NCBI GenBank assembly: GCA_019056435.1
Contig: CP077641.1
Coordinates: forward strand, 2,108,001 to 2,172,000
Length of the DNA stretch: 64,000 nucleotides
Direction of reading: 5' to 3'
Origin: Stutzerimonas stutzeri
GTDB taxonomy: Bacteria; Pseudomonadota; Gammaproteobacteria; Pseudomonadales; Pseudomonadaceae
Part shown: positions 1-64,000 of the stretch, one piece after another
How positions within the stretch are numbered: position 1 is the first letter of the stretch
Layout: each line of letters starts with the position of its first letter
The notes under the pieces: generated by a model
The model's input: only the letters and a program-made list of their open reading frames with translations
What the model was told of the DNA's origin: nothing
The model's database searches: none
Translations under genes and position numbers: made by a program

Positions 1-1698
1 ACCACCGGTGACGACGTCGACCTGGCGCTGCTGGTCGACGGCCTTCAGGCCGAGCGCGAGCAGGGCATCACCATCGACGTTGCCTACCGCTATTTCTCCA
101 CCGCCAAGCGCAAGTTCATCATCGCCGATACCCCTGGCCATGAGCAGTACACGCGCAACATGGCCACCGGTGCCTCGACCTGCGACCTGGCAATCATCCT
201 CGTCGACGCGCGCTACGGCGTGCAAACGCAGACCAAGCGCCACAGCTTCATTACCTCGCTCCTGGGCATCAAGCACATCGTTGTCGCCATCAACAAGATG
301 GACCTGATGGACTTCGACCAGCAGGTCTTCGAGCGCATCAAGGCTGACTATCTGGCCTTCGCCGAGCGCATCGAGCTGCAGCCGACGTCGCTGCACTTCG
401 TGCCGATGTCCGCTCTCAAGGGCGACAACGTCGTCAACCGCTCCGAGCGTGCGCCCTGGTACGAAGGCCAGTCGCTGATGGAAATTCTAGAGAGCGTCGA
501 GATCGCGGGTGACCGCAACTTCGACGACCTCCGCTTCCCGGTGCAATACGTCAACCGGCCGAACCTGAACTTCCGTGGTTTTGCCGGCACCCTGGCCAGC
601 GGTGTCGTGCGCAAGGGCGACGAGGTCGTGGTCCTGCCGTCCGGCAAGCGCAGCACCGTCAAGTCCATCGTTACCTATGATGGTGAACTGGAGCAGGCGA
701 CACCGGGCGAGGCGATCACGCTGACGCTGGAGGACGAAATCGATGTCTCGCGTGGCGACATGCTCGTCCACGCCGACAACCAGCCACGCATCGCCGACGC
801 GTTCGATGCCATGCTGGTGTGGATGGCCGAGGAGCCGATGCTGCCTGGCAAGAAATATGACATCAAGCGCGCCACCAGCTACGTCCCTGGTTCCATTGCC
901 AGCATCACGCACCGCGTGGATGTGAACACCCTGGAGCATGGCCCTGCCAGCAGCCTGCAGCTCAACGAGATCGGGCGGGTAAAGGTCAGCCTGGACGCGC
1001 CGATCGCGCTCGATGGCTATGCGCAGAATCGCACGACCGGCGCCTTCATCATCATTGACCGCTTGACCAACGGCACCGTGGGTGCGGGCATGATCATCGC
1101 CGATCCGGTGGCTCACGGTGGGTCTGGCCATCATGGCGCGCTCGCGCACGTATCGACCGACGAGCGCGCGACGCGTTTTGGTCAGCAGCCGGCGACCGTC
1201 CTGTTCACCGGGCTTTCCGGTGCGGGCAAGAGTACCCTGGCCTATGCGGTCGAGCGCAAGCTGTTCGACATGGGTCGAGCGGTTTACGTCCTCGACGGCC
1301 AGAACCTGCGTCACGACCTCAATAAAGGCCTACCACAGGATCGCGCCGGCCGCACCGAGAACTGGCGCCGCGCCGCGCACGTGGCGCGCCAGTTCAACGA
1401 GGCCGGCCTGATCACCCTGGCAGCGTTCGTCGCTCCGGATGCCGAGGGCCGTGAACAGGCCAAGGCGCTGATCGGTACTGACCGGACCATCACCGTCTAC
1501 GTACAGGCCTCTCCACAGGCTTGTCAGCAGCGCGACCCACAAGGGTTGTACGCAGCAGGCGGCGATAACATTCCGGGCGAATCCTTCCCCTACGATGTGC
1601 CGGGCAATGCCGATCTCGTCATCGACACCGAGTCGCTGAGCGTGGAAGAGGGTGCCAAGCAGGTGATTGATTTGCTGCGTAAGCGCGGCGCCATCTAA
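1..1698 (+). CDS. cysNC: CysNC, sulfate adenylyltransferase subunit 1 / APS kinase (5' truncated by window)
   Basis: Bifunctional sulfate-activation enzyme. The N-terminal EF-Tu-like GTPase (CysN) drives ATP sulfurylase (CysD), and the C-terminal APS kinase (CysC) phosphorylates APS to PAPS for cysteine synthesis. The frame is open from base 1, giving 565 residues; full-length CysNC is about 630, so the first ~70 residues with the G1 P-loop lie outside. Visible motifs are DTPGHEQY (G3), NKMD (G4) and SALKGD (G5). After a linker near residue 390 comes the kinase P-loop GLSGAGKST and the DGQN/RTENW substrate region. Its partner cysD should lie just upstream. A strong terminator follows. Identification is firm. 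Confidence 0.95.
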
Positions 1699-1717
1699 GC
1701 TAGCGACGAGAGTCACC

Positions 1718-1746
1718 AGACGCCCTGCAACGCAGGGCGTTTTTGT
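1718..1746 (+). terminator. Intrinsic terminator of cysNC
   Basis: Perfect 9-bp stem (ACGCCCTGC / GCAGGGCGT) with an AAC loop, followed by TTTTG. It starts about 20 nt after the cysNC stop codon. Confidence 0.9.
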
Positions 1747-1779
1747 TTGGGCAGACTTAGCCGCCGGAAAGTCACTTCT

Positions 1780-1800
1780 GTAGGGCGGGTGAAACCCGCC
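1780..1800 (+). repeat. REP-like hairpin with GTAG foot, unit 1
   Basis: GTAG followed by the hairpin GGCGGGT-gaa-ACCCGCC. GTAG/GTGG-footed imperfect palindromes are the substrates of RAYT transposases. Unit 2 at 1892-1911 is the same element in the opposite orientation. Confidence 0.8.
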
Positions 1801-1891
1801 GAGAGCTGTCTCACAACAGCACCTGTCTGGCGGGCAACCAGTTTCTGAGTTTGCCGTCAGGCTTGGGCTAATGGTCAGCTGGGTCTTGGAT

Positions 1892-1911
1892 GCGGGTTTC
1901 ACCCGCCCTAC
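1892..1911 (-). repeat. REP-like hairpin, unit 2 (inverted relative to unit 1)
   Basis: Reverse complement of the unit 1 core (GCGGGTttcACCCGCCCTAC). Units 1 and 2 form a REPIN-like inverted pair about 90 bp apart, just upstream of the RAYT remnant. Confidence 0.8.
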
Positions 1912-1976
1912 GTTGGAGTTGACGCTGCTGCATGGGTTACGCTTGCGCCAGTCAATAAAAACATGGATGTTAATGA

Positions 1977-2524
1977 ATGTCTCGCTACCGTCGTGCAGCT
2001 GTGCCTTGAGTTCCTATTTCTTCGCCGTCGTAACGGAGCGGCGTCAGCCAATCTTGATCGACCCTACCGTTCGTTTGGCTCTGCGCGAACCATCGTCACG
2101 GTTAGGCGCACGTTGCCTTTCCGCATTGATGGTTGGCTGGTGCTTCCTGATTATTTGCGCGCAATCTGGACCCTACCGGAAGGTGACGCTGATTTCTGCA
2201 ATCGCTGGCGCTTGATCAGGCGCCACGTCACCCGAGTTTGGGCTCAGGTTATCTTCGTTCTGACCTCCTGATACAACGCCGTTCTGCCAGGCAATGCGGC
2301 ACGTTATGCAATACCCGCCGTTTCTGGGAACACCTTATTAGGGATGAACGAGACTTCCGGCGCATATGGATTATCTGCATGCCAATCCGGTGAAGCATGG
2401 GCTTGTAGATACTGCCATCGATTGGCAATGGTCGTCGTTCTATCGTTGGGTTCGGCATGGCATTTATTCTGCGGATTGGGCTGGCAGTAGCGCTGTGGCT
2501 ACCAGCGTGCACGATGTTGAGTAA
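1977..2524 (+). pseudogene. Decayed REP-associated tyrosine transposase (RAYT, IS200/IS605 Y1 family)
   Basis: Translated pieces match RAYT order but sit in different frames. MSRYRRAAVP is followed by a stop. Then come a segment resembling YFFAVVTERRQPIL, then RIDGWLVLPDYLRAIW with TLPEGDADF, and finally DYLHANPVKHGL and WQWSSFYRW, ending at TAA 2522-2524. At least two frame breaks are needed. The HUH metal-binding motif, normally HLH in the PDHLHxxW context, reads YLR, so catalysis should be lost even if the frame were repaired. The tyrosine of the YxxxNPVKxG motif remains. Flanking GTAG REP units are its expected targets. Unlike the single-indel genes elsewhere in the window, this is genuine decay. 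Confidence 0.85.
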
Positions 2525-2526
2525 TC

Positions 2527-2542
2527 GTAGGGCGGGTGCAAT
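2527..2542 (+). repeat. Partial REP-like unit 3
   Basis: GTAGGGCGGGTGCAA immediately after the RAYT remnant stop. Only the left arm of the palindrome is kept. Confidence 0.55.
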
Positions 2543-2677
2543 CCTCCAGCGGGCCGGCGCTACGCGAAACACAGCGAGCATCGACCCGATGTTCGTCAAG
2601 TTGACCATGAGTGCCGAAGCAGAAAAACCGGCCTGTTATGGCGGGGTTTGGTGTTTAGGTCAGATGATGTGTAACCG

Positions 2678-2702
2678 CGCGGGTCGCACGCACCCGCCCT
2701 AC
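2678..2702 (-). repeat. REP-like unit 4
   Basis: CGCGGGT, a short spacer, then ACCCGCCCTAC; on the minus strand it reads from the GTAG foot. Imperfect version of unit 2. Confidence 0.65.
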
Positions 2703-2736
2703 AGGGCTTATCTGGTTGCACGGCGCCAAGGCAAAC

Positions 2737-2757
2737 GTAGGGCGGGCGAAACCCGCC
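2737..2757 (+). repeat. REP-like unit 5
   Basis: GTAG + GGCGGGCGAAACCCGCC, nearly identical to unit 1 and oriented opposite to unit 4 about 35 bp away. The pair forms a second REPIN-like arrangement. A degenerate sixth copy (GCGCGGGTTTCACCCCTAC) is at 2899-2917. Apart from these repeats and the pilA terminator, I see no gene between 2525 and 2949. Confidence 0.75.
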
Positions 2758-2840
2758 GAAAGCAGGTCGGGGCGCCCAGAAACGTCATTGAGGCAGTAAG
2801 CAGATTTTCGTCATGATTGGCCATGTTCCGTCGATGCCCA

Positions 2841-2876
2841 TAAAAACAAAACCCCGCCGGTTAGGGCAGGGTTTTG
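2841..2876 (-). terminator. Intrinsic terminator of pilA
   Basis: On the minus strand, CAAAACCCTGCC and GGCGGGGTTTTG form a 12-bp stem with one mismatch, followed by TTTTTA. It lies about 75 bp beyond the pilA stop. Confidence 0.8.
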
Positions 2877-2949
2877 GGTTCCGGTCAGCGAGTGTGCCGC
2901 GCGGGTTTCACCCCTACACGGCTACAAGGCTCGCTCTACACGGTTGGCA

Positions 2950-3390
2950 TTAGTTCTTAACGTAGCCTTGCGTCACGCACTCACCGCTGTAAGCCCAAGT
3001 CAGCCTTTCGCCATCTGCGGTTGGGGTCAGGACGCAGGTTTCTGTCGTCAAGATACCCTTATAAGCATTAGGAGTTGCGGTGATTACGCCGTCTACTACA
3101 GCGAGGCTATTAAAAGCTTTAGTGGTGCTGGTGGCAGGGGTCGGTGGAAGACCACCACTTACCGCACCGCCGTTCGTTGCAGCATCCATGTCAGCAAGCG
3201 CAGTGCCATTTTGGAAGTTTTCAGCAACTGCGAGTTTGAAGGGTGCCATTTGGCCTACGATTTCTGTATATGACGCGCGTTTCACATAGTCCTGATATGC
3301 AGGCAGAGCCACCGCAGCCAAAATACCGATGATCGCCACAACAATCATCAATTCAATCAGGGTAAAACCTTTTTGCATCTGAGCTTTCAT
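2950..3390 (-). CDS. pilA: PilA, type IV major pilin
   Basis: Structural subunit of the type IV pilus, cleaved and N-methylated by PilD and assembled by PilB/PilC. It has 146 residues. The class IVa leader MKAQMQKG is followed by mature FTLIE; Glu5 of the mature protein is E13. A hydrophobic alpha-1 helix spans about residues 9-30. Two cysteines, C119 and C138, near the C-terminus form the expected D-region disulfide loop. The gene is divergent from pilB, as in Pseudomonas. A GGAGA ribosome site precedes the ATG. A sigma-54 promoter and a candidate PilR site lie upstream, and a terminator downstream. Confidence 0.95.
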
Positions 3391-3435
3391 GTGCTTCTCC
3401 TTGAGATGTTCAGGCAGTCAGCCTGCTCTCCCTGT

Positions 3436-3451
3436 TGCACCGGGCGTGCCA
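3436..3451 (-). promoter_or_regulatory. Sigma-54 promoter of pilA
   Basis: The minus strand reads TGGCACGCCCGGTGCA: the -24 GG and -12 GC are separated by exactly 10 nt, matching the TGGCAC-N5-TTGCA consensus. The predicted start is near 3425, about 35 nt before the pilA ATG. pilA of Pseudomonas is known to need RpoN and the PilS-PilR system. Confidence 0.88.
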
Positions 3452-3525
3452 ACTTTCTGAGCCCTGTATTTACGGGGCTTGCGAAACAATGCGAACCATG
3501 CACGCTGCCTTGATTCGCGCGCTTC

Positions 3526-3540
3526 TGACAAAATTTGTCA
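3526..3540. promoter_or_regulatory. 15-bp palindrome, candidate PilR activator site
   Basis: TGACAAA-A-TTTGTCA is a perfect inverted repeat centred about 108 bp upstream of the predicted pilA start. That is a typical enhancer distance for a sigma-54 activator, and the TGTC half-sites resemble published PilR sites. It also lies about 80 bp before the pilB ATG. Assignment to PilR is inference. Confidence 0.5.
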
Positions 3541-3615
3541 TCTGGTTTGGCGCAGTTTGGCACGCATAACTATCTGCGCTATAAGGCGGGCATTAATCCA
3601 GACGAATCCTCGCTT

Positions 3616-5319
3616 ATGACTGACAACGTTGCCCTCTCCGGCCTGGCCAAGCAGATGGTGCTGGCCGGCCTGCTTGATGACCGGACGGCTCAGCAAGCAC
3701 ACCAGCAAGCCGTGCGAAACAAACTGTCGTTGGTGACCTATGTGGTCCAGAACAAGCTCGCCAGTGGGCGTGCCGTGGCGGAGCTGGCGGCTGATCAGTT
3801 TGGTGTGGCCTATATGGACCTCAATGCGCTGGACAAGGAGAGCCAGCTAAAGGATGTGGTATCCGAAAAGCTGGCGCGACAGCACCGGGTGCTCCCTTTG
3901 GTCAAGCGGGGTCACAAGCTGTTCGTGGCGGTGTCCGACCCTACCAATCATCAGGCCGTAACGGATATTCAGTTCAGCACAGGCCTGACGACCGAGGCCA
4001 TCCTTGTTGAGGATGACAAGCTTGGGGTTGCTATTGATAAGTTTTTTGAAAGCGCCACGACGGGGCTGGATGATTTGGAGGACGTCGATCTCGACGGGGT
4101 TGACGTCCAGACCGTCTCGGATGATGTGTCCAACGACGATGCCGGGGATGCCGCAGACGATGCTCCGGTCGTCCGCTTCGTTAATAAGATGTTGCTCGAC
4201 GCCATTCGTGGCGGCTCGTCAGACTTGCATTTCGAGCCTTATGAGAAGGCCTACCGGGTCCGCTTCCGTACTGATGGCATTCTTCACGAAATCGCCCGCC
4301 CGCCTATCCAGCTCGCGCCTCGCATTTCTGCGCGGCTGAAGGTAATGGCAGGGCTGGATATTTCCGAGCGGCGCAAGCCGCAGGACGGCCGGATCAAGAT
4401 GAAGCTGTCCAAGACCAAGGCCATCGATTTTCGCGTGAACACCTTGCCGACCTTGTGGGGTGAGAAGATCGTCATGCGGATCTTGGACCCGACCAGTGCG
4501 CAGATGGGGATTGACGCACTGGGCTACGAGGAGTCGCAGAAAGAACTCTATATGAATGCTCTTCGCCAACCGCAGGGCATGATCCTGGTAACCGGGCCAA
4601 CCGGGTCGGGCAAAACCGTATCGCTCTATACAGGCCTCAATATCCTCAACACTGTTGACGTCAATATCTCTACCGCTGAGGACCCGGTCGAGATCAATCT
4701 GGAGGGTATCAACCAGGTCAACGTGAATCCCAAGCAGGGTATGGATTTCTCCCAGGCGCTGCGCGCCTTCCTGCGTCAGGATCCGGACATCATCATGGTC
4801 GGCGAGATTCGCGACCTGGAAACGGCCGAGATCGCCATCAAGGCGGCGCAGACGGGGCATATGGTGATGTCGACCCTGCACACGAACAGCGCCGCGGAAA
4901 CCCTGACGCGCCTGCGCAATATGGGGGTGCCCGCCTTCAATATCGCGACCTCGGTTAACTTGATCATCGCTCAGCGCCTGGCGCGCAAGCTTTGCGGCAG
5001 TTGCAAAAAGGAGGTTGAGGTTCCGCGGGATGCGCTGCTGCGTGAGGGCTTTCCGGAAGATCTGATCGGTACGTTCAAGATTTTCGGGCCGGTGGGTTGC
5101 GAAAACTGCAAGGGTGGATACAAGGGGCGTGTCGGTATTTATGAAGTGGTTAAAAACACGCCCGCTCTGCAGCGCATTATCATGGAAGACGGCAACTCAA
5201 TCGATATCTCCACCCAGATGCGCAAAGACGGCTTCAACGATCTGCGGACCTCGGCGTTGCTGAAGGCCATGCAGGGCGTGACCAGCCTGGAAGAAGTGAA
5301 CCGGGTGACCAAGGACTAA
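3616..5319 (+). CDS. pilB: PilB, type IV pilus extension ATPase
   Basis: Cytoplasmic GspE/PulE-family hexameric ATPase that powers pilus assembly together with the platform PilC. It has 567 residues, close to the usual 566. It carries an N-terminal T2SSE_N-like domain (about residues 10-150), Walker A GPTGSGKT (about 327-334), the Asp box STAEDPVE, Walker B with GEIRD, and a tetracysteine zinc motif (LCGSCKK ... GCENCKGG) near residue 465-500. I chose the ATG at 3616 (MTDNVALSG) over an upstream in-frame ATG at 3535 because it matches family N-termini. First gene of pilBCD, divergent from pilA. Confidence 0.95.
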   Translation: MTDNVALSGLAKQMVLAGLLDDRTAQQAHQQAVRNKLSLVTYVVQNKLASGRAVAELAADQFGVAYMDLNALDKESQLKDVVSEKLARQHRVLPLVKRGHKLFVAVSDPTNHQAVTDIQFSTGLTTEAILVEDDKLGVAIDKFFESATTGLDDLEDVDLDGVDVQTVSDDVSNDDAGDAADDAPVVRFVNKMLLDAIRGGSSDLHFEPYEKAYRVRFRTDGILHEIARPPIQLAPRISARLKVMAGLDISERRKPQDGRIKMKLSKTKAIDFRVNTLPTLWGEKIVMRILDPTSAQMGIDALGYEESQKELYMNALRQPQGMILVTGPTGSGKTVSLYTGLNILNTVDVNISTAEDPVEINLEGINQVNVNPKQGMDFSQALRAFLRQDPDIIMVGEIRDLETAEIAIKAAQTGHMVMSTLHTNSAAETLTRLRNMGVPAFNIATSVNLIIAQRLARKLCGSCKKEVEVPRDALLREGFPEDLIGTFKIFGPVGCENCKGGYKGRVGIYEVVKNTPALQRIIMEDGNSIDISTQMRKDGFNDLRTSALLKAMQGVTSLEEVNRVTKD

Positions 5320-5320
5320 C

Positions 5321-6538
5321 ATGGCTCAGAAAGCAATCAAGACCAGCGTATTTACCTGGGAAGGCACGGATCGCAAGGGCTCCCGGGTCAAGGGCGAGCT
5401 GAGTGGCGCGAGCCCGGCTCTGGTCAAGGCGCAGTTGCGCAAGCAGGGCGTCAACCCGCTGAAGGTTCGCAAGAAGTCCGTCTCGCTGTTCAGTGCCGGC
5501 AAAAAAGATCAAGCCGATGGACATCGCCCTGTTCACTCGGCAGATGGCGACCATGATGAAGGCGGGCGTGCCTCTGCTGCAGTCGTTCGACATTATCGGT
5601 GAAGGCTTCGATAACCCGAACATGCGCAAGCTGGTCGACGATCTCAAGCAGGAGGTGGCGGCGGGGAACAGCTTCGCCGCCGCGCTGCGCAAGAAACCCC
5701 AATATTTTGATGATCTGTATTGCAACCTTGTCGATTCGGGTGAGCAGTCAGGCGCCCTGGAAACTCTGCTGGACCGGGTGGCAACTTATAAGGAAAAACC
5801 GAGGCGCTGAAAGCCAAGATCAAGAAGGCGATGAACTACCCGATCGCCGTCGTGCTAGTGGCGATCATCGTGTCGTCAATTCTTTTGATCAAAGTCGTGC
5901 CCCAATTTCAGGAGGTGTTTTCCAACTTTGGTGCAGAGTTGCCTGCATTCACCGTGATGGTGATCGGTTTGTCTGAAATGCTTCAGGAATGGTGGTATGC
6001 CGTGCTCTTTGCAATGATCGCAGCGGGCTTTGCCTTCAAACAGGCGCACCTTCGCTCTGAGAAATTTCGCAATTGGTTTGATCGGCTCGTACTCAAAGTT
6101 CCCGTGGTCGGGGACATCCTTTATAAGTCCGCCGTGGCCCGCTTTGCCCGTACCCTTTCTACCACCTTCGCCGCCGGTGTACCGTTGGTCGATGCGCTGG
6201 ACTCGGTGGCCGGCGCGACAGGTAACGTGGTGTTCCGCAACGCGACTGCGAAGGTGAAGGCGGATGTCTCAAGCGGTATGCAGCTCAATTTTTCCATGCG
6301 CACCACCAATACCTTCCCGAGTATGGCGATCCAGATGACCGCGATCGGTGAGGAGTCAGGTGCGCTGGATGAGATGCTCGCCAAGGTGGCGACCTTCTAC
6401 GAGGAAGAGGTCGACAACATGGTTGATGGCCTCACGGCTCTGATGGAGCCAATGATCATGGCGGTCCTGGGTGTGCTGGTGGGTGGCTTGATCATCGCGA
6501 TGTACCTGCCGATCTTCCAGTTGGGCTCCGTGGTCTGA
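5321..6538 (+). CDS. pilC: PilC, type IV pilus inner-membrane platform (two compensating frameshifts in this sequence)
   Basis: Inner-membrane GspF-family protein that couples PilB rotation to pilin addition. The coding sequence runs in three pieces. The frame from 5321 breaks in the A6 run 5501-5506, where one A is extra. The second piece, containing PMDIALFTRQMA, breaks in the A5 run 5794-5798, where one A is missing. The first frame then resumes with MNYPIAVVLVAI. The two changes cancel, giving 405 residues against about 406 in relatives. Two T2SSF domains and three membrane segments (around residues 170-190, 220-245 and 375-400) are intact. Both breaks are in A homopolymers, so sequencing error is the likely cause. 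Confidence 0.9.
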
Positions 6539-7408
6539 ATGAGCGTCTTTTCCTTTCTGGCCAGCCATTCGCTGGCCTTTGTTTTCTGTGCGACGGTGCT
6601 CGGCCTGCTGGTCGGCAGTTTCCTCAATGTGGTCGTCTATCGTTTGCCAGTCATGATGCAGCGCGAGTGGCGTATGCAGGCCCGTGAGTACCTTGAGTTG
6701 CCTGCCGAAGCCGATGGGGCGCGCTTCAATCTGATGTGGCCGGCGTCGCGATGCCCGCATTGCAACCATCGGATTCGTGCCTGGGAGAACGTGCCGGTAA
6801 TCAGTTGGCTGGCGCTGCGTGGTAAATGCTCGTCTTGCAGTGCGCCAATTAGCTATCGATATCCCTTGGTGGAGCTGGCCTGCGGTGTGCTGTCGGGCTA
6901 TATCGCCTGGCACTTCGGGTTCACCGTTCAGGCCGGGGCCATGCTGGTTCTGACCTGGGGGTTGCTGGCGGCGAGCATGATCGATGTCGACCATCAATTG
7001 CTACCGGACTCAATCGTTCTACCGCTGCTTTGGCTGGGGCTCATTCTCAACACTCAGGCATTGTTCGCACCGCTGACGGATGCGCTGTGGGGAGCTGTAG
7101 CTGGCTATCTCAGCCTCTGGTCGGTGTATTGGCTGTTCAAGCTGATCACCGGCAAGGAGGGGATGGGGTATGGCGACTTCAAGCTCCTGGCGATGCTGGG
7201 CGCCTGGGGTGGCTGGCAAGTGTTACCGCTGACCATTCTGTTGTCCTCGGTGGTCGGGGCAGTACTTGGTACTATCACGCTGCGGATGCAAAAGGCTGAG
7301 AACGGTACACCCATTCCCTTTGGCCCCTATCTCGCCGTCGCCGGATGGATTGCCCTTTTGTGGGGTGAGCGGATCACGGCCGGCTATTTGCGCTTCGCGA
7401 ACTTCTAG
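6539..7408 (+). CDS. pilD: PilD, prepilin leader peptidase / N-methyltransferase
   Basis: Inner-membrane aspartic protease (family A24) that cleaves the PilA leader and methylates the new N-terminal Phe; it also processes type II secretion pseudopilins. It has 289 residues and about eight membrane segments. The cytoplasmic loop carries two CxxC pairs (CPHC and CSSC). The catalytic aspartates lie in SMIDVDHQLLPD and in GMGYGDFKLL. It starts one base after the pilC stop, as the last pilus gene of the cluster. Confidence 0.95.
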   Translation: MSVFSFLASHSLAFVFCATVLGLLVGSFLNVVVYRLPVMMQREWRMQAREYLELPAEADGARFNLMWPASRCPHCNHRIRAWENVPVISWLALRGKCSSCSAPISYRYPLVELACGVLSGYIAWHFGFTVQAGAMLVLTWGLLAASMIDVDHQLLPDSIVLPLLWLGLILNTQALFAPLTDALWGAVAGYLSLWSVYWLFKLITGKEGMGYGDFKLLAMLGAWGGWQVLPLTILLSSVVGAVLGTITLRMQKAENGTPIPFGPYLAVAGWIALLWGERITAGYLRFANF

Positions 7409-7557
7409 ACTTCCTTTTCTAGAGGCGGCCGATTCGGCCTCCTCGTGTCCTCACCGGCCTGGCTTGTCCAGCCGCGCGGCATCTCTCATTCGTCGCGCTT
7501 GCATCTCGGCCGCCTAACGGTTTTTACTGCGCGTCGTTTTCAATCGATAGGTGCAGT

Positions 7558-8166
7558 ATGACGCCCTGGATTCTCGGCCTTACGGGAGGTATCGGCAGCG
7601 GTAAAAGCGCCGTGGTCGAGCACTTCGGACGGCTCGGCGTGCATTGGGTCGATGCCGATCATGCGGCGCGCTGGGTGGTGGAGCCTGGGCGCCCGGCCCT
7701 GGCGACCATTGCTACTCACTTTGGTGATGAGGTGTTGGCGAGCGACGGCAGCCTGGACCGCGCAGCACTGCGGCGACTGGTGTTCGCTGATCCGGTGCAG
7801 CGGCAGTGGCTCGAGCAGTTGTTGCACCCGCTGATCCGTCAGGAGGTGGCCGACAAGCTCGCGCAGGCGCAGTCACCCTACGCGATCATGGTGTCTCCAT
7901 TGCTTATCGAGTCCGGTCAGTATCGGCAGGCGGCGCGTGTGCTCGTGGTGGATGTGCCTGAGGCGTTGCAGCTCGAGCGTGCGTCGCGTCGTGATGGCGT
8001 GACGGAAGAGCAGATCCGTTCGATCATCGCTGCGCAGGCCCGACGTGAAGAGCGGTTGCGCCATGCCGATGATGTATTGGTCAACGACCGGGACATGTCA
8101 TGGCTCGCCGCTGAGGTCGAGCGCCTGCACCGTTTCTATCTGACCCTGCGAGGAGGTAAGGCATGA
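7558..8166 (+). CDS. coaE: CoaE, dephospho-CoA kinase
   Basis: Last step of coenzyme A synthesis: ATP-dependent 3'-phosphorylation of dephospho-CoA in the cytoplasm. It has 202 residues, normal for the family. The P-loop GGIGSGKS is at residues 10-17, followed by [11 protein letters not shown], equivalent to the DAD substrate region. The pilD-coaE-yacG order is conserved in Pseudomonas. Its stop overlaps the yacG start by 4 nt (ATGA). Confidence 0.95.
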
Positions 8167-8360
8167 GCATAACCGTCATAGAGTGCCCCACCTGTGGCGC
8201 GCCGGTCGAGTGGGGCCCGCAGAGCCCGAGCCGGCCGTTCTGCTCCGAACGTTGCAAGCTGATCGATTTGGGGGCATGGGCCGCGGAAGAGCATGCCATT
8301 CCCGGCAATGAACTGGAGGATGACCTGTTCTCCGACGACGTGCCTCCTCGTCAGCATTAA
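8163..8360 (+). CDS. yacG: YacG, small zinc-binding DNA gyrase inhibitor
   Basis: A 65-residue zinc-ribbon protein with four cysteines: C8 and C11 (CPTC), then C27 and C31 (CSERC). In E. coli YacG binds GyrB and inhibits gyrase. The acidic tail (EDDLFSDD) is typical. Translationally coupled to coaE. Confidence 0.93.
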
Positions 8361-8363
8361 TTC

Positions 8364-9056
8364 TCAGGCGTGCTTGTCGCCGTCGTCCTCTCTTGGGGCT
8401 TGCAGGTAGCGCGTTCGGTTGAAGGTTTCCATCCAGTCCGGGTAGAACACCACCAATGCACTGATCACCATGCCATTGATGAAAGCCTCCGGGAACATCA
8501 CCAGCCAGATATAGCCGGCAAAGTCCGCCAGCCAGGGCGGCATCGGATACCGGCCGTCGAAGAGCAGCACCCCGAGGCCGGCCAGTATGCAGAGCAGGGC
8601 GGCTAGCCCCGCCGCGAAGAAGCCGGAAAAGAAGATATAGACGAAGAGGTTGCGCGGCTGCGTTCTCTCGACCAGTTGCGCGCAGCATTCCGTCACTGCG
8701 ACGGGAATCAGCACCAGCAGCACGCCATTGACACCGAGAGACAGCAAATGTTGGTGGCCGGTCACGGTCAGGCCTAGCTGTGCCGTGAAGGCCGCCAGGA
8801 TTGCCAGTGGCCAGTCCAGTAGCAGCGTGACGGCGGTCAGCCCGATGAAGTGGAATGACAGACCGGAGTCGAAATCCCGACGGACCAGCCAGAGCAGGAA
8901 GATCGCCAGGACGGCGCCGAACAGCAGGTGCTGGCGACGCGTATCGCTGAACAGTTCGACCCAGGGCGCTCGAGCACCGGCCCACACGAGGGCGGCCAGA
9001 TAGAGCAGCCAGCCCAGGATCAGGCTGGAAGGGGCAAGCAGGTCAGCGGCAATCAT
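8364..9056 (-). CDS. Integral membrane protein, ECF/CbiM-type permease-like
   Basis: A 230-residue, very hydrophobic protein with about six membrane segments, tail-to-tail with yacG. Relatives beside pilD-coaE-yacG in pseudomonads are annotated as energy-coupling-factor permease (CbiM-like) or unknown membrane proteins. No EcfA ATPase or EcfT partner is visible nearby, so a transport role is unproven. I start at the internal ATG (MIAADLLAP), which has GAGGAG upstream, rather than the longest frame at 9101. The substrate is unknown. Confidence 0.6.
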   Translation of the reverse strand: MIAADLLAPSSLILGWLLYLAALVWAGARAPWVELFSDTRRQHLLFGAVLAIFLLWLVRRDFDSGLSFHFIGLTAVTLLLDWPLAILAAFTAQLGLTVTGHQHLLSLGVNGVLLVLIPVAVTECCAQLVERTQPRNLFVYIFFSGFFAAGLAALLCILAGLGVLLFDGRYPMPPWLADFAGYIWLVMFPEAFINGMVISALVVFYPDWMETFNRTRYLQAPREDDGDKHA

Positions 9057-9155
9057 TCGGCACTCCTCGACTCGCTGTTCGTGTGTCAACAGCGACGGCA
9101 CCGCCAGCGTGCCGTCGTACGGATTTTATTCTGTCAGTCGATGGAGCGGGAACGG

Positions 9156-10193
9156 TCAGGGCGCCGGGTTGGGTTGCGCGACCTGGATGGCCTCGATCCC
9201 TTCCAGCACCTCGGGAGAGAGCGTCACGTCGATGCTGCCGAGATTGCTTTCCAGTTGTTCCAGCGAGGTGGCGCCGATGATGTTGCTAGTAACGAAGGGT
9301 TGCCCGGTCACGAAGGCCAGCGCCATCTGCGCGGGATCCAGGCCGTGCTCCCTTGCCAGATTGACGTAGCGGGAGCAGGCGGCCTGGGCTTGCGGATTCG
9401 TGTAGCGTGCGAAACGGCTGAAGCGCGTGATGCGAGCGCCTTCGGGACGTGCGCCACCTTCATACTTGCCACTCAGCATGCCGAAGGCCAGGGGCGAATA
9501 GGCGAGTAAACCGCATTGCTCGCGAATAGAGATTTCGGCAAGTCCGACCTCGAAGCTCCGATTCAGAAGGTTGTAAGGGTTCTGGATCGACACTGCCCGC
9601 GGCCAGCCGCGTTCGTCGGCCAGTTGAAGGTATTTCATCGTGCCCCAGGGCGTTTCGTTGGATAGGCCGATATGGCGAATCTTGCCGGCACGAACCTGCT
9701 CGTCGAGCGCCTCGAGGGTTTCTTCGAGTGGCGTGAAATCCGCCTGATGATGGCGGTAGCCCAACTGGCCGAAGAAATTGGTGCTGCGCTCAGGCCAGTG
9801 CAATTGATAGAGGTCGATCCGGTCGGTCTGCAAGCGCTGCAGGCTGGCGTCCAGCGCTGCGACGATGTGCTGCCGATTCATCTTTAGCTGGCCGTCGCGG
9901 ATATGCGTGATGCCGTTGCCGGGGCCCGCAACCTTGCTGGCGAGTACCCAGTCGTTCCGGTCGCCGCGCGCCTTGAAATACTCGCCGATGTAGCGCTCGG
10001 TGGTCGCGTAGGTTTCCGCGCGAGGTGGTACCGGGTACATCTCGGCCGTGTCGATAAAATTGATCCCGGCGGCCTTGGCGCGATCGAGCTGCGCGAAGGC
10101 TTCCTGCTGGTCGTTCTGCTCACCCCAAGTCATGGTGCCGAGGCAGAGTGCGCTGACTTGGAGATCGGTGCGGCCGAGTTGGCGCAGTTGCAT
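9156..10193 (-). CDS. tas: Aldo-keto reductase, Tas family
   Basis: NADP(H)-dependent oxidoreductase with a TIM-barrel fold, 345 residues. Family signatures are GTMTWGEQN near the N-terminus, the catalytic-tetrad region FIDTAEMYP, the lysine in VLASKVAGP, and YQLHWPER. The long insertion after the first strands (RAETYATTERYIGEYF) is characteristic of E. coli Tas/YgdS-like enzymes. The physiological substrate is not known. Single transcription unit facing away from rplM. Confidence 0.85.
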   Translation of the reverse strand: MQLRQLGRTDLQVSALCLGTMTWGEQNDQQEAFAQLDRAKAAGINFIDTAEMYPVPPRAETYATTERYIGEYFKARGDRNDWVLASKVAGPGNGITHIRDGQLKMNRQHIVAALDASLQRLQTDRIDLYQLHWPERSTNFFGQLGYRHHQADFTPLEETLEALDEQVRAGKIRHIGLSNETPWGTMKYLQLADERGWPRAVSIQNPYNLLNRSFEVGLAEISIREQCGLLAYSPLAFGMLSGKYEGGARPEGARITRFSRFARYTNPQAQAACSRYVNLAREHGLDPAQMALAFVTGQPFVTSNIIGATSLEQLESNLGSIDVTLSPEVLEGIEAIQVAQPNPAP

Positions 10194-10540
10194 ATCGTGT
10201 CCTTTATCTATTCTCTGGATGCGGGAATGGTGTCTGTTCCGGCCAAGGTATCAAGCTTCCGACCGTGTGATGCCGCGAAGTTCATTGCGCTGGACGTCGA
10301 AGCTGCTTGCTATTTCGTTCGCAATCAGGATAATTCCGCAGCCTGTCGCCGGGGATGCCTAGCCTGTCGACGCAACACCGAGGTGGGGGATGCCTAGCCC
10401 ACCGAATAAATGCCGTGGCGGACGCGCTGACCCGAGCCCCCGATAGCGTCTGTTTCCGGCTGTCCTGGCCTTGCCAGGGCGAGCACCATTCAGTAAGATT
10501 CGCCGTCTTATTTTCAGGGCGGCCCCTGAGGCTATAACGA
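10194..10540. promoter_or_regulatory. tas/rplM intergenic region with rplM promoter
   Basis: A 347-bp stretch between divergent genes. A sigma-70 promoter for rplM-rpsI is readable: TTGCCA (10471-10476), 17-nt spacer, TAAGAT (10494-10499), giving a leader of about 35 nt. A 14-bp direct repeat, GGGGATGCCTAGCC, occurs at 10351-10364 and 10386-10399. No convincing gene is present. Confidence 0.6.
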
Positions 10541-10969
10541 ATGAAGACTTTTACTGCTAAACCGGAAACCGTCAAGCGCGACTGGTTTGTCGTCGACGCT
10601 GCCGGCCAGACCCTGGGTCGTCTGGCAACCGAAATCGCTAGCCGCCTGCGTGGCAAGCACAAGGCTGAATATACCCCTCACGTCGATACCGGTGACTACA
10701 TCGTCGTTATCAATGCCGAGCAAGTGCGTGTTACCGGTGCCAAGCTCACCGACAAGATGTACTACTCCCACTCCGGCTTCCCGGGTGGCATCAAGTCGAT
10801 CAACTTCGAAAAGCTGATCGCCAAGGCGCCAGAGCGTGTGATCGAGACCGCAGTCAAGGGCATGCTGCCCAAGAACCCGCTGGGTCGCGACATGTATCGT
10901 AAGCTGAAGGTCTACAAGGGTGCCAACCACCCGCATACCGCTCAGCAGCCCCAAGAACTGAAGATTTAA
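10541..10969 (+). CDS. rplM: Ribosomal protein L13 (uL13)
   Basis: Large-subunit protein, 142 residues, matching the usual length. It begins [15 protein letters not shown] and contains the L13 signature around [10 protein letters not shown]. First gene of the rplM-rpsI pair, 14 bp before rpsI, with a good sigma-70 promoter upstream. Confidence 0.98.
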
Positions 10970-10983
10970 CGGAATAGTTCACT

Positions 10984-11376
10984 ATGTCGGCGACTCAAAA
11001 TTACGGCACTGGCCGTCGCAAGACTGCAACCGCGCGCGTCTTCCTGCGCCCGGGCACTGGCAAGATCTCCATCAACAATCGCGAGCTGGATAACTTCTTC
11101 GGTCGTGAAACCGCTCGCATGGTTGTTCGCCAGCCGCTCGAGCTGACCGACACCGTCGAGAAGTTCGACGTGTACGTTACCGTTCTTGGTGGTGGCGTCA
11201 GTGGTCAGGCCGGTGCGATCCGTCACGGTATCACTCGCGCTCTGATGGAGTACGACGAAGGTCTGCGTCCTGCACTGCGCAAGGCTGGCTTCGTTACTCG
11301 CGATGCGCGTGAAGTCGAGCGTAAGAAGGTCGGTCTGCGCAAGGCGCGTAAGCGTCCGCAGTACTCGAAGCGCTAA
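10984..11376 (+). CDS. rpsI: Ribosomal protein S9 (uS9)
   Basis: Small-subunit protein, 130 residues. It begins [19 protein letters not shown] and ends in the conserved basic tail [11 protein letters not shown] that reaches the tRNA P site. Co-transcribed with rplM; followed by a strong terminator. Confidence 0.98.
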
Positions 11377-11387
11377 TTCTGCTTCAG

Positions 11388-11425
11388 AAAAACGCCCAGC
11401 GTCTTCGGATCTGGGCGTTTTTTTT
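11388..11425 (+). terminator. Intrinsic terminator of rplM-rpsI
   Basis: Stem AACGCCCAG / CTGGGCGTT with a loop of about 11 nt, followed by a run of eight or more T. Confidence 0.92.
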
Positions 11426-11622
11426 GCCTGTCCATTTTGTTCCTGCGACAGCTTGTCACGTGCTGCGAGTCCCGATTCACGGGCCTTCGCGCGCTGTTGT
11501 ATCCGGTTATTACCTTGTCAGGCGAGGGGGTTTCTTTACCATTTGGCGAATTTTTCGCGGCCTGATTTACGTAGTAGACGCCTGCCTCGGTGGGCCATAA
11601 GAAACTGATGGGAGACGACTGA

Positions 11623-12215
11623 ATGAGCAATGACGGCGTGAATGCTGGCCGGCGTCGCTTCCTGGTAGCCGCTACTTCGGTAGTAGGTGCTGCAGGAGCG
11701 GTGGGGGCGGCGGTCCCGTTCGTGGGATCGTGGTTCCCGAGTGCCAAGGCCAAGGCAGCCGGCGCACCGGTTAAGGTAAACATCGGCAAGATCGAGCCCG
11801 GCCAGCAGATGGTCGCCGAGTGGCGCGGGCAGCCCGTGTTTATCGTGCGTCGTACCGAAGAGACGCTGGCCAATCTTGGCAAGCTGGCGGACACGGTCGC
11901 TGATCCGGAGTCGAAAGAGTCGGTCCAGCCGACCTATGTCGACCCGAACGTGCGCTCGATCAAGCCAGAGGTGCTGGTCGTCGTCGGACTCTGTACTCAC
12001 CTCGGTTGTTCCCCATCCTTCCGCCCTGAAGTCGCAGCAGCGGATCTGGGTGCCGATTGGCTTGGTGGCTATTTCTGCCCCTGCCATGGCTCGAAATACG
12101 ACATGGCTGGCCGCGTCTACAAGGGCAGCCTGCGCCCTTGAACCTGCCGGTTCCCCCTCATTCGTACGAGACGGACACCACGATCGTCATCGGCGTGGAC
12201 CAGGAGAACGCGTAA
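11623..12215 (+). CDS. petA: PetA, Rieske iron-sulfur subunit of cytochrome bc1 (frameshift near C-terminus)
   Basis: Rieske [2Fe-2S] subunit of ubiquinol-cytochrome c reductase. A twin-arginine-like N-terminus (GRRRFL) precedes one membrane anchor (about residues 14-34). The cluster ligands CTHLGC and CPCHGS are present. As written the frame ends early at 12141. Restoring one C at about 12123-12126 (AAGGGC|AG) continues the protein as PAPLNLPVPPHSYETDT to TAA 12213-12215, giving 197 residues, the usual length, and an overlapping TAATG with petB. The break is probably a sequencing deletion. Confidence 0.92.
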
Positions 12216-13426
12216 TGAGCAAGTTCATGGAGTGGGTCGATGCGCGCTTCCCGGCGACCAAGATGTGGGAAGATCATCTGACCAAGTACTACGCGCCGAA
12301 GAATTTCAACGTCCTGTATTTCTTCGGTTCGCTCGCACTGCTGGTTCTGGTCAATCAGATCCTTACTGGCATCTGGCTGACAATGAGCTTCGAGCCGTCG
12401 GCCGAGGGCGCCTTCGCCTCCGTCGAATACATCATGCGTGATGTCGAGTACGGCTGGATCATCCGCTATCTGCATTCGACCGGTGCGTCGGCGTTCTTCG
12501 TCGTCGTCTACCTGCACATGTTCCGCGGCATCCTGTACGGCTCCTACCAGAAGCCTCGCGAATTGGTCTGGATCTTCGGCATGATGATCTACCTGGCGCT
12601 GATGGCCGAGGCGTTCATGGGTTACCTGCTGCCCTGGGGGCAGATGTCCTATTGGGGCGCTCAGGTGATCATTTCGCTGTTCGGTGCCATTCCGGTGATC
12701 GGGGATGACCTGACTCAGTGGATCCGTGGTGACTACCTGATCTCCGGTATCACGCTGAACCGCTTCTTCGCGCTGCATGTCATTGCACTGCCGATCGTCA
12801 TTCTCGGCCTGGTCGTGCTGCACATCCTCGCCCTGCACGAAGTCGGCTCGAACAACCCGATGGGCGTGGACATCAAGAAGACCAAGGACGAAGCAGGTCG
12901 CCCGCTGGACGGCATTCCTTTCCACCCGTACTACACGGTGAAAGACATCGTCGGCGTAGTGGTCTTCCTGTTCGTGTTCTGCGCCGTGGTGTTCTTCTTC
13001 CCTGAAATGGGCGGCTATTTCCTTGAGAAGCCGAACTTCGAAGTGGCGAACGCGTTCAAGACGCCCGAGCATATCGCGCCGGTGTGGTACTTCACCCCGT
13101 ACTACGCGATTCTGCGAGCGGTGCCTGACAAGTTGCTCGGTGTAATCGCCATGGGCGCAGCCATTGCGGTGCTGTTCGTGCTCCCGTGGCTGGATCGCAG
13201 TCCGGTCAAATCGATGCGCTACAAGGGCTGGCTGAGCAAGATCGCCCTGGTGCTGTTCTGCATTTCGTTCGTCATCCTCGGCGTGCTTGGCGTGCTGTCT
13301 CCCACTCCGGAGCGAACGCTGGTATCTCGGATCTGTACTGCCATTTACTTCGGTTACTTCATCCTGATGCCGTTCTACACCAAGCTTGAGAAGACCAAAG
13401 TAGTTCCGCAAAGGGTGGCTGGCTGA
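12215..13426 (+). CDS. petB: PetB, cytochrome b of the bc1 complex
   Basis: Membrane subunit carrying hemes bL and bH and the Qo and Qi sites; 403 residues, starting MSKFMEWVDARFP. The paired heme-ligand histidines lie in HSTGASAFFVVVYLHMFR and in the HVIALPIVILGLVVLHILALHE region (segments II and IV). The Qo-site PEW-type motif region is PEHIAPVWYF. About eight to nine membrane segments. The ATG overlaps the petA stop, and the stop overlaps the petC ATG (ATGA). Confidence 0.96.
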   Translation: MSKFMEWVDARFPATKMWEDHLTKYYAPKNFNVLYFFGSLALLVLVNQILTGIWLTMSFEPSAEGAFASVEYIMRDVEYGWIIRYLHSTGASAFFVVVYLHMFRGILYGSYQKPRELVWIFGMMIYLALMAEAFMGYLLPWGQMSYWGAQVIISLFGAIPVIGDDLTQWIRGDYLISGITLNRFFALHVIALPIVILGLVVLHILALHEVGSNNPMGVDIKKTKDEAGRPLDGIPFHPYYTVKDIVGVVVFLFVFCAVVFFFPEMGGYFLEKPNFEVANAFKTPEHIAPVWYFTPYYAILRAVPDKLLGVIAMGAAIAVLFVLPWLDRSPVKSMRYKGWLSKIALVLFCISFVILGVLGVLSPTPERTLVSRICTAIYFGYFILMPFYTKLEKTKVVPQRVAG

Positions 13427-14235
13427 TGAAAAAGCAAATTGCTGCATTGATTCTTGCACTGGTGCCGGCCTTCGGTTTCGCGGCCGGTGGTGGTGCTCAC
13501 CTGGATGAGATCGATGTCGACCTGACCGACAAGGCGGCGCTGCAGGATGGCCTGAAGACCTTCGCCAACTATTGCATGGGCTGTCATGGCGCTCAGTACC
13601 AGCGCTATGAGCGCGTGGCGACGGATCTTGGTATTCCGGAAGAAATCATGATGGACAACATTGTGTTTTCGGATGCCAAGATCGGCGATCATATGAAGAT
13701 CGGTATGAAGCCGGAAGACGCGAAGGCCTGGTTCGGCGCTGCACCGCCGGACCTGACGCTGGTGGCGCGTGTTCGCGGCAACGACTGGCTGTACACCTAC
13801 CTGCGCAGCTTCTATGAGGATCCGACTCGCCCCTATGGTGTGAACAATACGGTGTTCCCGAACGTCGGTATGCCACACGTCCTGGCACCGCTGCAGGGCC
13901 GGCAGGTCATGCCGAGCAAGCTTCCGGACGGTGAGTCGGTGGCCTGCAAGCAGGTGCAGGTGGTCGAAGACGGGCGCAAGCAGTTCGATCCGTTGACCGG
14001 AACGCCGGTTACCCACGAGGACTGCAGCCAGCTGACAGTGGAGGAGGGTACCGGTACGCTGAGCGAGGCTGAGTACGATCAGCTGGTGCACAATCTGGTG
14101 ACCTTCCTGGCCTATTCGGCGAACCCGGTCAAGCTGGAAAGCCAGCGGATCGGGACCTATGTCCTGCTGTTCCTGGCGTTCTTCTTTGTCTTTGCCTACC
14201 TGCTCAAGCGCGAGTACTGGAAAGACGTTCACTGA
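13426..14235 (+). CDS. petC: PetC, cytochrome c1 of the bc1 complex
   Basis: Heme c subunit passing electrons to soluble cytochromes; 269 residues. A cleavable signal peptide (about 1-20) precedes the CMGCH heme site (C50, C53, H54). A likely axial methionine lies in NVGMPHVL, and one C-terminal membrane anchor ends in LKREYWKDVH. Last gene of petABC, followed by a terminator. Confidence 0.96.
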   Translation: MKKQIAALILALVPAFGFAAGGGAHLDEIDVDLTDKAALQDGLKTFANYCMGCHGAQYQRYERVATDLGIPEEIMMDNIVFSDAKIGDHMKIGMKPEDAKAWFGAAPPDLTLVARVRGNDWLYTYLRSFYEDPTRPYGVNNTVFPNVGMPHVLAPLQGRQVMPSKLPDGESVACKQVQVVEDGRKQFDPLTGTPVTHEDCSQLTVEEGTGTLSEAEYDQLVHNLVTFLAYSANPVKLESQRIGTYVLLFLAFFFVFAYLLKREYWKDVH

Positions 14236-14258
14236 TACGCCTACCTAACGCTGTACAT

Positions 14259-14290
14259 TGCGCGCGCCTTCTGGGCGCGCGTGTTTTTTC
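14259..14290 (+). terminator. Intrinsic terminator of petABC
   Basis: GCGCGCGCC-TTCT-GGGCGCGC hairpin followed by GTGTTTTTT, 24 nt past the petC stop. Confidence 0.88.
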
Positions 14291-14319
14291 AGCCCTAAAA
14301 ATCTAACGAGGAGGGCGTC

Positions 14320-14937
14320 GTGGCGGTAGCCAACAGGTTGCTCTGCTATTCCGATCCGGCTGACCACTATTCGCACCGGGTGCGATACGTACTCGCCGAA
14401 AAAGGCGTAGGGGTCGAGGTGGTCGATGTATTGCCGGGGCAATATCCGCCTCGGTTGGTCGAGGTGAACCCCTACGCTACGGTGCCGACCCTGGTCGAGC
14501 GTGACCTGGCGCTCTATGAGCCCGGTGTCATCATCGAATATCTGGAAGAGCGCTATCCTCATCCTCCGTTGATGCCGGTCTATCCCGTGGCACGCGCCAA
14601 TACTCGGTTGCTGGTCCATCGGGTGCAACGTGACTGGTGTGCTCTGGTCGATCGAATCGGGGACCACCGTGCGACTGAAGAGACCAAGGCCTCGGCTCGC
14701 AAGGAGCTGCGCGAGAGCCTGACGGGCGTCTCCCCCATTTTTGCCGAAAAGCGGTACTTCATGAGCGACGAGATCAGCATCATCGATTGCTGTCTGTTGC
14801 CTATCCTATGGCGTTTGCCCACACTGGGAATCGAGTTGCCAAGGGCCGCCAAGCCCCTGCTCGACTATATGGAGCTCAACTTCGCTCGTGAGGCCTTCCA
14901 GGCCAGCTTATCCGCCGTAGAGCGCGGCATGCGTTAA
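14320..14937 (+). CDS. sspA: SspA, stringent starvation protein A
   Basis: RNA-polymerase-associated protein with a glutathione S-transferase fold but no transferase activity; it alters sigma-70 transcription in starvation and virulence. It has 205 residues with a GTG start behind GAGGAGG. The N-terminal thioredoxin-like half ([24 protein letters not shown]) and the all-helical C-terminal half are both clear. Followed 15 bp later by sspB. The petABC-sspAB order is conserved in gamma-proteobacteria. Confidence 0.95.
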
Positions 14938-14952
14938 CAAGAGAGGCTTGTC

Positions 14953-15360
14953 ATGACTTCCAGTCGCCCCTATCTGGTTCGTGCGCTGTACGACTGGATC
15001 GTAGATAACGACTGCACACCGCATATTCTCGTGCATGCGGATCATCCCGGTGTGCAGGTGCCGTCGGGCTACGCCAGCGATGGGCAGATCGTGTTGAATG
15101 TATCGCCTGGCGCGGTCCGTCATCTCGACATGAGTAACGAGGCGGTCAGTTTCGAAGGGCGCTTCGGAGGGGTTGCGCACAACCTCTACGTGCCGTCCGC
15201 CGCTATCTTGGCCATATACGCACGGGAGAATGGCCAGGGCATGGTCTTCGAGATCGAGCCGACCCCGCCTGACGACGGTGCGTCAGGCGATGACGCGTCG
15301 GCGAGCAAGCCGAAGCCGGCGCCGGCAGCTGGCCGGCCGAGTCTTAAGGTCGTCAAGTAG
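14953..15360 (+). CDS. sspB: SspB, ClpXP specificity-enhancing factor
   Basis: Adaptor that delivers ssrA-tagged and other proteins to ClpXP. It has 135 residues. The folded SspB core (about 1-105) contains RPYLVRALYDW and VSPGAVRHL. A flexible linker follows, and the basic tail RPSLKVVK is the ClpX-docking peptide. Operon partner of sspA. Confidence 0.95.
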   Translation: MTSSRPYLVRALYDWIVDNDCTPHILVHADHPGVQVPSGYASDGQIVLNVSPGAVRHLDMSNEAVSFEGRFGGVAHNLYVPSAAILAIYARENGQGMVFEIEPTPPDDGASGDDASASKPKPAPAAGRPSLKVVK

Positions 15361-15414
15361 GTATCCCCGAGGCTGGACACGGATGTGGCCAGCCTGAGAG
15401 CGAGGGGCGAAGGG

Positions 15415-17021
<1,607 letters not shown>

Positions 17022-17025
<4 letters not shown>

Positions 17026-18795
17026 TCGGCCTCATCCTGGAGTCGCTGAACCTCTCCGCCACGGAACTCTGCCCAAGGCAGATGGCGCTCGATGCGCTGT
17101 TTCGGGGTCAGCATGAGCGTGCCGGAAAGCCCTTGCAGCTCGGTTTCAGGCAGCGCCAGTAATTGGTTCAGCCGAGGCGCCAGCAGATAGGCGTCAGCGC
17201 CCATGGCATAGAGGCGGCCAAGGCTGCCCTGGGCCTGCGGCCATTTGCGCTCGATGTCCTGTCGCAGCGGCAGTTGCGGGTCGAGCAGCCAGGGGGTTTC
17301 GGCGAAGCGATCCCCTCGAGGTCGAGGTATTGGCTGCGGTTGTTCGTTGCAGCGTGCAGGTGAGACGTCGCATAGACCGGCAGGTCCCCTGCATATTGGA
17401 ACACCAGTGTTGGCTTGACCTGCTGTGCCTGTTGCGGTGTGGCGGCGAGAAACAGGAAGTCGACGTCCTGCCGGCGCGTCGGTGGTGCTTCGTTCGAACC
17501 CTGGGCCCGGCTGGCGCTGCGGACCTGAAGCAGGTCGGCTATCTGATTGGCCAGTTCGATTGGCTCTGCCAGAGGTTCGGCCGCGACCAGTGTGCCGCCT
17601 TGCTCCTGCCATTGCAGGCGGAAGGCGTCGAGCACTCGGTTCCCCCAGTCTCCGCGCGGGGTAAGGGCGACGGCACGCCGATGTCCATCGGCCCAGGCGC
17701 GGCGAGCGACTTCCCGTGCTTCGTCCTCGGCTGCCAGGCCGAACTGGAAAAGTTGTGGCGGCGCTGTCTGGTCCGCGTCGCTGTAGTTGAGCGCCAGCGT
17801 CGTCAGCGGAGCGCGTCTCGTGCGGCCAGTTGGCGAACCAGTTCCTTGTCCAAGGGGCCTACGACCAGTTCGACACCTGCCGCGCTGGCTTGCCGGTAGA
17901 AGTCGTCCAGGGAAGCGATGCGAGTGCTGTCGAACAGTTCGATGCGCAGGTTGTCACCGGCCTCGAGGTGCGCGGCGAGAAACCCGTCGCGCAGTGCGCG
18001 TGCGACATTGGCCAGAGAGCCATCCATTGGCAGCAGCAACGCAACATGGGAGAGCGGTTTGTCTGCCAGCTGGCGCAATTTTTCCAGCGGCTCAGGCAAC
18101 GTTCGTGCTGCCGGGTGTTCGGGATTCTGGGCGACCCAGGCATCGACCGCTCGTTGCTGCTGCCCGAGTGTGCCTGCCTGCTTGACCGCCATCGCCAGCG
18201 AAAGCCAACCGGACAGATCGCTGTCATCGGTGGGTTGCAGCTTACCCTCTGGCAGTTTGGAGACGAGTGCCCAGATCGCATCATGATTCCGCGTGGCCTG
18301 TTCACCGCTCAGCATGGGCGCGATGAAAGTGCGCTCCCGCGCCGCCTCGAACAGCTGATCATTGGCCTCGAATGCCTTTGCACGAGCGATCTGGCTGCGC
18401 AGCTGTTGATCGACCGGTAGCTCCGCCAGGCGCTCGAAAGCTGGATGCTCAAATGCCGCCAGCGCACGGGCGGGATCCTGTTCGGCCAGTGCAAGCTCTG
18501 CCTCGAGGGTGCGAGCGAAGACCTGCTGAGCCGGCTTCAGTTGGTCGAGCTGGACCTGATCGAGAATCTGCCTGGTCTGTGACAGGTTGCCCTGTTGCAG
18601 GCTCTTGTCGGCTGCCGAGAGGCGCAGTAGCGCGGCCTCGCTCGCATCGCTCGCTTCCGCCTGCTTCAGCAGTTCCTGCGTGGACGCCTGGGGCGTGCGT
18701 GGTAGTTCTCCGAGTGTCGAGGACGGGGAGCTGGCGCAGGCCGAGAGCAGCGCGGCGAAGCAGATAAAAAGAAGTGGGCGAAAGCGAGCCATCAT
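17022..18795 (-). CDS. lpoA: LpoA, outer-membrane activator of PBP1A (two frameshifts)
   Basis: Outer-membrane lipoprotein that reaches through the periplasm to activate PBP1A. The lipobox LLSAC follows the signal peptide. An N-terminal TPR-like half and a C-terminal periplasmic-binding-protein fold (DUF/YraM family) are recognisable. The frame is broken twice: one G is missing on the coding strand at about 17809/17810, and one C at about 17309. With both restored the protein is 591 residues, near family size. Both are single-base deletions next to GC-rich runs, so sequencing error is likely. Divergent from rsmI. Confidence 0.85.
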
Positions 18796-18882
18796 GTGGT
18801 GGAATCCTGAAGCGCTGGCGGTAGGTGGAAGGATTGTACCCAAGCCCTGTCGGAGCGGCGATGTCGTGTCCTGCAAACGGGC

Positions 18883-18888
18883 TACAAT
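18883..18888 (+). promoter_or_regulatory. -10 box of a probable rsmI promoter
   Basis: TACAAT about 30 nt before the rsmI GTG in the 121-bp lpoA/rsmI divergent region. No strong -35 is visible. Confidence 0.45.
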
Positions 18889-18916
18889 GCGCGTTTTGCA
18901 TAGGTGAGGTAGCCCT

Positions 18917-19782
18917 GTGACTGCGACAGACGCTGTGAATTCCGCCATCGGGACGCTCTACGTGGTCGCAACGCCTATTGGCAATCTCGAGGACATCAGC
19001 GCACGAGCGCTGCGCATATTGAATGAGGTGGCGCTTATAGCGGCCGAAGATACGCGGCACTCGGCCAGGCTGTTGCAGCATTTCGGTATCAAGACCCCGC
19101 TGGCCGCCTGTCATGAGCACAACGAGCGTGATGAGGGTGGGCGCTTCATTCAGCGTTTGCTGGCTGGCGATAGCGTCGCGCTGATTTCCGATGCGGGTAC
19201 TCCGCTGATTTCGGATCCTGGCTATCACCTGGTACGGCAGGCGCGCGCGGCGTGCGTGCGGGTGGTGCCCGTGCCGGGGGCCTGCGCCTTGGTCGCCGCG
19301 TTATGTGCGGCGGGGTTGCCCTCGGATCGGTTCATCTTCGAAGGCTTCCTGCCAGCCAAGCGGACGGGGCGGAGAACCCGCCTTGAGCAGTTGCGCCAGG
19401 AGCCGCGAACGCTGATCTTTTATGAAGCGCCACATCGCATCCTGGACTGCCTGCAGGACATGGCGTCCGTGTTCGGTGGGGAGCGCGTCGCCGTCCTGGG
19501 TCGGGAACTGACCAAGACCTTCGAGACGTTGAAAGGGCGCCGCTCGCCGCGCTGGAGCAGTGGGTCGCTGCCGATGCCAATCAGCAACGCGGGGAATGTG
19601 TCGTTGTTGTGGCCGGCTGCCGCGCGCCGGAGGGCGAAGAGTCGGTCGACGATAATGCGCGACGCGTCCTGAAGCTCCTCCTTGCGGAGCTTCCCGTGAA
19701 GAGAGCGGCGGCCGTTGCGGCGGAGATCACGGGCGTGCGGAAGAATCTCCTCTATCAGCTCGCCCTGCAGGAGAAGTCCTAG
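18917..19782 (+). CDS. rsmI: RsmI, 16S rRNA 2'-O-ribose C1402 methyltransferase (frameshift)
   Basis: SAM-dependent rRNA methyltransferase of the tetrapyrrole-methylase fold. It begins [17 protein letters not shown], with [11 protein letters not shown] and [14 protein letters not shown]. The frame is lost in GGG 19535-19537. Adding one G restores a C-terminal domain ending [13 protein letters not shown] at TAG 19780-19782, giving 288 residues, the usual size. GTG start at 18917 with GAGGT upstream. Followed by rnpB, as in other pseudomonads. Confidence 0.92.
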
Positions 19783-19861
19783 GCCTTCGGGGTTGCCCGC
19801 CAGGCGCTTGGCCGGAGAACGGCTTGCAGCTGGGGCTCCACCGAAGTACCCTGCTCGCCGG

Positions 19862-20216
19862 AGAGTCGATCGGACAGTCGCTGTCTCTTTTTTGTTCCGC
19901 AAGAAGGGAGGGAGGAAAGTCCGGGCTCCATAGGGCAAGGCGCCAGGTAACGCCTGGGGGCGTGAGCCCACGGAAAGTGCCACAGAAAACAACCGCCTAA
20001 GCACTTCGGTGCCGGTAAGGGTGAAAAGGTGCGGTAAGAGCGCACCGCACGACTGGTAACAGTTCGTGGCTAGGTAAACCCCGCCTGGAGCAAGACCAAA
20101 TAGGGATCCATTGGCGTGGCCCGCGCTGGATCCGGGTAGGTTGCTAGAGGCAGTCAGTGATGGCTGTCGTAGAGGAATGACTGTCCTCGACAGAACCCGG
20201 CTTACAGATCGACTCT
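19862..20216 (+). ncRNA. rnpB: RNase P RNA (M1-type, bacterial class A)
   Basis: Ribozyme that matures tRNA 5' ends together with RnpA. The ends pair perfectly as helix P1: AGAGTCGATC at 19862 and GATCGACTCT at 20207-20216. Conserved cores are present: GAGGAAAGTCCGGGCTCC, CCACAGAAA, GGTAAGGGTGAAAAGGTGCGGTAAGAG (two overlapping blocks), and AGAGGAATGACTG near the 3' end. About 355 nt. The rsmI-rnpB-mraZ order is typical. A weak promoter (TTGCAG, 17 nt, TACCCT) precedes it. Confidence 0.95.
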
Positions 20217-20402
20217 CCGACCTTCTTTTCCCCTCGCTTTTAGTCCGAAAAATTCTTGCTCTTCACAAAGTACTTTAACTTTGTGATGCATCTCTTTGCA
20301 TGCGTTCAGCTTGCCCTTAGTCGGCGATTCTCACGTCGCCGTTTATCCCCGTTTCGCTAGCTAAATTCCCGTCACATAAGGGTTTTTCCCGTCGGGCTCA
20401 CC

Positions 20403-20432
20403 TTGACGGTGGGGCCGAGGCGTTTCTATAGT
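20403..20432 (+). promoter_or_regulatory. mraZ (dcw cluster) promoter
   Basis: TTGACG (20403-20408), 18-nt spacer, TATAGT (20427-20432). Predicted start near 20439, at the edge of the GTGG repeats. The remaining rnpB-mraZ spacer (20217-20402) shows no gene. Confidence 0.7.
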
Positions 20433-20440
20433 GCGCACAA

Positions 20441-20466
20441 GTGGTAGAAAGTGGAATGAAGTGGGT
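20441..20466 (+). promoter_or_regulatory. MraZ operator: three GTGG repeats at 10-bp spacing
   Basis: GTGGTAGAAA, GTGGAATGAA and GTGGGTAATT follow each other in exact 10-bp phase just downstream of the promoter. MraZ (the first gene) represses the dcw cluster by binding such direct repeats, so this is a readable autoregulatory site. Confidence 0.75.
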
Positions 20467-20507
20467 AATTATGGGCATGGATAGCTAATTTCAGGGGAAG
20501 CGCAGCC

Positions 20508-20963
20508 GTGTTTCGCGGAGCTAACGCCATCAGTCTCGATGCCAAAGGCAGGCTAGCTATGCCCAGCCGGTATCGTGACGAGCTCGTTTCGCGCTGCCAG
20601 GGTCAGCTCATCATCACCATCGATGCGGTTGATCGTTGCCTCTGTATCTATCCATTACCCGAGTGGGAGCAGATCGAAACCAAGCTGCGCGAGCTTCCGT
20701 CGTTGCGAGAGGAAAGTCGTCGACTACAGCGTTTGCTGATAGGGAATGCTGTCGATCTGGAGATGGACGGTGCGGGCCGGGTGCTCGTGCCGCCTCGCTT
20801 GCGTGAATACGCGGCGCTGGACAAGCGGGCCATGCTGGTTGGGCAGCTCAACAAGTTCAGCCTGTGGAACGAGGACGACTGGAACGCTCAAGCCGATGCG
20901 GATCTGGCGGCCATCAAACAACCCGGCGCGTTGCCGGAAGAACTGCGTGACCTAATCCTGTGA
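20508..20963 (+). CDS. mraZ: MraZ, transcriptional regulator of the dcw cluster
   Basis: AbrB-like DNA-binding protein, 151 residues, which forms ring oligomers and represses the dcw promoter. Two SpoVT-AbrB repeats are visible: [21 protein letters not shown] near the N-terminus (about 1-50) and [18 protein letters not shown] (about 80-125). GTG start. First gene of the division and cell-wall cluster; its stop overlaps the rsmH GTG. Confidence 0.95.
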
Positions 20964-21903
20964 GCCAGATGAGCGCCTATAAACATGTCACCGTGCTACT
21001 CGACGAGGCCGTTGCGGCACTTGTCGTGCGTGCCGACGGGCGTTATGTGGACGGCACCTTCGGACGTGGAGGCCATAGCCGGTTGCTGCTCCGGCAGCTA
21101 GGGCCTGATGGCCAGGTGCTAGGGTTCGACAAGGACCCGTTGGCAATCGCAACGGGGCAAGCGCTGGCGGCCGAAGACGGCCGCTTTGTCGTTGTGCAGA
21201 GAAGTTTCGCAGAGCTGGGCGAGGAACTGGGACAGCGCGGCTGGGCCGGTACCTTGAGCGGTGTATTGCTGGATCTGGGCGTGTCCTCCCCGCAGTTGGA
21301 CGACCCCGAGCGTGGCTTCAGCTTCCTCAACGATGGGCCGTTGGATATGCGCATGGATCCGGCGCGCGGCGTCAGCGCGGCCGACTGGATCGCGACGGCC
21401 ACGGAAGACGAGATCGCCCGGATTTTCAAGGATTACGGCGAAGAGCGATTCTCCAAGCGCATGGCGCGAGCGGTCGTGCAGCGGCGCACCGAGCGCCCAT
21501 TCGAACGCACCGCTGATCTGGCACAGGTGCTGACTGACGCCAACCCTGCCTGGGAGAAGGGCAAGAATCCGGCCACGCGTGCCTTCCAGGGGCTGCGTAT
21601 CTTCATCAATAACGAGCTCGGTGATCTTGAGACCGGTCTGAATGCCGCACTGGACGCGCTGGACGTCGGTGGTCGCCTCGTGGTGATCAGCTTCCACTCG
21701 CTGGAAGACCGGATCGTCAAGCAGTTCATGCGGCGTCACGCCAAGGGTGAGGCCGATAAGCTGCCGCGCGACCTGCCCGTCATCCCGGAAAAATTCGTGC
21801 CTCGCCTCAAGCTGTTGGGCAAGCCGCAATATGCTTCGGCTGAAGAGGTCAAGGCCAATCCGCGTTCGCGAAGTGCGGTCATGCGCGTTGCGGAGAAGCT
21901 CGG

Positions 21904-21907
<4 letters not shown>
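20960..21907 (+). CDS. rsmH: RsmH, 16S rRNA N4-cytosine-1402 methyltransferase
   Basis: SAM-dependent methyltransferase, 315 residues from the GTG at 20960 or 312 from the ATG at 20969. Motifs include [25 protein letters not shown] (SAM motif I) and [14 protein letters not shown]. It modifies the same nucleotide as RsmI, encoded upstream. The GTG start would overlap the mraZ stop (GTGA). Overlaps ftsL by 4 nt. Confidence 0.95.
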
Positions 21908-23915
<2,008 letters not shown>

Positions 23916-25379
23916 ATGCCAATGCCATTGAATCAACTGCTGCCTCAGGCTGACGGGGCGGAGCTGATCCGTGAACTGACGCTGGACAGCCGCAAGGTTC
24001 GCCCGGGCGATCTGTTCCTGGCCGTACCCGGGTTACAGCAGGACGGCCGTACGCACATCGCCGATGCGATTTCTCGCGGTGCTGCGGCTGTCGCTTATGA
24101 GGCCGCAGGTGCCGGCGAAATGAACGTATCCGGTGCCAGGCTGGTACCGGTACAACGCCTCGCCGAGCAGCTTTCGGCGATCGCCGGACGCTTTTACGGT
24201 GAGCCGAGTCGTAGCCTGCATCTGGCGGGCGTGACCGGCACCAACGGCAAGACCACGGTAACGTTCCTGATCGCCCAGGCACTCGACCGTCTCGGCGAGC
24301 GGTGCGGCATCATCGGTACGCTGGGTACCGGCTTCCATGGCGAGCTTGCGTTGGGGCGTCACACCACGCCGGATGCCATTGGCGTCCAGGCGACGCTGGC
24401 CGCGCTGCGCAAACAAGGCGCGCGCGCAGCAGCCATGGAGGTCTCGTCCCACGGCCTGTCCCAGGGGCGCGTGGCGGCGTTGGCGTTCGACGTCGCGGTG
24501 TTCACCAACCTGTCTCGTGATCATCTGGACTATCACGGCTCGATGGAAGCCTATGGCGAGGCCAAGGCGAGCCTGTTCGAAATGCCCGGCCTGCGCTGTC
24601 GCGTGCTCAACCTGGACGACCCGTTCGGCCGAGCTCTGGCGACCAAAGAAGCCGAGTCGCGTTTGATCACCTACAGCCTGGAAGACCCTTCGGCCTACCT
24701 TTATTGCGCGGACGCCCGGCTCGATGACGATGGGCTGCACGCCCGACTCGTCACCCCGCAGGGCGAACGCTCGCTGCGTAGCACCCTGCTGGGGCGGTTC
24801 AACGTCAGCAACGTGCTGGCGGCGATCGGTGCCCTGCTGGGCATGGATTACCCGCTCGACGAAATCCTTGCGGCCATGCCGCTGCTCGAAGGACCGGAAG
24901 GCCGGATGCAGCGGCTGGGTGGCGGCGACCTGCCGCTGGTAGTCGTGGACTATGCGCACACGCCTGACGCGCTGGAAAAGGTTCTTGATGCGTTACGCCC
25001 GCATGCCCGGGGGCGCTTGCTGTGCCTCTTCGGGTGTGGCGGCGAGCGCGACCGCGGCAAGCGTGCCCTCATGGCACAGGTCGCCGAGCGGCTGGCCGAC
25101 GACGTGGTCGTCACCGACGACAATCCTCGCGGGGAAGACCCGCTGCGAATCCTCGACGATATTCGCGCAGGTTTCGTCGACCCGGACAAGGTCCGATTCA
25201 TCCCCGGCCGTGCCGCTGCGATTGCCGATTGCATCGCTGCCAGTAGCCATGACGATGTCGTCCTGCTGGCGGGCAAGGGGCATGAGGATTATCAGGAAAT
25301 CAAGGGTGATCGCCTGCCGTTCTCGGATATTGAGCAGGCCACCATCGCCCTGGCCGCCTGGAGAGCTGCCCATGCTTGA
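23916..25379 (+). CDS. murE: MurE, UDP-MurNAc-L-Ala-D-Glu:meso-DAP ligase
   Basis: Cytoplasmic ATP-dependent ligase adding meso-diaminopimelate to the stem peptide; 487 residues. The three Mur-ligase domains are intact: UDP-binding N-domain, ATPase with GVTGTNGKTT, and C-domain with the DNPR meso-DAP recognition motif (DDNPRGEDP). It begins next to the ftsI stop, and its end overlaps the murF ATG by 8 nt. Confidence 0.96.
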   Translation: MPMPLNQLLPQADGAELIRELTLDSRKVRPGDLFLAVPGLQQDGRTHIADAISRGAAAVAYEAAGAGEMNVSGARLVPVQRLAEQLSAIAGRFYGEPSRSLHLAGVTGTNGKTTVTFLIAQALDRLGERCGIIGTLGTGFHGELALGRHTTPDAIGVQATLAALRKQGARAAAMEVSSHGLSQGRVAALAFDVAVFTNLSRDHLDYHGSMEAYGEAKASLFEMPGLRCRVLNLDDPFGRALATKEAESRLITYSLEDPSAYLYCADARLDDDGLHARLVTPQGERSLRSTLLGRFNVSNVLAAIGALLGMDYPLDEILAAMPLLEGPEGRMQRLGGGDLPLVVVDYAHTPDALEKVLDALRPHARGRLLCLFGCGGERDRGKRALMAQVAERLADDVVVTDDNPRGEDPLRILDDIRAGFVDPDKVRFIPGRAAAIADCIAASSHDDVVLLAGKGHEDYQEIKGDRLPFSDIEQATIALAAWRAAHA

Positions 25380-26746
25380 TGCCCTTCACTTGAACGATAT
25401 TGCCGGTGCACTTTCAGGCACGCTGGTAGGCGACAATGTCGCGTTCGATAGCGTTTCCACCGATAGTCGCGCTATAGGCCCGGGCCAGCTCTTCATCGCC
25501 TTGGTCGGGCCGCGGTTCGACGGTCATGACTATCTGGCGGACGTTGCGCGCAAGGGTGCGGTAGCGGCGGTGGTCGAACGTCACGTGGCGGACGTCGACC
25601 TGCCGCAGCTGGTCGTCGCCGATTGTCGTATCGCTCTGGGACAGCTGGGGGCACTGAACCGCGCCGCGTTCAAGGGACCGGTTGCGGCCATCACGGGCTC
25701 GAGCGGCAAGACCAGCGTGAAGGAGCTGTTGGCCAGCATCCTCCGCGCAGCCTTTGGCGACCAAGCGGTGCTGGCTACTCGCGGCAATCTGAACAACGAC
25801 CTCGGAGCGCCCATTACCCTGCTGGAGCTGGGTGCCGGGCATCGCGCGGCAGTAATCGAGCTGGGAGCCTCGCGCGTCGGTGAAATCGCCTACACCGTGA
25901 ACCTGACCCGGCCCGATGTCAGCGTGATCACCAACGCCGGTACGGCGCACGTGGGTGAGTTCGGTGGGCCGCAAAAGATCATCGAAGCCAAGGGTGAAAT
26001 TCTCGAGGGGCTGTCGAGCAATGGCGTTGCGGTGCTCAATCGCGATGACAAGGCCTTCGCGACCTGGCAGACCCGAGGGGCGACCGACGCGTGCTGAGCT
26101 TTGCCATGCAGAGCCCACTCGCCGACTTCCATCCGGCTTCGATCGCCTACGACCAGCGCGGTTGCCCGAATTTCATGCTCAATGGGCCGAATGGCTCCGC
26201 TCGTGTCCAGCTCAATCTGCTCGGCCGGCATAGCGTGGCTAATGCGCTTGCCGCTGCAGCCGCTGCCCATGCGCTGGGTGTATCAGCCGAGCATATCGTC
26301 GCCGGATTGGAGCGTCTGCAGCCGGTCAAAGGCCGTGGCGTCGCCCAGATGCTGCCCAACGGTGTGCGGTTGATCGACGATACCTACAACGCCAACCCGG
26401 CTTCCGTGTGTGCGGCTATTGACGTCCTGAACGGGTTCGCCGGTCGCAAGGTGCTGGTGCTCGGTGACATGGGCGAACTTGGTGAATGGGCCGAGCAAGG
26501 TCACGGTGACGTTGGCCGCTATGCCGTCGGCAAGGTCGACGCCTTGCTGGCCGTCGGCCCCTGATGAAGCACGCCGTCGCTGCATTCGGCGCCGGTGCGC
26601 GTCATTTCGAGGATCAGCAGCGCCTGATCGATGTGTTGCGGCTCGAGCAGGGCAACGGCACGACCCTTTTGATCAAGGGATCACGGAGCGCCGCGATGGA
26701 CAAGGTCGTCGCCGCGCTGTCGCTCCCCGCCATGGAGAAACATTAA
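25372..26746 (+). CDS. murF: MurF, UDP-MurNAc-tripeptide:D-Ala-D-Ala ligase (two frameshifts)
   Basis: Last cytoplasmic Mur ligase, adding D-Ala-D-Ala. It begins [16 protein letters not shown], with ATP loop [12 protein letters not shown] and NLNNDLGAP. Two single-base deletions break the frame: around 26075-26080 (before RRVLSF) and in C4 26558-26561 (GGCCCC|TGATG). With both restored it is 458 residues, exactly normal, ending at TAA 26744-26746 which overlaps the mraY ATG. The protein is essential, so sequencing error is far more likely than mutation. Confidence 0.9.
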
Positions 26747-27828
26747 TGCTGCTGCTGCTCGCCGAGTACCTGCAACAGTTCCACAAGGGCTTCTCGGTTT
26801 TCCAGTACCTGACCCTGCGAGGCATCCTGGGCGTGCTCAGTGCGCTGGTGCTTTCGCTGTGGATGGGCCCCTGGCTGATCCGCACGCTGCAGCTGCGCCA
26901 GATCGGCCAGGCCGTGCGCAACGACGGTCCGCAGTCGCACCTGTCCAAATCCGGCACCCCGACCATGGGCGGAGCGCTGATTCTCAGCGCCATTGCCATC
27001 AGTACCTTGCTGTGGGCCGACCTGAGCAACCGCTATGTGTGGGTGGTGCTGATTGTGACCCTGCTGTTCGGTGCGATCGGCTGGGTGGATGACTACCGCA
27101 AGGTGATCGAGAAGAATTCCCGCGGCCTGCCGAGCCGCTGGAAGTATTTCTGGCAATCGGTATTCGGCCTGGGCGCGGCGGTGTTTCTCTACGCGACCGC
27201 CCAGTCCCCGATCGAGACGACACTCATTCTTCCGCTGATCAAGGACATCGAGATTCCGCTCGGGATCGGCTTCGTGGTGCTGACTTATTTCGTGATCGTC
27301 GGCTCGAGCAACGCGGTGAACCTCACCGACGGCCTGGACGGCCTGGCCATCATGCCGACGGTGATGGTGGGTGGCGGGTTGGGCATCTTTTGCTACCTGT
27401 CCGGCAACGTGAACTTCGCCGAATACCTGCTGATTCCCAGCGTGCCGGGTGCCGGTGAGCTCATCGTCTTCTGTGGGGCTTTGATTGGTGCGGGCCTCGG
27501 CTTCCTCTGGTTCAACACCTACCCCGCGCAGGTGTTCATGGGGGACGTCGGTGCCCTGGCGCTCGGTGCAGCGCTCGGAACCATTGCGGTGATCGTTCGC
27601 CAGGAAGTCGTGCTGTTCATCATGGGCGGGGTTTTCGTCATGGAAACCCTGTCGGTCATCGTTCAGGTTGCGTCTTTCAAACTGACCGGCAAGCGGGTGT
27701 TCCGCATGGCGCCGATCCACCACCATTTCGAACTCAAGGGCTGGCCGGAGCCGCGCGTGATCGTGCGCTTCTGGATCATCACGGTGATCCTGGTGCTGGT
27801 CGGCCTCGCCACGTTGAAGCTGAGGTAA
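26746..27828 (+). CDS. mraY: MraY, phospho-MurNAc-pentapeptide translocase
   Basis: Polytopic inner-membrane enzyme making lipid I from UDP-MurNAc-pentapeptide and undecaprenyl phosphate. It has 360 residues and about ten membrane segments. Motifs: [17 protein letters not shown] (catalytic DD), [14 protein letters not shown], and the histidine cluster [12 protein letters not shown] overlaps the murF stop. Confidence 0.97.
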
Positions 27829-27834
27829 CCGAGA

Positions 27835-29178
27835 GTGCTCATCGCGTCCGATCAGTTCCGCATCGTTGTCGGCCTCGGCAAGAGCGGCATGTCCGTGGTT
27901 CGCCACCTGGCGCGCCGGGGCTTGCCGTTCGCCGTGGTCGATACGCGCGAGAATCCGCCGGAACTGGCCACCTTGACGGCGCAATACCCGAGCATCGAGG
28001 TTCGCTGTGGCGAGCTCGACCCCGAGTTCCTCTGCCGCGCGAGTGAGCTGATCGTGAGTCCGGGGCTGCCCGTCAGCACGCCGGCGCTGAAGATTGCCGC
28101 CGAGCGTGGCGTCAAGCTGTCCGGCGACATCGATCTGTTCGCCCGCGAGGCCAAGGCGCCTATCGTGGCGATCACCGGTTCCAATGCGAAAAGCACCGTA
28201 ACGACGCTGGTCGGCGAGATGGCCATCGAGGCCGGGCGCAAGGTCGCCGTTGGCGGCAATCTCGGCGTGCCTGCGCTGGATCTGCTGGACGATCAGGTCG
28301 AACTCTATGTGCTGGAGCTGTCGAGCTTCCAGCTGGAAACCACCGACCAGCTCAACGCCGAGGTCGCGACCTGCCTGAACATCAGCGAAGACCACATGGA
28401 TCGCTACGACGGGCTGCCGGCCTACCATCAGGCCAAGCACCGCATTTTCCGGGGTGCGCGGCAGGTGGTGATCAACCGCGATGATCGCCTCAGCCGGCCG
28501 CTTGTTGCGGACGATCTGCCCGCCTGGTCCTTTGGCCTCGGCAAGCCGGATTTCAAGGGATTCGGATTGTTCGAGGAGAACGGTGAGAAGTACCTGGCGT
28601 TCCAGTTCGATGCCTTGATGCCGGCGAGCCAGCTCAAGGTTCGCGGCGCCCACAACCAGTCCAACGCACTGGCGGCGCTCGCCATCGGTCATGCCGTCGG
28701 GCTGCCGTTCACGGCGATGCTCGACGTGTTGCGTCGTTTCACGGGCTTGCCGCATCGCTGCCAGTGGGTCAGCGAGCGCAAGGGCGTGAGTTTTTACGAT
28801 GACTCCAAGGCCACCAACGTTGGTGCGGCCCTGGCGGCAATCGACGGTCTGGGTAGCGATATCGACGGGCGGTTGGTCCTGATTGCCGGTGGGGATGGAA
28901 AAGGTGCGGATTTTGCTCCGTTGCACAGCCCCGTCTCCCGCTATTGCCGTGAAGTTGTTCTGCTCGGGCGCGACGCCGACTTGCTGGCGACGGCGCTCGG
29001 AGGCGCCGCGCCGATCCACCGGGCCGAGTCCATGCAGCAGGCCGTGCAGTTGGCCGCCAAGCTTGCCCAGCCCGGCGATGCGGTACTGCTCTCGCCTGCC
29101 TGCGCCAGTTTGGACATGTTCGAGAACTTCGAAGATCGCGGGCGACAGTTCGCGGCAGCGGTGGGGGCGCTCAGTTGA
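27835..29178 (+). CDS. murD: MurD, UDP-MurNAc-L-Ala:D-Glu ligase
   Basis: Cytoplasmic Mur ligase adding D-glutamate; 447 residues with a GTG start. An N-terminal Rossmann domain (VVGLGKSGMSVVRHL) precedes the ATP loop GSNAKSTV and the metal and substrate motifs VLELSSFQLE and NISEDHMDRY. Its stop overlaps the ftsW ATG (TGATG). Confidence 0.96.
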   Translation: MLIASDQFRIVVGLGKSGMSVVRHLARRGLPFAVVDTRENPPELATLTAQYPSIEVRCGELDPEFLCRASELIVSPGLPVSTPALKIAAERGVKLSGDIDLFAREAKAPIVAITGSNAKSTVTTLVGEMAIEAGRKVAVGGNLGVPALDLLDDQVELYVLELSSFQLETTDQLNAEVATCLNISEDHMDRYDGLPAYHQAKHRIFRGARQVVINRDDRLSRPLVADDLPAWSFGLGKPDFKGFGLFEENGEKYLAFQFDALMPASQLKVRGAHNQSNALAALAIGHAVGLPFTAMLDVLRRFTGLPHRCQWVSERKGVSFYDDSKATNVGAALAAIDGLGSDIDGRLVLIAGGDGKGADFAPLHSPVSRYCREVVLLGRDADLLATALGGAAPIHRAESMQQAVQLAAKLAQPGDAVLLSPACASLDMFENFEDRGRQFAAAVGALS

Positions 29179-30409
29179 TGTTCGCTTTCCTGCGTAGTGC
29201 GCCTTCGCCGCTCTTCGGCCGTCGTGGTGTCGATCTCGACTTCCCGATGCTGGCTGGCTGCCTGGCCCTGCTGGGGCTGGGGCTGGTGATGATCACCTCG
29301 GCTTCGTCGGAGGTGGCTGCGGTGAATGCCGGCAGCTCCATGTACTACACCATTCGCCACCTTATCTATGTGCTGATGGGGCTGGTCGCCGCTGCGACCG
29401 TCTTGCTCGTGCCGCTCTCGGCCTGGCAGCGACTGGACTGGATGTTGCTGCTCGCCGCCTTCGCGTTGTTGATCCTGGTCTTGGTGCCGGGTATTGGCCG
29501 CGAAGTGAACGGCTCGATGCGCTGGATCGGCTTCGGCCTGTTCAACGTCCAGCCGTCGGAACTGGCCAAGCTGTTTGTCGTTGTCTATCTCGCCGGCTAC
29601 CTGGTGCGCCGTCAGCATGAAGTGCGAGAGAGTTTCTGGGGTTTCCTCAAGCCGTTCCTCGTGCTGCTGCCAATGGCCTTGTTGTTGCTGCTCGAGCCGG
29701 ATTTCGGTGCGACGGTCGTGATGATGGGCGCAGCCGTTGCGATGCTGTTCCTGGGCGGCGTCGGCCTGATTCGCTTCAGCCTGCTGGTCGTGCTCGCGGT
29801 GGGCGCGGTGTTCGTGCTGGTGCAAACCCAGGAATATCGCCTGCAACGCCTGATCACCTTCACCGATCCCTGGGCCGACCAATACGGCGCGGGTTATCAG
29901 CTGACCCAGGCGTTGATCGCCTTCGGTCGAGGCGAGTGGCTGGGGTTGGGGCTCGGCAATAGCGTGCAGAAGCAGTTCTACCTGCCCGAAGCGCATACCG
30001 ATTTCGTTTTTTCCGTCCTGGCCGAGGAACTCGGCATGGCCGGTGCGCTGCTCACCATTCTGCTGTTCGCCTTCGTTGGTGTCCGCGCGCTCTATATCGG
30101 GCTGGCGGCAGAGCGGGCGCGGCAGTTCTTCGCCGCCTATGTCGCGTGGGGCCTGGCGTTCCTCTGGTTGGGCCAGTTTCTGATCAACGTCGGCGTGAAT
30201 GTCGGGCTGCTTCCGACCAAAGGGCTGACGTTGCCTTTTCTCAGTTACGGCGGCAGCTCGCTGGTGGTGACCTGCGCCAGCATGGCGCTGCTGCTGCGGA
30301 TCGAGTGGGAAAGTCGCACCGTACTGGGCAGCGAGGATGTCGAGTTCAGCGAGAACGACTTCCAGGAACCACCGCAGACCAAGGGCAGGAGATCGCACAT
30401 GGCCGGTAA
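29178..30409 (+). CDS. ftsW: FtsW, septal peptidoglycan polymerase (SEDS); probable frameshift fuses it to murG here
   Basis: SEDS-family glycosyltransferase partner of FtsI, with about ten membrane segments. Motifs include NGSMRWIGF, EPDFGATVV, FVFSVLAEELG and PTKGLTLPFLSYGGSS. As written the frame runs without a stop into murG (29178-31469, 763 residues). Adding one C at 30369-30370 shifts to a frame reading [13 protein letters not shown] and stopping at TAA 30407-30409, overlapping the murG ATG by 11 nt. That gives a normal 410-residue FtsW. I prefer this reading; a real fusion cannot be excluded from sequence alone. Confidence 0.88.
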
Positions 30410-31469
30410 CGTGCTGATCATGGCGGGCGGCACCGGCGGCCACGTGTTCCCCGCGCTCGCCTGTGCCTACGAGTTCCAGAGCCGCGGTTACCGCGTGCAT
30501 TGGCTCGGTACGCCGCGCGGTATCGAAAACGAAGTGGTGCCAGCCGCTGGCCTGCCGCTTCACCTGATCCAGGTGACCGGCCTGCGGGGCAAGGGTGTCG
30601 CGTCGCTGCTGAAGGCACCGTTCCAATTGGCGCGCTCGTTGTTGCAGGCTCGTCGGGTGATGCGCGAACTCCGGCCCGTCTGCGTGCTGGGTCTGGGTGG
30701 CTATGTGACCGGTCCAGGCGGGCTGGCGGCGAAGCTGGCAGGCGTGCCGCTGGTCATTCATGAACAGAACGCCGTGGCCGGGACCGCCAATCGCAGCCTG
30801 GTGCCTTTCGCCCAGCGCATCTGCGAAGCCTTCCCCGGCACGTTCCGTCCGAGCGAGAAGCGGCGGACCACCGGCAACCCGGTGCGCCAGGAGCTCTTTC
30901 TCGAGACGCCGCGACAAACGCTGGTGGGGCGGCGGCCCCGTTTGCTGGTGCTCGGCGGCAGCCTGGGCGCCGAGCCGCTGAACAAGCTGCTCCCCGAAGC
31001 GCTGGGTCAAGTGAGCGCGGAACTGCGCCCGGAGGTTTTCCACCAGGCTGGCAAGCAGCACGCGGAGATCACCCGCGAGCGCTACGCACAGGCCGGGGTC
31101 GAGGCCGAGGTGGCGCCCTTCATCAAAGACATGGCGCAGGCCTATGCCTGGGCCGATCTAGTGGTGTGCCGTGCCGGCGCCCTGACCGTTTGCGAGCTGG
31201 CCGCTGCTGGATTGCCGGCGTTCCTGGTGCCGCTGCCCCATGCGATCGACGATCACCAGACACGCAACGCCGAATACCTGGCGAAGGAGGGTGCTGCCGT
31301 CCTTCTGCCGCAAGCTACGACTGACGCCGCCACCATGGCCGCGCAGCTGAACGAGGTACTGATGCAGCCGGAAAAACTCAAAGCCATGGGCGCCACCGCG
31401 CGTCGCCTGGCTCGCCCGGACGCGACCCGTAGCGTCGTCGACATTTGCCTGGAGGTCGCGCATGGCTAA
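30399..31469 (+). CDS. murG: MurG, lipid II synthase
   Basis: Peripheral inner-membrane GT28 glycosyltransferase adding GlcNAc to lipid I. 356 residues from ATG 30399 ([18 protein letters not shown]), with ribosome site GGCAGGAG about 8 nt upstream. The glycine-rich GGTGGH motif, [12 protein letters not shown] and the UDP-GlcNAc pocket region [15 protein letters not shown] are present. The separate ribosome site supports independent initiation despite the open frame from ftsW. Overlaps murC by 8 nt. Confidence 0.95.
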
Positions 31470-32918
31470 GTCACCTGCAGCGGTCAAGGCGGAAGTGCGG
31501 CGCATGCGTCGTATCCGTCGAATTCATTTCGTCGGGGTTGGCGGTGTCGGCATGTGCGGGATCGCCGAGGTGCTGCTCAACCTTGGCTATGACGTGTCGG
31601 GGTCGGACCTGAAGCGTTCGCCGAGTACCGAGCGCCTGCAGAATTTCGGCGCGCATATCTTTATTGGGCATGAGGCGGCCAACGTCGCCGGTGCCGATGT
31701 ACTGGTCGTTTCCAGCGCCATCAACCAGGCCAACCCGGAAGTCGCCTTCGCACTGGAACAGCGGATTCCGGTCGTGCCGCGTGCCGAGATGCTTGCCGAG
31801 CTGATGCGCTATCGCCATGGGATTGCTGTTGCGGGCACCCATGGGAAGACCACCACTACCAGCCTGCTGGCGTCCGTGTTCGCCGCGGGTGGCCTGGATC
31901 CGACGTTCGTCATTGGCGGGCGTTTGACTGCAGCGGGCACCAATGCCCAGCTCGGCACCAGCCGCTACCTGATCGCTGAGGCCGACGAGAGCGACGCCAG
32001 TTTCCTGCATCTGCAGCCGATGGTCGCCGTGGTGACCAATATCGACGCCGACCATATGAGCACCTATGGCGGCGACTTCGGCAAGCTGAAGAAGACCTTT
32101 GTCGAGTTCCTCCACAACCTGCCGTTCTACGGCCTGGCGGTGCTGTGCGTGGATGATCCGGTGGTTCGCGAAATCATCCCCCAGGTTGGCCGTCCGATCA
32201 CCACCTACGGCATCAGCGAAGACGCCGACATGCGTGCGATCAATGTCCGTCAGGAGGGCATGCGGACCTACTTTACCGTGTTGCGCGACGGCTTCGAACC
32301 GCTCGACGTGTCGGTCAACATGCCCGGCAACCACAACGTCCTCAATGCGCTGGCAACCATTGCCATTGCCACGGATGAAGGCATCGATGACGAGGCCATC
32401 GTTCAGGGGCTGTCGGGCTTCGCCGGTGTGGGTCGTCGTTTCCAGGTATACGGCGAGCTGCCGGCGGATGGAGGCAGCGTGATGCTCGTGGACGACTACG
32501 GCCATCACCCACGCGAAGTCGCGGCCGTGATCCAGGCGGTGCGCGGCGGTTGGCCGGAGCGGCGTCTGGTGATGGTCTACCAGCCGCATCGCTTCAGCCG
32601 TACCAGAGATCTCTATGACGACTTCGTCCAGGTATTGGCTGACGCCAACGTGCTGCTACTGATGGAAGTCTATCCGGCGGGTGAGGACGCCATTCCGGGC
32701 GCCGACAGCCGTCATCTCTGCCACAGCATCCGCCAGCGCGGACAGCTCGATCCGATCTATGTCGAGCGCGGCGTCGACCTGGCGCCCGTGCTCAAGCCGT
32801 TGCTGCGCGCCGGCGACATCCTGCTCTGCCAGGGCGCCGGCGATATCGGTGGGTTGGCCCCGCAACTGCTCAACAGTCCTGTGTTTGCGGCCCAGGCAAG
32901 CGCCGCGAGGAAAAGCGA

Positions 32919-32922
<4 letters not shown>
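31462..32922 (+). CDS. murC: MurC, UDP-MurNAc:L-Ala ligase
   Basis: First Mur ligase, adding L-alanine; 486 residues. The N-terminal domain reads [18 protein letters not shown], the ATP loop [13 protein letters not shown], then [14 protein letters not shown] and the C-domain [10 protein letters not shown]. It starts inside the murG end and overlaps the restored ddlB start (ATGA). Confidence 0.96.
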
Positions 32923-33861
<939 letters not shown>

Positions 33862-33864
33862 ACG

Positions 33865-34722
33865 ATGATCGCCACGCTGCGTCATTCACAGCCTGGTGCC
33901 GGGCGCGCCACGCGCAAGCCCGCTCCGCGGGGGGCGAGCCGCCTGGTCCCGCGCGAGCCCCTGTCGGCGCGTTTGCCGCGGCCGAGCCTGGGCGGGCTCA
34001 AGCGCGGACTGTGGCCGGTGATGCTTGTTGCGCTGGGGTTCGGGCTGTATGAGCTGGCCCAGCATCTGGCGCCTTACGCTGATCGCCCGATCAGCAACGT
34101 CAGCGTGCGTGGCGACCTGACCTATGTGGATCAGCAGGCGGTACAGGCGCGAATGGCTCCGTTCGTCGAGGCCAGCTTCTTCGAGGTTGACCTCGACGGC
34201 CTGCGTCATGACCTTGAACAGATGCCTTGGATCGCCAGTGTCGAGGTCCGCCGGGTCTGGCCCGACCAGGTCACGGTACGACTCGAGGAACAATTACCGA
34301 TCGCCCGCTGGGGCGACGAAGCGTTGCTGAACAACAACGGGCAGGCATTTGCGCCGAATGACCCGACGAAATATGAACACCTGCCGCAGTTGTATGGTCC
34401 GAAGCGGGCCCAGCAGCGGGTCATGCAGCAGTACCAGATGCTCAGTCAGATGCTGCGTCCGCTGGGGTTCTCCATCTCTCGCCTCGAGTTGCGAGCGCGA
34501 GGCAGCTGGTTCCTGACTACCAAGCAGGGCATCGAACTGCTGCTGGGCCGGGACCAGATCATCGAGAAGATGCGGCGTTTCATCGCCATCTACCAGCAGG
34601 AGCTGGCCCAGCAAAACGACAAAATTGCGCGGATCGACCTCCGCTACGCCAACGGCCTTGCCGTGGCATGGCACGAGCCGGCTCCGACCACGACGGACGA
34701 ATCCGTCGTTGCGAAGAATTGA
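33865..34722 (+). CDS. ftsQ: FtsQ, divisome assembly protein
   Basis: Bitopic protein recruiting FtsB/FtsL and later proteins. It has 285 residues: a basic cytoplasmic tail (about 1-48), one membrane segment ([16 protein letters not shown]), a POTRA domain (about 72-142; [14 protein letters not shown]) and a beta domain. Lies 3 bp after ddlB and 12 bp before ftsA. Confidence 0.95.
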
Positions 34723-34734
34723 GGAATGAAACAC

Positions 34735-35982
34735 ATGTCTAGCGTGCAAAGCGGCAAGATGATCGTCGGCCTGGATATCGGCACCTCCAAAGTGGTGGCG
34801 TTGGTCGGCGAGGTCACGGCGGATGGCGAACTCGAAATCGTCGGGATCGGCACCCATCCGTCGCGCGGCTTGAAGAAAGGCGTGGTGGTCAACATCGAGT
34901 CCACCGTGCAGTCGATTCAGCGCGCTGTGGAAGAGGCGCAGCTGATGGCCGGATGCCGGATTCATTCGGCCTTCGTCGGGCTGGCCGGCAACCACATCCG
35001 CAGCCTGAACTCCCATGGCATCGTCGCCATCCGCGACCGCGAGGTCAGCAATGCCGACCTCGAACGTGTGCTCGACGCCGCCCAGGCTGTGGCTATCCCG
35101 GCCGACCAACGCGTGTTGCATACGCTGCCGCAGGATTACGTGATCGACAATCAGGAAGGCGTGCGTGAGCCGCTGGGTATGTCCGGCGTCCGCCTCGAAG
35201 CCAAGGTCCACGTGGTGACCTGCGCGGTGAATGCGGCACAGAACATCGAGAAATGCGTCCGCCGCTGCGGCCTGGAAGTCGACGACATCATCCTCGAGCA
35301 GCTCGCGTCGGCCCATGCGGTGCTGACCGACGACGAAAAGGAACTGGGGGTCTGCCTGGTCGACATCGGTGGCGGCACGACCGATATCTGCATCTTCACC
35401 GAAGGCGCCATTCGCCACACCGCGGTGATTCCGATCGCGGGCGATCAGGTCACCAACGATATCGCGATGGCCTTGCGCACGCCGACGCAGTACGCCGAAG
35501 AGATCAAGATCCGCTATGCCTGCGCCTTGGCCAAGCTGGCCGGCCCCGGCGAGACGATCAAGGTCCCGAGCGTCGGGGACCGTCCGCCGCGGGAACTCTC
35601 GCGTCAGGCCCTGGCCGAAGTGGTGGAGCCACGTTATGACGAGCTGTTCACGCTGATTCAGGCCGAGCTGCGGCGCAGCGGCTACGAGGATCTGGTGCCC
35701 GCCGGCATCGTGCTGACCGGCGGTACAGCGAAGATGGAGGGCGCCGTCGAACTGGCCGAGGAAATCTTCCATATGCCGGTACGCCTGGGCGTCCCCCACA
35801 GTTTCGAAGGTCTGACCGACGTCGTCCGCAACCCCATCTATTCAACAGGCGTGGGCCTGTTGCTCTACGGCTTGCGCAAGCAGGCCGACGGCATCCCCAT
35901 GTCCGGTCTCGGCCAATATGCCGACGAACCCAAAACATCTGTCGTGGACCGCTTGAAAAGCTGGATCCAGGGCAATTTCTGA
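34735..35982 (+). CDS. ftsA: FtsA, actin-like FtsZ membrane tether
   Basis: Actin-fold ATPase linking FtsZ filaments to the membrane; 415 residues from ATG 34735 (MSSVQSGKMIVGLDIGTSK). I prefer this ATG because the GAGG site is about 10 nt upstream, while the in-frame ATG at 34726 is too close to it. Phosphate loops GLDIGTSKVVALVGE and VDIGGGTTDICIF are present. The C-terminal amphipathic helix (VDRLKSWIQGNF) is the membrane-targeting sequence. Confidence 0.95.
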   Translation: MSSVQSGKMIVGLDIGTSKVVALVGEVTADGELEIVGIGTHPSRGLKKGVVVNIESTVQSIQRAVEEAQLMAGCRIHSAFVGLAGNHIRSLNSHGIVAIRDREVSNADLERVLDAAQAVAIPADQRVLHTLPQDYVIDNQEGVREPLGMSGVRLEAKVHVVTCAVNAAQNIEKCVRRCGLEVDDIILEQLASAHAVLTDDEKELGVCLVDIGGGTTDICIFTEGAIRHTAVIPIAGDQVTNDIAMALRTPTQYAEEIKIRYACALAKLAGPGETIKVPSVGDRPPRELSRQALAEVVEPRYDELFTLIQAELRRSGYEDLVPAGIVLTGGTAKMEGAVELAEEIFHMPVRLGVPHSFEGLTDVVRNPIYSTGVGLLLYGLRKQADGIPMSGLGQYADEPKTSVVDRLKSWIQGNF

Positions 35983-36027
35983 GCAAAGCGGCAGTACCAA
36001 AACTAGAAAGCTGGAGGAGAGAGGGAA

Positions 36028-37214
36028 ATGTTCGAACTCGTAGACCATACCCCGCAAAGTGCAGTGATCAAGGTCATCGGCGTTGGCGGCGGAGGCGGCA
36101 ATGCCGTCAATCACATGGTGCGTAACAACGTCGAGGGTGTGGAGTTCATCTGCGCCAACACCGACGCTCAGGCACTGAAAAGATCGAAGCACGGACCGTG
36201 TTGCAGTTGAGCTCGACCATCACCAAAGGACTTGGTGCTGGTACCAACCCGGACATCGGCCGCCAGGCCGCGATGGACGATCGTGAGCGCATCGCCGAGG
36301 TTCTCCAGGGAGCCGACATGGTGTTCATCACCACCGGTATGGGCGGCGGTACCGGTACCGGCGCCGCGCCTGTAATCGCCTCGGTGGCGAAGGAAATGGG
36401 CATTCTGACCGTCGCGGTCGTGACTCGTCCGTTCCCGTTCGAAGGCCGTCGCCGTATGCAGGTCGCCGAGGAGGGCATCCGTCAGCTGTCCGAATGTGTC
36501 GACTCGCTGATCACCATCCCCAACGAGAAGCTGCTGACCATCCTCGGCAAGGACGCCAGCCTGCTGGCCGCCTTCGCCAAGGCCGACGACGTGCTGACCG
36601 GCGCGGTTCGTGGCATTTCCGACATCATGCAGCGTCCGGGTCTGATGAACGTCGACTTCGCTGACGTCAAGACCGTGATGGGCGAGATGGGCATGGCGAT
36701 GATGGGTACTGGCTGCTCTACCGGCCCGAACCGCGCCCGCGAGGCGACCGAGGCCGCGATTCGCAATCCGCTGCTCGAAGACGTGAACCTGCAGGGCGCG
36801 CGGGGCATTCTGGTCAACATCACGGCTGGTCTGGATCTGTCGCTGGGCGAGTACGCCGCTGTCGGCGAGATCATCGAGGCCTTCGCCTCCGACGAAGCGA
36901 CCGTCAAGGTCGGTGCGGTGATCGACCCGGACATGCTCGACGAACTGCACGTCACGGTCGTGGCCACCGGTCTGGGACCGCGCAACGAGAAGCCGGTCAA
37001 GGTCGTGGACAATACTCTGCAGACCGCAGCGGTCGCCCCGCAAGCCGTTCCGGCGGCTCGCCAAGAGCAATCGGCCGTGAACTACCGCGATCTGGAGCGC
37101 CCAACGGTCATGCGCAACCAGGCCCATGCGGCCGCCACTGCCGCCAAGATGAATCCTCAAGAGGACCTAGACTATTTGGACATTCCGGCGTTTCTGCGTC
37201 GTCAGGCTGATTGA
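36028..37214 (+). CDS. ftsZ: FtsZ, tubulin-like division GTPase (frameshift)
   Basis: Polymerises into the Z ring. The frame from ATG 36028 breaks in AAAA 36178-36181. Restoring one A gives [12 protein letters not shown] and a 395-residue protein, normal for Pseudomonas. The tubulin signature GGGTGTG, synergy loop and C-terminal peptide [14 protein letters not shown] (binds FtsA and ZipA) are intact. A purine-rich GGAGGAGAG site precedes it. FtsZ is essential, so the break is almost certainly a sequencing deletion. Confidence 0.95.
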
Positions 37215-37265
37215 TAGGCTGTATCAACATGATTGGATCGATTGGTATTCAGCAAAGTGGGGTTC

Positions 37266-37274
37266 TGCTATGAT
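37266..37274 (+). promoter_or_regulatory. Extended -10 promoter element before lpxC
   Basis: TGCTATGAT is an extended -10 (TGN-TATGAT) about 50 nt before the lpxC ATG, in the ftsZ-lpxC gap. No clear -35. Confidence 0.4.
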
Positions 37275-37313
37275 CGCCGCATTTGTTGGAAACCATTCGC
37301 AACAGCGCAATAG

Positions 37314-38236
<923 letters not shown>

Positions 38237-38262
38237 GCAACAACTCTCCTTCCTTGAATTAT

Positions 38263-38288
38263 CAGGCCACCCTCGGGTGGCCTTTTTT
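38263..38288 (+). terminator. Terminator of lpxC / end of dcw cluster
   Basis: AGGCCACCC-TC-GGGTGGCCT stem followed by TTTTT. The stem could also act on the converging ferritin-like gene, but the T-run is on the plus strand. Confidence 0.88.
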
Positions 38289-38327
38289 ATCTGGCTGCGT
38301 GGCAACCTTTTGCCCTGGTTGCGGCCA

Positions 38328-38861
38328 TCAGTTCATCCCGTCGAGCAGGCCAGCCATGTCGTCTGCATGCTCCTCTTCCTGGGCGAGGATGTCCTCGAAG
38401 ATCCGGCGGGTGGTCGGATCCTTGTCACCGATGTATTGAACGATCTCCCGATAGCTGTCGATTGCGATGCGCTCGGCGACCAGGTTTTCGAAGACCATGT
38501 CGCGAAGACCGTTGCCCTCGGCATATTGCGCATGGGCTCGTTCGGTCAGGGTGTCGGGGTTGAAGTCGGGCTCGCCGCCCAGTTGCACGATGCGTTCGGC
38601 AAGCCGGTCGGCGTGTTCCTGTTCCTCATTGGCGTGTTCGAGGAACTCGTCCGCTGCGACGCTCGATTTCAGGCCGGTCGCCATATAGTAGTGACGCTTG
38701 TAGCGCAGATAGCAGACCAGCTCGGTCGCCAGCGCTTCGTTGAGCAAGTTGATGACTGTCTCGCGATCGGCCGAATAGCTTTCTGTCACGGCGCCGTTTT
38801 CGACATGCTGGCGTGCACGTTCGCGCAAGGTTTGTTTATCGCTGAGTTGTACGTAGCTCAT
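38328..38861 (-). CDS. Ferritin-like / bacterioferritin-type diiron protein
   Basis: A 177-residue four-helix-bundle protein. Carboxylate and histidine ligands of a diiron site are visible: the Glu of LLNEALATELVCYLRYKRHYY, EFLEHANEEQEHADRLAERI, and FEDILAQEEEHADDMAGLL. The nearest families are bacterioferritin-like/DUF ferritins used in iron storage or peroxide detoxification. No heme-binding Met is evident. ATG 38861 (MSYVQLSDKQ) lies about 5 nt after an AGGAG-type site. Converges on lpxC. Confidence 0.8.
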   Translation of the reverse strand: MSYVQLSDKQTLRERARQHVENGAVTESYSADRETVINLLNEALATELVCYLRYKRHYYMATGLKSSVAADEFLEHANEEQEHADRLAERIVQLGGEPDFNPDTLTERAHAQYAEGNGLRDMVFENLVAERIAIDSYREIVQYIGDKDPTTRRIFEDILAQEEEHADDMAGLLDGMN

Positions 38862-38962
38862 CACGGTCTCCTGGATTCGTTTCCTGTTGATCCTTCTGTT
38901 GGCCGGTGCGCCTGGGGCGTCTCGCTGGGCCGTTAGTTGTGATGGGCGAGGGCGCGGAAAGT

Positions 38963-39099
38963 TTAGTGCTTGTGCGATTCATCAGGCCCGCTGCCATCGC
39001 CGCCCGGCTCTTCGATGGGCACGGGGTCGCCTGGCTCCTTTGTTCGGGGGGCGGAACCGGGCTGGGCGTACCGTCGTCGCGTGGATCAGGCTCTTGCAT
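38963..39099 (-). CDS. Small Pro/Glu-rich hydrophilic protein (possible frameshift)
   Basis: Starts MQEPDPRDDGTPSPVPPP. The open frame continues unnaturally into the ferritin gene. Adding one C to the C6 run (39046-39051 on the plus strand) gives RTKEPGDPVPIEEPGGDG and a stop at 38963, a 45-residue acidic, proline-rich protein with tail DESHKH. Similar short disordered proteins occur in pseudomonads, but no function is known. Gene status is moderately supported. Confidence 0.5.
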
Positions 39100-39110
39100 G
39101 CCGAGTCTCC

Positions 39111-39506
39111 TCAGGACAGCGCCTTTATCAGTTCGTCCTTGCGCATCCGCGAACGACCTTTAATGTCGCGATCCCGCGCCTTCTGCATCAGTTCATCGCG
39201 CGTCATGTCCGAAAGCGATGTACTGCCCCCACGCTTATTGCGCGCAGAGCCCTTGTTGGGCGAGTCGCCTTTGCGAGCATCGGCGGCGCGATGGGCGGAG
39301 TCCTTGCGGTCAGCCCGCTTGGCTGTTTCGCTCTTGTTTCGTCCGGAGCCCTTGCGCTCCCCGCCGCCGGACTGCTTGTTGACTGTGGCCCAGGCGCGCG
39401 CCTCGGCTTCCTTTTCGGATACGCCGCGTTTTTCGTAGCTTTCCTCGATGTGCTCCGCCTTGCGTTGCTGCTTGTCCGAATACTTGGATTTGTCGCCTCT
39501 GGGCAT
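39111..39506 (-). CDS. Basic protein with Rho N-terminal/SAP-like C-terminus
   Basis: 131 residues, highly charged, low complexity in the middle (GSGRNKSETAKRADRKD). The C-terminal ~35 residues (SLSDMTRDELMQKARDRDIKGRSRM) match the Rho_N/SAP-like helix-extended-loop-helix fold that binds nucleic acid. Relatives are labelled plasmid stabilisation protein without direct evidence. The N-terminus MPRGDKSKYSDKQQRKAEHIEE is conserved across pseudomonads. A stress-linked nucleoid role is only a guess. 11 bp separate it from the small protein gene downstream. Confidence 0.7.
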   Translation of the reverse strand: MPRGDKSKYSDKQQRKAEHIEESYEKRGVSEKEAEARAWATVNKQSGGGERKGSGRNKSETAKRADRKDSAHRAADARKGDSPNKGSARNKRGGSTSLSDMTRDELMQKARDRDIKGRSRMRKDELIKALS

Positions 39507-39852
39507 GACCGTTCCTCGAGCAAATGGGTATCAAATGATGCGTCTACCATCACGGGGCCTGTTTGGCCTCCCTTGTTTGGGCCGCGGCGAGGGGCTCTAG
39601 TTTCACCTGTGTTAGCATTCGGCTCCCGCTGACCCGACAGGCCCGGAGCGGGGTTTTTGTATGGCCAATGGCCGGCTTTCGAGGCAGTCGAAAATATAAT
39701 TGCGGTCCCGCCTGTCACCAGGGGAACAAAAGCGATTTATCTTGGCCTGAACCAAGCACGCCATGCGCTAGCTAGCTGGTTGTAGCGCAGCGCGGTGCCA
39801 CCTGTTTCTTCAATCCCGCTTGTTGGAAGCGGGCCTACGACGAGGCGATACC
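39507..39852. other. 346-bp intergenic region with two hairpins
   Basis: No convincing protein gene. One terminator-like structure (CCCGCT at 39625, AGCGGG at 39647, then GTTTTT) stands alone about 200 bp before the next gene. A second perfect hairpin (CCCGCTT 39815-39821 / AAGCGGG 39827-39833) sits 19 bp before the RmlD-like start. A short untranslated transcript ending at 39658 is possible. Confidence 0.35.
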
Positions 39853-40773
39853 ATGCGAATCCTTGTTTGCGGTGCCAATGGCCAGGTTGGTCATGAATTG
39901 GTCGACCGTGCTCGGACATATGGCCTCGAGGCGCTCGGCATGACGCGCGAGCAGCTCGATATCACCCGGACCGAAGCGGTCTGTGACGCCGTGCATAACC
40001 TTGGCCCGGGCCTGGTGATCAATGCGGCGGCTTATACTCACGTCGACAACGCCGAAGCGAACGCGGCGCAGGCTTACGCCGTCAACCGAGACGGTGCCGC
40101 AAGCCTTGCCGAAGCTTGCCGGAGGGCCTCGATCCCCCTGCTGCATATTTCTACGGATTATGTGTTCTCCGGTGAAGCCCGCCAGCCCTACAAGGAAACT
40201 GATGCGGTCGCTCCGACCGGTGTCTATGGCGAAAGCAAGCTCGCCGGTGAACGCGCCATCCAGACCGCGCTGCAGCAACATCTGATTCTGCGGACCAGCT
40301 GGGTCTATGGCGTTCATGGGCACAACTTCGTCAAGACGATGCTGCGCCTCGGTCGACAGCGCGACGCCCTGTCTGTCGTGGCGGACCAGCATGGCTGCCC
40401 GACAGCGGCGGCCAGTATCGCCGAGGTGCTGCTGGAACTGGCAAGGCGTCACCTAAAAGGGGAGCGCCTGGCGTGGGGGACTTATCACTACAGCGGTCGC
40501 TCACCATGCACCTGGTACGACTTCGCCGTCGAGATCTTCCGTCAAGCTGCCGCCAAGGGATTGCTCGACAAGCAGCCAAAGGTCTCTTCGATTTCCACCT
40601 CCCAATACCCGACTCCGGCCCGGCGCCCGGCGTGGTCGGTACTCGACTGCTCCAAGTTCGAGTCCACCTTCGGTATTCCGACGCATGACTGGCGGGAGGA
40701 GCTCGCCGGCGTGCTCGACGCCCTTCAGCGCAGCGAGACACGCCAGGCAGCGGTGCACCATTCCCAGGCCTGA
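39853..40773 (+). CDS. dTDP-4-dehydrorhamnose reductase-like (RmlD family)
   Basis: Short-chain dehydrogenase/extended SDR, 306 residues. The NAD(P) loop GANGQVG is at residues 7-13, the catalytic serine-threonine region is LLHISTDYVFSG, and the YxxxK pair is YGESK. RmlD makes dTDP-L-rhamnose, but no rmlABC genes adjoin, so this is probably a stand-alone paralogue with an unknown nucleotide-sugar substrate. Start at MRILVCGANG. Confidence 0.8.
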   Translation: MRILVCGANGQVGHELVDRARTYGLEALGMTREQLDITRTEAVCDAVHNLGPGLVINAAAYTHVDNAEANAAQAYAVNRDGAASLAEACRRASIPLLHISTDYVFSGEARQPYKETDAVAPTGVYGESKLAGERAIQTALQQHLILRTSWVYGVHGHNFVKTMLRLGRQRDALSVVADQHGCPTAAASIAEVLLELARRHLKGERLAWGTYHYSGRSPCTWYDFAVEIFRQAAAKGLLDKQPKVSSISTSQYPTPARRPAWSVLDCSKFESTFGIPTHDWREELAGVLDALQRSETRQAAVHHSQA

Positions 40774-40898
40774 CGTGCCCACCCAGCCCGGGTAGAGCAC
40801 GGCGAACATCTAGCTGATGTAGCGCTGACCGCGACGGGTTATTCTGGCGGCTTTTTGCAGTGCGGCATCAGGCCGCGCCGCTCGCCGGAGTTCGTGCA

Positions 40899-41798
40899 GT
40901 GGTCGTGTTTCAGGCAATCCTTCCCATCTTCGGTTTGATCATGCTCGGTTTCGTGTTGGGACGCCGAGCCTGGTTGACGGGCGAAGCGGCCAACGGCCTG
41001 GCGAGCATCACCTTCAAACTGTTCATGCCGGCAGTGCTGTTCACGGGTATCGCTCGTGCGGATCTCGGGAACGGCATGTCGCCCATGTTGCTGCTGGGCT
41101 ATTTCGGCCCCGTGCTGGCCGTTTTCGTCGGGGTTTCGCTGGTGGCCCATCGGATGCAGGGTAGGGCGTCGCCCCTGGGGCTTACGGCCGCCTATTCGAA
41201 CAACGTGCTGGTCGGCATCCCGCTGGTCACGACCCTGCTTGGTCCGCACAGCCTGGTCTACGTGTTCTCGATCCTCGTCTTTCACAGCCTGATTCTGTTC
41301 TCGCTGCAGAGCTTCTACAGCGCCTTCGGCTCGGGTCAGAAGATCAGTGGCGGGGCCTTGCTCAAGAATCTGGCCAACCCGTTGATCATCGGTCTGCTGT
41401 TGGGCGCCGCGCTGAACCTCTCGGGCTTGGAGCTTCCTCAACCCATTTGGCGTATGGCCGACTGGCTGGCGCAGGCCGCGCTACCGTGCGCGCTGATCGT
41501 TCTAGGCACCAGCCTGTCACGTTTTCGGCTTCGCCCAAGCCTCACGGGTCTGGTGTTGACCGCTATCAAACTGGGCCTTTTCCCGCTGATGGTCTGGTGG
41601 CTTAGCGGCCTCTTGCCCGGTATCGGAAGCGAGGCGCGTAGCGTCCTGGTGTTGCTGGCAGCATGCCCTTCCGGTGTGAACGTGCTGGCCTTCGCGGTCA
41701 ATCCGGACGACATACGTCCGGTGAGTTCGACCGTGTTTCTGTCCACGGTGCTGGCGGCGATTACGCTGCCCGCCTGGATGCTGCTGGTATCAGCCTGA
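40899..41798 (+). CDS. AEC-family (auxin efflux carrier) transporter
   Basis: Inner-membrane secondary transporter with about ten membrane segments in two inverted halves, about 299 residues. Typical AEC features: FQAILPIFGLIMLGFVLGR at the N-terminus, YSNNVLVGIPLV, and ACPSGVNVLAFAV near the end. The substrate is unknown; the family exports organic anions or auxin-like acids. The start is uncertain: GTG 40899 has GGAG 8 nt upstream; GTG 40860 and 40905 are alternatives. Confidence 0.8.
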   Translation: MVVFQAILPIFGLIMLGFVLGRRAWLTGEAANGLASITFKLFMPAVLFTGIARADLGNGMSPMLLLGYFGPVLAVFVGVSLVAHRMQGRASPLGLTAAYSNNVLVGIPLVTTLLGPHSLVYVFSILVFHSLILFSLQSFYSAFGSGQKISGGALLKNLANPLIIGLLLGAALNLSGLELPQPIWRMADWLAQAALPCALIVLGTSLSRFRLRPSLTGLVLTAIKLGLFPLMVWWLSGLLPGIGSEARSVLVLLAACPSGVNVLAFAVNPDDIRPVSSTVFLSTVLAAITLPAWMLLVSA

Positions 41799-41807
41799 TC
41801 AGAGGTT

Positions 41808-42547
41808 TCAGCGCTCCTGGCGCTGGTTCGCAAGGATATCTTCCAGCCGCAAGCCGGTCAGGCCGTGAATGGTGCGCCAGAGGTAATAGAAGACGCCCAT
41901 CATCATCACCATGCTCGGAATGGCGATCATCGGATAGCTGAGCAGCGTCATCCTGCCCAGCTCCGCGTTGAAGGCCTCGCTGCCGGCGGGGCTGCGCACG
42001 ATCCATTTCGCCAAGACGTAGTTCATGAACGACGAGAAGAAAAAGGTCGCGCTGAGCCAGTAGGTGGCACGCAGCAGACGCGTCTCGAAGTGCTCGACCT
42101 GACCATGGCGTATGAGCTGTTCATGAACCTTTTCGACGTTCAGGACGTTGGGGTTGTAGAGCAGTGTGCGGATCAGCGGGAAGCGGGTGCGCGTCGAGGC
42201 CAGCACGGCGACACCGATGATGCCTGGTATCGCCGCTTCCTTGATCGCCAGCCATTCCGGGTCCAGTTGCAGCAGGCCGATCCCGCCCGTGAGTAGAACG
42301 CTGACCAGGCCAAGCACCGCGATCCAATTGAAGGTGCGATGGCGGATTCGCTCGAACACCCCCACCCCAACGGAAACGCCAAGGCCAGCAGCAAGGCGCC
42401 GTCAGCGCCAAGACGGTCCTCGCCGCTCAGTTTCATCAGGATCAACGAAGGAATCACGATGCTGATGACCAGGTCGACCAATGGGCGCGGCCTTCGCTCG
42501 GGCTTGGCTTGTTCGGGATGGGCCTGCTTGTCGCGGAATTCACTCAT
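41808..42547 (-). CDS. VC0807-type multi-pass membrane protein (frameshift)
   Basis: Function unknown. The N-terminal piece from MSEFRDKQAHPEQ contains DLVISIVIPSLILMKLSG. The C-terminal piece contains FERIRHRTFNWIAVLGL and ends DILANQRQER. They join if one G is added to the G5 run (C5 42359-42363 on the plus strand), giving 246 residues and about six membrane segments. This is the same kind of homopolymer break seen elsewhere in the window. Confidence 0.65.
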
Positions 42548-42625
42548 GTCGTTCGATTCGTACGGGAAGAACGCGCATGATCGCCCGCGCATGGGCACTT
42601 GACCATACCGCGTTGTGACAGGACT

Positions 42626-43579
42626 TTACGGGTGCGTGTCGGTGCCCTTTCTGCGGCGCCCGGCCCATTGGCTCGATTCGAAGCCCGCAACGACGAGAAT
42701 CGCCAGTGCAAAAGGCAGGAGCAGGTACAGGGCCCGGAACACGATCAGTGCCGCCAGCACGTCGGCAGTCGGCAATTCCGGCATTGCCGCGAGAAAGGTC
42801 ACCTCGAGCACGCCGAGGCCACCGGGGGCGTGGGACAGCAACGCCAGCGAAAAGGACGCAAGGAACACCCCAAGCACCACGAGATATCCGGGATTGCCAG
42901 CCGCCGGGAGCGCGAAGTAGATGATCGCTGCGGCACACAGCAGCTCCAATGGCGCGGCCATCAGCTGTCTGCCCACGATAGGCAGACGCGGATATTCGAT
43001 CCGCCATTTACCCAGCTGCAGTGGAGGCAGGTGCCGCCAGGCCCCGAAGACATAAAGCGCGACCAGGCTCAACAGCCCCGCGCCGATCGCCAGTGACCAC
43101 CAGGGGTCGGCTTCGACCACCCGGTTCAGCAGATCCGGGCGCAGCATCAGCACGGCGCCGCCGGCCAGCAGCGTACCGAGGAAGAAGGTGAGCGAGCAGA
43201 ACACGATGAGCACACCGATCTCGTTCGGGGTCAGCCCTTTGCTCCTGTACGCGCGGTATCGGACGACCGCTCCGGAAAACACCGAGGCGCCGATATTGTG
43301 TGCCAACGCATAGGTGGTGAACGAGCACAGGGTAATGAACCACCAGGATATCCTGCGGCCCAGGTGGGCGATGGCGATGCGGTCGTACCAGGCCAGCGCG
43401 ACGTAGGCACCCAGCGTCGCCAGCCCCGCCAATATCCAGTTGCGATAACTGATGGCCGCGAGACTGTCGGTCAGTTCGCTCAACGAGAGGTTACGGATCT
43501 CGTGGTACAGCAGGTAGCCGGAAAGTAGCACTGCGGTGATGCCGACGACTGTCCAGGCGGCATCGCTCCTCTTCATCAT
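42626..43579 (-). CDS. YbhN/UPF0104-type membrane protein (LPG synthase TM-domain family)
   Basis: A 317-residue protein with about eight membrane segments, related to the flippase half of MprF (lysylphosphatidylglycerol synthase). The conserved motifs NIGASVFSGAVVRYRAY and SHAPGGLGVLEVTF are visible. It lacks the soluble aminoacyl-transferase domain, so a role in lipid handling rather than lysinylation is likely; the substrate is unknown. Confidence 0.75.
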   Translation of the reverse strand: MMKRSDAAWTVVGITAVLLSGYLLYHEIRNLSLSELTDSLAAISYRNWILAGLATLGAYVALAWYDRIAIAHLGRRISWWFITLCSFTTYALAHNIGASVFSGAVVRYRAYRSKGLTPNEIGVLIVFCSLTFFLGTLLAGGAVLMLRPDLLNRVVEADPWWSLAIGAGLLSLVALYVFGAWRHLPPLQLGKWRIEYPRLPIVGRQLMAAPLELLCAAAIIYFALPAAGNPGYLVVLGVFLASFSLALLSHAPGGLGVLEVTFLAAMPELPTADVLAALIVFRALYLLLPFALAILVVAGFESSQWAGRRRKGTDTHP

Positions 43580-43778
43580 GCGGATGGGCTCCTTGGCGAC
43601 AGCGCGCTTGGTCTGAGAATGGGCCGATCAACCGGGATTCGCGCCTGACGGGCTGTTGGGCCGTTCTGATTATCGGCAGCGCAACGCGCGATTTGTTCAT
43701 TCCATCGACCTGGACAGGAGGCGGGCACCGACGAGCCGACCGCTGTCCACCGCTATACCGAACATTGTGGAGGTGGTC

Positions 43779-45029
43779 ATGCCGGATATCCCGCGAGAGG
43801 GGCACGTCGAGCGTTCGCTGGCGCTGCTGGGAGAGGGGTACTCGTTCATCCCGGAGCGCTGTCGGCGGCTGAACACCGATGTCTTCCAGGTGCGCTTGCT
43901 GATGCAGAACACCATCTGCATGAGTGGCGAGGAAGCGGCCAGGCTGTTCTATGACGAGACACGCTTCCAGCGTGAGCGTGCTGCGCCGCGAATGTTGCAA
44001 AAGACGCTGTTCGGCCAGGGCGGTGTCCAGGGCCTTGATGATCAGGCGCATCGGCATCGCAAATCGATGTTTCTTGGTCTGTTGGATGAGCGGGCTGTCG
44101 AACACATGGTTCGACTGGCTGCGGCCCACTGGCGGTGCGCGATCGGCAGCTGGGCGCTGCAAGAGCGCGTGACACTGCTGCCTGAAGTACAGGCGATCAT
44201 GACGCGGGCGATCTGCCAGTGGGCCGGTGTACCGCTTGCGGACGCCGACGTGCTGCACCGTCGCGATCAGTTGGCCGCGATGATCGACGGAGCCGGCGGT
44301 GTCGGCGCACGGCACTGGAAGGCCCGCAAGGCGCGCCGTGAAGCCGAGGCTTGGGCTGGCGAGATGATCGCGCAGGTACGCCGCGGTCAGCTGACTATCG
44401 AGCCGACCTGCGCGCTTGCGGTCGTCGCCACACACCGCGACCCAGAAGGCGCCTTGCTCGATGAGCGTGTCGCGGCGGTCGAGCTGCTCAACCTCCTGCG
44501 GCCGACGGTCGCCGTGTCCCGCTTCGTCATTTATGCGGCCATGGAGCTGCTGGCTCACCCGCATTGGCGTGAGCGGTTGCAAAGCGACGATGCGATGCTC
44601 GAGCCTTTTGCTCAGGAGGTTCGACGTTTGCATGCGTTCTTTCCCTTCACCGCCGCGCGCGTGCGGACCGACTTCGAGTGGCGAGGTTATCGGTTCCCCA
44701 AGGGCACACGTGTGCTGCTGGACCTTTATGGGACCAATCGGGACCCGCGTCTGTGGGACGACCCGGAACAGTTCCGGCCTGAGCGCTTCACCGAATGGGA
44801 TGGCGGCGCGTTCAATTTCATTACGCAAGGGGGTGGTGACATGCGAACCGGACACCGATGTCCGGGTGAGCGGCTGGCAATCGAATTGCTCAAACAGGCG
44901 CTCACCATGCTGACCCGTGAAATGAGCTACGGGGTGCCGGCGCAGGATCTGCAGATGCCGGGCTCGCGCATGCCGGCCCAGCCAGAAAGCCTCTTCGTGA
45001 TCTCGGACGTCACGCCTCGGCGGGACTGA
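43779..45029 (+). CDS. Cytochrome P450, CYP152 fatty-acid peroxygenase family
   Basis: Heme-thiolate enzyme using H2O2 to hydroxylate or decarboxylate fatty acids without a redox partner. It has 416 residues, the CYP152 size. The heme ligand is C361 in GGGDMRTGHRCPGE. The substrate-carboxylate pair R241-P242 (LLRPTVAV) and RRLHAFFPF are CYP152 hallmarks. Residue 84 is Gln (GGVQGLD), as in the hydroxylase P450-BSbeta (Q85), whereas the decarboxylase OleT has His there, so beta/alpha-hydroxylation is more likely. GGAGG precedes ATG 43779. Stands alone between divergent membrane genes. Confidence 0.88.
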   Translation: MPDIPREGHVERSLALLGEGYSFIPERCRRLNTDVFQVRLLMQNTICMSGEEAARLFYDETRFQRERAAPRMLQKTLFGQGGVQGLDDQAHRHRKSMFLGLLDERAVEHMVRLAAAHWRCAIGSWALQERVTLLPEVQAIMTRAICQWAGVPLADADVLHRRDQLAAMIDGAGGVGARHWKARKARREAEAWAGEMIAQVRRGQLTIEPTCALAVVATHRDPEGALLDERVAAVELLNLLRPTVAVSRFVIYAAMELLAHPHWRERLQSDDAMLEPFAQEVRRLHAFFPFTAARVRTDFEWRGYRFPKGTRVLLDLYGTNRDPRLWDDPEQFRPERFTEWDGGAFNFITQGGGDMRTGHRCPGERLAIELLKQALTMLTREMSYGVPAQDLQMPGSRMPAQPESLFVISDVTPRRD

Positions 45030-45042
45030 GCAGCCGCACCAC

Positions 45043-47849
45043 TCATGCGTGACGAGCACTGCGGGCCTCGACCCAGTGCTCGATCAGTTCGCGCAGTTGC
45101 GACATTTCTACCGGCTTGGCCATGTGACCGTCCATGCCCGCTTCTCGCGCGCGCTCCCGATGCTCACTGAGGATGTGCGCGGTGAGCGCCACGACCGGGG
45201 TGCGGGGACGGCCTGTGCTGGCCTCCCATTCACGCAGGAGGGCGGTCGCCTGGAAGCCGTCCATGACCGGCATTTCGCAATCCATGAGAACCAGGTCGTA
45301 AGGCTGTGCCTTGATGGCTGCCAACGCCTCTTCGCCATTGCTCGCGGTGTCCGGCTTGAGGTTGAGCTTGTTGAGCATGCCGCGGATCACCTTGGTCGAG
45401 ATGGTGTTGTCCTCGGCAACCAGGATCTTGAAATCTTCCGGTACGGCAAGCGGCGCGCTGGTCTGCGTGGTGGTGGGCCAACTGCTGCTGGCACTGCTGC
45501 GTCGCGCGAGCTCGTCCGCCAGCGTTGTCTTGAGCGTGTAGCCGGCCACCGGCTTGGCGAGGATGCGCTTGATGCCCGCATTGCGCGCGATGATCTTGCT
45601 CGGGGCGGTACTCATCCCGGTGAGCATGATCAGCAGAATGTCGTGGTTGAGGCTGAAATCCTCCTTGATCTTGCTGGCCAGTTGCATGCCGGTCATTCCC
45701 GGCATGTCCTGGTCGAGGAGAACGACATCGAAGTACTCGTTCAGGTGGGCCTTGGTACGAAGCAAGGCCAGTGCCTCCTTGCCGGACGCCACGGCACTGA
45801 CGTCCAGCCCCCAGCTGCTGCACTGCTGGCTAAGCACCTTGCGGCAGGTGTCGTTGTCGTCGACGACCAGCAGACGAGCGCCTTGCAGCGGGCTTTCCAA
45901 GTCATTCGCGGGCTGGATCAGGGATTCGGGATCGAGCGGCAGGCTGATCCACAGGGTGTTTCCAGTCAGTCCTCCTGTCTGGATGCCAAATTCGCCGTCC
46001 ATCAGGTGGACGAGCTGGCGCGCCACGATCAGGCCCAGGCGGCCACCGTGGAAGGTCGCTGCCAGGAAGTCGCGGCTGTCGACCGCTGCGTTGAGCAGGG
46101 CATCGCGCTCCTCGCTTTCCAGCGGACGGCCACTGTCCTGCACGGTGATGCGCAATCGGGGTTTCCCCGCGTCGGCATCATCCACGGCGGCTATCAGCAA
46201 CACCTCGCCTTCCTCGGTCTGTTTGAAGGCGTTCTCCAACAGATTGAGCAAGGCCTGACGCAGTCGAGTCGGGTCGCCGGAAACGACATGAGGAATCTGC
46301 GGCTGGACGAAGCTGATGAGCTCCACTTTCTGCTGCTCGGCCTTGGCCCGGAAGATGCCCAGACAGTCTTCGATCAGCGCGTTGAGGTCGAACTGGACAT
46401 CGTCGAGCTCGATCTGGCCGGATTCCAGTTTTGAAATGTCCAGAATCTCGTTGATCAGGTTGAGCAGCTCGTTGCCGGAGCTATGGATCGTCTGTACGTA
46501 GTCGCGCTGTTTCGCCGATAGCGAGGTGCCGAGTAGCAGTTCGCTCATGCCGAGCACGCCATTCATCGGCGTACGGATTTCGTGGCTGATCTTGGCTAGG
46601 AAGTCGGCTTTGGTCCGCAGTTCAGCACTGGTTACGGCTGCCGCGGTGTGCTGCGAGCGTGTGTCGGCCTGGATCTGCCGCTGCCGTTCGAGCAGGGCGA
46701 AGCTCAGGATCAATCCGGAGCAGGTCGCCACACTGAACACCACGCCGGTCAGCCAGTCTGGGTCTACCTGATTGAAGCCGAGCAGGATCGGGAAGACCGA
46801 GATGAAACCGGCATCGAACAGCAGCATGCCGGCGACCAGCAAACGGGCTGGGTCGTAGCCCTGACGCCAGTAATGGAAGGCAACGCCCGTGACACTGAGG
46901 GCAGCGATCAGCACCAGCGAGTAGATCAGCCAGCTGTACCAGAACTGGCCCGTGGTCAGGATGAGCGTCGCGACCACCACCACTACAGCAATCTGCAGCC
47001 CCAACAGCCAGTTGACCCAGGGTTTGCGGCGGGGCTGGAAGAAGCCCAGGGTAAACACCAGGATGGAGATACAGGCAAGCATCGCCGACATGTCCGCTAC
47101 CATCGGCTGGCTGTAGATGAGCTTCGGCGACCAGACCGCCAGCAGACCGAGGTTGGCTACCGCGCAGCAGAGCAGGGCGCCATGCAGCAGCGCGAGCCAG
47201 ATGTGGCTATAGGTAAAGGTATAGGCGAAGCGCAGCAGGTTGTAGATCATCAGCAGCGCAAGCGCGCCGAAGAGTGCGCCGAACAAGTATGCGGGGCGGG
47301 CGTGTTCGACCAGCTGGCGTTCATCGACGGTGAAGAACCACGCCATGATCGGATGCGAGGAGTGCAGCCGGATGTAGGCCTCACGCGTCACGTTATCGTT
47401 CGGGACGTTGAACAGGTAGGCACGTGCTGGCAGAGGCCGCGATTCCAACGGGCGCAGTTCGCCGGTTTCACGACTTGCTCGAGCTGGCCATCTCGCAACA
47501 GGTAAAAGTCGAGGTATTGCACGCGCGGTGCGAAGAACCACAGCCAGTGCGGTTCGCTGTATGGAGGCAGGCTGACCTGTATCCAGACCGCATTGTCACT
47601 GGCAGGAGCGCTGTAGGAGCGTTTCTCGATGCGCTGAAACAGGGCGCGTTGCGCCACGACCTCATCGAGCGTCAGGCGCCCTGACTGGTCAATCAGCATA
47701 CGCCAGTTGGGTTGTGTGGGCGGATCGGACTCCGTCAATTGAGCGACGGTTTCGCCGGGTTCAGTGGACGCGGCAAGCGAAGGCTGCGCACCCAGAGCGA
47801 ACAGCAACAGACCGAAGGCAAACGCAATGGCGACCCCGAGTCGACGCAC
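45043..47849 (-). CDS. retS: RetS hybrid sensor kinase (frameshift)
   Basis: Inner-membrane hybrid sensor that blocks GacS and thereby represses RsmY/Z, favouring motile/acute behaviour. Domains in order: signal peptide, periplasmic 7TMR-DISMED2 (to about 190), seven-helix 7TMR-DISM (about 200-400), HisKA with His at about 423 (KISHEIRTPMNG; H424 in P. aeruginosa), HATPase, and two receiver domains (VVLLDQDMPGM and LVLMDCEMPVM). About 935 residues against 942. One A is missing in TTT 47466-47468 (plus strand), splitting the frame near residue 128. I use GTG 47849. Next to purD as in P. aeruginosa. Confidence 0.88.
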
Positions 47850-47957
47850 GATTGAAATCCCTTCATCTGTGTGACGGCAGATTATAGCCATGCGGACGAA
47901 CCCCTGTAATGGGCGCCACGGTGTATCTGACCGGGCGCACATGAGGGGCCGTAACGG

Positions 47958-49247
47958 TCAGCTGAATCCTTGTTCGCGAGCAATTGCGCGATAGCCGATA
48001 TCGTGCCGGTAGAAGTGCCCCGGCCACTCGATGCGAGCCGCCAGGGCATAGGCGTTCTGCTGCGCGGCGGATACTGTCTCGCCCAGGGCGGTGGCGCAGA
48101 GGACACGCCCGCCTGCGGTGGTCACTTGCCCGTTCGCGAGCGCTGTGCCGGCATGGAAGACCTTGCCGTCCAGTTGGGCTGCTGCGTCCAGACCCTGAAT
48201 GGCGGCGCCTTTCGCATAATCGCCAGGATAGCCACCAGCGGCCAGCACCACCCCTAGACTGGGCCGCGGATCCCACTGGGCCTCGACTTTGTCCAGCGCT
48301 TTGGCCAGTGCCGCTTCAACCAGCAGAACCAGGCTCGACTGCAGGCGCAGCATGATGGGCTGCGTCTCGGGATCACCGAACCGGCAGTTGAACTCGATAA
48401 CCTTGGGCGCGCCGCTACGGTCGATCATCAAGCCTGCGTAGAGAAAGCCGGTATACAGGTTGCCTTCGGCCTCCATGCCCCGGACGGTTGGCCAGATGAC
48501 CTCATCCATAACACGCTGATGGACCTCGGACGTCACAACCGGCGCCGGTGAATAGGCTCCCATGCCGCCCGTGTTGGGGCCTGTGTCGCCGTCGCCGACC
48601 CGCTTGTGATCCTGGCTGGTGGCCATGGGCAGCACGTTCTTGCCATCGACCATGACGATGAAGCTGGCTTCCTCGCCCTCGAGGAACTCTTCGATGACCA
48701 CGCGGGCCCCGGCGTCGCCAAACCCGTTGCCCGAGAGCATGTCACGCACCGCATCCTCGGCTTCCGCCAAGGTCATGGCAACGATCACGCCCTTACCCGC
48801 TGCCAGGCCGTCCGCCTTGATGACGATAGGCGCGCCCTTTTCATGCAGGTACGCCAGTGCGGGCTCGACTTCTGTGAAGTTTTGGTAGGCGGCCGTGGGG
48901 ATGCGGTGACGGGCAAGGAAATCCTTGGTGAAGGCCTTGGAGCCTTCGAGCTGTGCGGCGGCTGCCGTCGGGCCGAAGCAATCCAGGCCGCGGACCTGAA
49001 ACAGGTCGACGACGCCACTCACGAGCGGCGCTTCGGGGCCGACGATAGTGAGCTGCACGTTAGCCTGGGCGAAATCGGCCAGACGTTCGATATCGAGGAC
49101 GTCGATCGCCACGTTTTCGCATTTGGCTTCGGTCGCGGTGCCGGCATTGCCAGGCGCAACGAAGACCTTCTCGACACGGCTGTCCTGCGCGACTTTCCAG
49201 GCCAGCGCGTGCTCGCGCCCGCCGCTGCCGATGATCAATACATTCAT
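47958..49247 (-). CDS. purD: PurD, phosphoribosylamine-glycine ligase
   Basis: GAR synthetase, second step of purine synthesis; ATP-grasp enzyme of 429 residues. Begins MNVLIIGSGGREHALAWK; contains KADGLAAGKGV, GPNTGGMGAYSP and EFNCRFGDPETQ. Downstream of purH with a 98-bp gap; retS follows. Confidence 0.96.
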   Translation of the reverse strand: MNVLIIGSGGREHALAWKVAQDSRVEKVFVAPGNAGTATEAKCENVAIDVLDIERLADFAQANVQLTIVGPEAPLVSGVVDLFQVRGLDCFGPTAAAAQLEGSKAFTKDFLARHRIPTAAYQNFTEVEPALAYLHEKGAPIVIKADGLAAGKGVIVAMTLAEAEDAVRDMLSGNGFGDAGARVVIEEFLEGEEASFIVMVDGKNVLPMATSQDHKRVGDGDTGPNTGGMGAYSPAPVVTSEVHQRVMDEVIWPTVRGMEAEGNLYTGFLYAGLMIDRSGAPKVIEFNCRFGDPETQPIMLRLQSSLVLLVEAALAKALDKVEAQWDPRPSLGVVLAAGGYPGDYAKGAAIQGLDAAAQLDGKVFHAGTALANGQVTTAGGRVLCATALGETVSAAQQNAYALAARIEWPGHFYRHDIGYRAIAREQGFS

Positions 49248-49345
49248 GAATAGCTCTCTCTTCGAGAGCCGGAGCGCGAAGCGGGAGGCTGGTAGCCGAA
49301 AGCGACAAGGCTTCAGGCGTCAGCGACCCGCTCAAGCTGCCGGCT

Positions 49346-50951
<1,606 letters not shown>

Positions 50952-51042
50952 AGAGTTTTCCTAAGAGCTACGGGCTGCTGGCGGAGGGCCCGGCAGACAG
51001 GACCCGGTGCTGCAGCCGCGCCCGCCGGAGCCCACTGCCGCG

Positions 51043-51364
51043 TCAGAGAAGGTCGTACTGTTTGAGTTTCTTGCGCAGGGTGCCGCGATTGAGCCCCAGC
51101 AGCTCGGAGGCCTTGGTCTGGTTGCCCTTGACGTAGGTCATCACGGTTTCAAGCAGGGGGGGCCTCGACCTCCGAAAGCACCAGGTTATAAACGTCCGTG
51201 ACGTCAGCGCCTTCGAGGTGGGCAAAGTAGTTGTGCAGCGCTTTCTCCACACTCCCGCGCAGTGTCTGGCCTGCTTCGCTCGGGGTGTTCAAGTGCTGCT
51301 TGAGGTTCACGTTGTCGCTCACGGACGTTGTTCCAATAGCCAATGTTTCATTCAGTAGCGTCAT
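51043..51364 (-). CDS. fis: Fis, nucleoid-associated DNA-bending protein (frameshift)
   Basis: Homodimeric regulator acting at rRNA promoters and recombination sites. N-terminal piece [20 protein letters not shown]-terminal helix-turn-helix [19 protein letters not shown]. The run G7 51156-51162 (plus strand) has one base too many; with six the protein is 106 residues, continuous through [16 protein letters not shown]. Co-transcribed after dusB, whose stop overlaps the fis ATG. Confidence 0.93.
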
Positions 51365-52374
51365 GCAGCCACCCCTGTTTCATCCCCTGAGCCAGGGCGT
51401 GTACGGCGTTCGGCGAAAAAGTCCCGGACGCTGGCGCATTGCGCATCCCTGTCTTCCAAACAATTGAATCGGCCCCGGTATTCCCGTGCCCCCGGTTGTG
51501 TAGCGAGATACCAGCTGACGTGCTTGCGCGCGATGCGAACGCCCATCACGTCGCCATAGAAGGCGTACAGCGCCTCCAGGTGATCGAGCAGGACCTGCTC
51601 GATCTCATCCAGCCCGGGCGCCGGCAAGGGTTCGCCCGTGCTGAGGAAATGGTCGATCTCCCGGAAGATCCACGGCCTGCCTTGAGCGGCTCGGCCGATG
51701 AGCAGCGCATCGGCTCCGGTGAAGTTGAGCACCTCTCGGGCCTTGTGTGGCGAGTCGATGTCGCCGTTGGCGAATACGGGGATCGAAAGGGCTTGCTTGA
51801 TGCGAGCGATGGTTTCGTATTCCGCTTCACCGGTATAGAGGTCGGCGCGCGTACGGCCATGGACCGCCAGTGCTGCGATGCCCGATTGTTCCGCGATCTT
51901 CGCGACCCGCAGGCCGTTCCTGTTCTCGCGGTCCCATCCGGTGCGGATCTTCAGGGTCACCGGAACCTCGACCGCTGCGACGACAGCCTCGAGGATCTGA
52001 GCGACCAGTTGTTCATCTTTCATGAGCGCGGAGCCGGCGGCCTTGTTGCAGACCTTCTTGGCGGGACAGCCCATGTTGATGTCGATGATCTGCGCACCGA
52101 GCTCGACGTTGCGCGCCGCGGCGTCGGCCAGCATTTGCGGGTCGCCTCCGGCGATCTGCACGGAGCGTGGCTCCGGATCGCCCTCATGGAGCATGCGCAG
52201 GCGCGATTTGCGGCTACTCCACAGGCGCATGTCGCTGGTAACCATCTCCGACACGACCAGCCCGGCGCCCAGTTGGCGGCACAACCGACGGAACGGCCGA
52301 TCGGTCACGCCGGCCATGGGCGCGAGAATCAGACGATTCGGAAGGGTGTAGGGGCCGATGCGTACCGCGGACAT
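51361..52374 (-). CDS. dusB: DusB, tRNA dihydrouridine synthase
   Basis: FMN-dependent enzyme reducing uridine in the tRNA D-loop; 337 residues. It begins [20 protein letters not shown], with the catalytic cysteine in [15 protein letters not shown] and the FMN region [11 protein letters not shown]. The dusB-fis operon is conserved in gamma-proteobacteria. Confidence 0.95.
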
Positions 52375-52568
52375 GAAGATTCCCTGCTTGGAGCCTGCTT
52401 GTTAGGTCGATCGGGGACAGCAAAAAAAGGGTGTGCATGATACCCGCTCCGCATGACCGGTTAAAGGCTGTCCTGAACAAAATCTGAACAGCCTGAAGCT
52501 TATATCGGGCGGTTGGGTTGGCACGGCCATTCGACGGGCGGTGCCGGTCGGCAGCAGCGTTGCGCCTG

Positions 52569-53844
52569 TTATTCGGGCGAGCGGAAACTCAAGCTGTAGT
52601 TGACCGCTTTAGCGCCCGGGTCAAGGATGTCCAGCGCAATGTGGATGGGGATTTGCGAAGGCATTTCCCGCTGCCCGGCAAGCTCGCCCGATAAGTATTC
52701 GCCCGGCTTGAACGTGCGACGCGCCAACGTCCGGCCGTTGATATCGTCGAAGCGTATTTCCAGCAAGGGGAAGGGCTGAGGGAAGGACGCGCGGTTGTAG
52801 ATGATCGCATCCACCACCAGGGCGCCCGTGAATTCCGGATGGCTGCGCACGACCAGGTTGCTGCTTCTGATCTGGCTGATATCGACCTTGGGAGGCAGCT
52901 CGCAACCCAGTGAAGGACACACGCGGGCGAGCCAGGGGCGGTATTCATCCTGGCGGGACAGTTCGTCAAAATTGAAGTAGACGTATTGCCCGGCGAGGGT
53001 CGCCAATGCCAGCAGACAGAGCATGCCCCAGCCCAGCCAGCGGCCCCAGGGACGGCGGCGTGCCTGCTGCCAGTCCAATTGCAGTGGCTCGTCGTCGAGC
53101 TCGAACAGAGGGGCGTCGTCCTGACTCTTGCGGGTTCGCGGCTGGCGTTCGCCGCGCACCGGCGATGCGGTTGGCGCTGGCTCGTCGGGAGCGTGCATCT
53201 CCTCGACGGCAGGTTCGCTGCGTGGCGGGTCGGCCGGTGCGTCGAGGTGGTCGCTCAGGGGGCTGCCCGTCGAGGCGAGGGGAGCAGGTGGTGCCGGGTG
53301 CGCATCGGTCACGGCGGTCAAGCGCAGCTCCGCGTGGCGTGGTTCGCTATCGTGGACCGGCTCGGAATGTGGCGCGGCAGGTGTATCGGTGCTGGACATG
53401 TCGTCGCCGAGAAGCCGTTCGGCCCAGGTCTCGTCCTGGCTGTCGGTGGGCTCAACACGCCGGCTCGGCGTCCCGGTGTGGTTGCTCTGCAGGGCCTGAA
53501 ACTCTCTGGAGAGTTCTCGTTCCTGGCGCTCGAGCTTGGCGAGCTCCTCGTCCAGATCGAGATCGTCCAGATCCAGGTCATCGTGAATCCAGAAGGTGTT
53601 CGGATCGCCTTTTTGGCGGTTTGATCGGTGCAGGCTGAAGCAGATGCTGCGGCGACTCCGGGATCGGTGATGTAGCCCGAGGTGCGGGCGGCGTCTCCGT
53701 TACTGGTGCCTGCAGGTACCGCGCGGCATTGAAGACGGCCATGCACGCGCCGCAACGCACCACGCCATGTGCGGCGGACAGCTGCGCGCCGCTCACGCGG
53801 AAGCTGGTCTGGCAGTGGGGGCATTGAGTGACGAAGCTGGTCAT
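52569..53844 (-). CDS. Zinc-ribbon/DUF3426 membrane protein (frameshift)
   Basis: Begins with an MJ0042-type zinc finger (CPHCQTSFRV ... VRCGACMAVF), then a long low-complexity Pro/Glu-rich linker, one membrane segment (WLGWGMLCLLALATLAGQYVYF) and a C-terminal DUF3426 domain (SSNLVVRSHPEFTGALVVDA). One A is extra in the T5 run 53610-53614 (plus strand); removing it gives KGDPNTFWIHDDLDL and 424 residues. It lies between prmA and dusB, as in other pseudomonads. The function is unknown. Confidence 0.85.
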
Positions 53845-53932
53845 GCGCTGGTCCGACGGAAAACCCGGCTAGTCTAGCGCATGCCTGCGGATCAGCGGCA
53901 GGTGGGTTTCGCCGGGGTCGTGGCCGCGGTGT

Positions 53933-54814
53933 TCATTTGTGACGAGTGCCGCTGATCCGTACCCAGCCGTCTTTTTCCGCGGTTGGATCGAGTCGGAAGG
54001 CATCGGCATAGGCCGCGCGGACGTCATCGGCTTGTTCGGCAAGAATGCCTGACAGGGCCAGGCGTCCGCCCGGCTTTACCCGTTCGATGATCTGCGGCGC
54101 AAGGGCCACCAACGGGCCGGCGAGAATATTGGCGACCACGGTGTCCGATTGCCCTGCAGGCAACTGCTCGGGTAGGTACAGGGCGAAGCGGTCTTCAGCA
54201 ATGCCGTTGCGCTTGGCGTTGTCCCGTGATGCTTCGATCGCCTGGATATCGATATCCGTGCCGATGGCGTGGTCGGCACCCAGCAGTAGCGCCGCAATGG
54301 CGAGAATCCCCGAACCGCAGCCGAAATCCAGCACCTGTTCACCAGCAAGCGTCTGCGCATCCAGCCACTCCAGGCATAACGCAGTGGTGGGGTGGGTGCC
54401 GGTCCCAAAGGCCAGTCCCGGGTCGAGTAACAGGTTCACGGCGTCGGGCTCCGGCGCGGCATGCCAGCTCGGGACGATCCAGAGCCTTCGGCCAAAGCGC
54501 ATCGGATGGAAATTGTCCATCCAGCTGCGCTCCCAGTCCTGGTCCTCGATGTGCTCCAGGTGATGTTCGGGCAGTTCGGCGCCCAATAGCCAGCGCAGGT
54601 GCGCGATGAGTTCGGTTTCGTCGACGTCACCCTCAAACAAAGCCAGCAGGTGCGTATGAGACCACAGCGGGGTGGTGTTGAGATCCGGCTCGAAGATCGG
54701 TTGGTCCGCGGCGTCCATGAAGGTGACCGATACGGCGCCGACCTCGAGCAGGGCGTTCTCGAGTTCGGCTGCCTGTTCCGGTTCGATGGCGAGGCGTAGT
54801 TGTAACCAGGGCAT
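53933..54814 (-). CDS. prmA: PrmA, ribosomal protein L11 methyltransferase
   Basis: SAM-dependent trimethylation of L11; 293 residues. An N-terminal L11-binding domain (about 1-60) precedes the methyltransferase domain with [31 protein letters not shown] and [10 protein letters not shown]. Downstream of accC; 88 bp before the zinc-ribbon gene. Confidence 0.95.
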
Positions 54815-54861
54815 GCGAAAGCGACCTCCAGATGATGCAACCTCAGACGGCGCGCCTGAGG

Positions 54862-54902
54862 CTGGAGAAAAAAGAAAGGGAGCGGCTGGGCCGCTCCCTT
54901 CG
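54862..54902 (-). terminator. Terminator downstream of accC
   Basis: Minus strand AAGGGAGCGGC-CCA-GCCGCTCCCTT followed by TCTTTTTT. It separates accB-accC from prmA. Confidence 0.85.
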
Positions 54903-54917
54903 AATGCGCATCATATC

Positions 54918-54952
54918 GCTTGCAGCTTGCAGCTTGCAGCTTGCAGCTTGCA
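54918..54952. repeat. Five tandem copies of GCTTGCA
   Basis: Perfect 7-bp repeat, five copies, between the accC stop codon and its terminator. A candidate slippage locus; copy number may vary between strains. Confidence 0.9.
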
Positions 54953-54955
54953 GCG

Positions 54956-56304
54956 TTAGTGCTTGTCCATGCCCAGCTTCTTTTCCAGGTAGTGGATATT
55001 TACACCACCTTTGCAGAAGCCCGCGTCACGCACCAGGTCCCGGTGCAGCGGAATATTGGTCTTGATGCCGTCGACGACGATCTCGTCCAGTGCGTTGCGC
55101 ATCCGAGCCATGGCCTCTTCGCGCGTGGCACCGTAGGTGATCAGCTTGCCGATCAGCGAGTCGTAGTTCGGTGGCACGGCATACCCGCTATACAGATGCG
55201 AATCGACCCGAACGCCATTGCCGCCTGGTGCATGGAAATGCTTGACCTTGCCCGGGCTGGGCAGGAAGTTGGATGGATCTTCCGCGTTGATACGGCATTC
55301 CAGCGAGTGCCCGCGAATGACGACGTCCTTCTGCTTGATCGATAGCTTGTTGCCCGCCGCGATGCTCAGCATTTCCTTGACGATGTCCACGCCGGTCACC
55401 ATCTCGGTCACCGGGTGCTCGACCTGCACGCGCGTGTTCATCTCGATAAAGTAGAAATTGCCGTCTTCATAGAGGAATTCGAAGGTGCCGGCTCCGCGGT
55501 AGCCGATCTCGACGCATGCATCGACGCAACGCTGGAGCACTTCGGCACGTGCCTTCTCATCGATGTACGGGGCGGGCGCTTCTTCGAGGACCTTCTGATG
55601 GCGGCGCTGAAGCGAACAGTCACGGTCACCGAGGTGAATCGCATTGCCCTGGCCGTCGGACAAGACCTGAACCTCGACGTGACGTGGGTTGCCGAGGAAC
55701 TTCTCCAGGTAGACCATCGGATTGCCGAACGCAGCACCGGCCTCGGTGCGGGTCAGCTTGGCGGACTTGATGAGGTCCTCTTCCTTGTGCACCACGCGCA
55801 TGCCGCGACCGCCGCCGCCGCCCGCGGCTTTGATGATCACCGGATAGCCAACCTCGCGCGCGATCGCCAGGGCGGTTTCCTCATCTTCCGGCAACGGACC
55901 ATCGGAACCCGGCACCGTGGGGACGCCCGCTTTCTTCATCGCGTCCTTGGCCGACACCTTGTCGCCCATAAGGCGGATGGTTTCGGCTCTCGGCCCGACG
56001 AACGCAAAGCCCGAATTCTCGACCTGCTCCGCGAAGTCGGCGTTCTCGGCGAGGAAGCCATAGCCGGGATGGATTGCGGTGGCCCCTGTCACCTCGGCCG
56101 CGGCGATGATCGCCGGGATGTGCAGATAGGAATGAGTGGCAAGGGCAGGGCCAATGCACACCGACTCGTCTGCCAGCGCCAGGTGCATCAGCTCGCGGTC
56201 AGCCGTGGAGTGTACGGCGACCGTCTTGATCCCCATTTCCTTGCAGGCTCGCAAAATCCGCAGGGCAATTTCACCGCGGTTTGCGATCAGTACTTTTCCA
56301 ACAT
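54956..56304 (-). CDS. accC: AccC, biotin carboxylase of acetyl-CoA carboxylase (frameshift at start)
   Basis: ATP-grasp subunit that carboxylates biotin on AccB. The body from [15 protein letters not shown] to EKKLGMDKH is intact, including [11 protein letters not shown] and [14 protein letters not shown]. The true start ATG 56304 (MLEK) is separated from the body by one missing G at about 56293. Restoring it gives exactly 449 residues, the E. coli length. A GGAGAG site precedes ATG 56304. The longer frame from 56398 runs through accB and is not real. Confidence 0.94.
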
Positions 56305-56321
56305 CGTTGGCTCTCCGCGAT

Positions 56322-56777
56322 TCAAACGATGGTGAACAGCGGCTGGTCGTATTCGACCGGCTGACCATTCTCCACCAGGATGGATTCGATGGTGCCACTG
56401 GTTTCAGCCTCGATGTGGTTCATCATCTTCATGGCTTCGACGATGCAGAGGATGTCGCCCTTCTTGACAGTCTTGCCGACGTCTACGAATGGGGCCGACT
56501 CAGGCGAGGAGGCGCGATAGAAGGTACCGACCATCGGAGAGCGGACGACGGTGCCATTGAGTTTCGGCTGGGCGGGTGCCGCTTCGGCAGCTGGTGCTGC
56601 GGCGACTGGCGCAGGCGCCGGAGCAGCTGGGGCCGGTGCGTAGTATGGTTGCTGCACAGGGCCCTGTTTGCTGTGACGGCTGATGCGGACGGATTCTTCG
56701 CCCTCGTGGATTTCCAGTTCGTCGATACCGGACTCTTCCAGCAACTCGATCAGTTTCTTGACTTTGCGAATATCCAT
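56322..56777 (-). CDS. accB: AccB, biotin carboxyl carrier protein
   Basis: Carrier subunit of acetyl-CoA carboxylase, 151 residues. N-terminal [16 protein letters not shown] helix, Ala/Pro-rich flexible linker (about 47-70), and the biotinyl domain with biotinylated K117 in EAMKMM. 17 bp before accC and 75 bp after aroQ. Confidence 0.96.
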
Positions 56778-56852
56778 GAAGCGTTAACTCCCAAGTAGGT
56801 TCAGAGGGGCATTGATGCTCGCGTCTCGAAGCTGGCGCCTGTAGCGCCGGCC

Positions 56853-57296
56853 TCAGGATGCGGTGACTTGTTCCATGGCGGCTTCCAGTGCCAGTCGATA
56901 ACCACTGGCCCCGAGACCGCAGATCACGCCTACCGCAACATCGGAGAAGTAGGAGTGATGGCGGAAAGGTTCACGTTTATGCACGTTCGACAGGTGCACT
57001 TCGATGAATGGGATGCTCACGGCCAGCAACGCGTCACGTAACGCGACGCTGGTATGGGTGAAGGCCGCCGGATTGATCAGGATAAAATCCACGCCCTCGC
57101 TGCGTGCGGCGTGGATGCGATCGATAAGCTCGTATTCGGCGTTGGACTGCAGGTGCAGGAGATGATGGCCGGCGTCACGAGCACGTTGTTCCAGATCCTG
57201 GTTGATCTGGGCGAGCGTGACGGCGCCATAAACGCCGGGCTCTCGGGTTCCGAGCATGTTCAGGTTCGGGCCGTTCAAGACCAGAAACGTCGCCAT
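56853..57296 (-). CDS. aroQ: AroQ, type II 3-dehydroquinate dehydratase
   Basis: Dodecameric shikimate-pathway enzyme, 147 residues from [16 protein letters not shown]. The active-site tyrosine lies in REPGVYG, the catalytic histidine in [18 protein letters not shown], with [17 protein letters not shown]. First gene of the aroQ-accB-accC group conserved in Pseudomonas. The in-frame ATG at 57302 is also possible. Confidence 0.95.
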
Positions 57297-57443
57297 GGGC
57301 ATTCCTTGTTGTTCTAGCCGGACATAGGCGCGGCGGGCATCTGCGGTGAAGGAAAAACTATGCACGAAGGATGGGCTGACTGTCCAGTCATGTCGCGATC
57401 GGCGTAAATGCCCGCATTATGACTGGAGATTGCGACAGACTGC

Positions 57444-59215
57444 TCAAAGAGCGGCTTCGGCGCGGTCCAGTCGCTGCAAGAAGGCGTCCGCGTCTATTTC
57501 ACCCACGACGCGAGCATTCTGCAGCTCGCCCCTTGCGGTCGAAAAAGAGGATCGCAGGCGGGCCGAACAACTTGTAGCGATCGAGCAGCGCCCTTTGTGC
57601 CGGATTGCTTTCCGTGATGTCGAAGCGGATCAGGCGGTAGTCAGCGAAGGCGTGGTGCGACCTGAGTATCAGCAAAGACCTCCCGCTCGATCACCTTGCA
57701 GCTGATGCACCAGTCGGCATACCAGTCGAGCATCACGGGTTGGCCCGCTGTTTTCGCCATGGCGAGTTCGGCGTCAAGTTGTGAAGGCGTGGTGATGGTC
57801 TGCCAGGCTTCACCGGCACTCTTTGCAGAGCCGGCTGCAGCAAAGCCTTGAGGAATGGGGCGCAGTGGGTCCGAACCGCCCTGCAGCGCGCCCATCCAGG
57901 CGCTGAGGGCGTAGACCAGCAATGCCAGCCCAAGCAGCTGAGCGAGCTTCTGCCTGGGCGTCTTGCTCGTCAGTTCGAGCGTGCCGAGAAACAGCGCGGC
58001 GCCCGCAGCGAGACCGCCCCAAAGGGCCAGCGCCACCTCGCCTGGAACGACGCGTTCAAGCATCCATATGGCCACGGCGAGTAACAGCACGCCGAAGGTG
58101 TTGCGCACCGTCACCATCCATGGGCCGCTTCGTGGCAATAGTGCGCCGCCGCCCGTTGCGAAGATGATCAACGGAACACCCATGCCGAGGCCCAGGGCGA
58201 ACAGCTGCAGCCCTCCGCCCAACGCATCTCCGCTGCTGCTGATGTAGAGCAGCGCGCCGGCGAGCGGCGCGGATACGCAGGGTGATACGAGGAGACTGGA
58301 AATCGTACCGAGCAATGCTGCGCCCAGGAATGAACCGCCTTTGGCACTTCCGGCAGCCCGGTCCAGGCGAGTGGCGACCCATTGCGGCAGGCGCAGTTCG
58401 AACAGGCCGAACATGGCCAGGGCAAAGGCGACGAAGAACAAGGCAAAGGGAATCAGCACCCAGGGGGATTGCAGGCGTGCTTGCAGGTTCAGCTCTGCAC
58501 CGAACAGGCCCATGAGGGCACCCAGCAGCGCGAACCCACCGGCCATGGGCAGAACGTAGGCCAACGCGAGTAGAAAGCTTCGCATGCCGCCAGGTTGTCC
58601 GCGAAGCACCACTCCCGACAGGATGGGGAGCATCGGTAATACACAAGGCGTGAAAGTCAGCCCGAGGCCGGCCAGGAAGAAAAGGGCGACTGCCCGCCAG
58701 GTGAAGGTTGCCCGATCGGCAGCGGCAGGGGCGTCGAGCACACTTGTTGCTGATGCGACAGCCCCGATGTTCAGCGATTCGGTCTCAGGCGGATAGCACA
58801 GGCCCTTGTCGGCGCAGCCCTGATACGTGACGTTCAGCGTGAAAGGCTCGCCGCTCGGGTTGCGTATCGGCAGTTCGATGTCGAGTATTCCGTAGTAGAC
58901 CTCCACGTCGCCGAAATACTCGTCGTTCTTGGCGTCTCCAGCAGGCAGCACCGGCTCGCCGATCTCGACTGCGCTCGTGGGCGTCTCGAACTGGAAGCGG
59001 TGGCGGTAGAGGTAGTAGCCCTCGGCTGCGGTAAAACGGAGCTTGACCCGCTCGGGAGACGTTTCGGCCAGGCTCAGGCGGAAGGCTTCGCGTACCGGTA
59101 GAAAGTCGGCACTGTTGTTGAGCCCACCCAGCGTCGGGCTGGGTCGACTGTCAAAGAGCCCGGCGGCTGCGGGCAGAGCAACGAGTATTAGCAGCAGACT
59201 CAGCAAACGGCGCAT
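57444..59215 (-). CDS. dsbD: DsbD/DipZ, thiol:disulfide interchange protein (two frameshifts at C-terminus)
   Basis: Inner-membrane enzyme moving electrons from thioredoxin to periplasmic DsbC/DsbG. It has a signal peptide, an N-terminal domain with CADKGLCYPP, eight membrane segments with the redox cysteines in FTPCVLPMLP and SPCVSAPLAG, and a thioredoxin domain with DWCISCK. Two single-base insertions break the end: around 57645-57658, and in C4 57529-57532 (plus strand). Removing both gives 589 residues ending LDRAEAAL. Start set at MRRLLSLLL (59215). Confidence 0.88.
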
Positions 59216-59287
59216 GGTCATCTCACTTGTAGCAACGACGCTCATGATACCGGAGGCACCGGCCCGCCGCTTGGGCGAGACGTCGCA

Positions 59288-59610
59288 CTAAGGTTCGCTT
59301 TGCAACCAGATGCTGCCGTCCAGCTCGGTGCCTGGCAGAGATTTCAGCCTCTGTCCCTCGCAGGGCCAGCGACGCACTCGCCGCTTTCGATCAGAAATAA
59401 GGCACCGTGGGTCGCGCACTGGATAAGGCTCGCGCTGCTGTCGAGAAACTGGTCGGGCAGCCACTCGAGGGGAACACCTCGGTGGGGGCAGCTGTTCTCG
59501 TAGAGATGGATCGCGCCGTCCTTGCGTACGGCGAACAGGCGCTGGCCCGCCACGTCGAAGCCTTTGCTGTGGCCTTCGAGCAGCTCGTCTGCTGCGCATA
59601 ATCGAATCAT
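59288..59610 (-). CDS. Small Rieske [2Fe-2S] ferredoxin-like protein (frameshift)
   Basis: 107 residues from MIRLCAADELLEG. Rieske ligands CPHRG and CATHG are visible. One G is missing from GGG 59363-59365 (plus strand, one C on the coding strand), splitting VAGPCEGQRLKSLPG. The redox partner is unknown. AGGAG precedes the start. Upstream of dsbD on the same strand, divergent from phuW. Confidence 0.78.
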
Positions 59611-59743
59611 GGTCGCTCCTGGCAAATGCCGATTGTCGCTCAGGATCCGCGTTGTGTCCGGGCAGACGACGCAGCGTTTCTTGGTCGCGCCGGTTCGGGT
59701 TTGGTTAGCATCAGACACCGAGCCCACCCGTGATGGAGTCCCG

Positions 59744-60625
59744 ATGCGTTTCCTATTCCCTGTCGTGTTTGCCGCCCTGGCTGCGTGCCAGACCGTGCCT
59801 CCGCTTCCGGCGTGGCAGAGTCCCGAGGGGCTCGATCACCCTGACGTCGGGCAGATTCTGGATCTGCGAGGCGACACGACGTTGAGCCCTGCGCAGCTCG
59901 TCGATCACCTGGCCGAGGCGGACCTGTTGCTGATCGGCGAGCGGCACGACAATCCGGATCACCATGCGTTGCAGCTCTGGCTCCTGCAGGCACTGGCCCA
60001 GCGTCGAGAGCAGGGCAGTCTTTTGATGGAGATGATCAGCCCGGACCAGCAGGATCGGGTTCGGCGGGTCCAGACTCTTTTCGCCGAGGGCAAGCCTCCA
60101 GTGGATGTGCCGGTGGCGCTGGCCTGGCAGGACGGCTGGGACTGGAGGCAGTACGGTCCGCTGGTCGAATACGCATTGCGCCAGACTTACCCCCTGCTGC
60201 AGGCGAATCTCGATCGGGGCGAGATCAGTGAAATCTACCGCGGGCAGCCCGAAGTCGACGGGCGAGCCGCAGAGCCGAAGGTCCAATCCGTGCTGCTCGA
60301 GCAGATCCGTCAATCGCATTGCGACCTGCTGCCCCACGGTCAGCTGCCTGCCATGCTCGCGGTGCAACAACAGCGTGACCGGCGTATGGCGCGTCAGATG
60401 AGCCAGGCCCCCTTGCCGGCCATGCCGATCGCGGGAGCCTTCCATGTGCGTCGGGACCTGGGGGTGCCGTTGCACCTTGACGCCAGGCAGTCGGATGAAT
60501 CGAAAGTACTGCTATTGGCTGAAGTGGGCGACACGGTAGGCGCTGAGGAGGCGGACTTCGTCTGGTTCACGCCAGCCCAGCCGTATGTCGATCACTGCGC
60601 CCGCTTCAGGCGCGAGGCGCAGTAA
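59744..60625 (+). CDS. phuW: PhuW-like ChaN-family heme/iron lipoprotein
   Basis: 293 residues. Lipoprotein signal with the lipid cysteine at C15 (FAALAAC). The ChaN/DUF399 domain includes GERHDNPDHHALQLWLL, SLLMEMISP and AGAFHVRRDLGVP. ChaN-type proteins bind stacked hemes. In P. aeruginosa phuW adjoins prrF and cbpA, exactly the arrangement here, which supports the name. No phuRSTUV genes are visible in this window. Confidence 0.82.
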   Translation: MRFLFPVVFAALAACQTVPPLPAWQSPEGLDHPDVGQILDLRGDTTLSPAQLVDHLAEADLLLIGERHDNPDHHALQLWLLQALAQRREQGSLLMEMISPDQQDRVRRVQTLFAEGKPPVDVPVALAWQDGWDWRQYGPLVEYALRQTYPLLQANLDRGEISEIYRGQPEVDGRAAEPKVQSVLLEQIRQSHCDLLPHGQLPAMLAVQQQRDRRMARQMSQAPLPAMPIAGAFHVRRDLGVPLHLDARQSDESKVLLLAEVGDTVGAEEADFVWFTPAQPYVDHCARFRREAQ

Positions 60626-60646
60626 GTGGATGCTTTGTTAGCAGGC

Positions 60647-60759
60647 AAAAAAAGACCCGACAAGAGCCGGGTCAAAAACCGTGATTAGCCTGATGAGGAG
60701 ATAACCTGAAAGTCCGACTGCCTGGCCTTCCAGCTTATCGACTGATCTCGCGATCAGTT
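60647..60759 (-). ncRNA. prrF: PrrF-type iron-responsive small RNA
   Basis: A 113-nt minus-strand RNA starting AACTGATCGCGAGATCAG. It contains the PrrF core GGTTATCTCCTCATCAGG followed by CTAATCACGG. It ends in a terminator hairpin, GACCCGGC-TCTT-GTCGGGTC (one G-T pair), plus T7 (60647-60653). PrrF RNAs are made under iron starvation and, with Hfq, silence mRNAs of iron-rich proteins. The phuW-prrF-cbpA position matches P. aeruginosa, which has two tandem copies; only one is seen here. Recognised from memory, not searched. Confidence 0.9.
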
Positions 60760-60761
60760 GC

Positions 60762-60793
60762 GATAATAATAACAATTCTCATTTCACAGTCAA
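60762..60793 (-). promoter_or_regulatory. prrF promoter and Fur box
   Basis: Minus strand: TTGACT (-35, 60788-60793), 16-nt spacer, TATTAT (-10, 60766-60771), start at 60759. The 19-mer at 60762-60780 matches the Fur consensus GATAATGATAATCATTATC at 15 of 19 bases and covers the -10, so Fur-Fe should block transcription. Confidence 0.85.
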
Positions 60794-60844
60794 CCGCGAA
60801 ACTGTACTTTCTTTGTCACCGTTCGTCGGGCTGAGGCGAAGTGT

Positions 60845-61642
60845 TCAGGCGCTCATCGGCAGACGTAATTGAGTGACTTCCTTGTTAAGGAGGTCGATGC
60901 GGCGGGCCATGCTCTCGATGAGGCTGTGCGCAATCTTTGGATTGCTCTGCATCAGGCTAAGAAACTGATCCTTGGGAATCATCATGACCGTGCAGGGTTC
61001 TGTCGCGACCACGGTAGCGCTGCGCTTTTCGCGGGTGAAAACGGCCATGGCCCCGAATATCTCGTCACGTTGGACATCACCAACCTTCTGTCCATCCACA
61101 ACCGCTTCGGCGTGACCTTCGATGATGACGAAGACGTTATCGGCTTCGTCGCCTTGGCGAATCAGCTCCTCGCCCACAGCGAAATGCTGGAAGCCGGTAG
61201 TCGGGTGGATCTCGGGTTGCTTGAGTCGTGCCAGCGCATCGGACAGCAGGGCAGTCTGGCCAATCAGGTATTCGGTAAAGAGTTCCTGGCGCTGCTGATC
61301 AGCGTGGATATGGGTGAATACATCGCTGCGGGCATAAGGGATCAGTCGTATGGACTCATCACTGCGATACCGGCATTGGGGCAGCTCGATGCCTTGCCGA
61401 AGGCCGAGCAGATCGCCCTCCTGGAGGTAGAAGAGGGGGCGGTCATCGACAAGCGCATGCAGCAGGCCGCTCTCGATGACGAACAATTGCTGCTCCGGCA
61501 GCTGGCTACCCAGATCATTCGATCCCTTGATTTCGATCGGGGCACCAGAAGGGGCGAGGCCTTCGAGAAGCTGGGCGGGGATTCCCTGCAGGCGGTTGAT
61601 GAGGCGGTCGGCGTAGGCCGGTTGTTCCCCGAGTAAATACAT
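60845..61642 (-). CDS. cbpA: CbpA-like cyclic-nucleotide-binding protein
   Basis: 265 residues: an N-terminal region resembling a degenerate cNMP fold (about 20-110), and a C-terminal cNMP-binding domain (about 150-245) with GEELIRQGDEADNVFVIIEG and KRSATVVA. No DNA-binding domain is visible. In P. aeruginosa CbpA, encoded next to prrF, is Vfr-regulated and binds cAMP. The phosphate-binding cassette reads IFGAMAVF, with Ala at the position usually held by Glu. Start chosen at MYLLGEQPAY. Confidence 0.8.
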   Translation of the reverse strand: MYLLGEQPAYADRLINRLQGIPAQLLEGLAPSGAPIEIKGSNDLGSQLPEQQLFVIESGLLHALVDDRPLFYLQEGDLLGLRQGIELPQCRYRSDESIRLIPYARSDVFTHIHADQQRQELFTEYLIGQTALLSDALARLKQPEIHPTTGFQHFAVGEELIRQGDEADNVFVIIEGHAEAVVDGQKVGDVQRDEIFGAMAVFTREKRSATVVATEPCTVMMIPKDQFLSLMQSNPKIAHSLIESMARRIDLLNKEVTQLRLPMSA

Positions 61643-61746
61643 GGCGACGGTCCTTGAGCGAGCCCACGATGAATTAAAGCGGTGCGCGCGCAGACAATAA
61701 GGCGGCGGCCATCGGCGAGTAAATCGCGCGGCGTGGAGGTTGTGAG

Positions 61747-62019
61747 CTAGCTCTTGTTGCCGTGAATGCAACTGTCGAAGTTGGTGTTCAGTTCGTGCTT
61801 CAGCACGTCGGGTAGGTCCTTCCAGCTGACGTCACGCAATGCGCCCTCAATTGCATAGAGCAACACGCGCGAGGCGCCGAACCCTCTTGATTTCACCGCG
61901 TGATACGCATTCACCGAACCAATTCGGCGCAAATCCTCGGCCGTGTGGATGCCGGAGGCGTGCAGCCATTGGGCGGACGTCTTTCCCAGGTTCTTCAGGG
62001 TCAGCAGTTCGTCGGGCAT
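61747..62019 (-). CDS. TfoX/Sxy C-terminal-domain protein
   Basis: A 90-residue protein consisting only of the helical TfoX_C domain (LTLKNLGKTSAQWLHASGI, LPDVLKHELNTNFD). It lacks the TfoX N-terminal domain of competence regulators. The same short form lies beside cbpA in P. aeruginosa. Its start overlaps the methyltransferase gene end by 19 nt. The function is unknown. Confidence 0.8.
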   Translation of the reverse strand: MPDELLTLKNLGKTSAQWLHASGIHTAEDLRRIGSVNAYHAVKSRGFGASRVLLYAIEGALRDVSWKDLPDVLKHELNTNFDSCIHGNKS

Positions 62020-62786
62020 GGTGTCTCCTGTGCACCGGGATAGCCAGTTATGAAGTGCAGCGGCCAGCGTACGTCGAGCTCGCGCTCGGGATTGCCCCAG
62101 AGGTGTTGAAGCGATGTTGCGATAGCCTCAATCGGGTCTTCACCGTGGATCTGCTGCCATTGCCTGACGGCTGACCAGGTGCGCAGGTAACCTAGCAGCT
62201 GGTCCAGGCGCCAATGTGCTTCGATGAAGAACGCGGGTGGTTCGATGAGTGGAAAGGGGACCGAAGGTCGAATGTCGCGATACCCGGCGTCAACGCTGGC
62301 GCGGCCGTCTGGCCAATAGCCCCGGAGTGTCGTGCCGTGGAGGTGATCTATGATTGCGTCGATCCGCGGCGTAAGACGCAGCAGGCCGTAGCACCAGGCG
62401 CAAAACAGGCCATCGGCCGTGAGGACGCGCCGGGCTTCAGCAAAGAAAACAGGCGTGGCGAACCAGTGGAGGGCCTGTGCCACGACCAGCAGGTCGACTG
62501 TTCCGGAGGTGAGCGGTAAACGCTCGGCGTTTGCCGCGAAGCGTTTGGCGGTGGCCCAGCCTGACGCTTCCTGTAATTGCGTGACGCTGGCGTCGCAGGC
62601 CAGGACGGTATCGAACCGTGGAACGAGTCCCAGTGTTGCCTGCCCGCTTCCGGCAGCGACATCGAGCGCCAGCGTATGCCGCGGTGTCTTTTCGGCGAGC
62701 CAGGTGAACAGCGATGCGGGATAGGTCGGCCGAAACTGGGCGTATTGGCCCGAATCGATCGAGAAGAGCCGGACGCTGTCACTCAT
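62001..62786 (-). CDS. Class I SAM-dependent methyltransferase
   Basis: 261 residues, Methyltransf_11-like. Motif I is LDVAAGSGQATLGLVP, the acidic loop CDASVTQLQEA, and motif IV region DLLVVAQALHWF. The N-terminus resembles small-molecule methyltransferases (YAQFRPTYPASLF). The substrate is unknown. The following TfoX_C gene overlaps its end. Confidence 0.8.
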   Translation of the reverse strand: MSDSVRLFSIDSGQYAQFRPTYPASLFTWLAEKTPRHTLALDVAAGSGQATLGLVPRFDTVLACDASVTQLQEASGWATAKRFAANAERLPLTSGTVDLLVVAQALHWFATPVFFAEARRVLTADGLFCAWCYGLLRLTPRIDAIIDHLHGTTLRGYWPDGRASVDAGYRDIRPSVPFPLIEPPAFFIEAHWRLDQLLGYLRTWSAVRQWQQIHGEDPIEAIATSLQHLWGNPERELDVRWPLHFITGYPGAQETPCPTNC

Positions 62787-62899
62787 GGCAACGGGCCGGT
62801 TGCGGGGTGGTTGAACGGCTTGGCATGGCTAATTTCCGCAGGCAGACCTGCGCAAGTATAGATGCGACGCCCGGTTCTGCCTGGCGCCGCATCGAGTAA

Positions 62900-64000
62900 T
62901 CAAAGACCAGGCAGCTTCGTCCGGATGGCGGCGACAAGTTCATCCAGGCTCGAGGCGTCAGGCGTGTCAACGCGCCGTGCCAGCAACCGCTCATCATCGG
63001 TCAACGGCTCACGGTTTCGTTGCTGTGCTTTGATGACTTCGAGCGTAGCGTCGGAGGGGTCGCCTCCTTGTGCCTGTCTCTGGCTCAGCCACTCGGCAAT
63101 CACCGCGTCGGGCGCATGGCAGTCGATGATCATGAACGGCACGCCGGTGGCCTCGGCCACTTGCCACGCCGCCTGGCGTGGCTGCTGTTTGAGATAGGTC
63201 GCATCGATCACCACGGAAAAACCCGCATTCAGCGCTCGCTCGGCGATTTCATGAAGGCGCCGGTACGTTGCGTCGGTCGAGGCTGCATCGTAGATGCCCC
63301 GGTCCAGTTGACCAACAGCTGTGGTCACCTGGGCGCCGAACAGCCGCTTGCGCTCGATATCCGAACGCAGCCGCAGTGCACCCAGCGCCTCGACCAGTCG
63401 CAACGCTACACCGCTTTTACCGACGGCCGATACGCCGTGGGTGATCGCCAGGAAGCGCGAAGGAATCGCACTGTAGCTTTCGGCGAGGTTGGCGTAGCTG
63501 CGGTACTGGCGAAGGACTACCCGGCGCTGGACCGGATCCTGCTCCTGGTGGAGGCGGAACAGGCTGATCTTCGCGCGCACCAGCGCCCGATAGGCCTTGT
63601 ACAGGTTGAGCAGTTCCAGCGCCGCGTAGTCGCCGGTGTGCTCGAGCCAGCCGTTGATAAAGCGACGCGCCTGGCATTTCAGCCCGCGATCCTCCAGGTC
63701 CATTGCCAGGAACGCGGCATCGGACGCTATGTCGATCAGGCGGAAGGGTTCGTTGAACTCGATGCAGTCGAACAGCACGACCTTGTCATCGATGAGGGTG
63801 GCATTCCCCAGGTGCAGGTCGCCGTGACACTCTCGGATGAAGCCGCCCTGGCATCTCGCCTCGAGCAGAGGTTGGAGCCGCGCGATACTGGTTTCGGTCC
63901 AGTCCATGAGTGCGTCGAGCTGTTGCAGATCACCTGGCTCGTTCAGCAATGGCCGGATCTGCTCGAAATTCTGGCGCATGGGCGCCACGATGGCGTCAGC
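62900..64000 (-). CDS. Aminoglycoside-phosphotransferase-like / AAA P-loop kinase fusion (5' truncated by window)
   Basis: At least 366 residues; the frame stays open past the window edge. The N-terminal half is kinase-like (ECHGDLHLGNATLIDDKVVLFDCIEF, in two overlapping blocks, a Brenner-type HGD motif). The C-terminal half is a P-loop kinase (GVSAVGKSGVALRL; DATYLKQQPRQAAWQVA), related to Zeta/polynucleotide kinases. Such two-domain proteins are common in proteobacteria, but the substrate is not known. Confidence 0.75.
   Translation of the reverse strand, partial: ADAIVAPMRQNFEQIRPLLNEPGDLQQLDALMDWTETSIARLQPLLEARCQGGFIRECHGDLHLGNATLIDDKVVLFDCIEFNEPFRLIDIASDAAFLAMDLEDRGLKCQARRFINGWLEHTGDYAALELLNLYKAYRALVRAKISLFRLHQEQDPVQRRVVLRQYRSYANLAESYSAIPSRFLAITHGVSAVGKSGVALRLVEALGALRLRSDIERKRLFGAQVTTAVGQLDRGIYDAASTDATYRRLHEIAERALNAGFSVVIDATYLKQQPRQAAWQVAEATGVPFMIIDCHAPDAVIAEWLSQRQAQGGDPSDATLEVIKAQQRNREPLTDDERLLARRVDTPDASSLDELVAAIRTKLPGL

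Follow-up and report, generated by a model that had tools for sequence, protein, structure and literature searches.

One PrrF small RNA gene between phuW and cbpA in Stutzerimonas stutzeri, with no second copy for PrrH and a possible read-through from cbpA

Does a locus with one prrF gene hold a complete PrrF small RNA, and which of the longer RNA forms known from the tandem prrF genes of Pseudomonas aeruginosa could it make? This question is raised by a 220-nt gap in a 64,000-nt stretch of the genome of Stutzerimonas stutzeri (contig CP077641.1, positions 2,108,001 to 2,172,000), referred to here as the window. A first-pass annotation had placed in this gap, between phuW and cbpA, a single-copy, Fur-controlled PrrF unit on the minus strand, with a promoter, a Fur box, an antisense core and a terminator, and had argued that one copy rules out the longer RNA PrrH. 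Published work is cited below from the parts of each text that were available. The features of the locus are as follows.

59744..60625, plus strand: phuW, ChaN-like haem-binding protein, convergent neighbour (PF04187, 1.1e-41)
60845..61639, minus strand: cbpA, cyclic-nucleotide-binding protein, co-directional and upstream of prrF (PF00027, 2.1e-23; start codon chosen by the analyst)
60646..60793, minus strand: prrF unit, match to RF00444 over the full model (covariance search)
60788..60793, minus strand: -35 hexamer TTGACT, with TTGAC unchanged in all 24 of the aligned genus sequences
60766..60771, minus strand: -10 hexamer TATTAT, 16-nt spacer (promoter scan)
60762..60780, strand not assigned: Fur box that overlaps the -10 and fits the consensus at 15 of 19 positions (consensus scan)
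60647..60759, minus strand: predicted PrrF transcript, about 113 nt long if it starts where the -10 suggests
60680..60705, minus strand: antisense core GTTATCTCCTCATCAGGCTAATCACG, with a single genomic occurrence when up to 3 mismatches are allowed
60647..60673, minus strand: intrinsic terminator, 8-pair stem and T7 (terminator scan)

The covariance search that the first-pass annotation had suggested as a check matched the PrrF family RF00444 at window 60793-60646, on the minus strand, scoring 156.1 bits where the gathering cut-off is 90 (E 1.5e-28) and covering all 150 model positions (1-150). The two neighbouring genes converge on the gap as described: phuW, read from the plus strand, stops at 60625, and cbpA, read from the minus strand, stops at 60845; both are named after P. 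aeruginosa genes, to which we take these two to correspond. The closest named matches to PhuW came from Stutzerimonas at 66%, in a search that may omit records very near the window's own, and a plasmid search gave no match. On its other side in the window, phuW has a Rieske-domain ORF and dsbD as neighbours; the Rieske [2Fe-2S] protein is divergent from phuW (window 59344-59610, minus strand; PF00355, 1.2e-13). Elsewhere in the window, a class A bacterial RNase P RNA was found at 19862-20220 (343.8 bits).

The control elements were all found where they had been proposed. A scan of 501 bases gave two promoter-like sites, this promoter being one of them, whereas shuffled sequence gave a mean of 0.2. 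The Fur box was scored against the Fur consensus; its 15 of 19 matches were reached nowhere else in the 64 kb and in 1 of 2000 single-base shuffles of the 220-nt gap, and the score ranged from 13 to 15 of 19 across 30 genus loci (L001-L030). As far as the sequence goes, the Fur box thus scored overlaps a predicted sigma-70-type promoter, as membership of the PrrF family requires. The terminator stem, at 60673-60654, is followed by seven T at 60653-60647. When 116 nt (60762-60647) were folded, a free energy of -42.5 kcal/mol was obtained (z -3.44 relative to shuffles), and the core was left unpaired in the centroid fold except for its first bases.

These elements are also conserved across the genus group g1, which we infer to be Stutzerimonas, given that the PrrF position in its member G013 (C10:14174-14320) is identical to that in G419, which makes G013 the same assembly as S. 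stutzeri 28a22. PrrF sits between phuW and cbpA in 28 of the 30 fetched genus loci, and promoter, core and terminator are conserved in these 30, of which 24 were aligned, six near-repeats being left out. The core is identical in the 24 aligned sequences apart from one base in L002, while the stems vary around it. The terminator stem is kept in all 24, with both sides of one pair changed in two of them. The consensus fold has to be read with more care: it predicts 43 pairs, of which four are preserved by matching changes in both partners, 12 of the 43 join untranscribed promoter columns to the core and are meaningless, and the second stem is not fully paired in two of the 24 sequences as aligned.

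What the RNA may act on was approached through the core. When up to 2 mismatches are allowed, its 15-nt complement is found four times in the 4.73 Mb genome (twice for a reversed-pattern control): in prrF itself, in the leader of sodB, in another leader and at one intragenic site. Matches to the core before start codons are partly expected, because the core contains UCUCCU, which is complementary to a ribosome-binding site. The complementary site in sodB, of the Fe-SOD type, lies 4 nt upstream of the start codon; the leader of the other SOD has no such site. The predicted duplex between the core and the sodB leader reaches -24.7 kcal/mol; shuffles average close to -14, and the leader of the other SOD gives -13.7. 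Shuffling the leader produced a duplex of equal or greater strength in 2 of 1000 cases, and shuffling the core did so in 4 of 1000. Across the genus, in the 21 of 30 fetched loci that the motif script could read, all 16 leaders of the MAFEL-type SOD, taken here as Fe-SOD, were found to carry the motif immediately ahead of the start codon, and none of the five leaders of the other SOD type did. It has the form CCTGA-N2-AGGAGATA in 15 of these leaders and CCTGA-N4-AGGAGATA in one. ArrF, the PrrF relative of Azotobacter vinelandii, is said to act on sodB, going by the title of a 2008 paper by Jung and Kwon. In the present assembly the sodB frame breaks 126 aa from the start codon (G000:C1:67373 onward; L180, L183); the SOD domain continues in another frame past the break, which may be an assembly error.

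By analogy with its relatives, this prrF would be repressed by Fur, would depend on Hfq and would repress messages. At low iron, Fur would be released from the prrF promoter and PrrF would rise; it would then base-pair with messages of iron-containing proteins such as sodB, and their translation would fall. Induction at low iron via Fur has been reported in relatives (PMC6922518, PMC13104616), and in a fur mutant of P. pseudoalcaligenes the single prrF beside the phu genes went up almost 700-fold (PMC6922518). In P. stutzeri A1501, measurements of PrrF showed a short half-life without Hfq; no Hfq cross-link peak was seen on the RNA there, and the paper words it as positively regulated by Fur (PMC11332353). 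The P. stutzeri PrrF is also among the PrrFs described as complementary to brnD (PMC13104616), and PrrF1 was picked for overexpression in Stutzerimonas in a 2026 paper (PMC13086519).

Taken together, it can be said with great confidence that the window holds one complete PrrF gene, which is predicted to be transcribed once iron-bound Fur leaves its promoter and which then likely blocks messages of iron proteins, for example that of sodB. The family is known and this PrrF is an ordinary, well-preserved case of it; one feature of its neighbourhood, described below, is unusual. A copy standing alone might instead be the decaying, non-working remnant of a former pair, given that two copies are kept in 151 of the 203 genomes of the group g36. 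However, the match is full-length, all control elements are intact, the core hardly varies among genus members, and the RNA has been measured in strain A1501 (PMC11332353), so that decay is hardly credible.

That the gene is single-copy, as first proposed, holds as far as the assembly shows. One match was found in a whole-genome PrrF search at E<=10, and the 26-nt core occurs once at up to 3 mismatches, in an assembly of five contigs that is 94.3% complete, so that the count leans on the genus. A second prrF might lie in the missing sequence, and one member of the genus (G008) does carry two copies about 30 kb apart. It is nevertheless very improbable that such a copy was missed here: exactly one prrF was found in 55 of the 56 sampled genomes of g1, including single-contig assemblies that are 99-100% complete, and two in the remaining one, and one prrF has been reported for P. 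stutzeri (PMC8085936). The intact single gene is the preferred reading. In a wider sample of 398 genomes of the family, one copy was found in 191, two in 199, three in one, four in one and none in six, with stricter filters in all searches over more than 40 genomes, by which weak second copies can be missed. A 2014 review places siblings in nearly all sequenced species (PMC4211561). The single copy is not new: earlier papers give one prrF for P. stutzeri, P. xanthomarina and Azotobacter (PMC8085936) and for P. pseudoalcaligenes (PMC6922518). It offers a one-gene system suited to testing PrrF function without a sibling or PrrH.

Some genomes depart from the common arrangements. In G008, the sole sampled genus member with two prrF genes, the copies lie on the same strand at C3:71095-71241 and C3:101792-101936 with phuW between them. 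One copy (L177) has an APH/AAA-like neighbour, as is also found beside prrF in L012, L036, L041 and L046. The other (L176) adjoins genes that we take to be HDOD-like, cyaY-like and mutM-like, a set of neighbours that no other locus among the 60 of L001-L060 shows. In g36, a prrF away from phuW is flanked in L031 and L058 by a carboxypeptidase-like gene on one side and, on the other, by a short conserved gene that adjoins a LexA/PrtR-like repressor; in L040 one more ORF lies in between. Two genomes of 3.7-3.8 Mb, G397 and Pseudomonas sp. N040 (G441, L092), gave no PrrF match; G397 is one contig, scored 100% complete, and has PhuS.

PrrH of P. aeruginosa arises by read-through from prrF1 into prrF2, according to the available text of PMC4211561. 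This locus is unable to make PrrH, because PrrH requires two prrF copies and one is present, and the argument of the first-pass annotation stands on this point. No two-copy tandem prrF was found in the genome, with its one match at E<=10 and one core, and no match to the HemS/PhuS domain at E<=1e-10. PhuS was found in 6 of the 56 sampled genomes of the genus, all six of them single-copy for prrF. The literature search gave no paper that joins PrrF, stutzeri and PrrH.

A 2021 paper describes tandem prrF and phuS as linked and found only in P. aeruginosa (PMC7948967, as available). This published limit is too narrow. Tandem prrF genes, defined here by a shared strand and a distance of up to about 700 nt, were found in three of the family's genus groups, usually but not invariably together with PhuS, and so extend beyond P. 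aeruginosa and single strains of two further species. In g30 they were found in 22 of 25 genomes, including P. citronellolis, P. jinjuensis and P. schmalbachii (assemblies matched by position), in g36 in 6 of 43 examined multi-copy genomes and in g26 in 4 of 5. By the same definition, G085 (copies about 1.2 kb apart) and G181 (copies on two contigs) were not counted as tandem. Of the 201 multi-copy genomes, 92 were examined for how their copies are arranged: each of the 52 that have PhuS, and 40 of the 149 that do not, some of these 40 being hand-picked. PhuS is present in 27 of the 32 tandem genomes and absent from five, and the tandem arrangement occurs in 27 of 52 PhuS-positive against 5 of 40 PhuS-negative genomes (Fisher p 7e-5, for genomes that are related, with g30 supplying 22 of the 32 tandem cases). 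The linkage of PhuS with tandem prrF is a real tendency, neither exclusive to P. aeruginosa nor strict, and each occurs without the other. A simple rule that PhuS means two copies was rejected, as the PhuS-positive genomes of g36 comprise 41 with one prrF, 18 with two and one with none.

Two genomes of g30 go beyond a pair, with four tandem prrF genes in G201 (C1:5196144-5196914) and three in G214 (C12:531239-531832), which would allow longer PrrH-like RNAs. In another family of the order, G037 has tandem PrrF-like matches at C48:13238-13392 and 13524-13679, at 68 and 84 bits and thus below the cut-off. A wider map of tandem prrF copies was not found in the available text of the literature searched.

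Excluding PrrH still leaves room for other longer forms of the RNA, because no terminator-like hairpin divides prrF from cbpA here. The co-directional position of cbpA upstream of prrF was a point absent from the first-pass annotation.

60794..60844, minus strand: spacer of 51 nt from the cbpA stop to the prrF -35, without a terminator-like hairpin (terminator scan)

The spacer was compared across loci. Of the 116 loci given, 42 could not be used (PrrF or cbpA not found in the locus), and the 74 usable ones, in which PrrF was located by profile, came to 41 in the genus and 23 outside it once exact repeats were counted once. A terminator-like hairpin lies between cbpA and prrF in 20 of the 23 loci outside the genus, against 1 of 41 inside; given how these loci are related, few events lie behind the count. 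The median cbpA-prrF gap is 44 nt in the genus and 93 nt outside, and shuffled gaps gave a hairpin in 12 of 820 and 13 of 460 cases, respectively. With one locus per 90%-identity cluster, the counts are 1 of 35 in the genus and 19 of 22 outside; when the five genus loci titled Pseudomonas, which had been assigned to the genus by the analyst, were taken out, the genus count was 1 of 38. A second scanner agreed in five loci, finding a hairpin in L081 (P. anguilliseptica), L099 and L109 and none in the window or L061. An example from outside the genus is AACCCGGCCTCGCGCCGGGTT with a T-rich tail in L057.

A longer joint cbpA-PrrF RNA made by read-through is possible, because there is no terminator-like hairpin between the two genes. 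PrrF might in that case also be the 3' end of the cbpA transcript, with a supply of PrrF that is possibly independent of iron. The co-directional cbpA, whose stop lies 51 nt before the -35 with no hairpin in between, and the contrast between the genus and its relatives, which survives clustering, speak for such read-through. On the other hand, Rho could end the cbpA transcript, and the hairpin may be dispensable, being absent by rule from L039, L074 and L104 outside the genus as well (in L074 a hairpin remains and its tail fails the rule). The genus exception, L091, has a weak hairpin, and the loci are related. We regard this read-through as a tentative proposal that is rather unlikely to hold. 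It would in any case add to the Fur-controlled promoter, not replace it. The wider proposal, that the barrier is absent throughout Stutzerimonas and that PrrF has two sources there, the Fur-controlled promoter and read-through from the cyclic-nucleotide-linked cbpA, is doubtful, a little more so than read-through at this locus. If it were true, a second input that does not depend on iron would be preserved for the single copy, comparable to the haem input that P. aeruginosa has through PrrH. The lack of a terminator next to cbpA makes a specific prediction, which would link cyclic-nucleotide and iron control. No description of it, or of a joint cbpA-PrrF RNA, was found in passages from two of the papers that cover cbpA with prrF.

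Compared with RyhB of Escherichia coli, PrrF is likewise an iron-repressed small RNA that shuts down iron-containing proteins, but it has no sequence homology to RyhB and belongs to a different family (PMC4211561, as available). ArrF of A. vinelandii is described, in the part of the source available, as repressed by Fur with iron. P. stutzeri, P. xanthomarina, A. vinelandii and strain ABC1 likewise have one prrF per genome, with no apparent difference between the present gene and the single prrF published for P. stutzeri; in the available text on these single-prrF genomes, no description of the spacing to cbpA was found (PMC8085936). P. pseudoalcaligenes CECT 5344 also has a single prrF downstream of the phu genes on the opposite strand, and a Rieske protein neighbours the phu genes there too. 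It differs in that a phuSTUVW operon adjoins, whereas no PhuS homologue was found here (PMC6922518, as available). From PrrF1 and PrrF2 of P. aeruginosa, the present gene differs in being one copy and not two in tandem, hence without PrrH, and in the lack of a PhuS homologue at E<=1e-10. It resembles them in the sequence and structure family RF00444, in the Fur box over the promoter, in the core and the terminator, in a length near that of PrrF1 (116 nt) and PrrF2 (114 nt) (PMC2851614) and in its place next to phu genes (PMC7948967).
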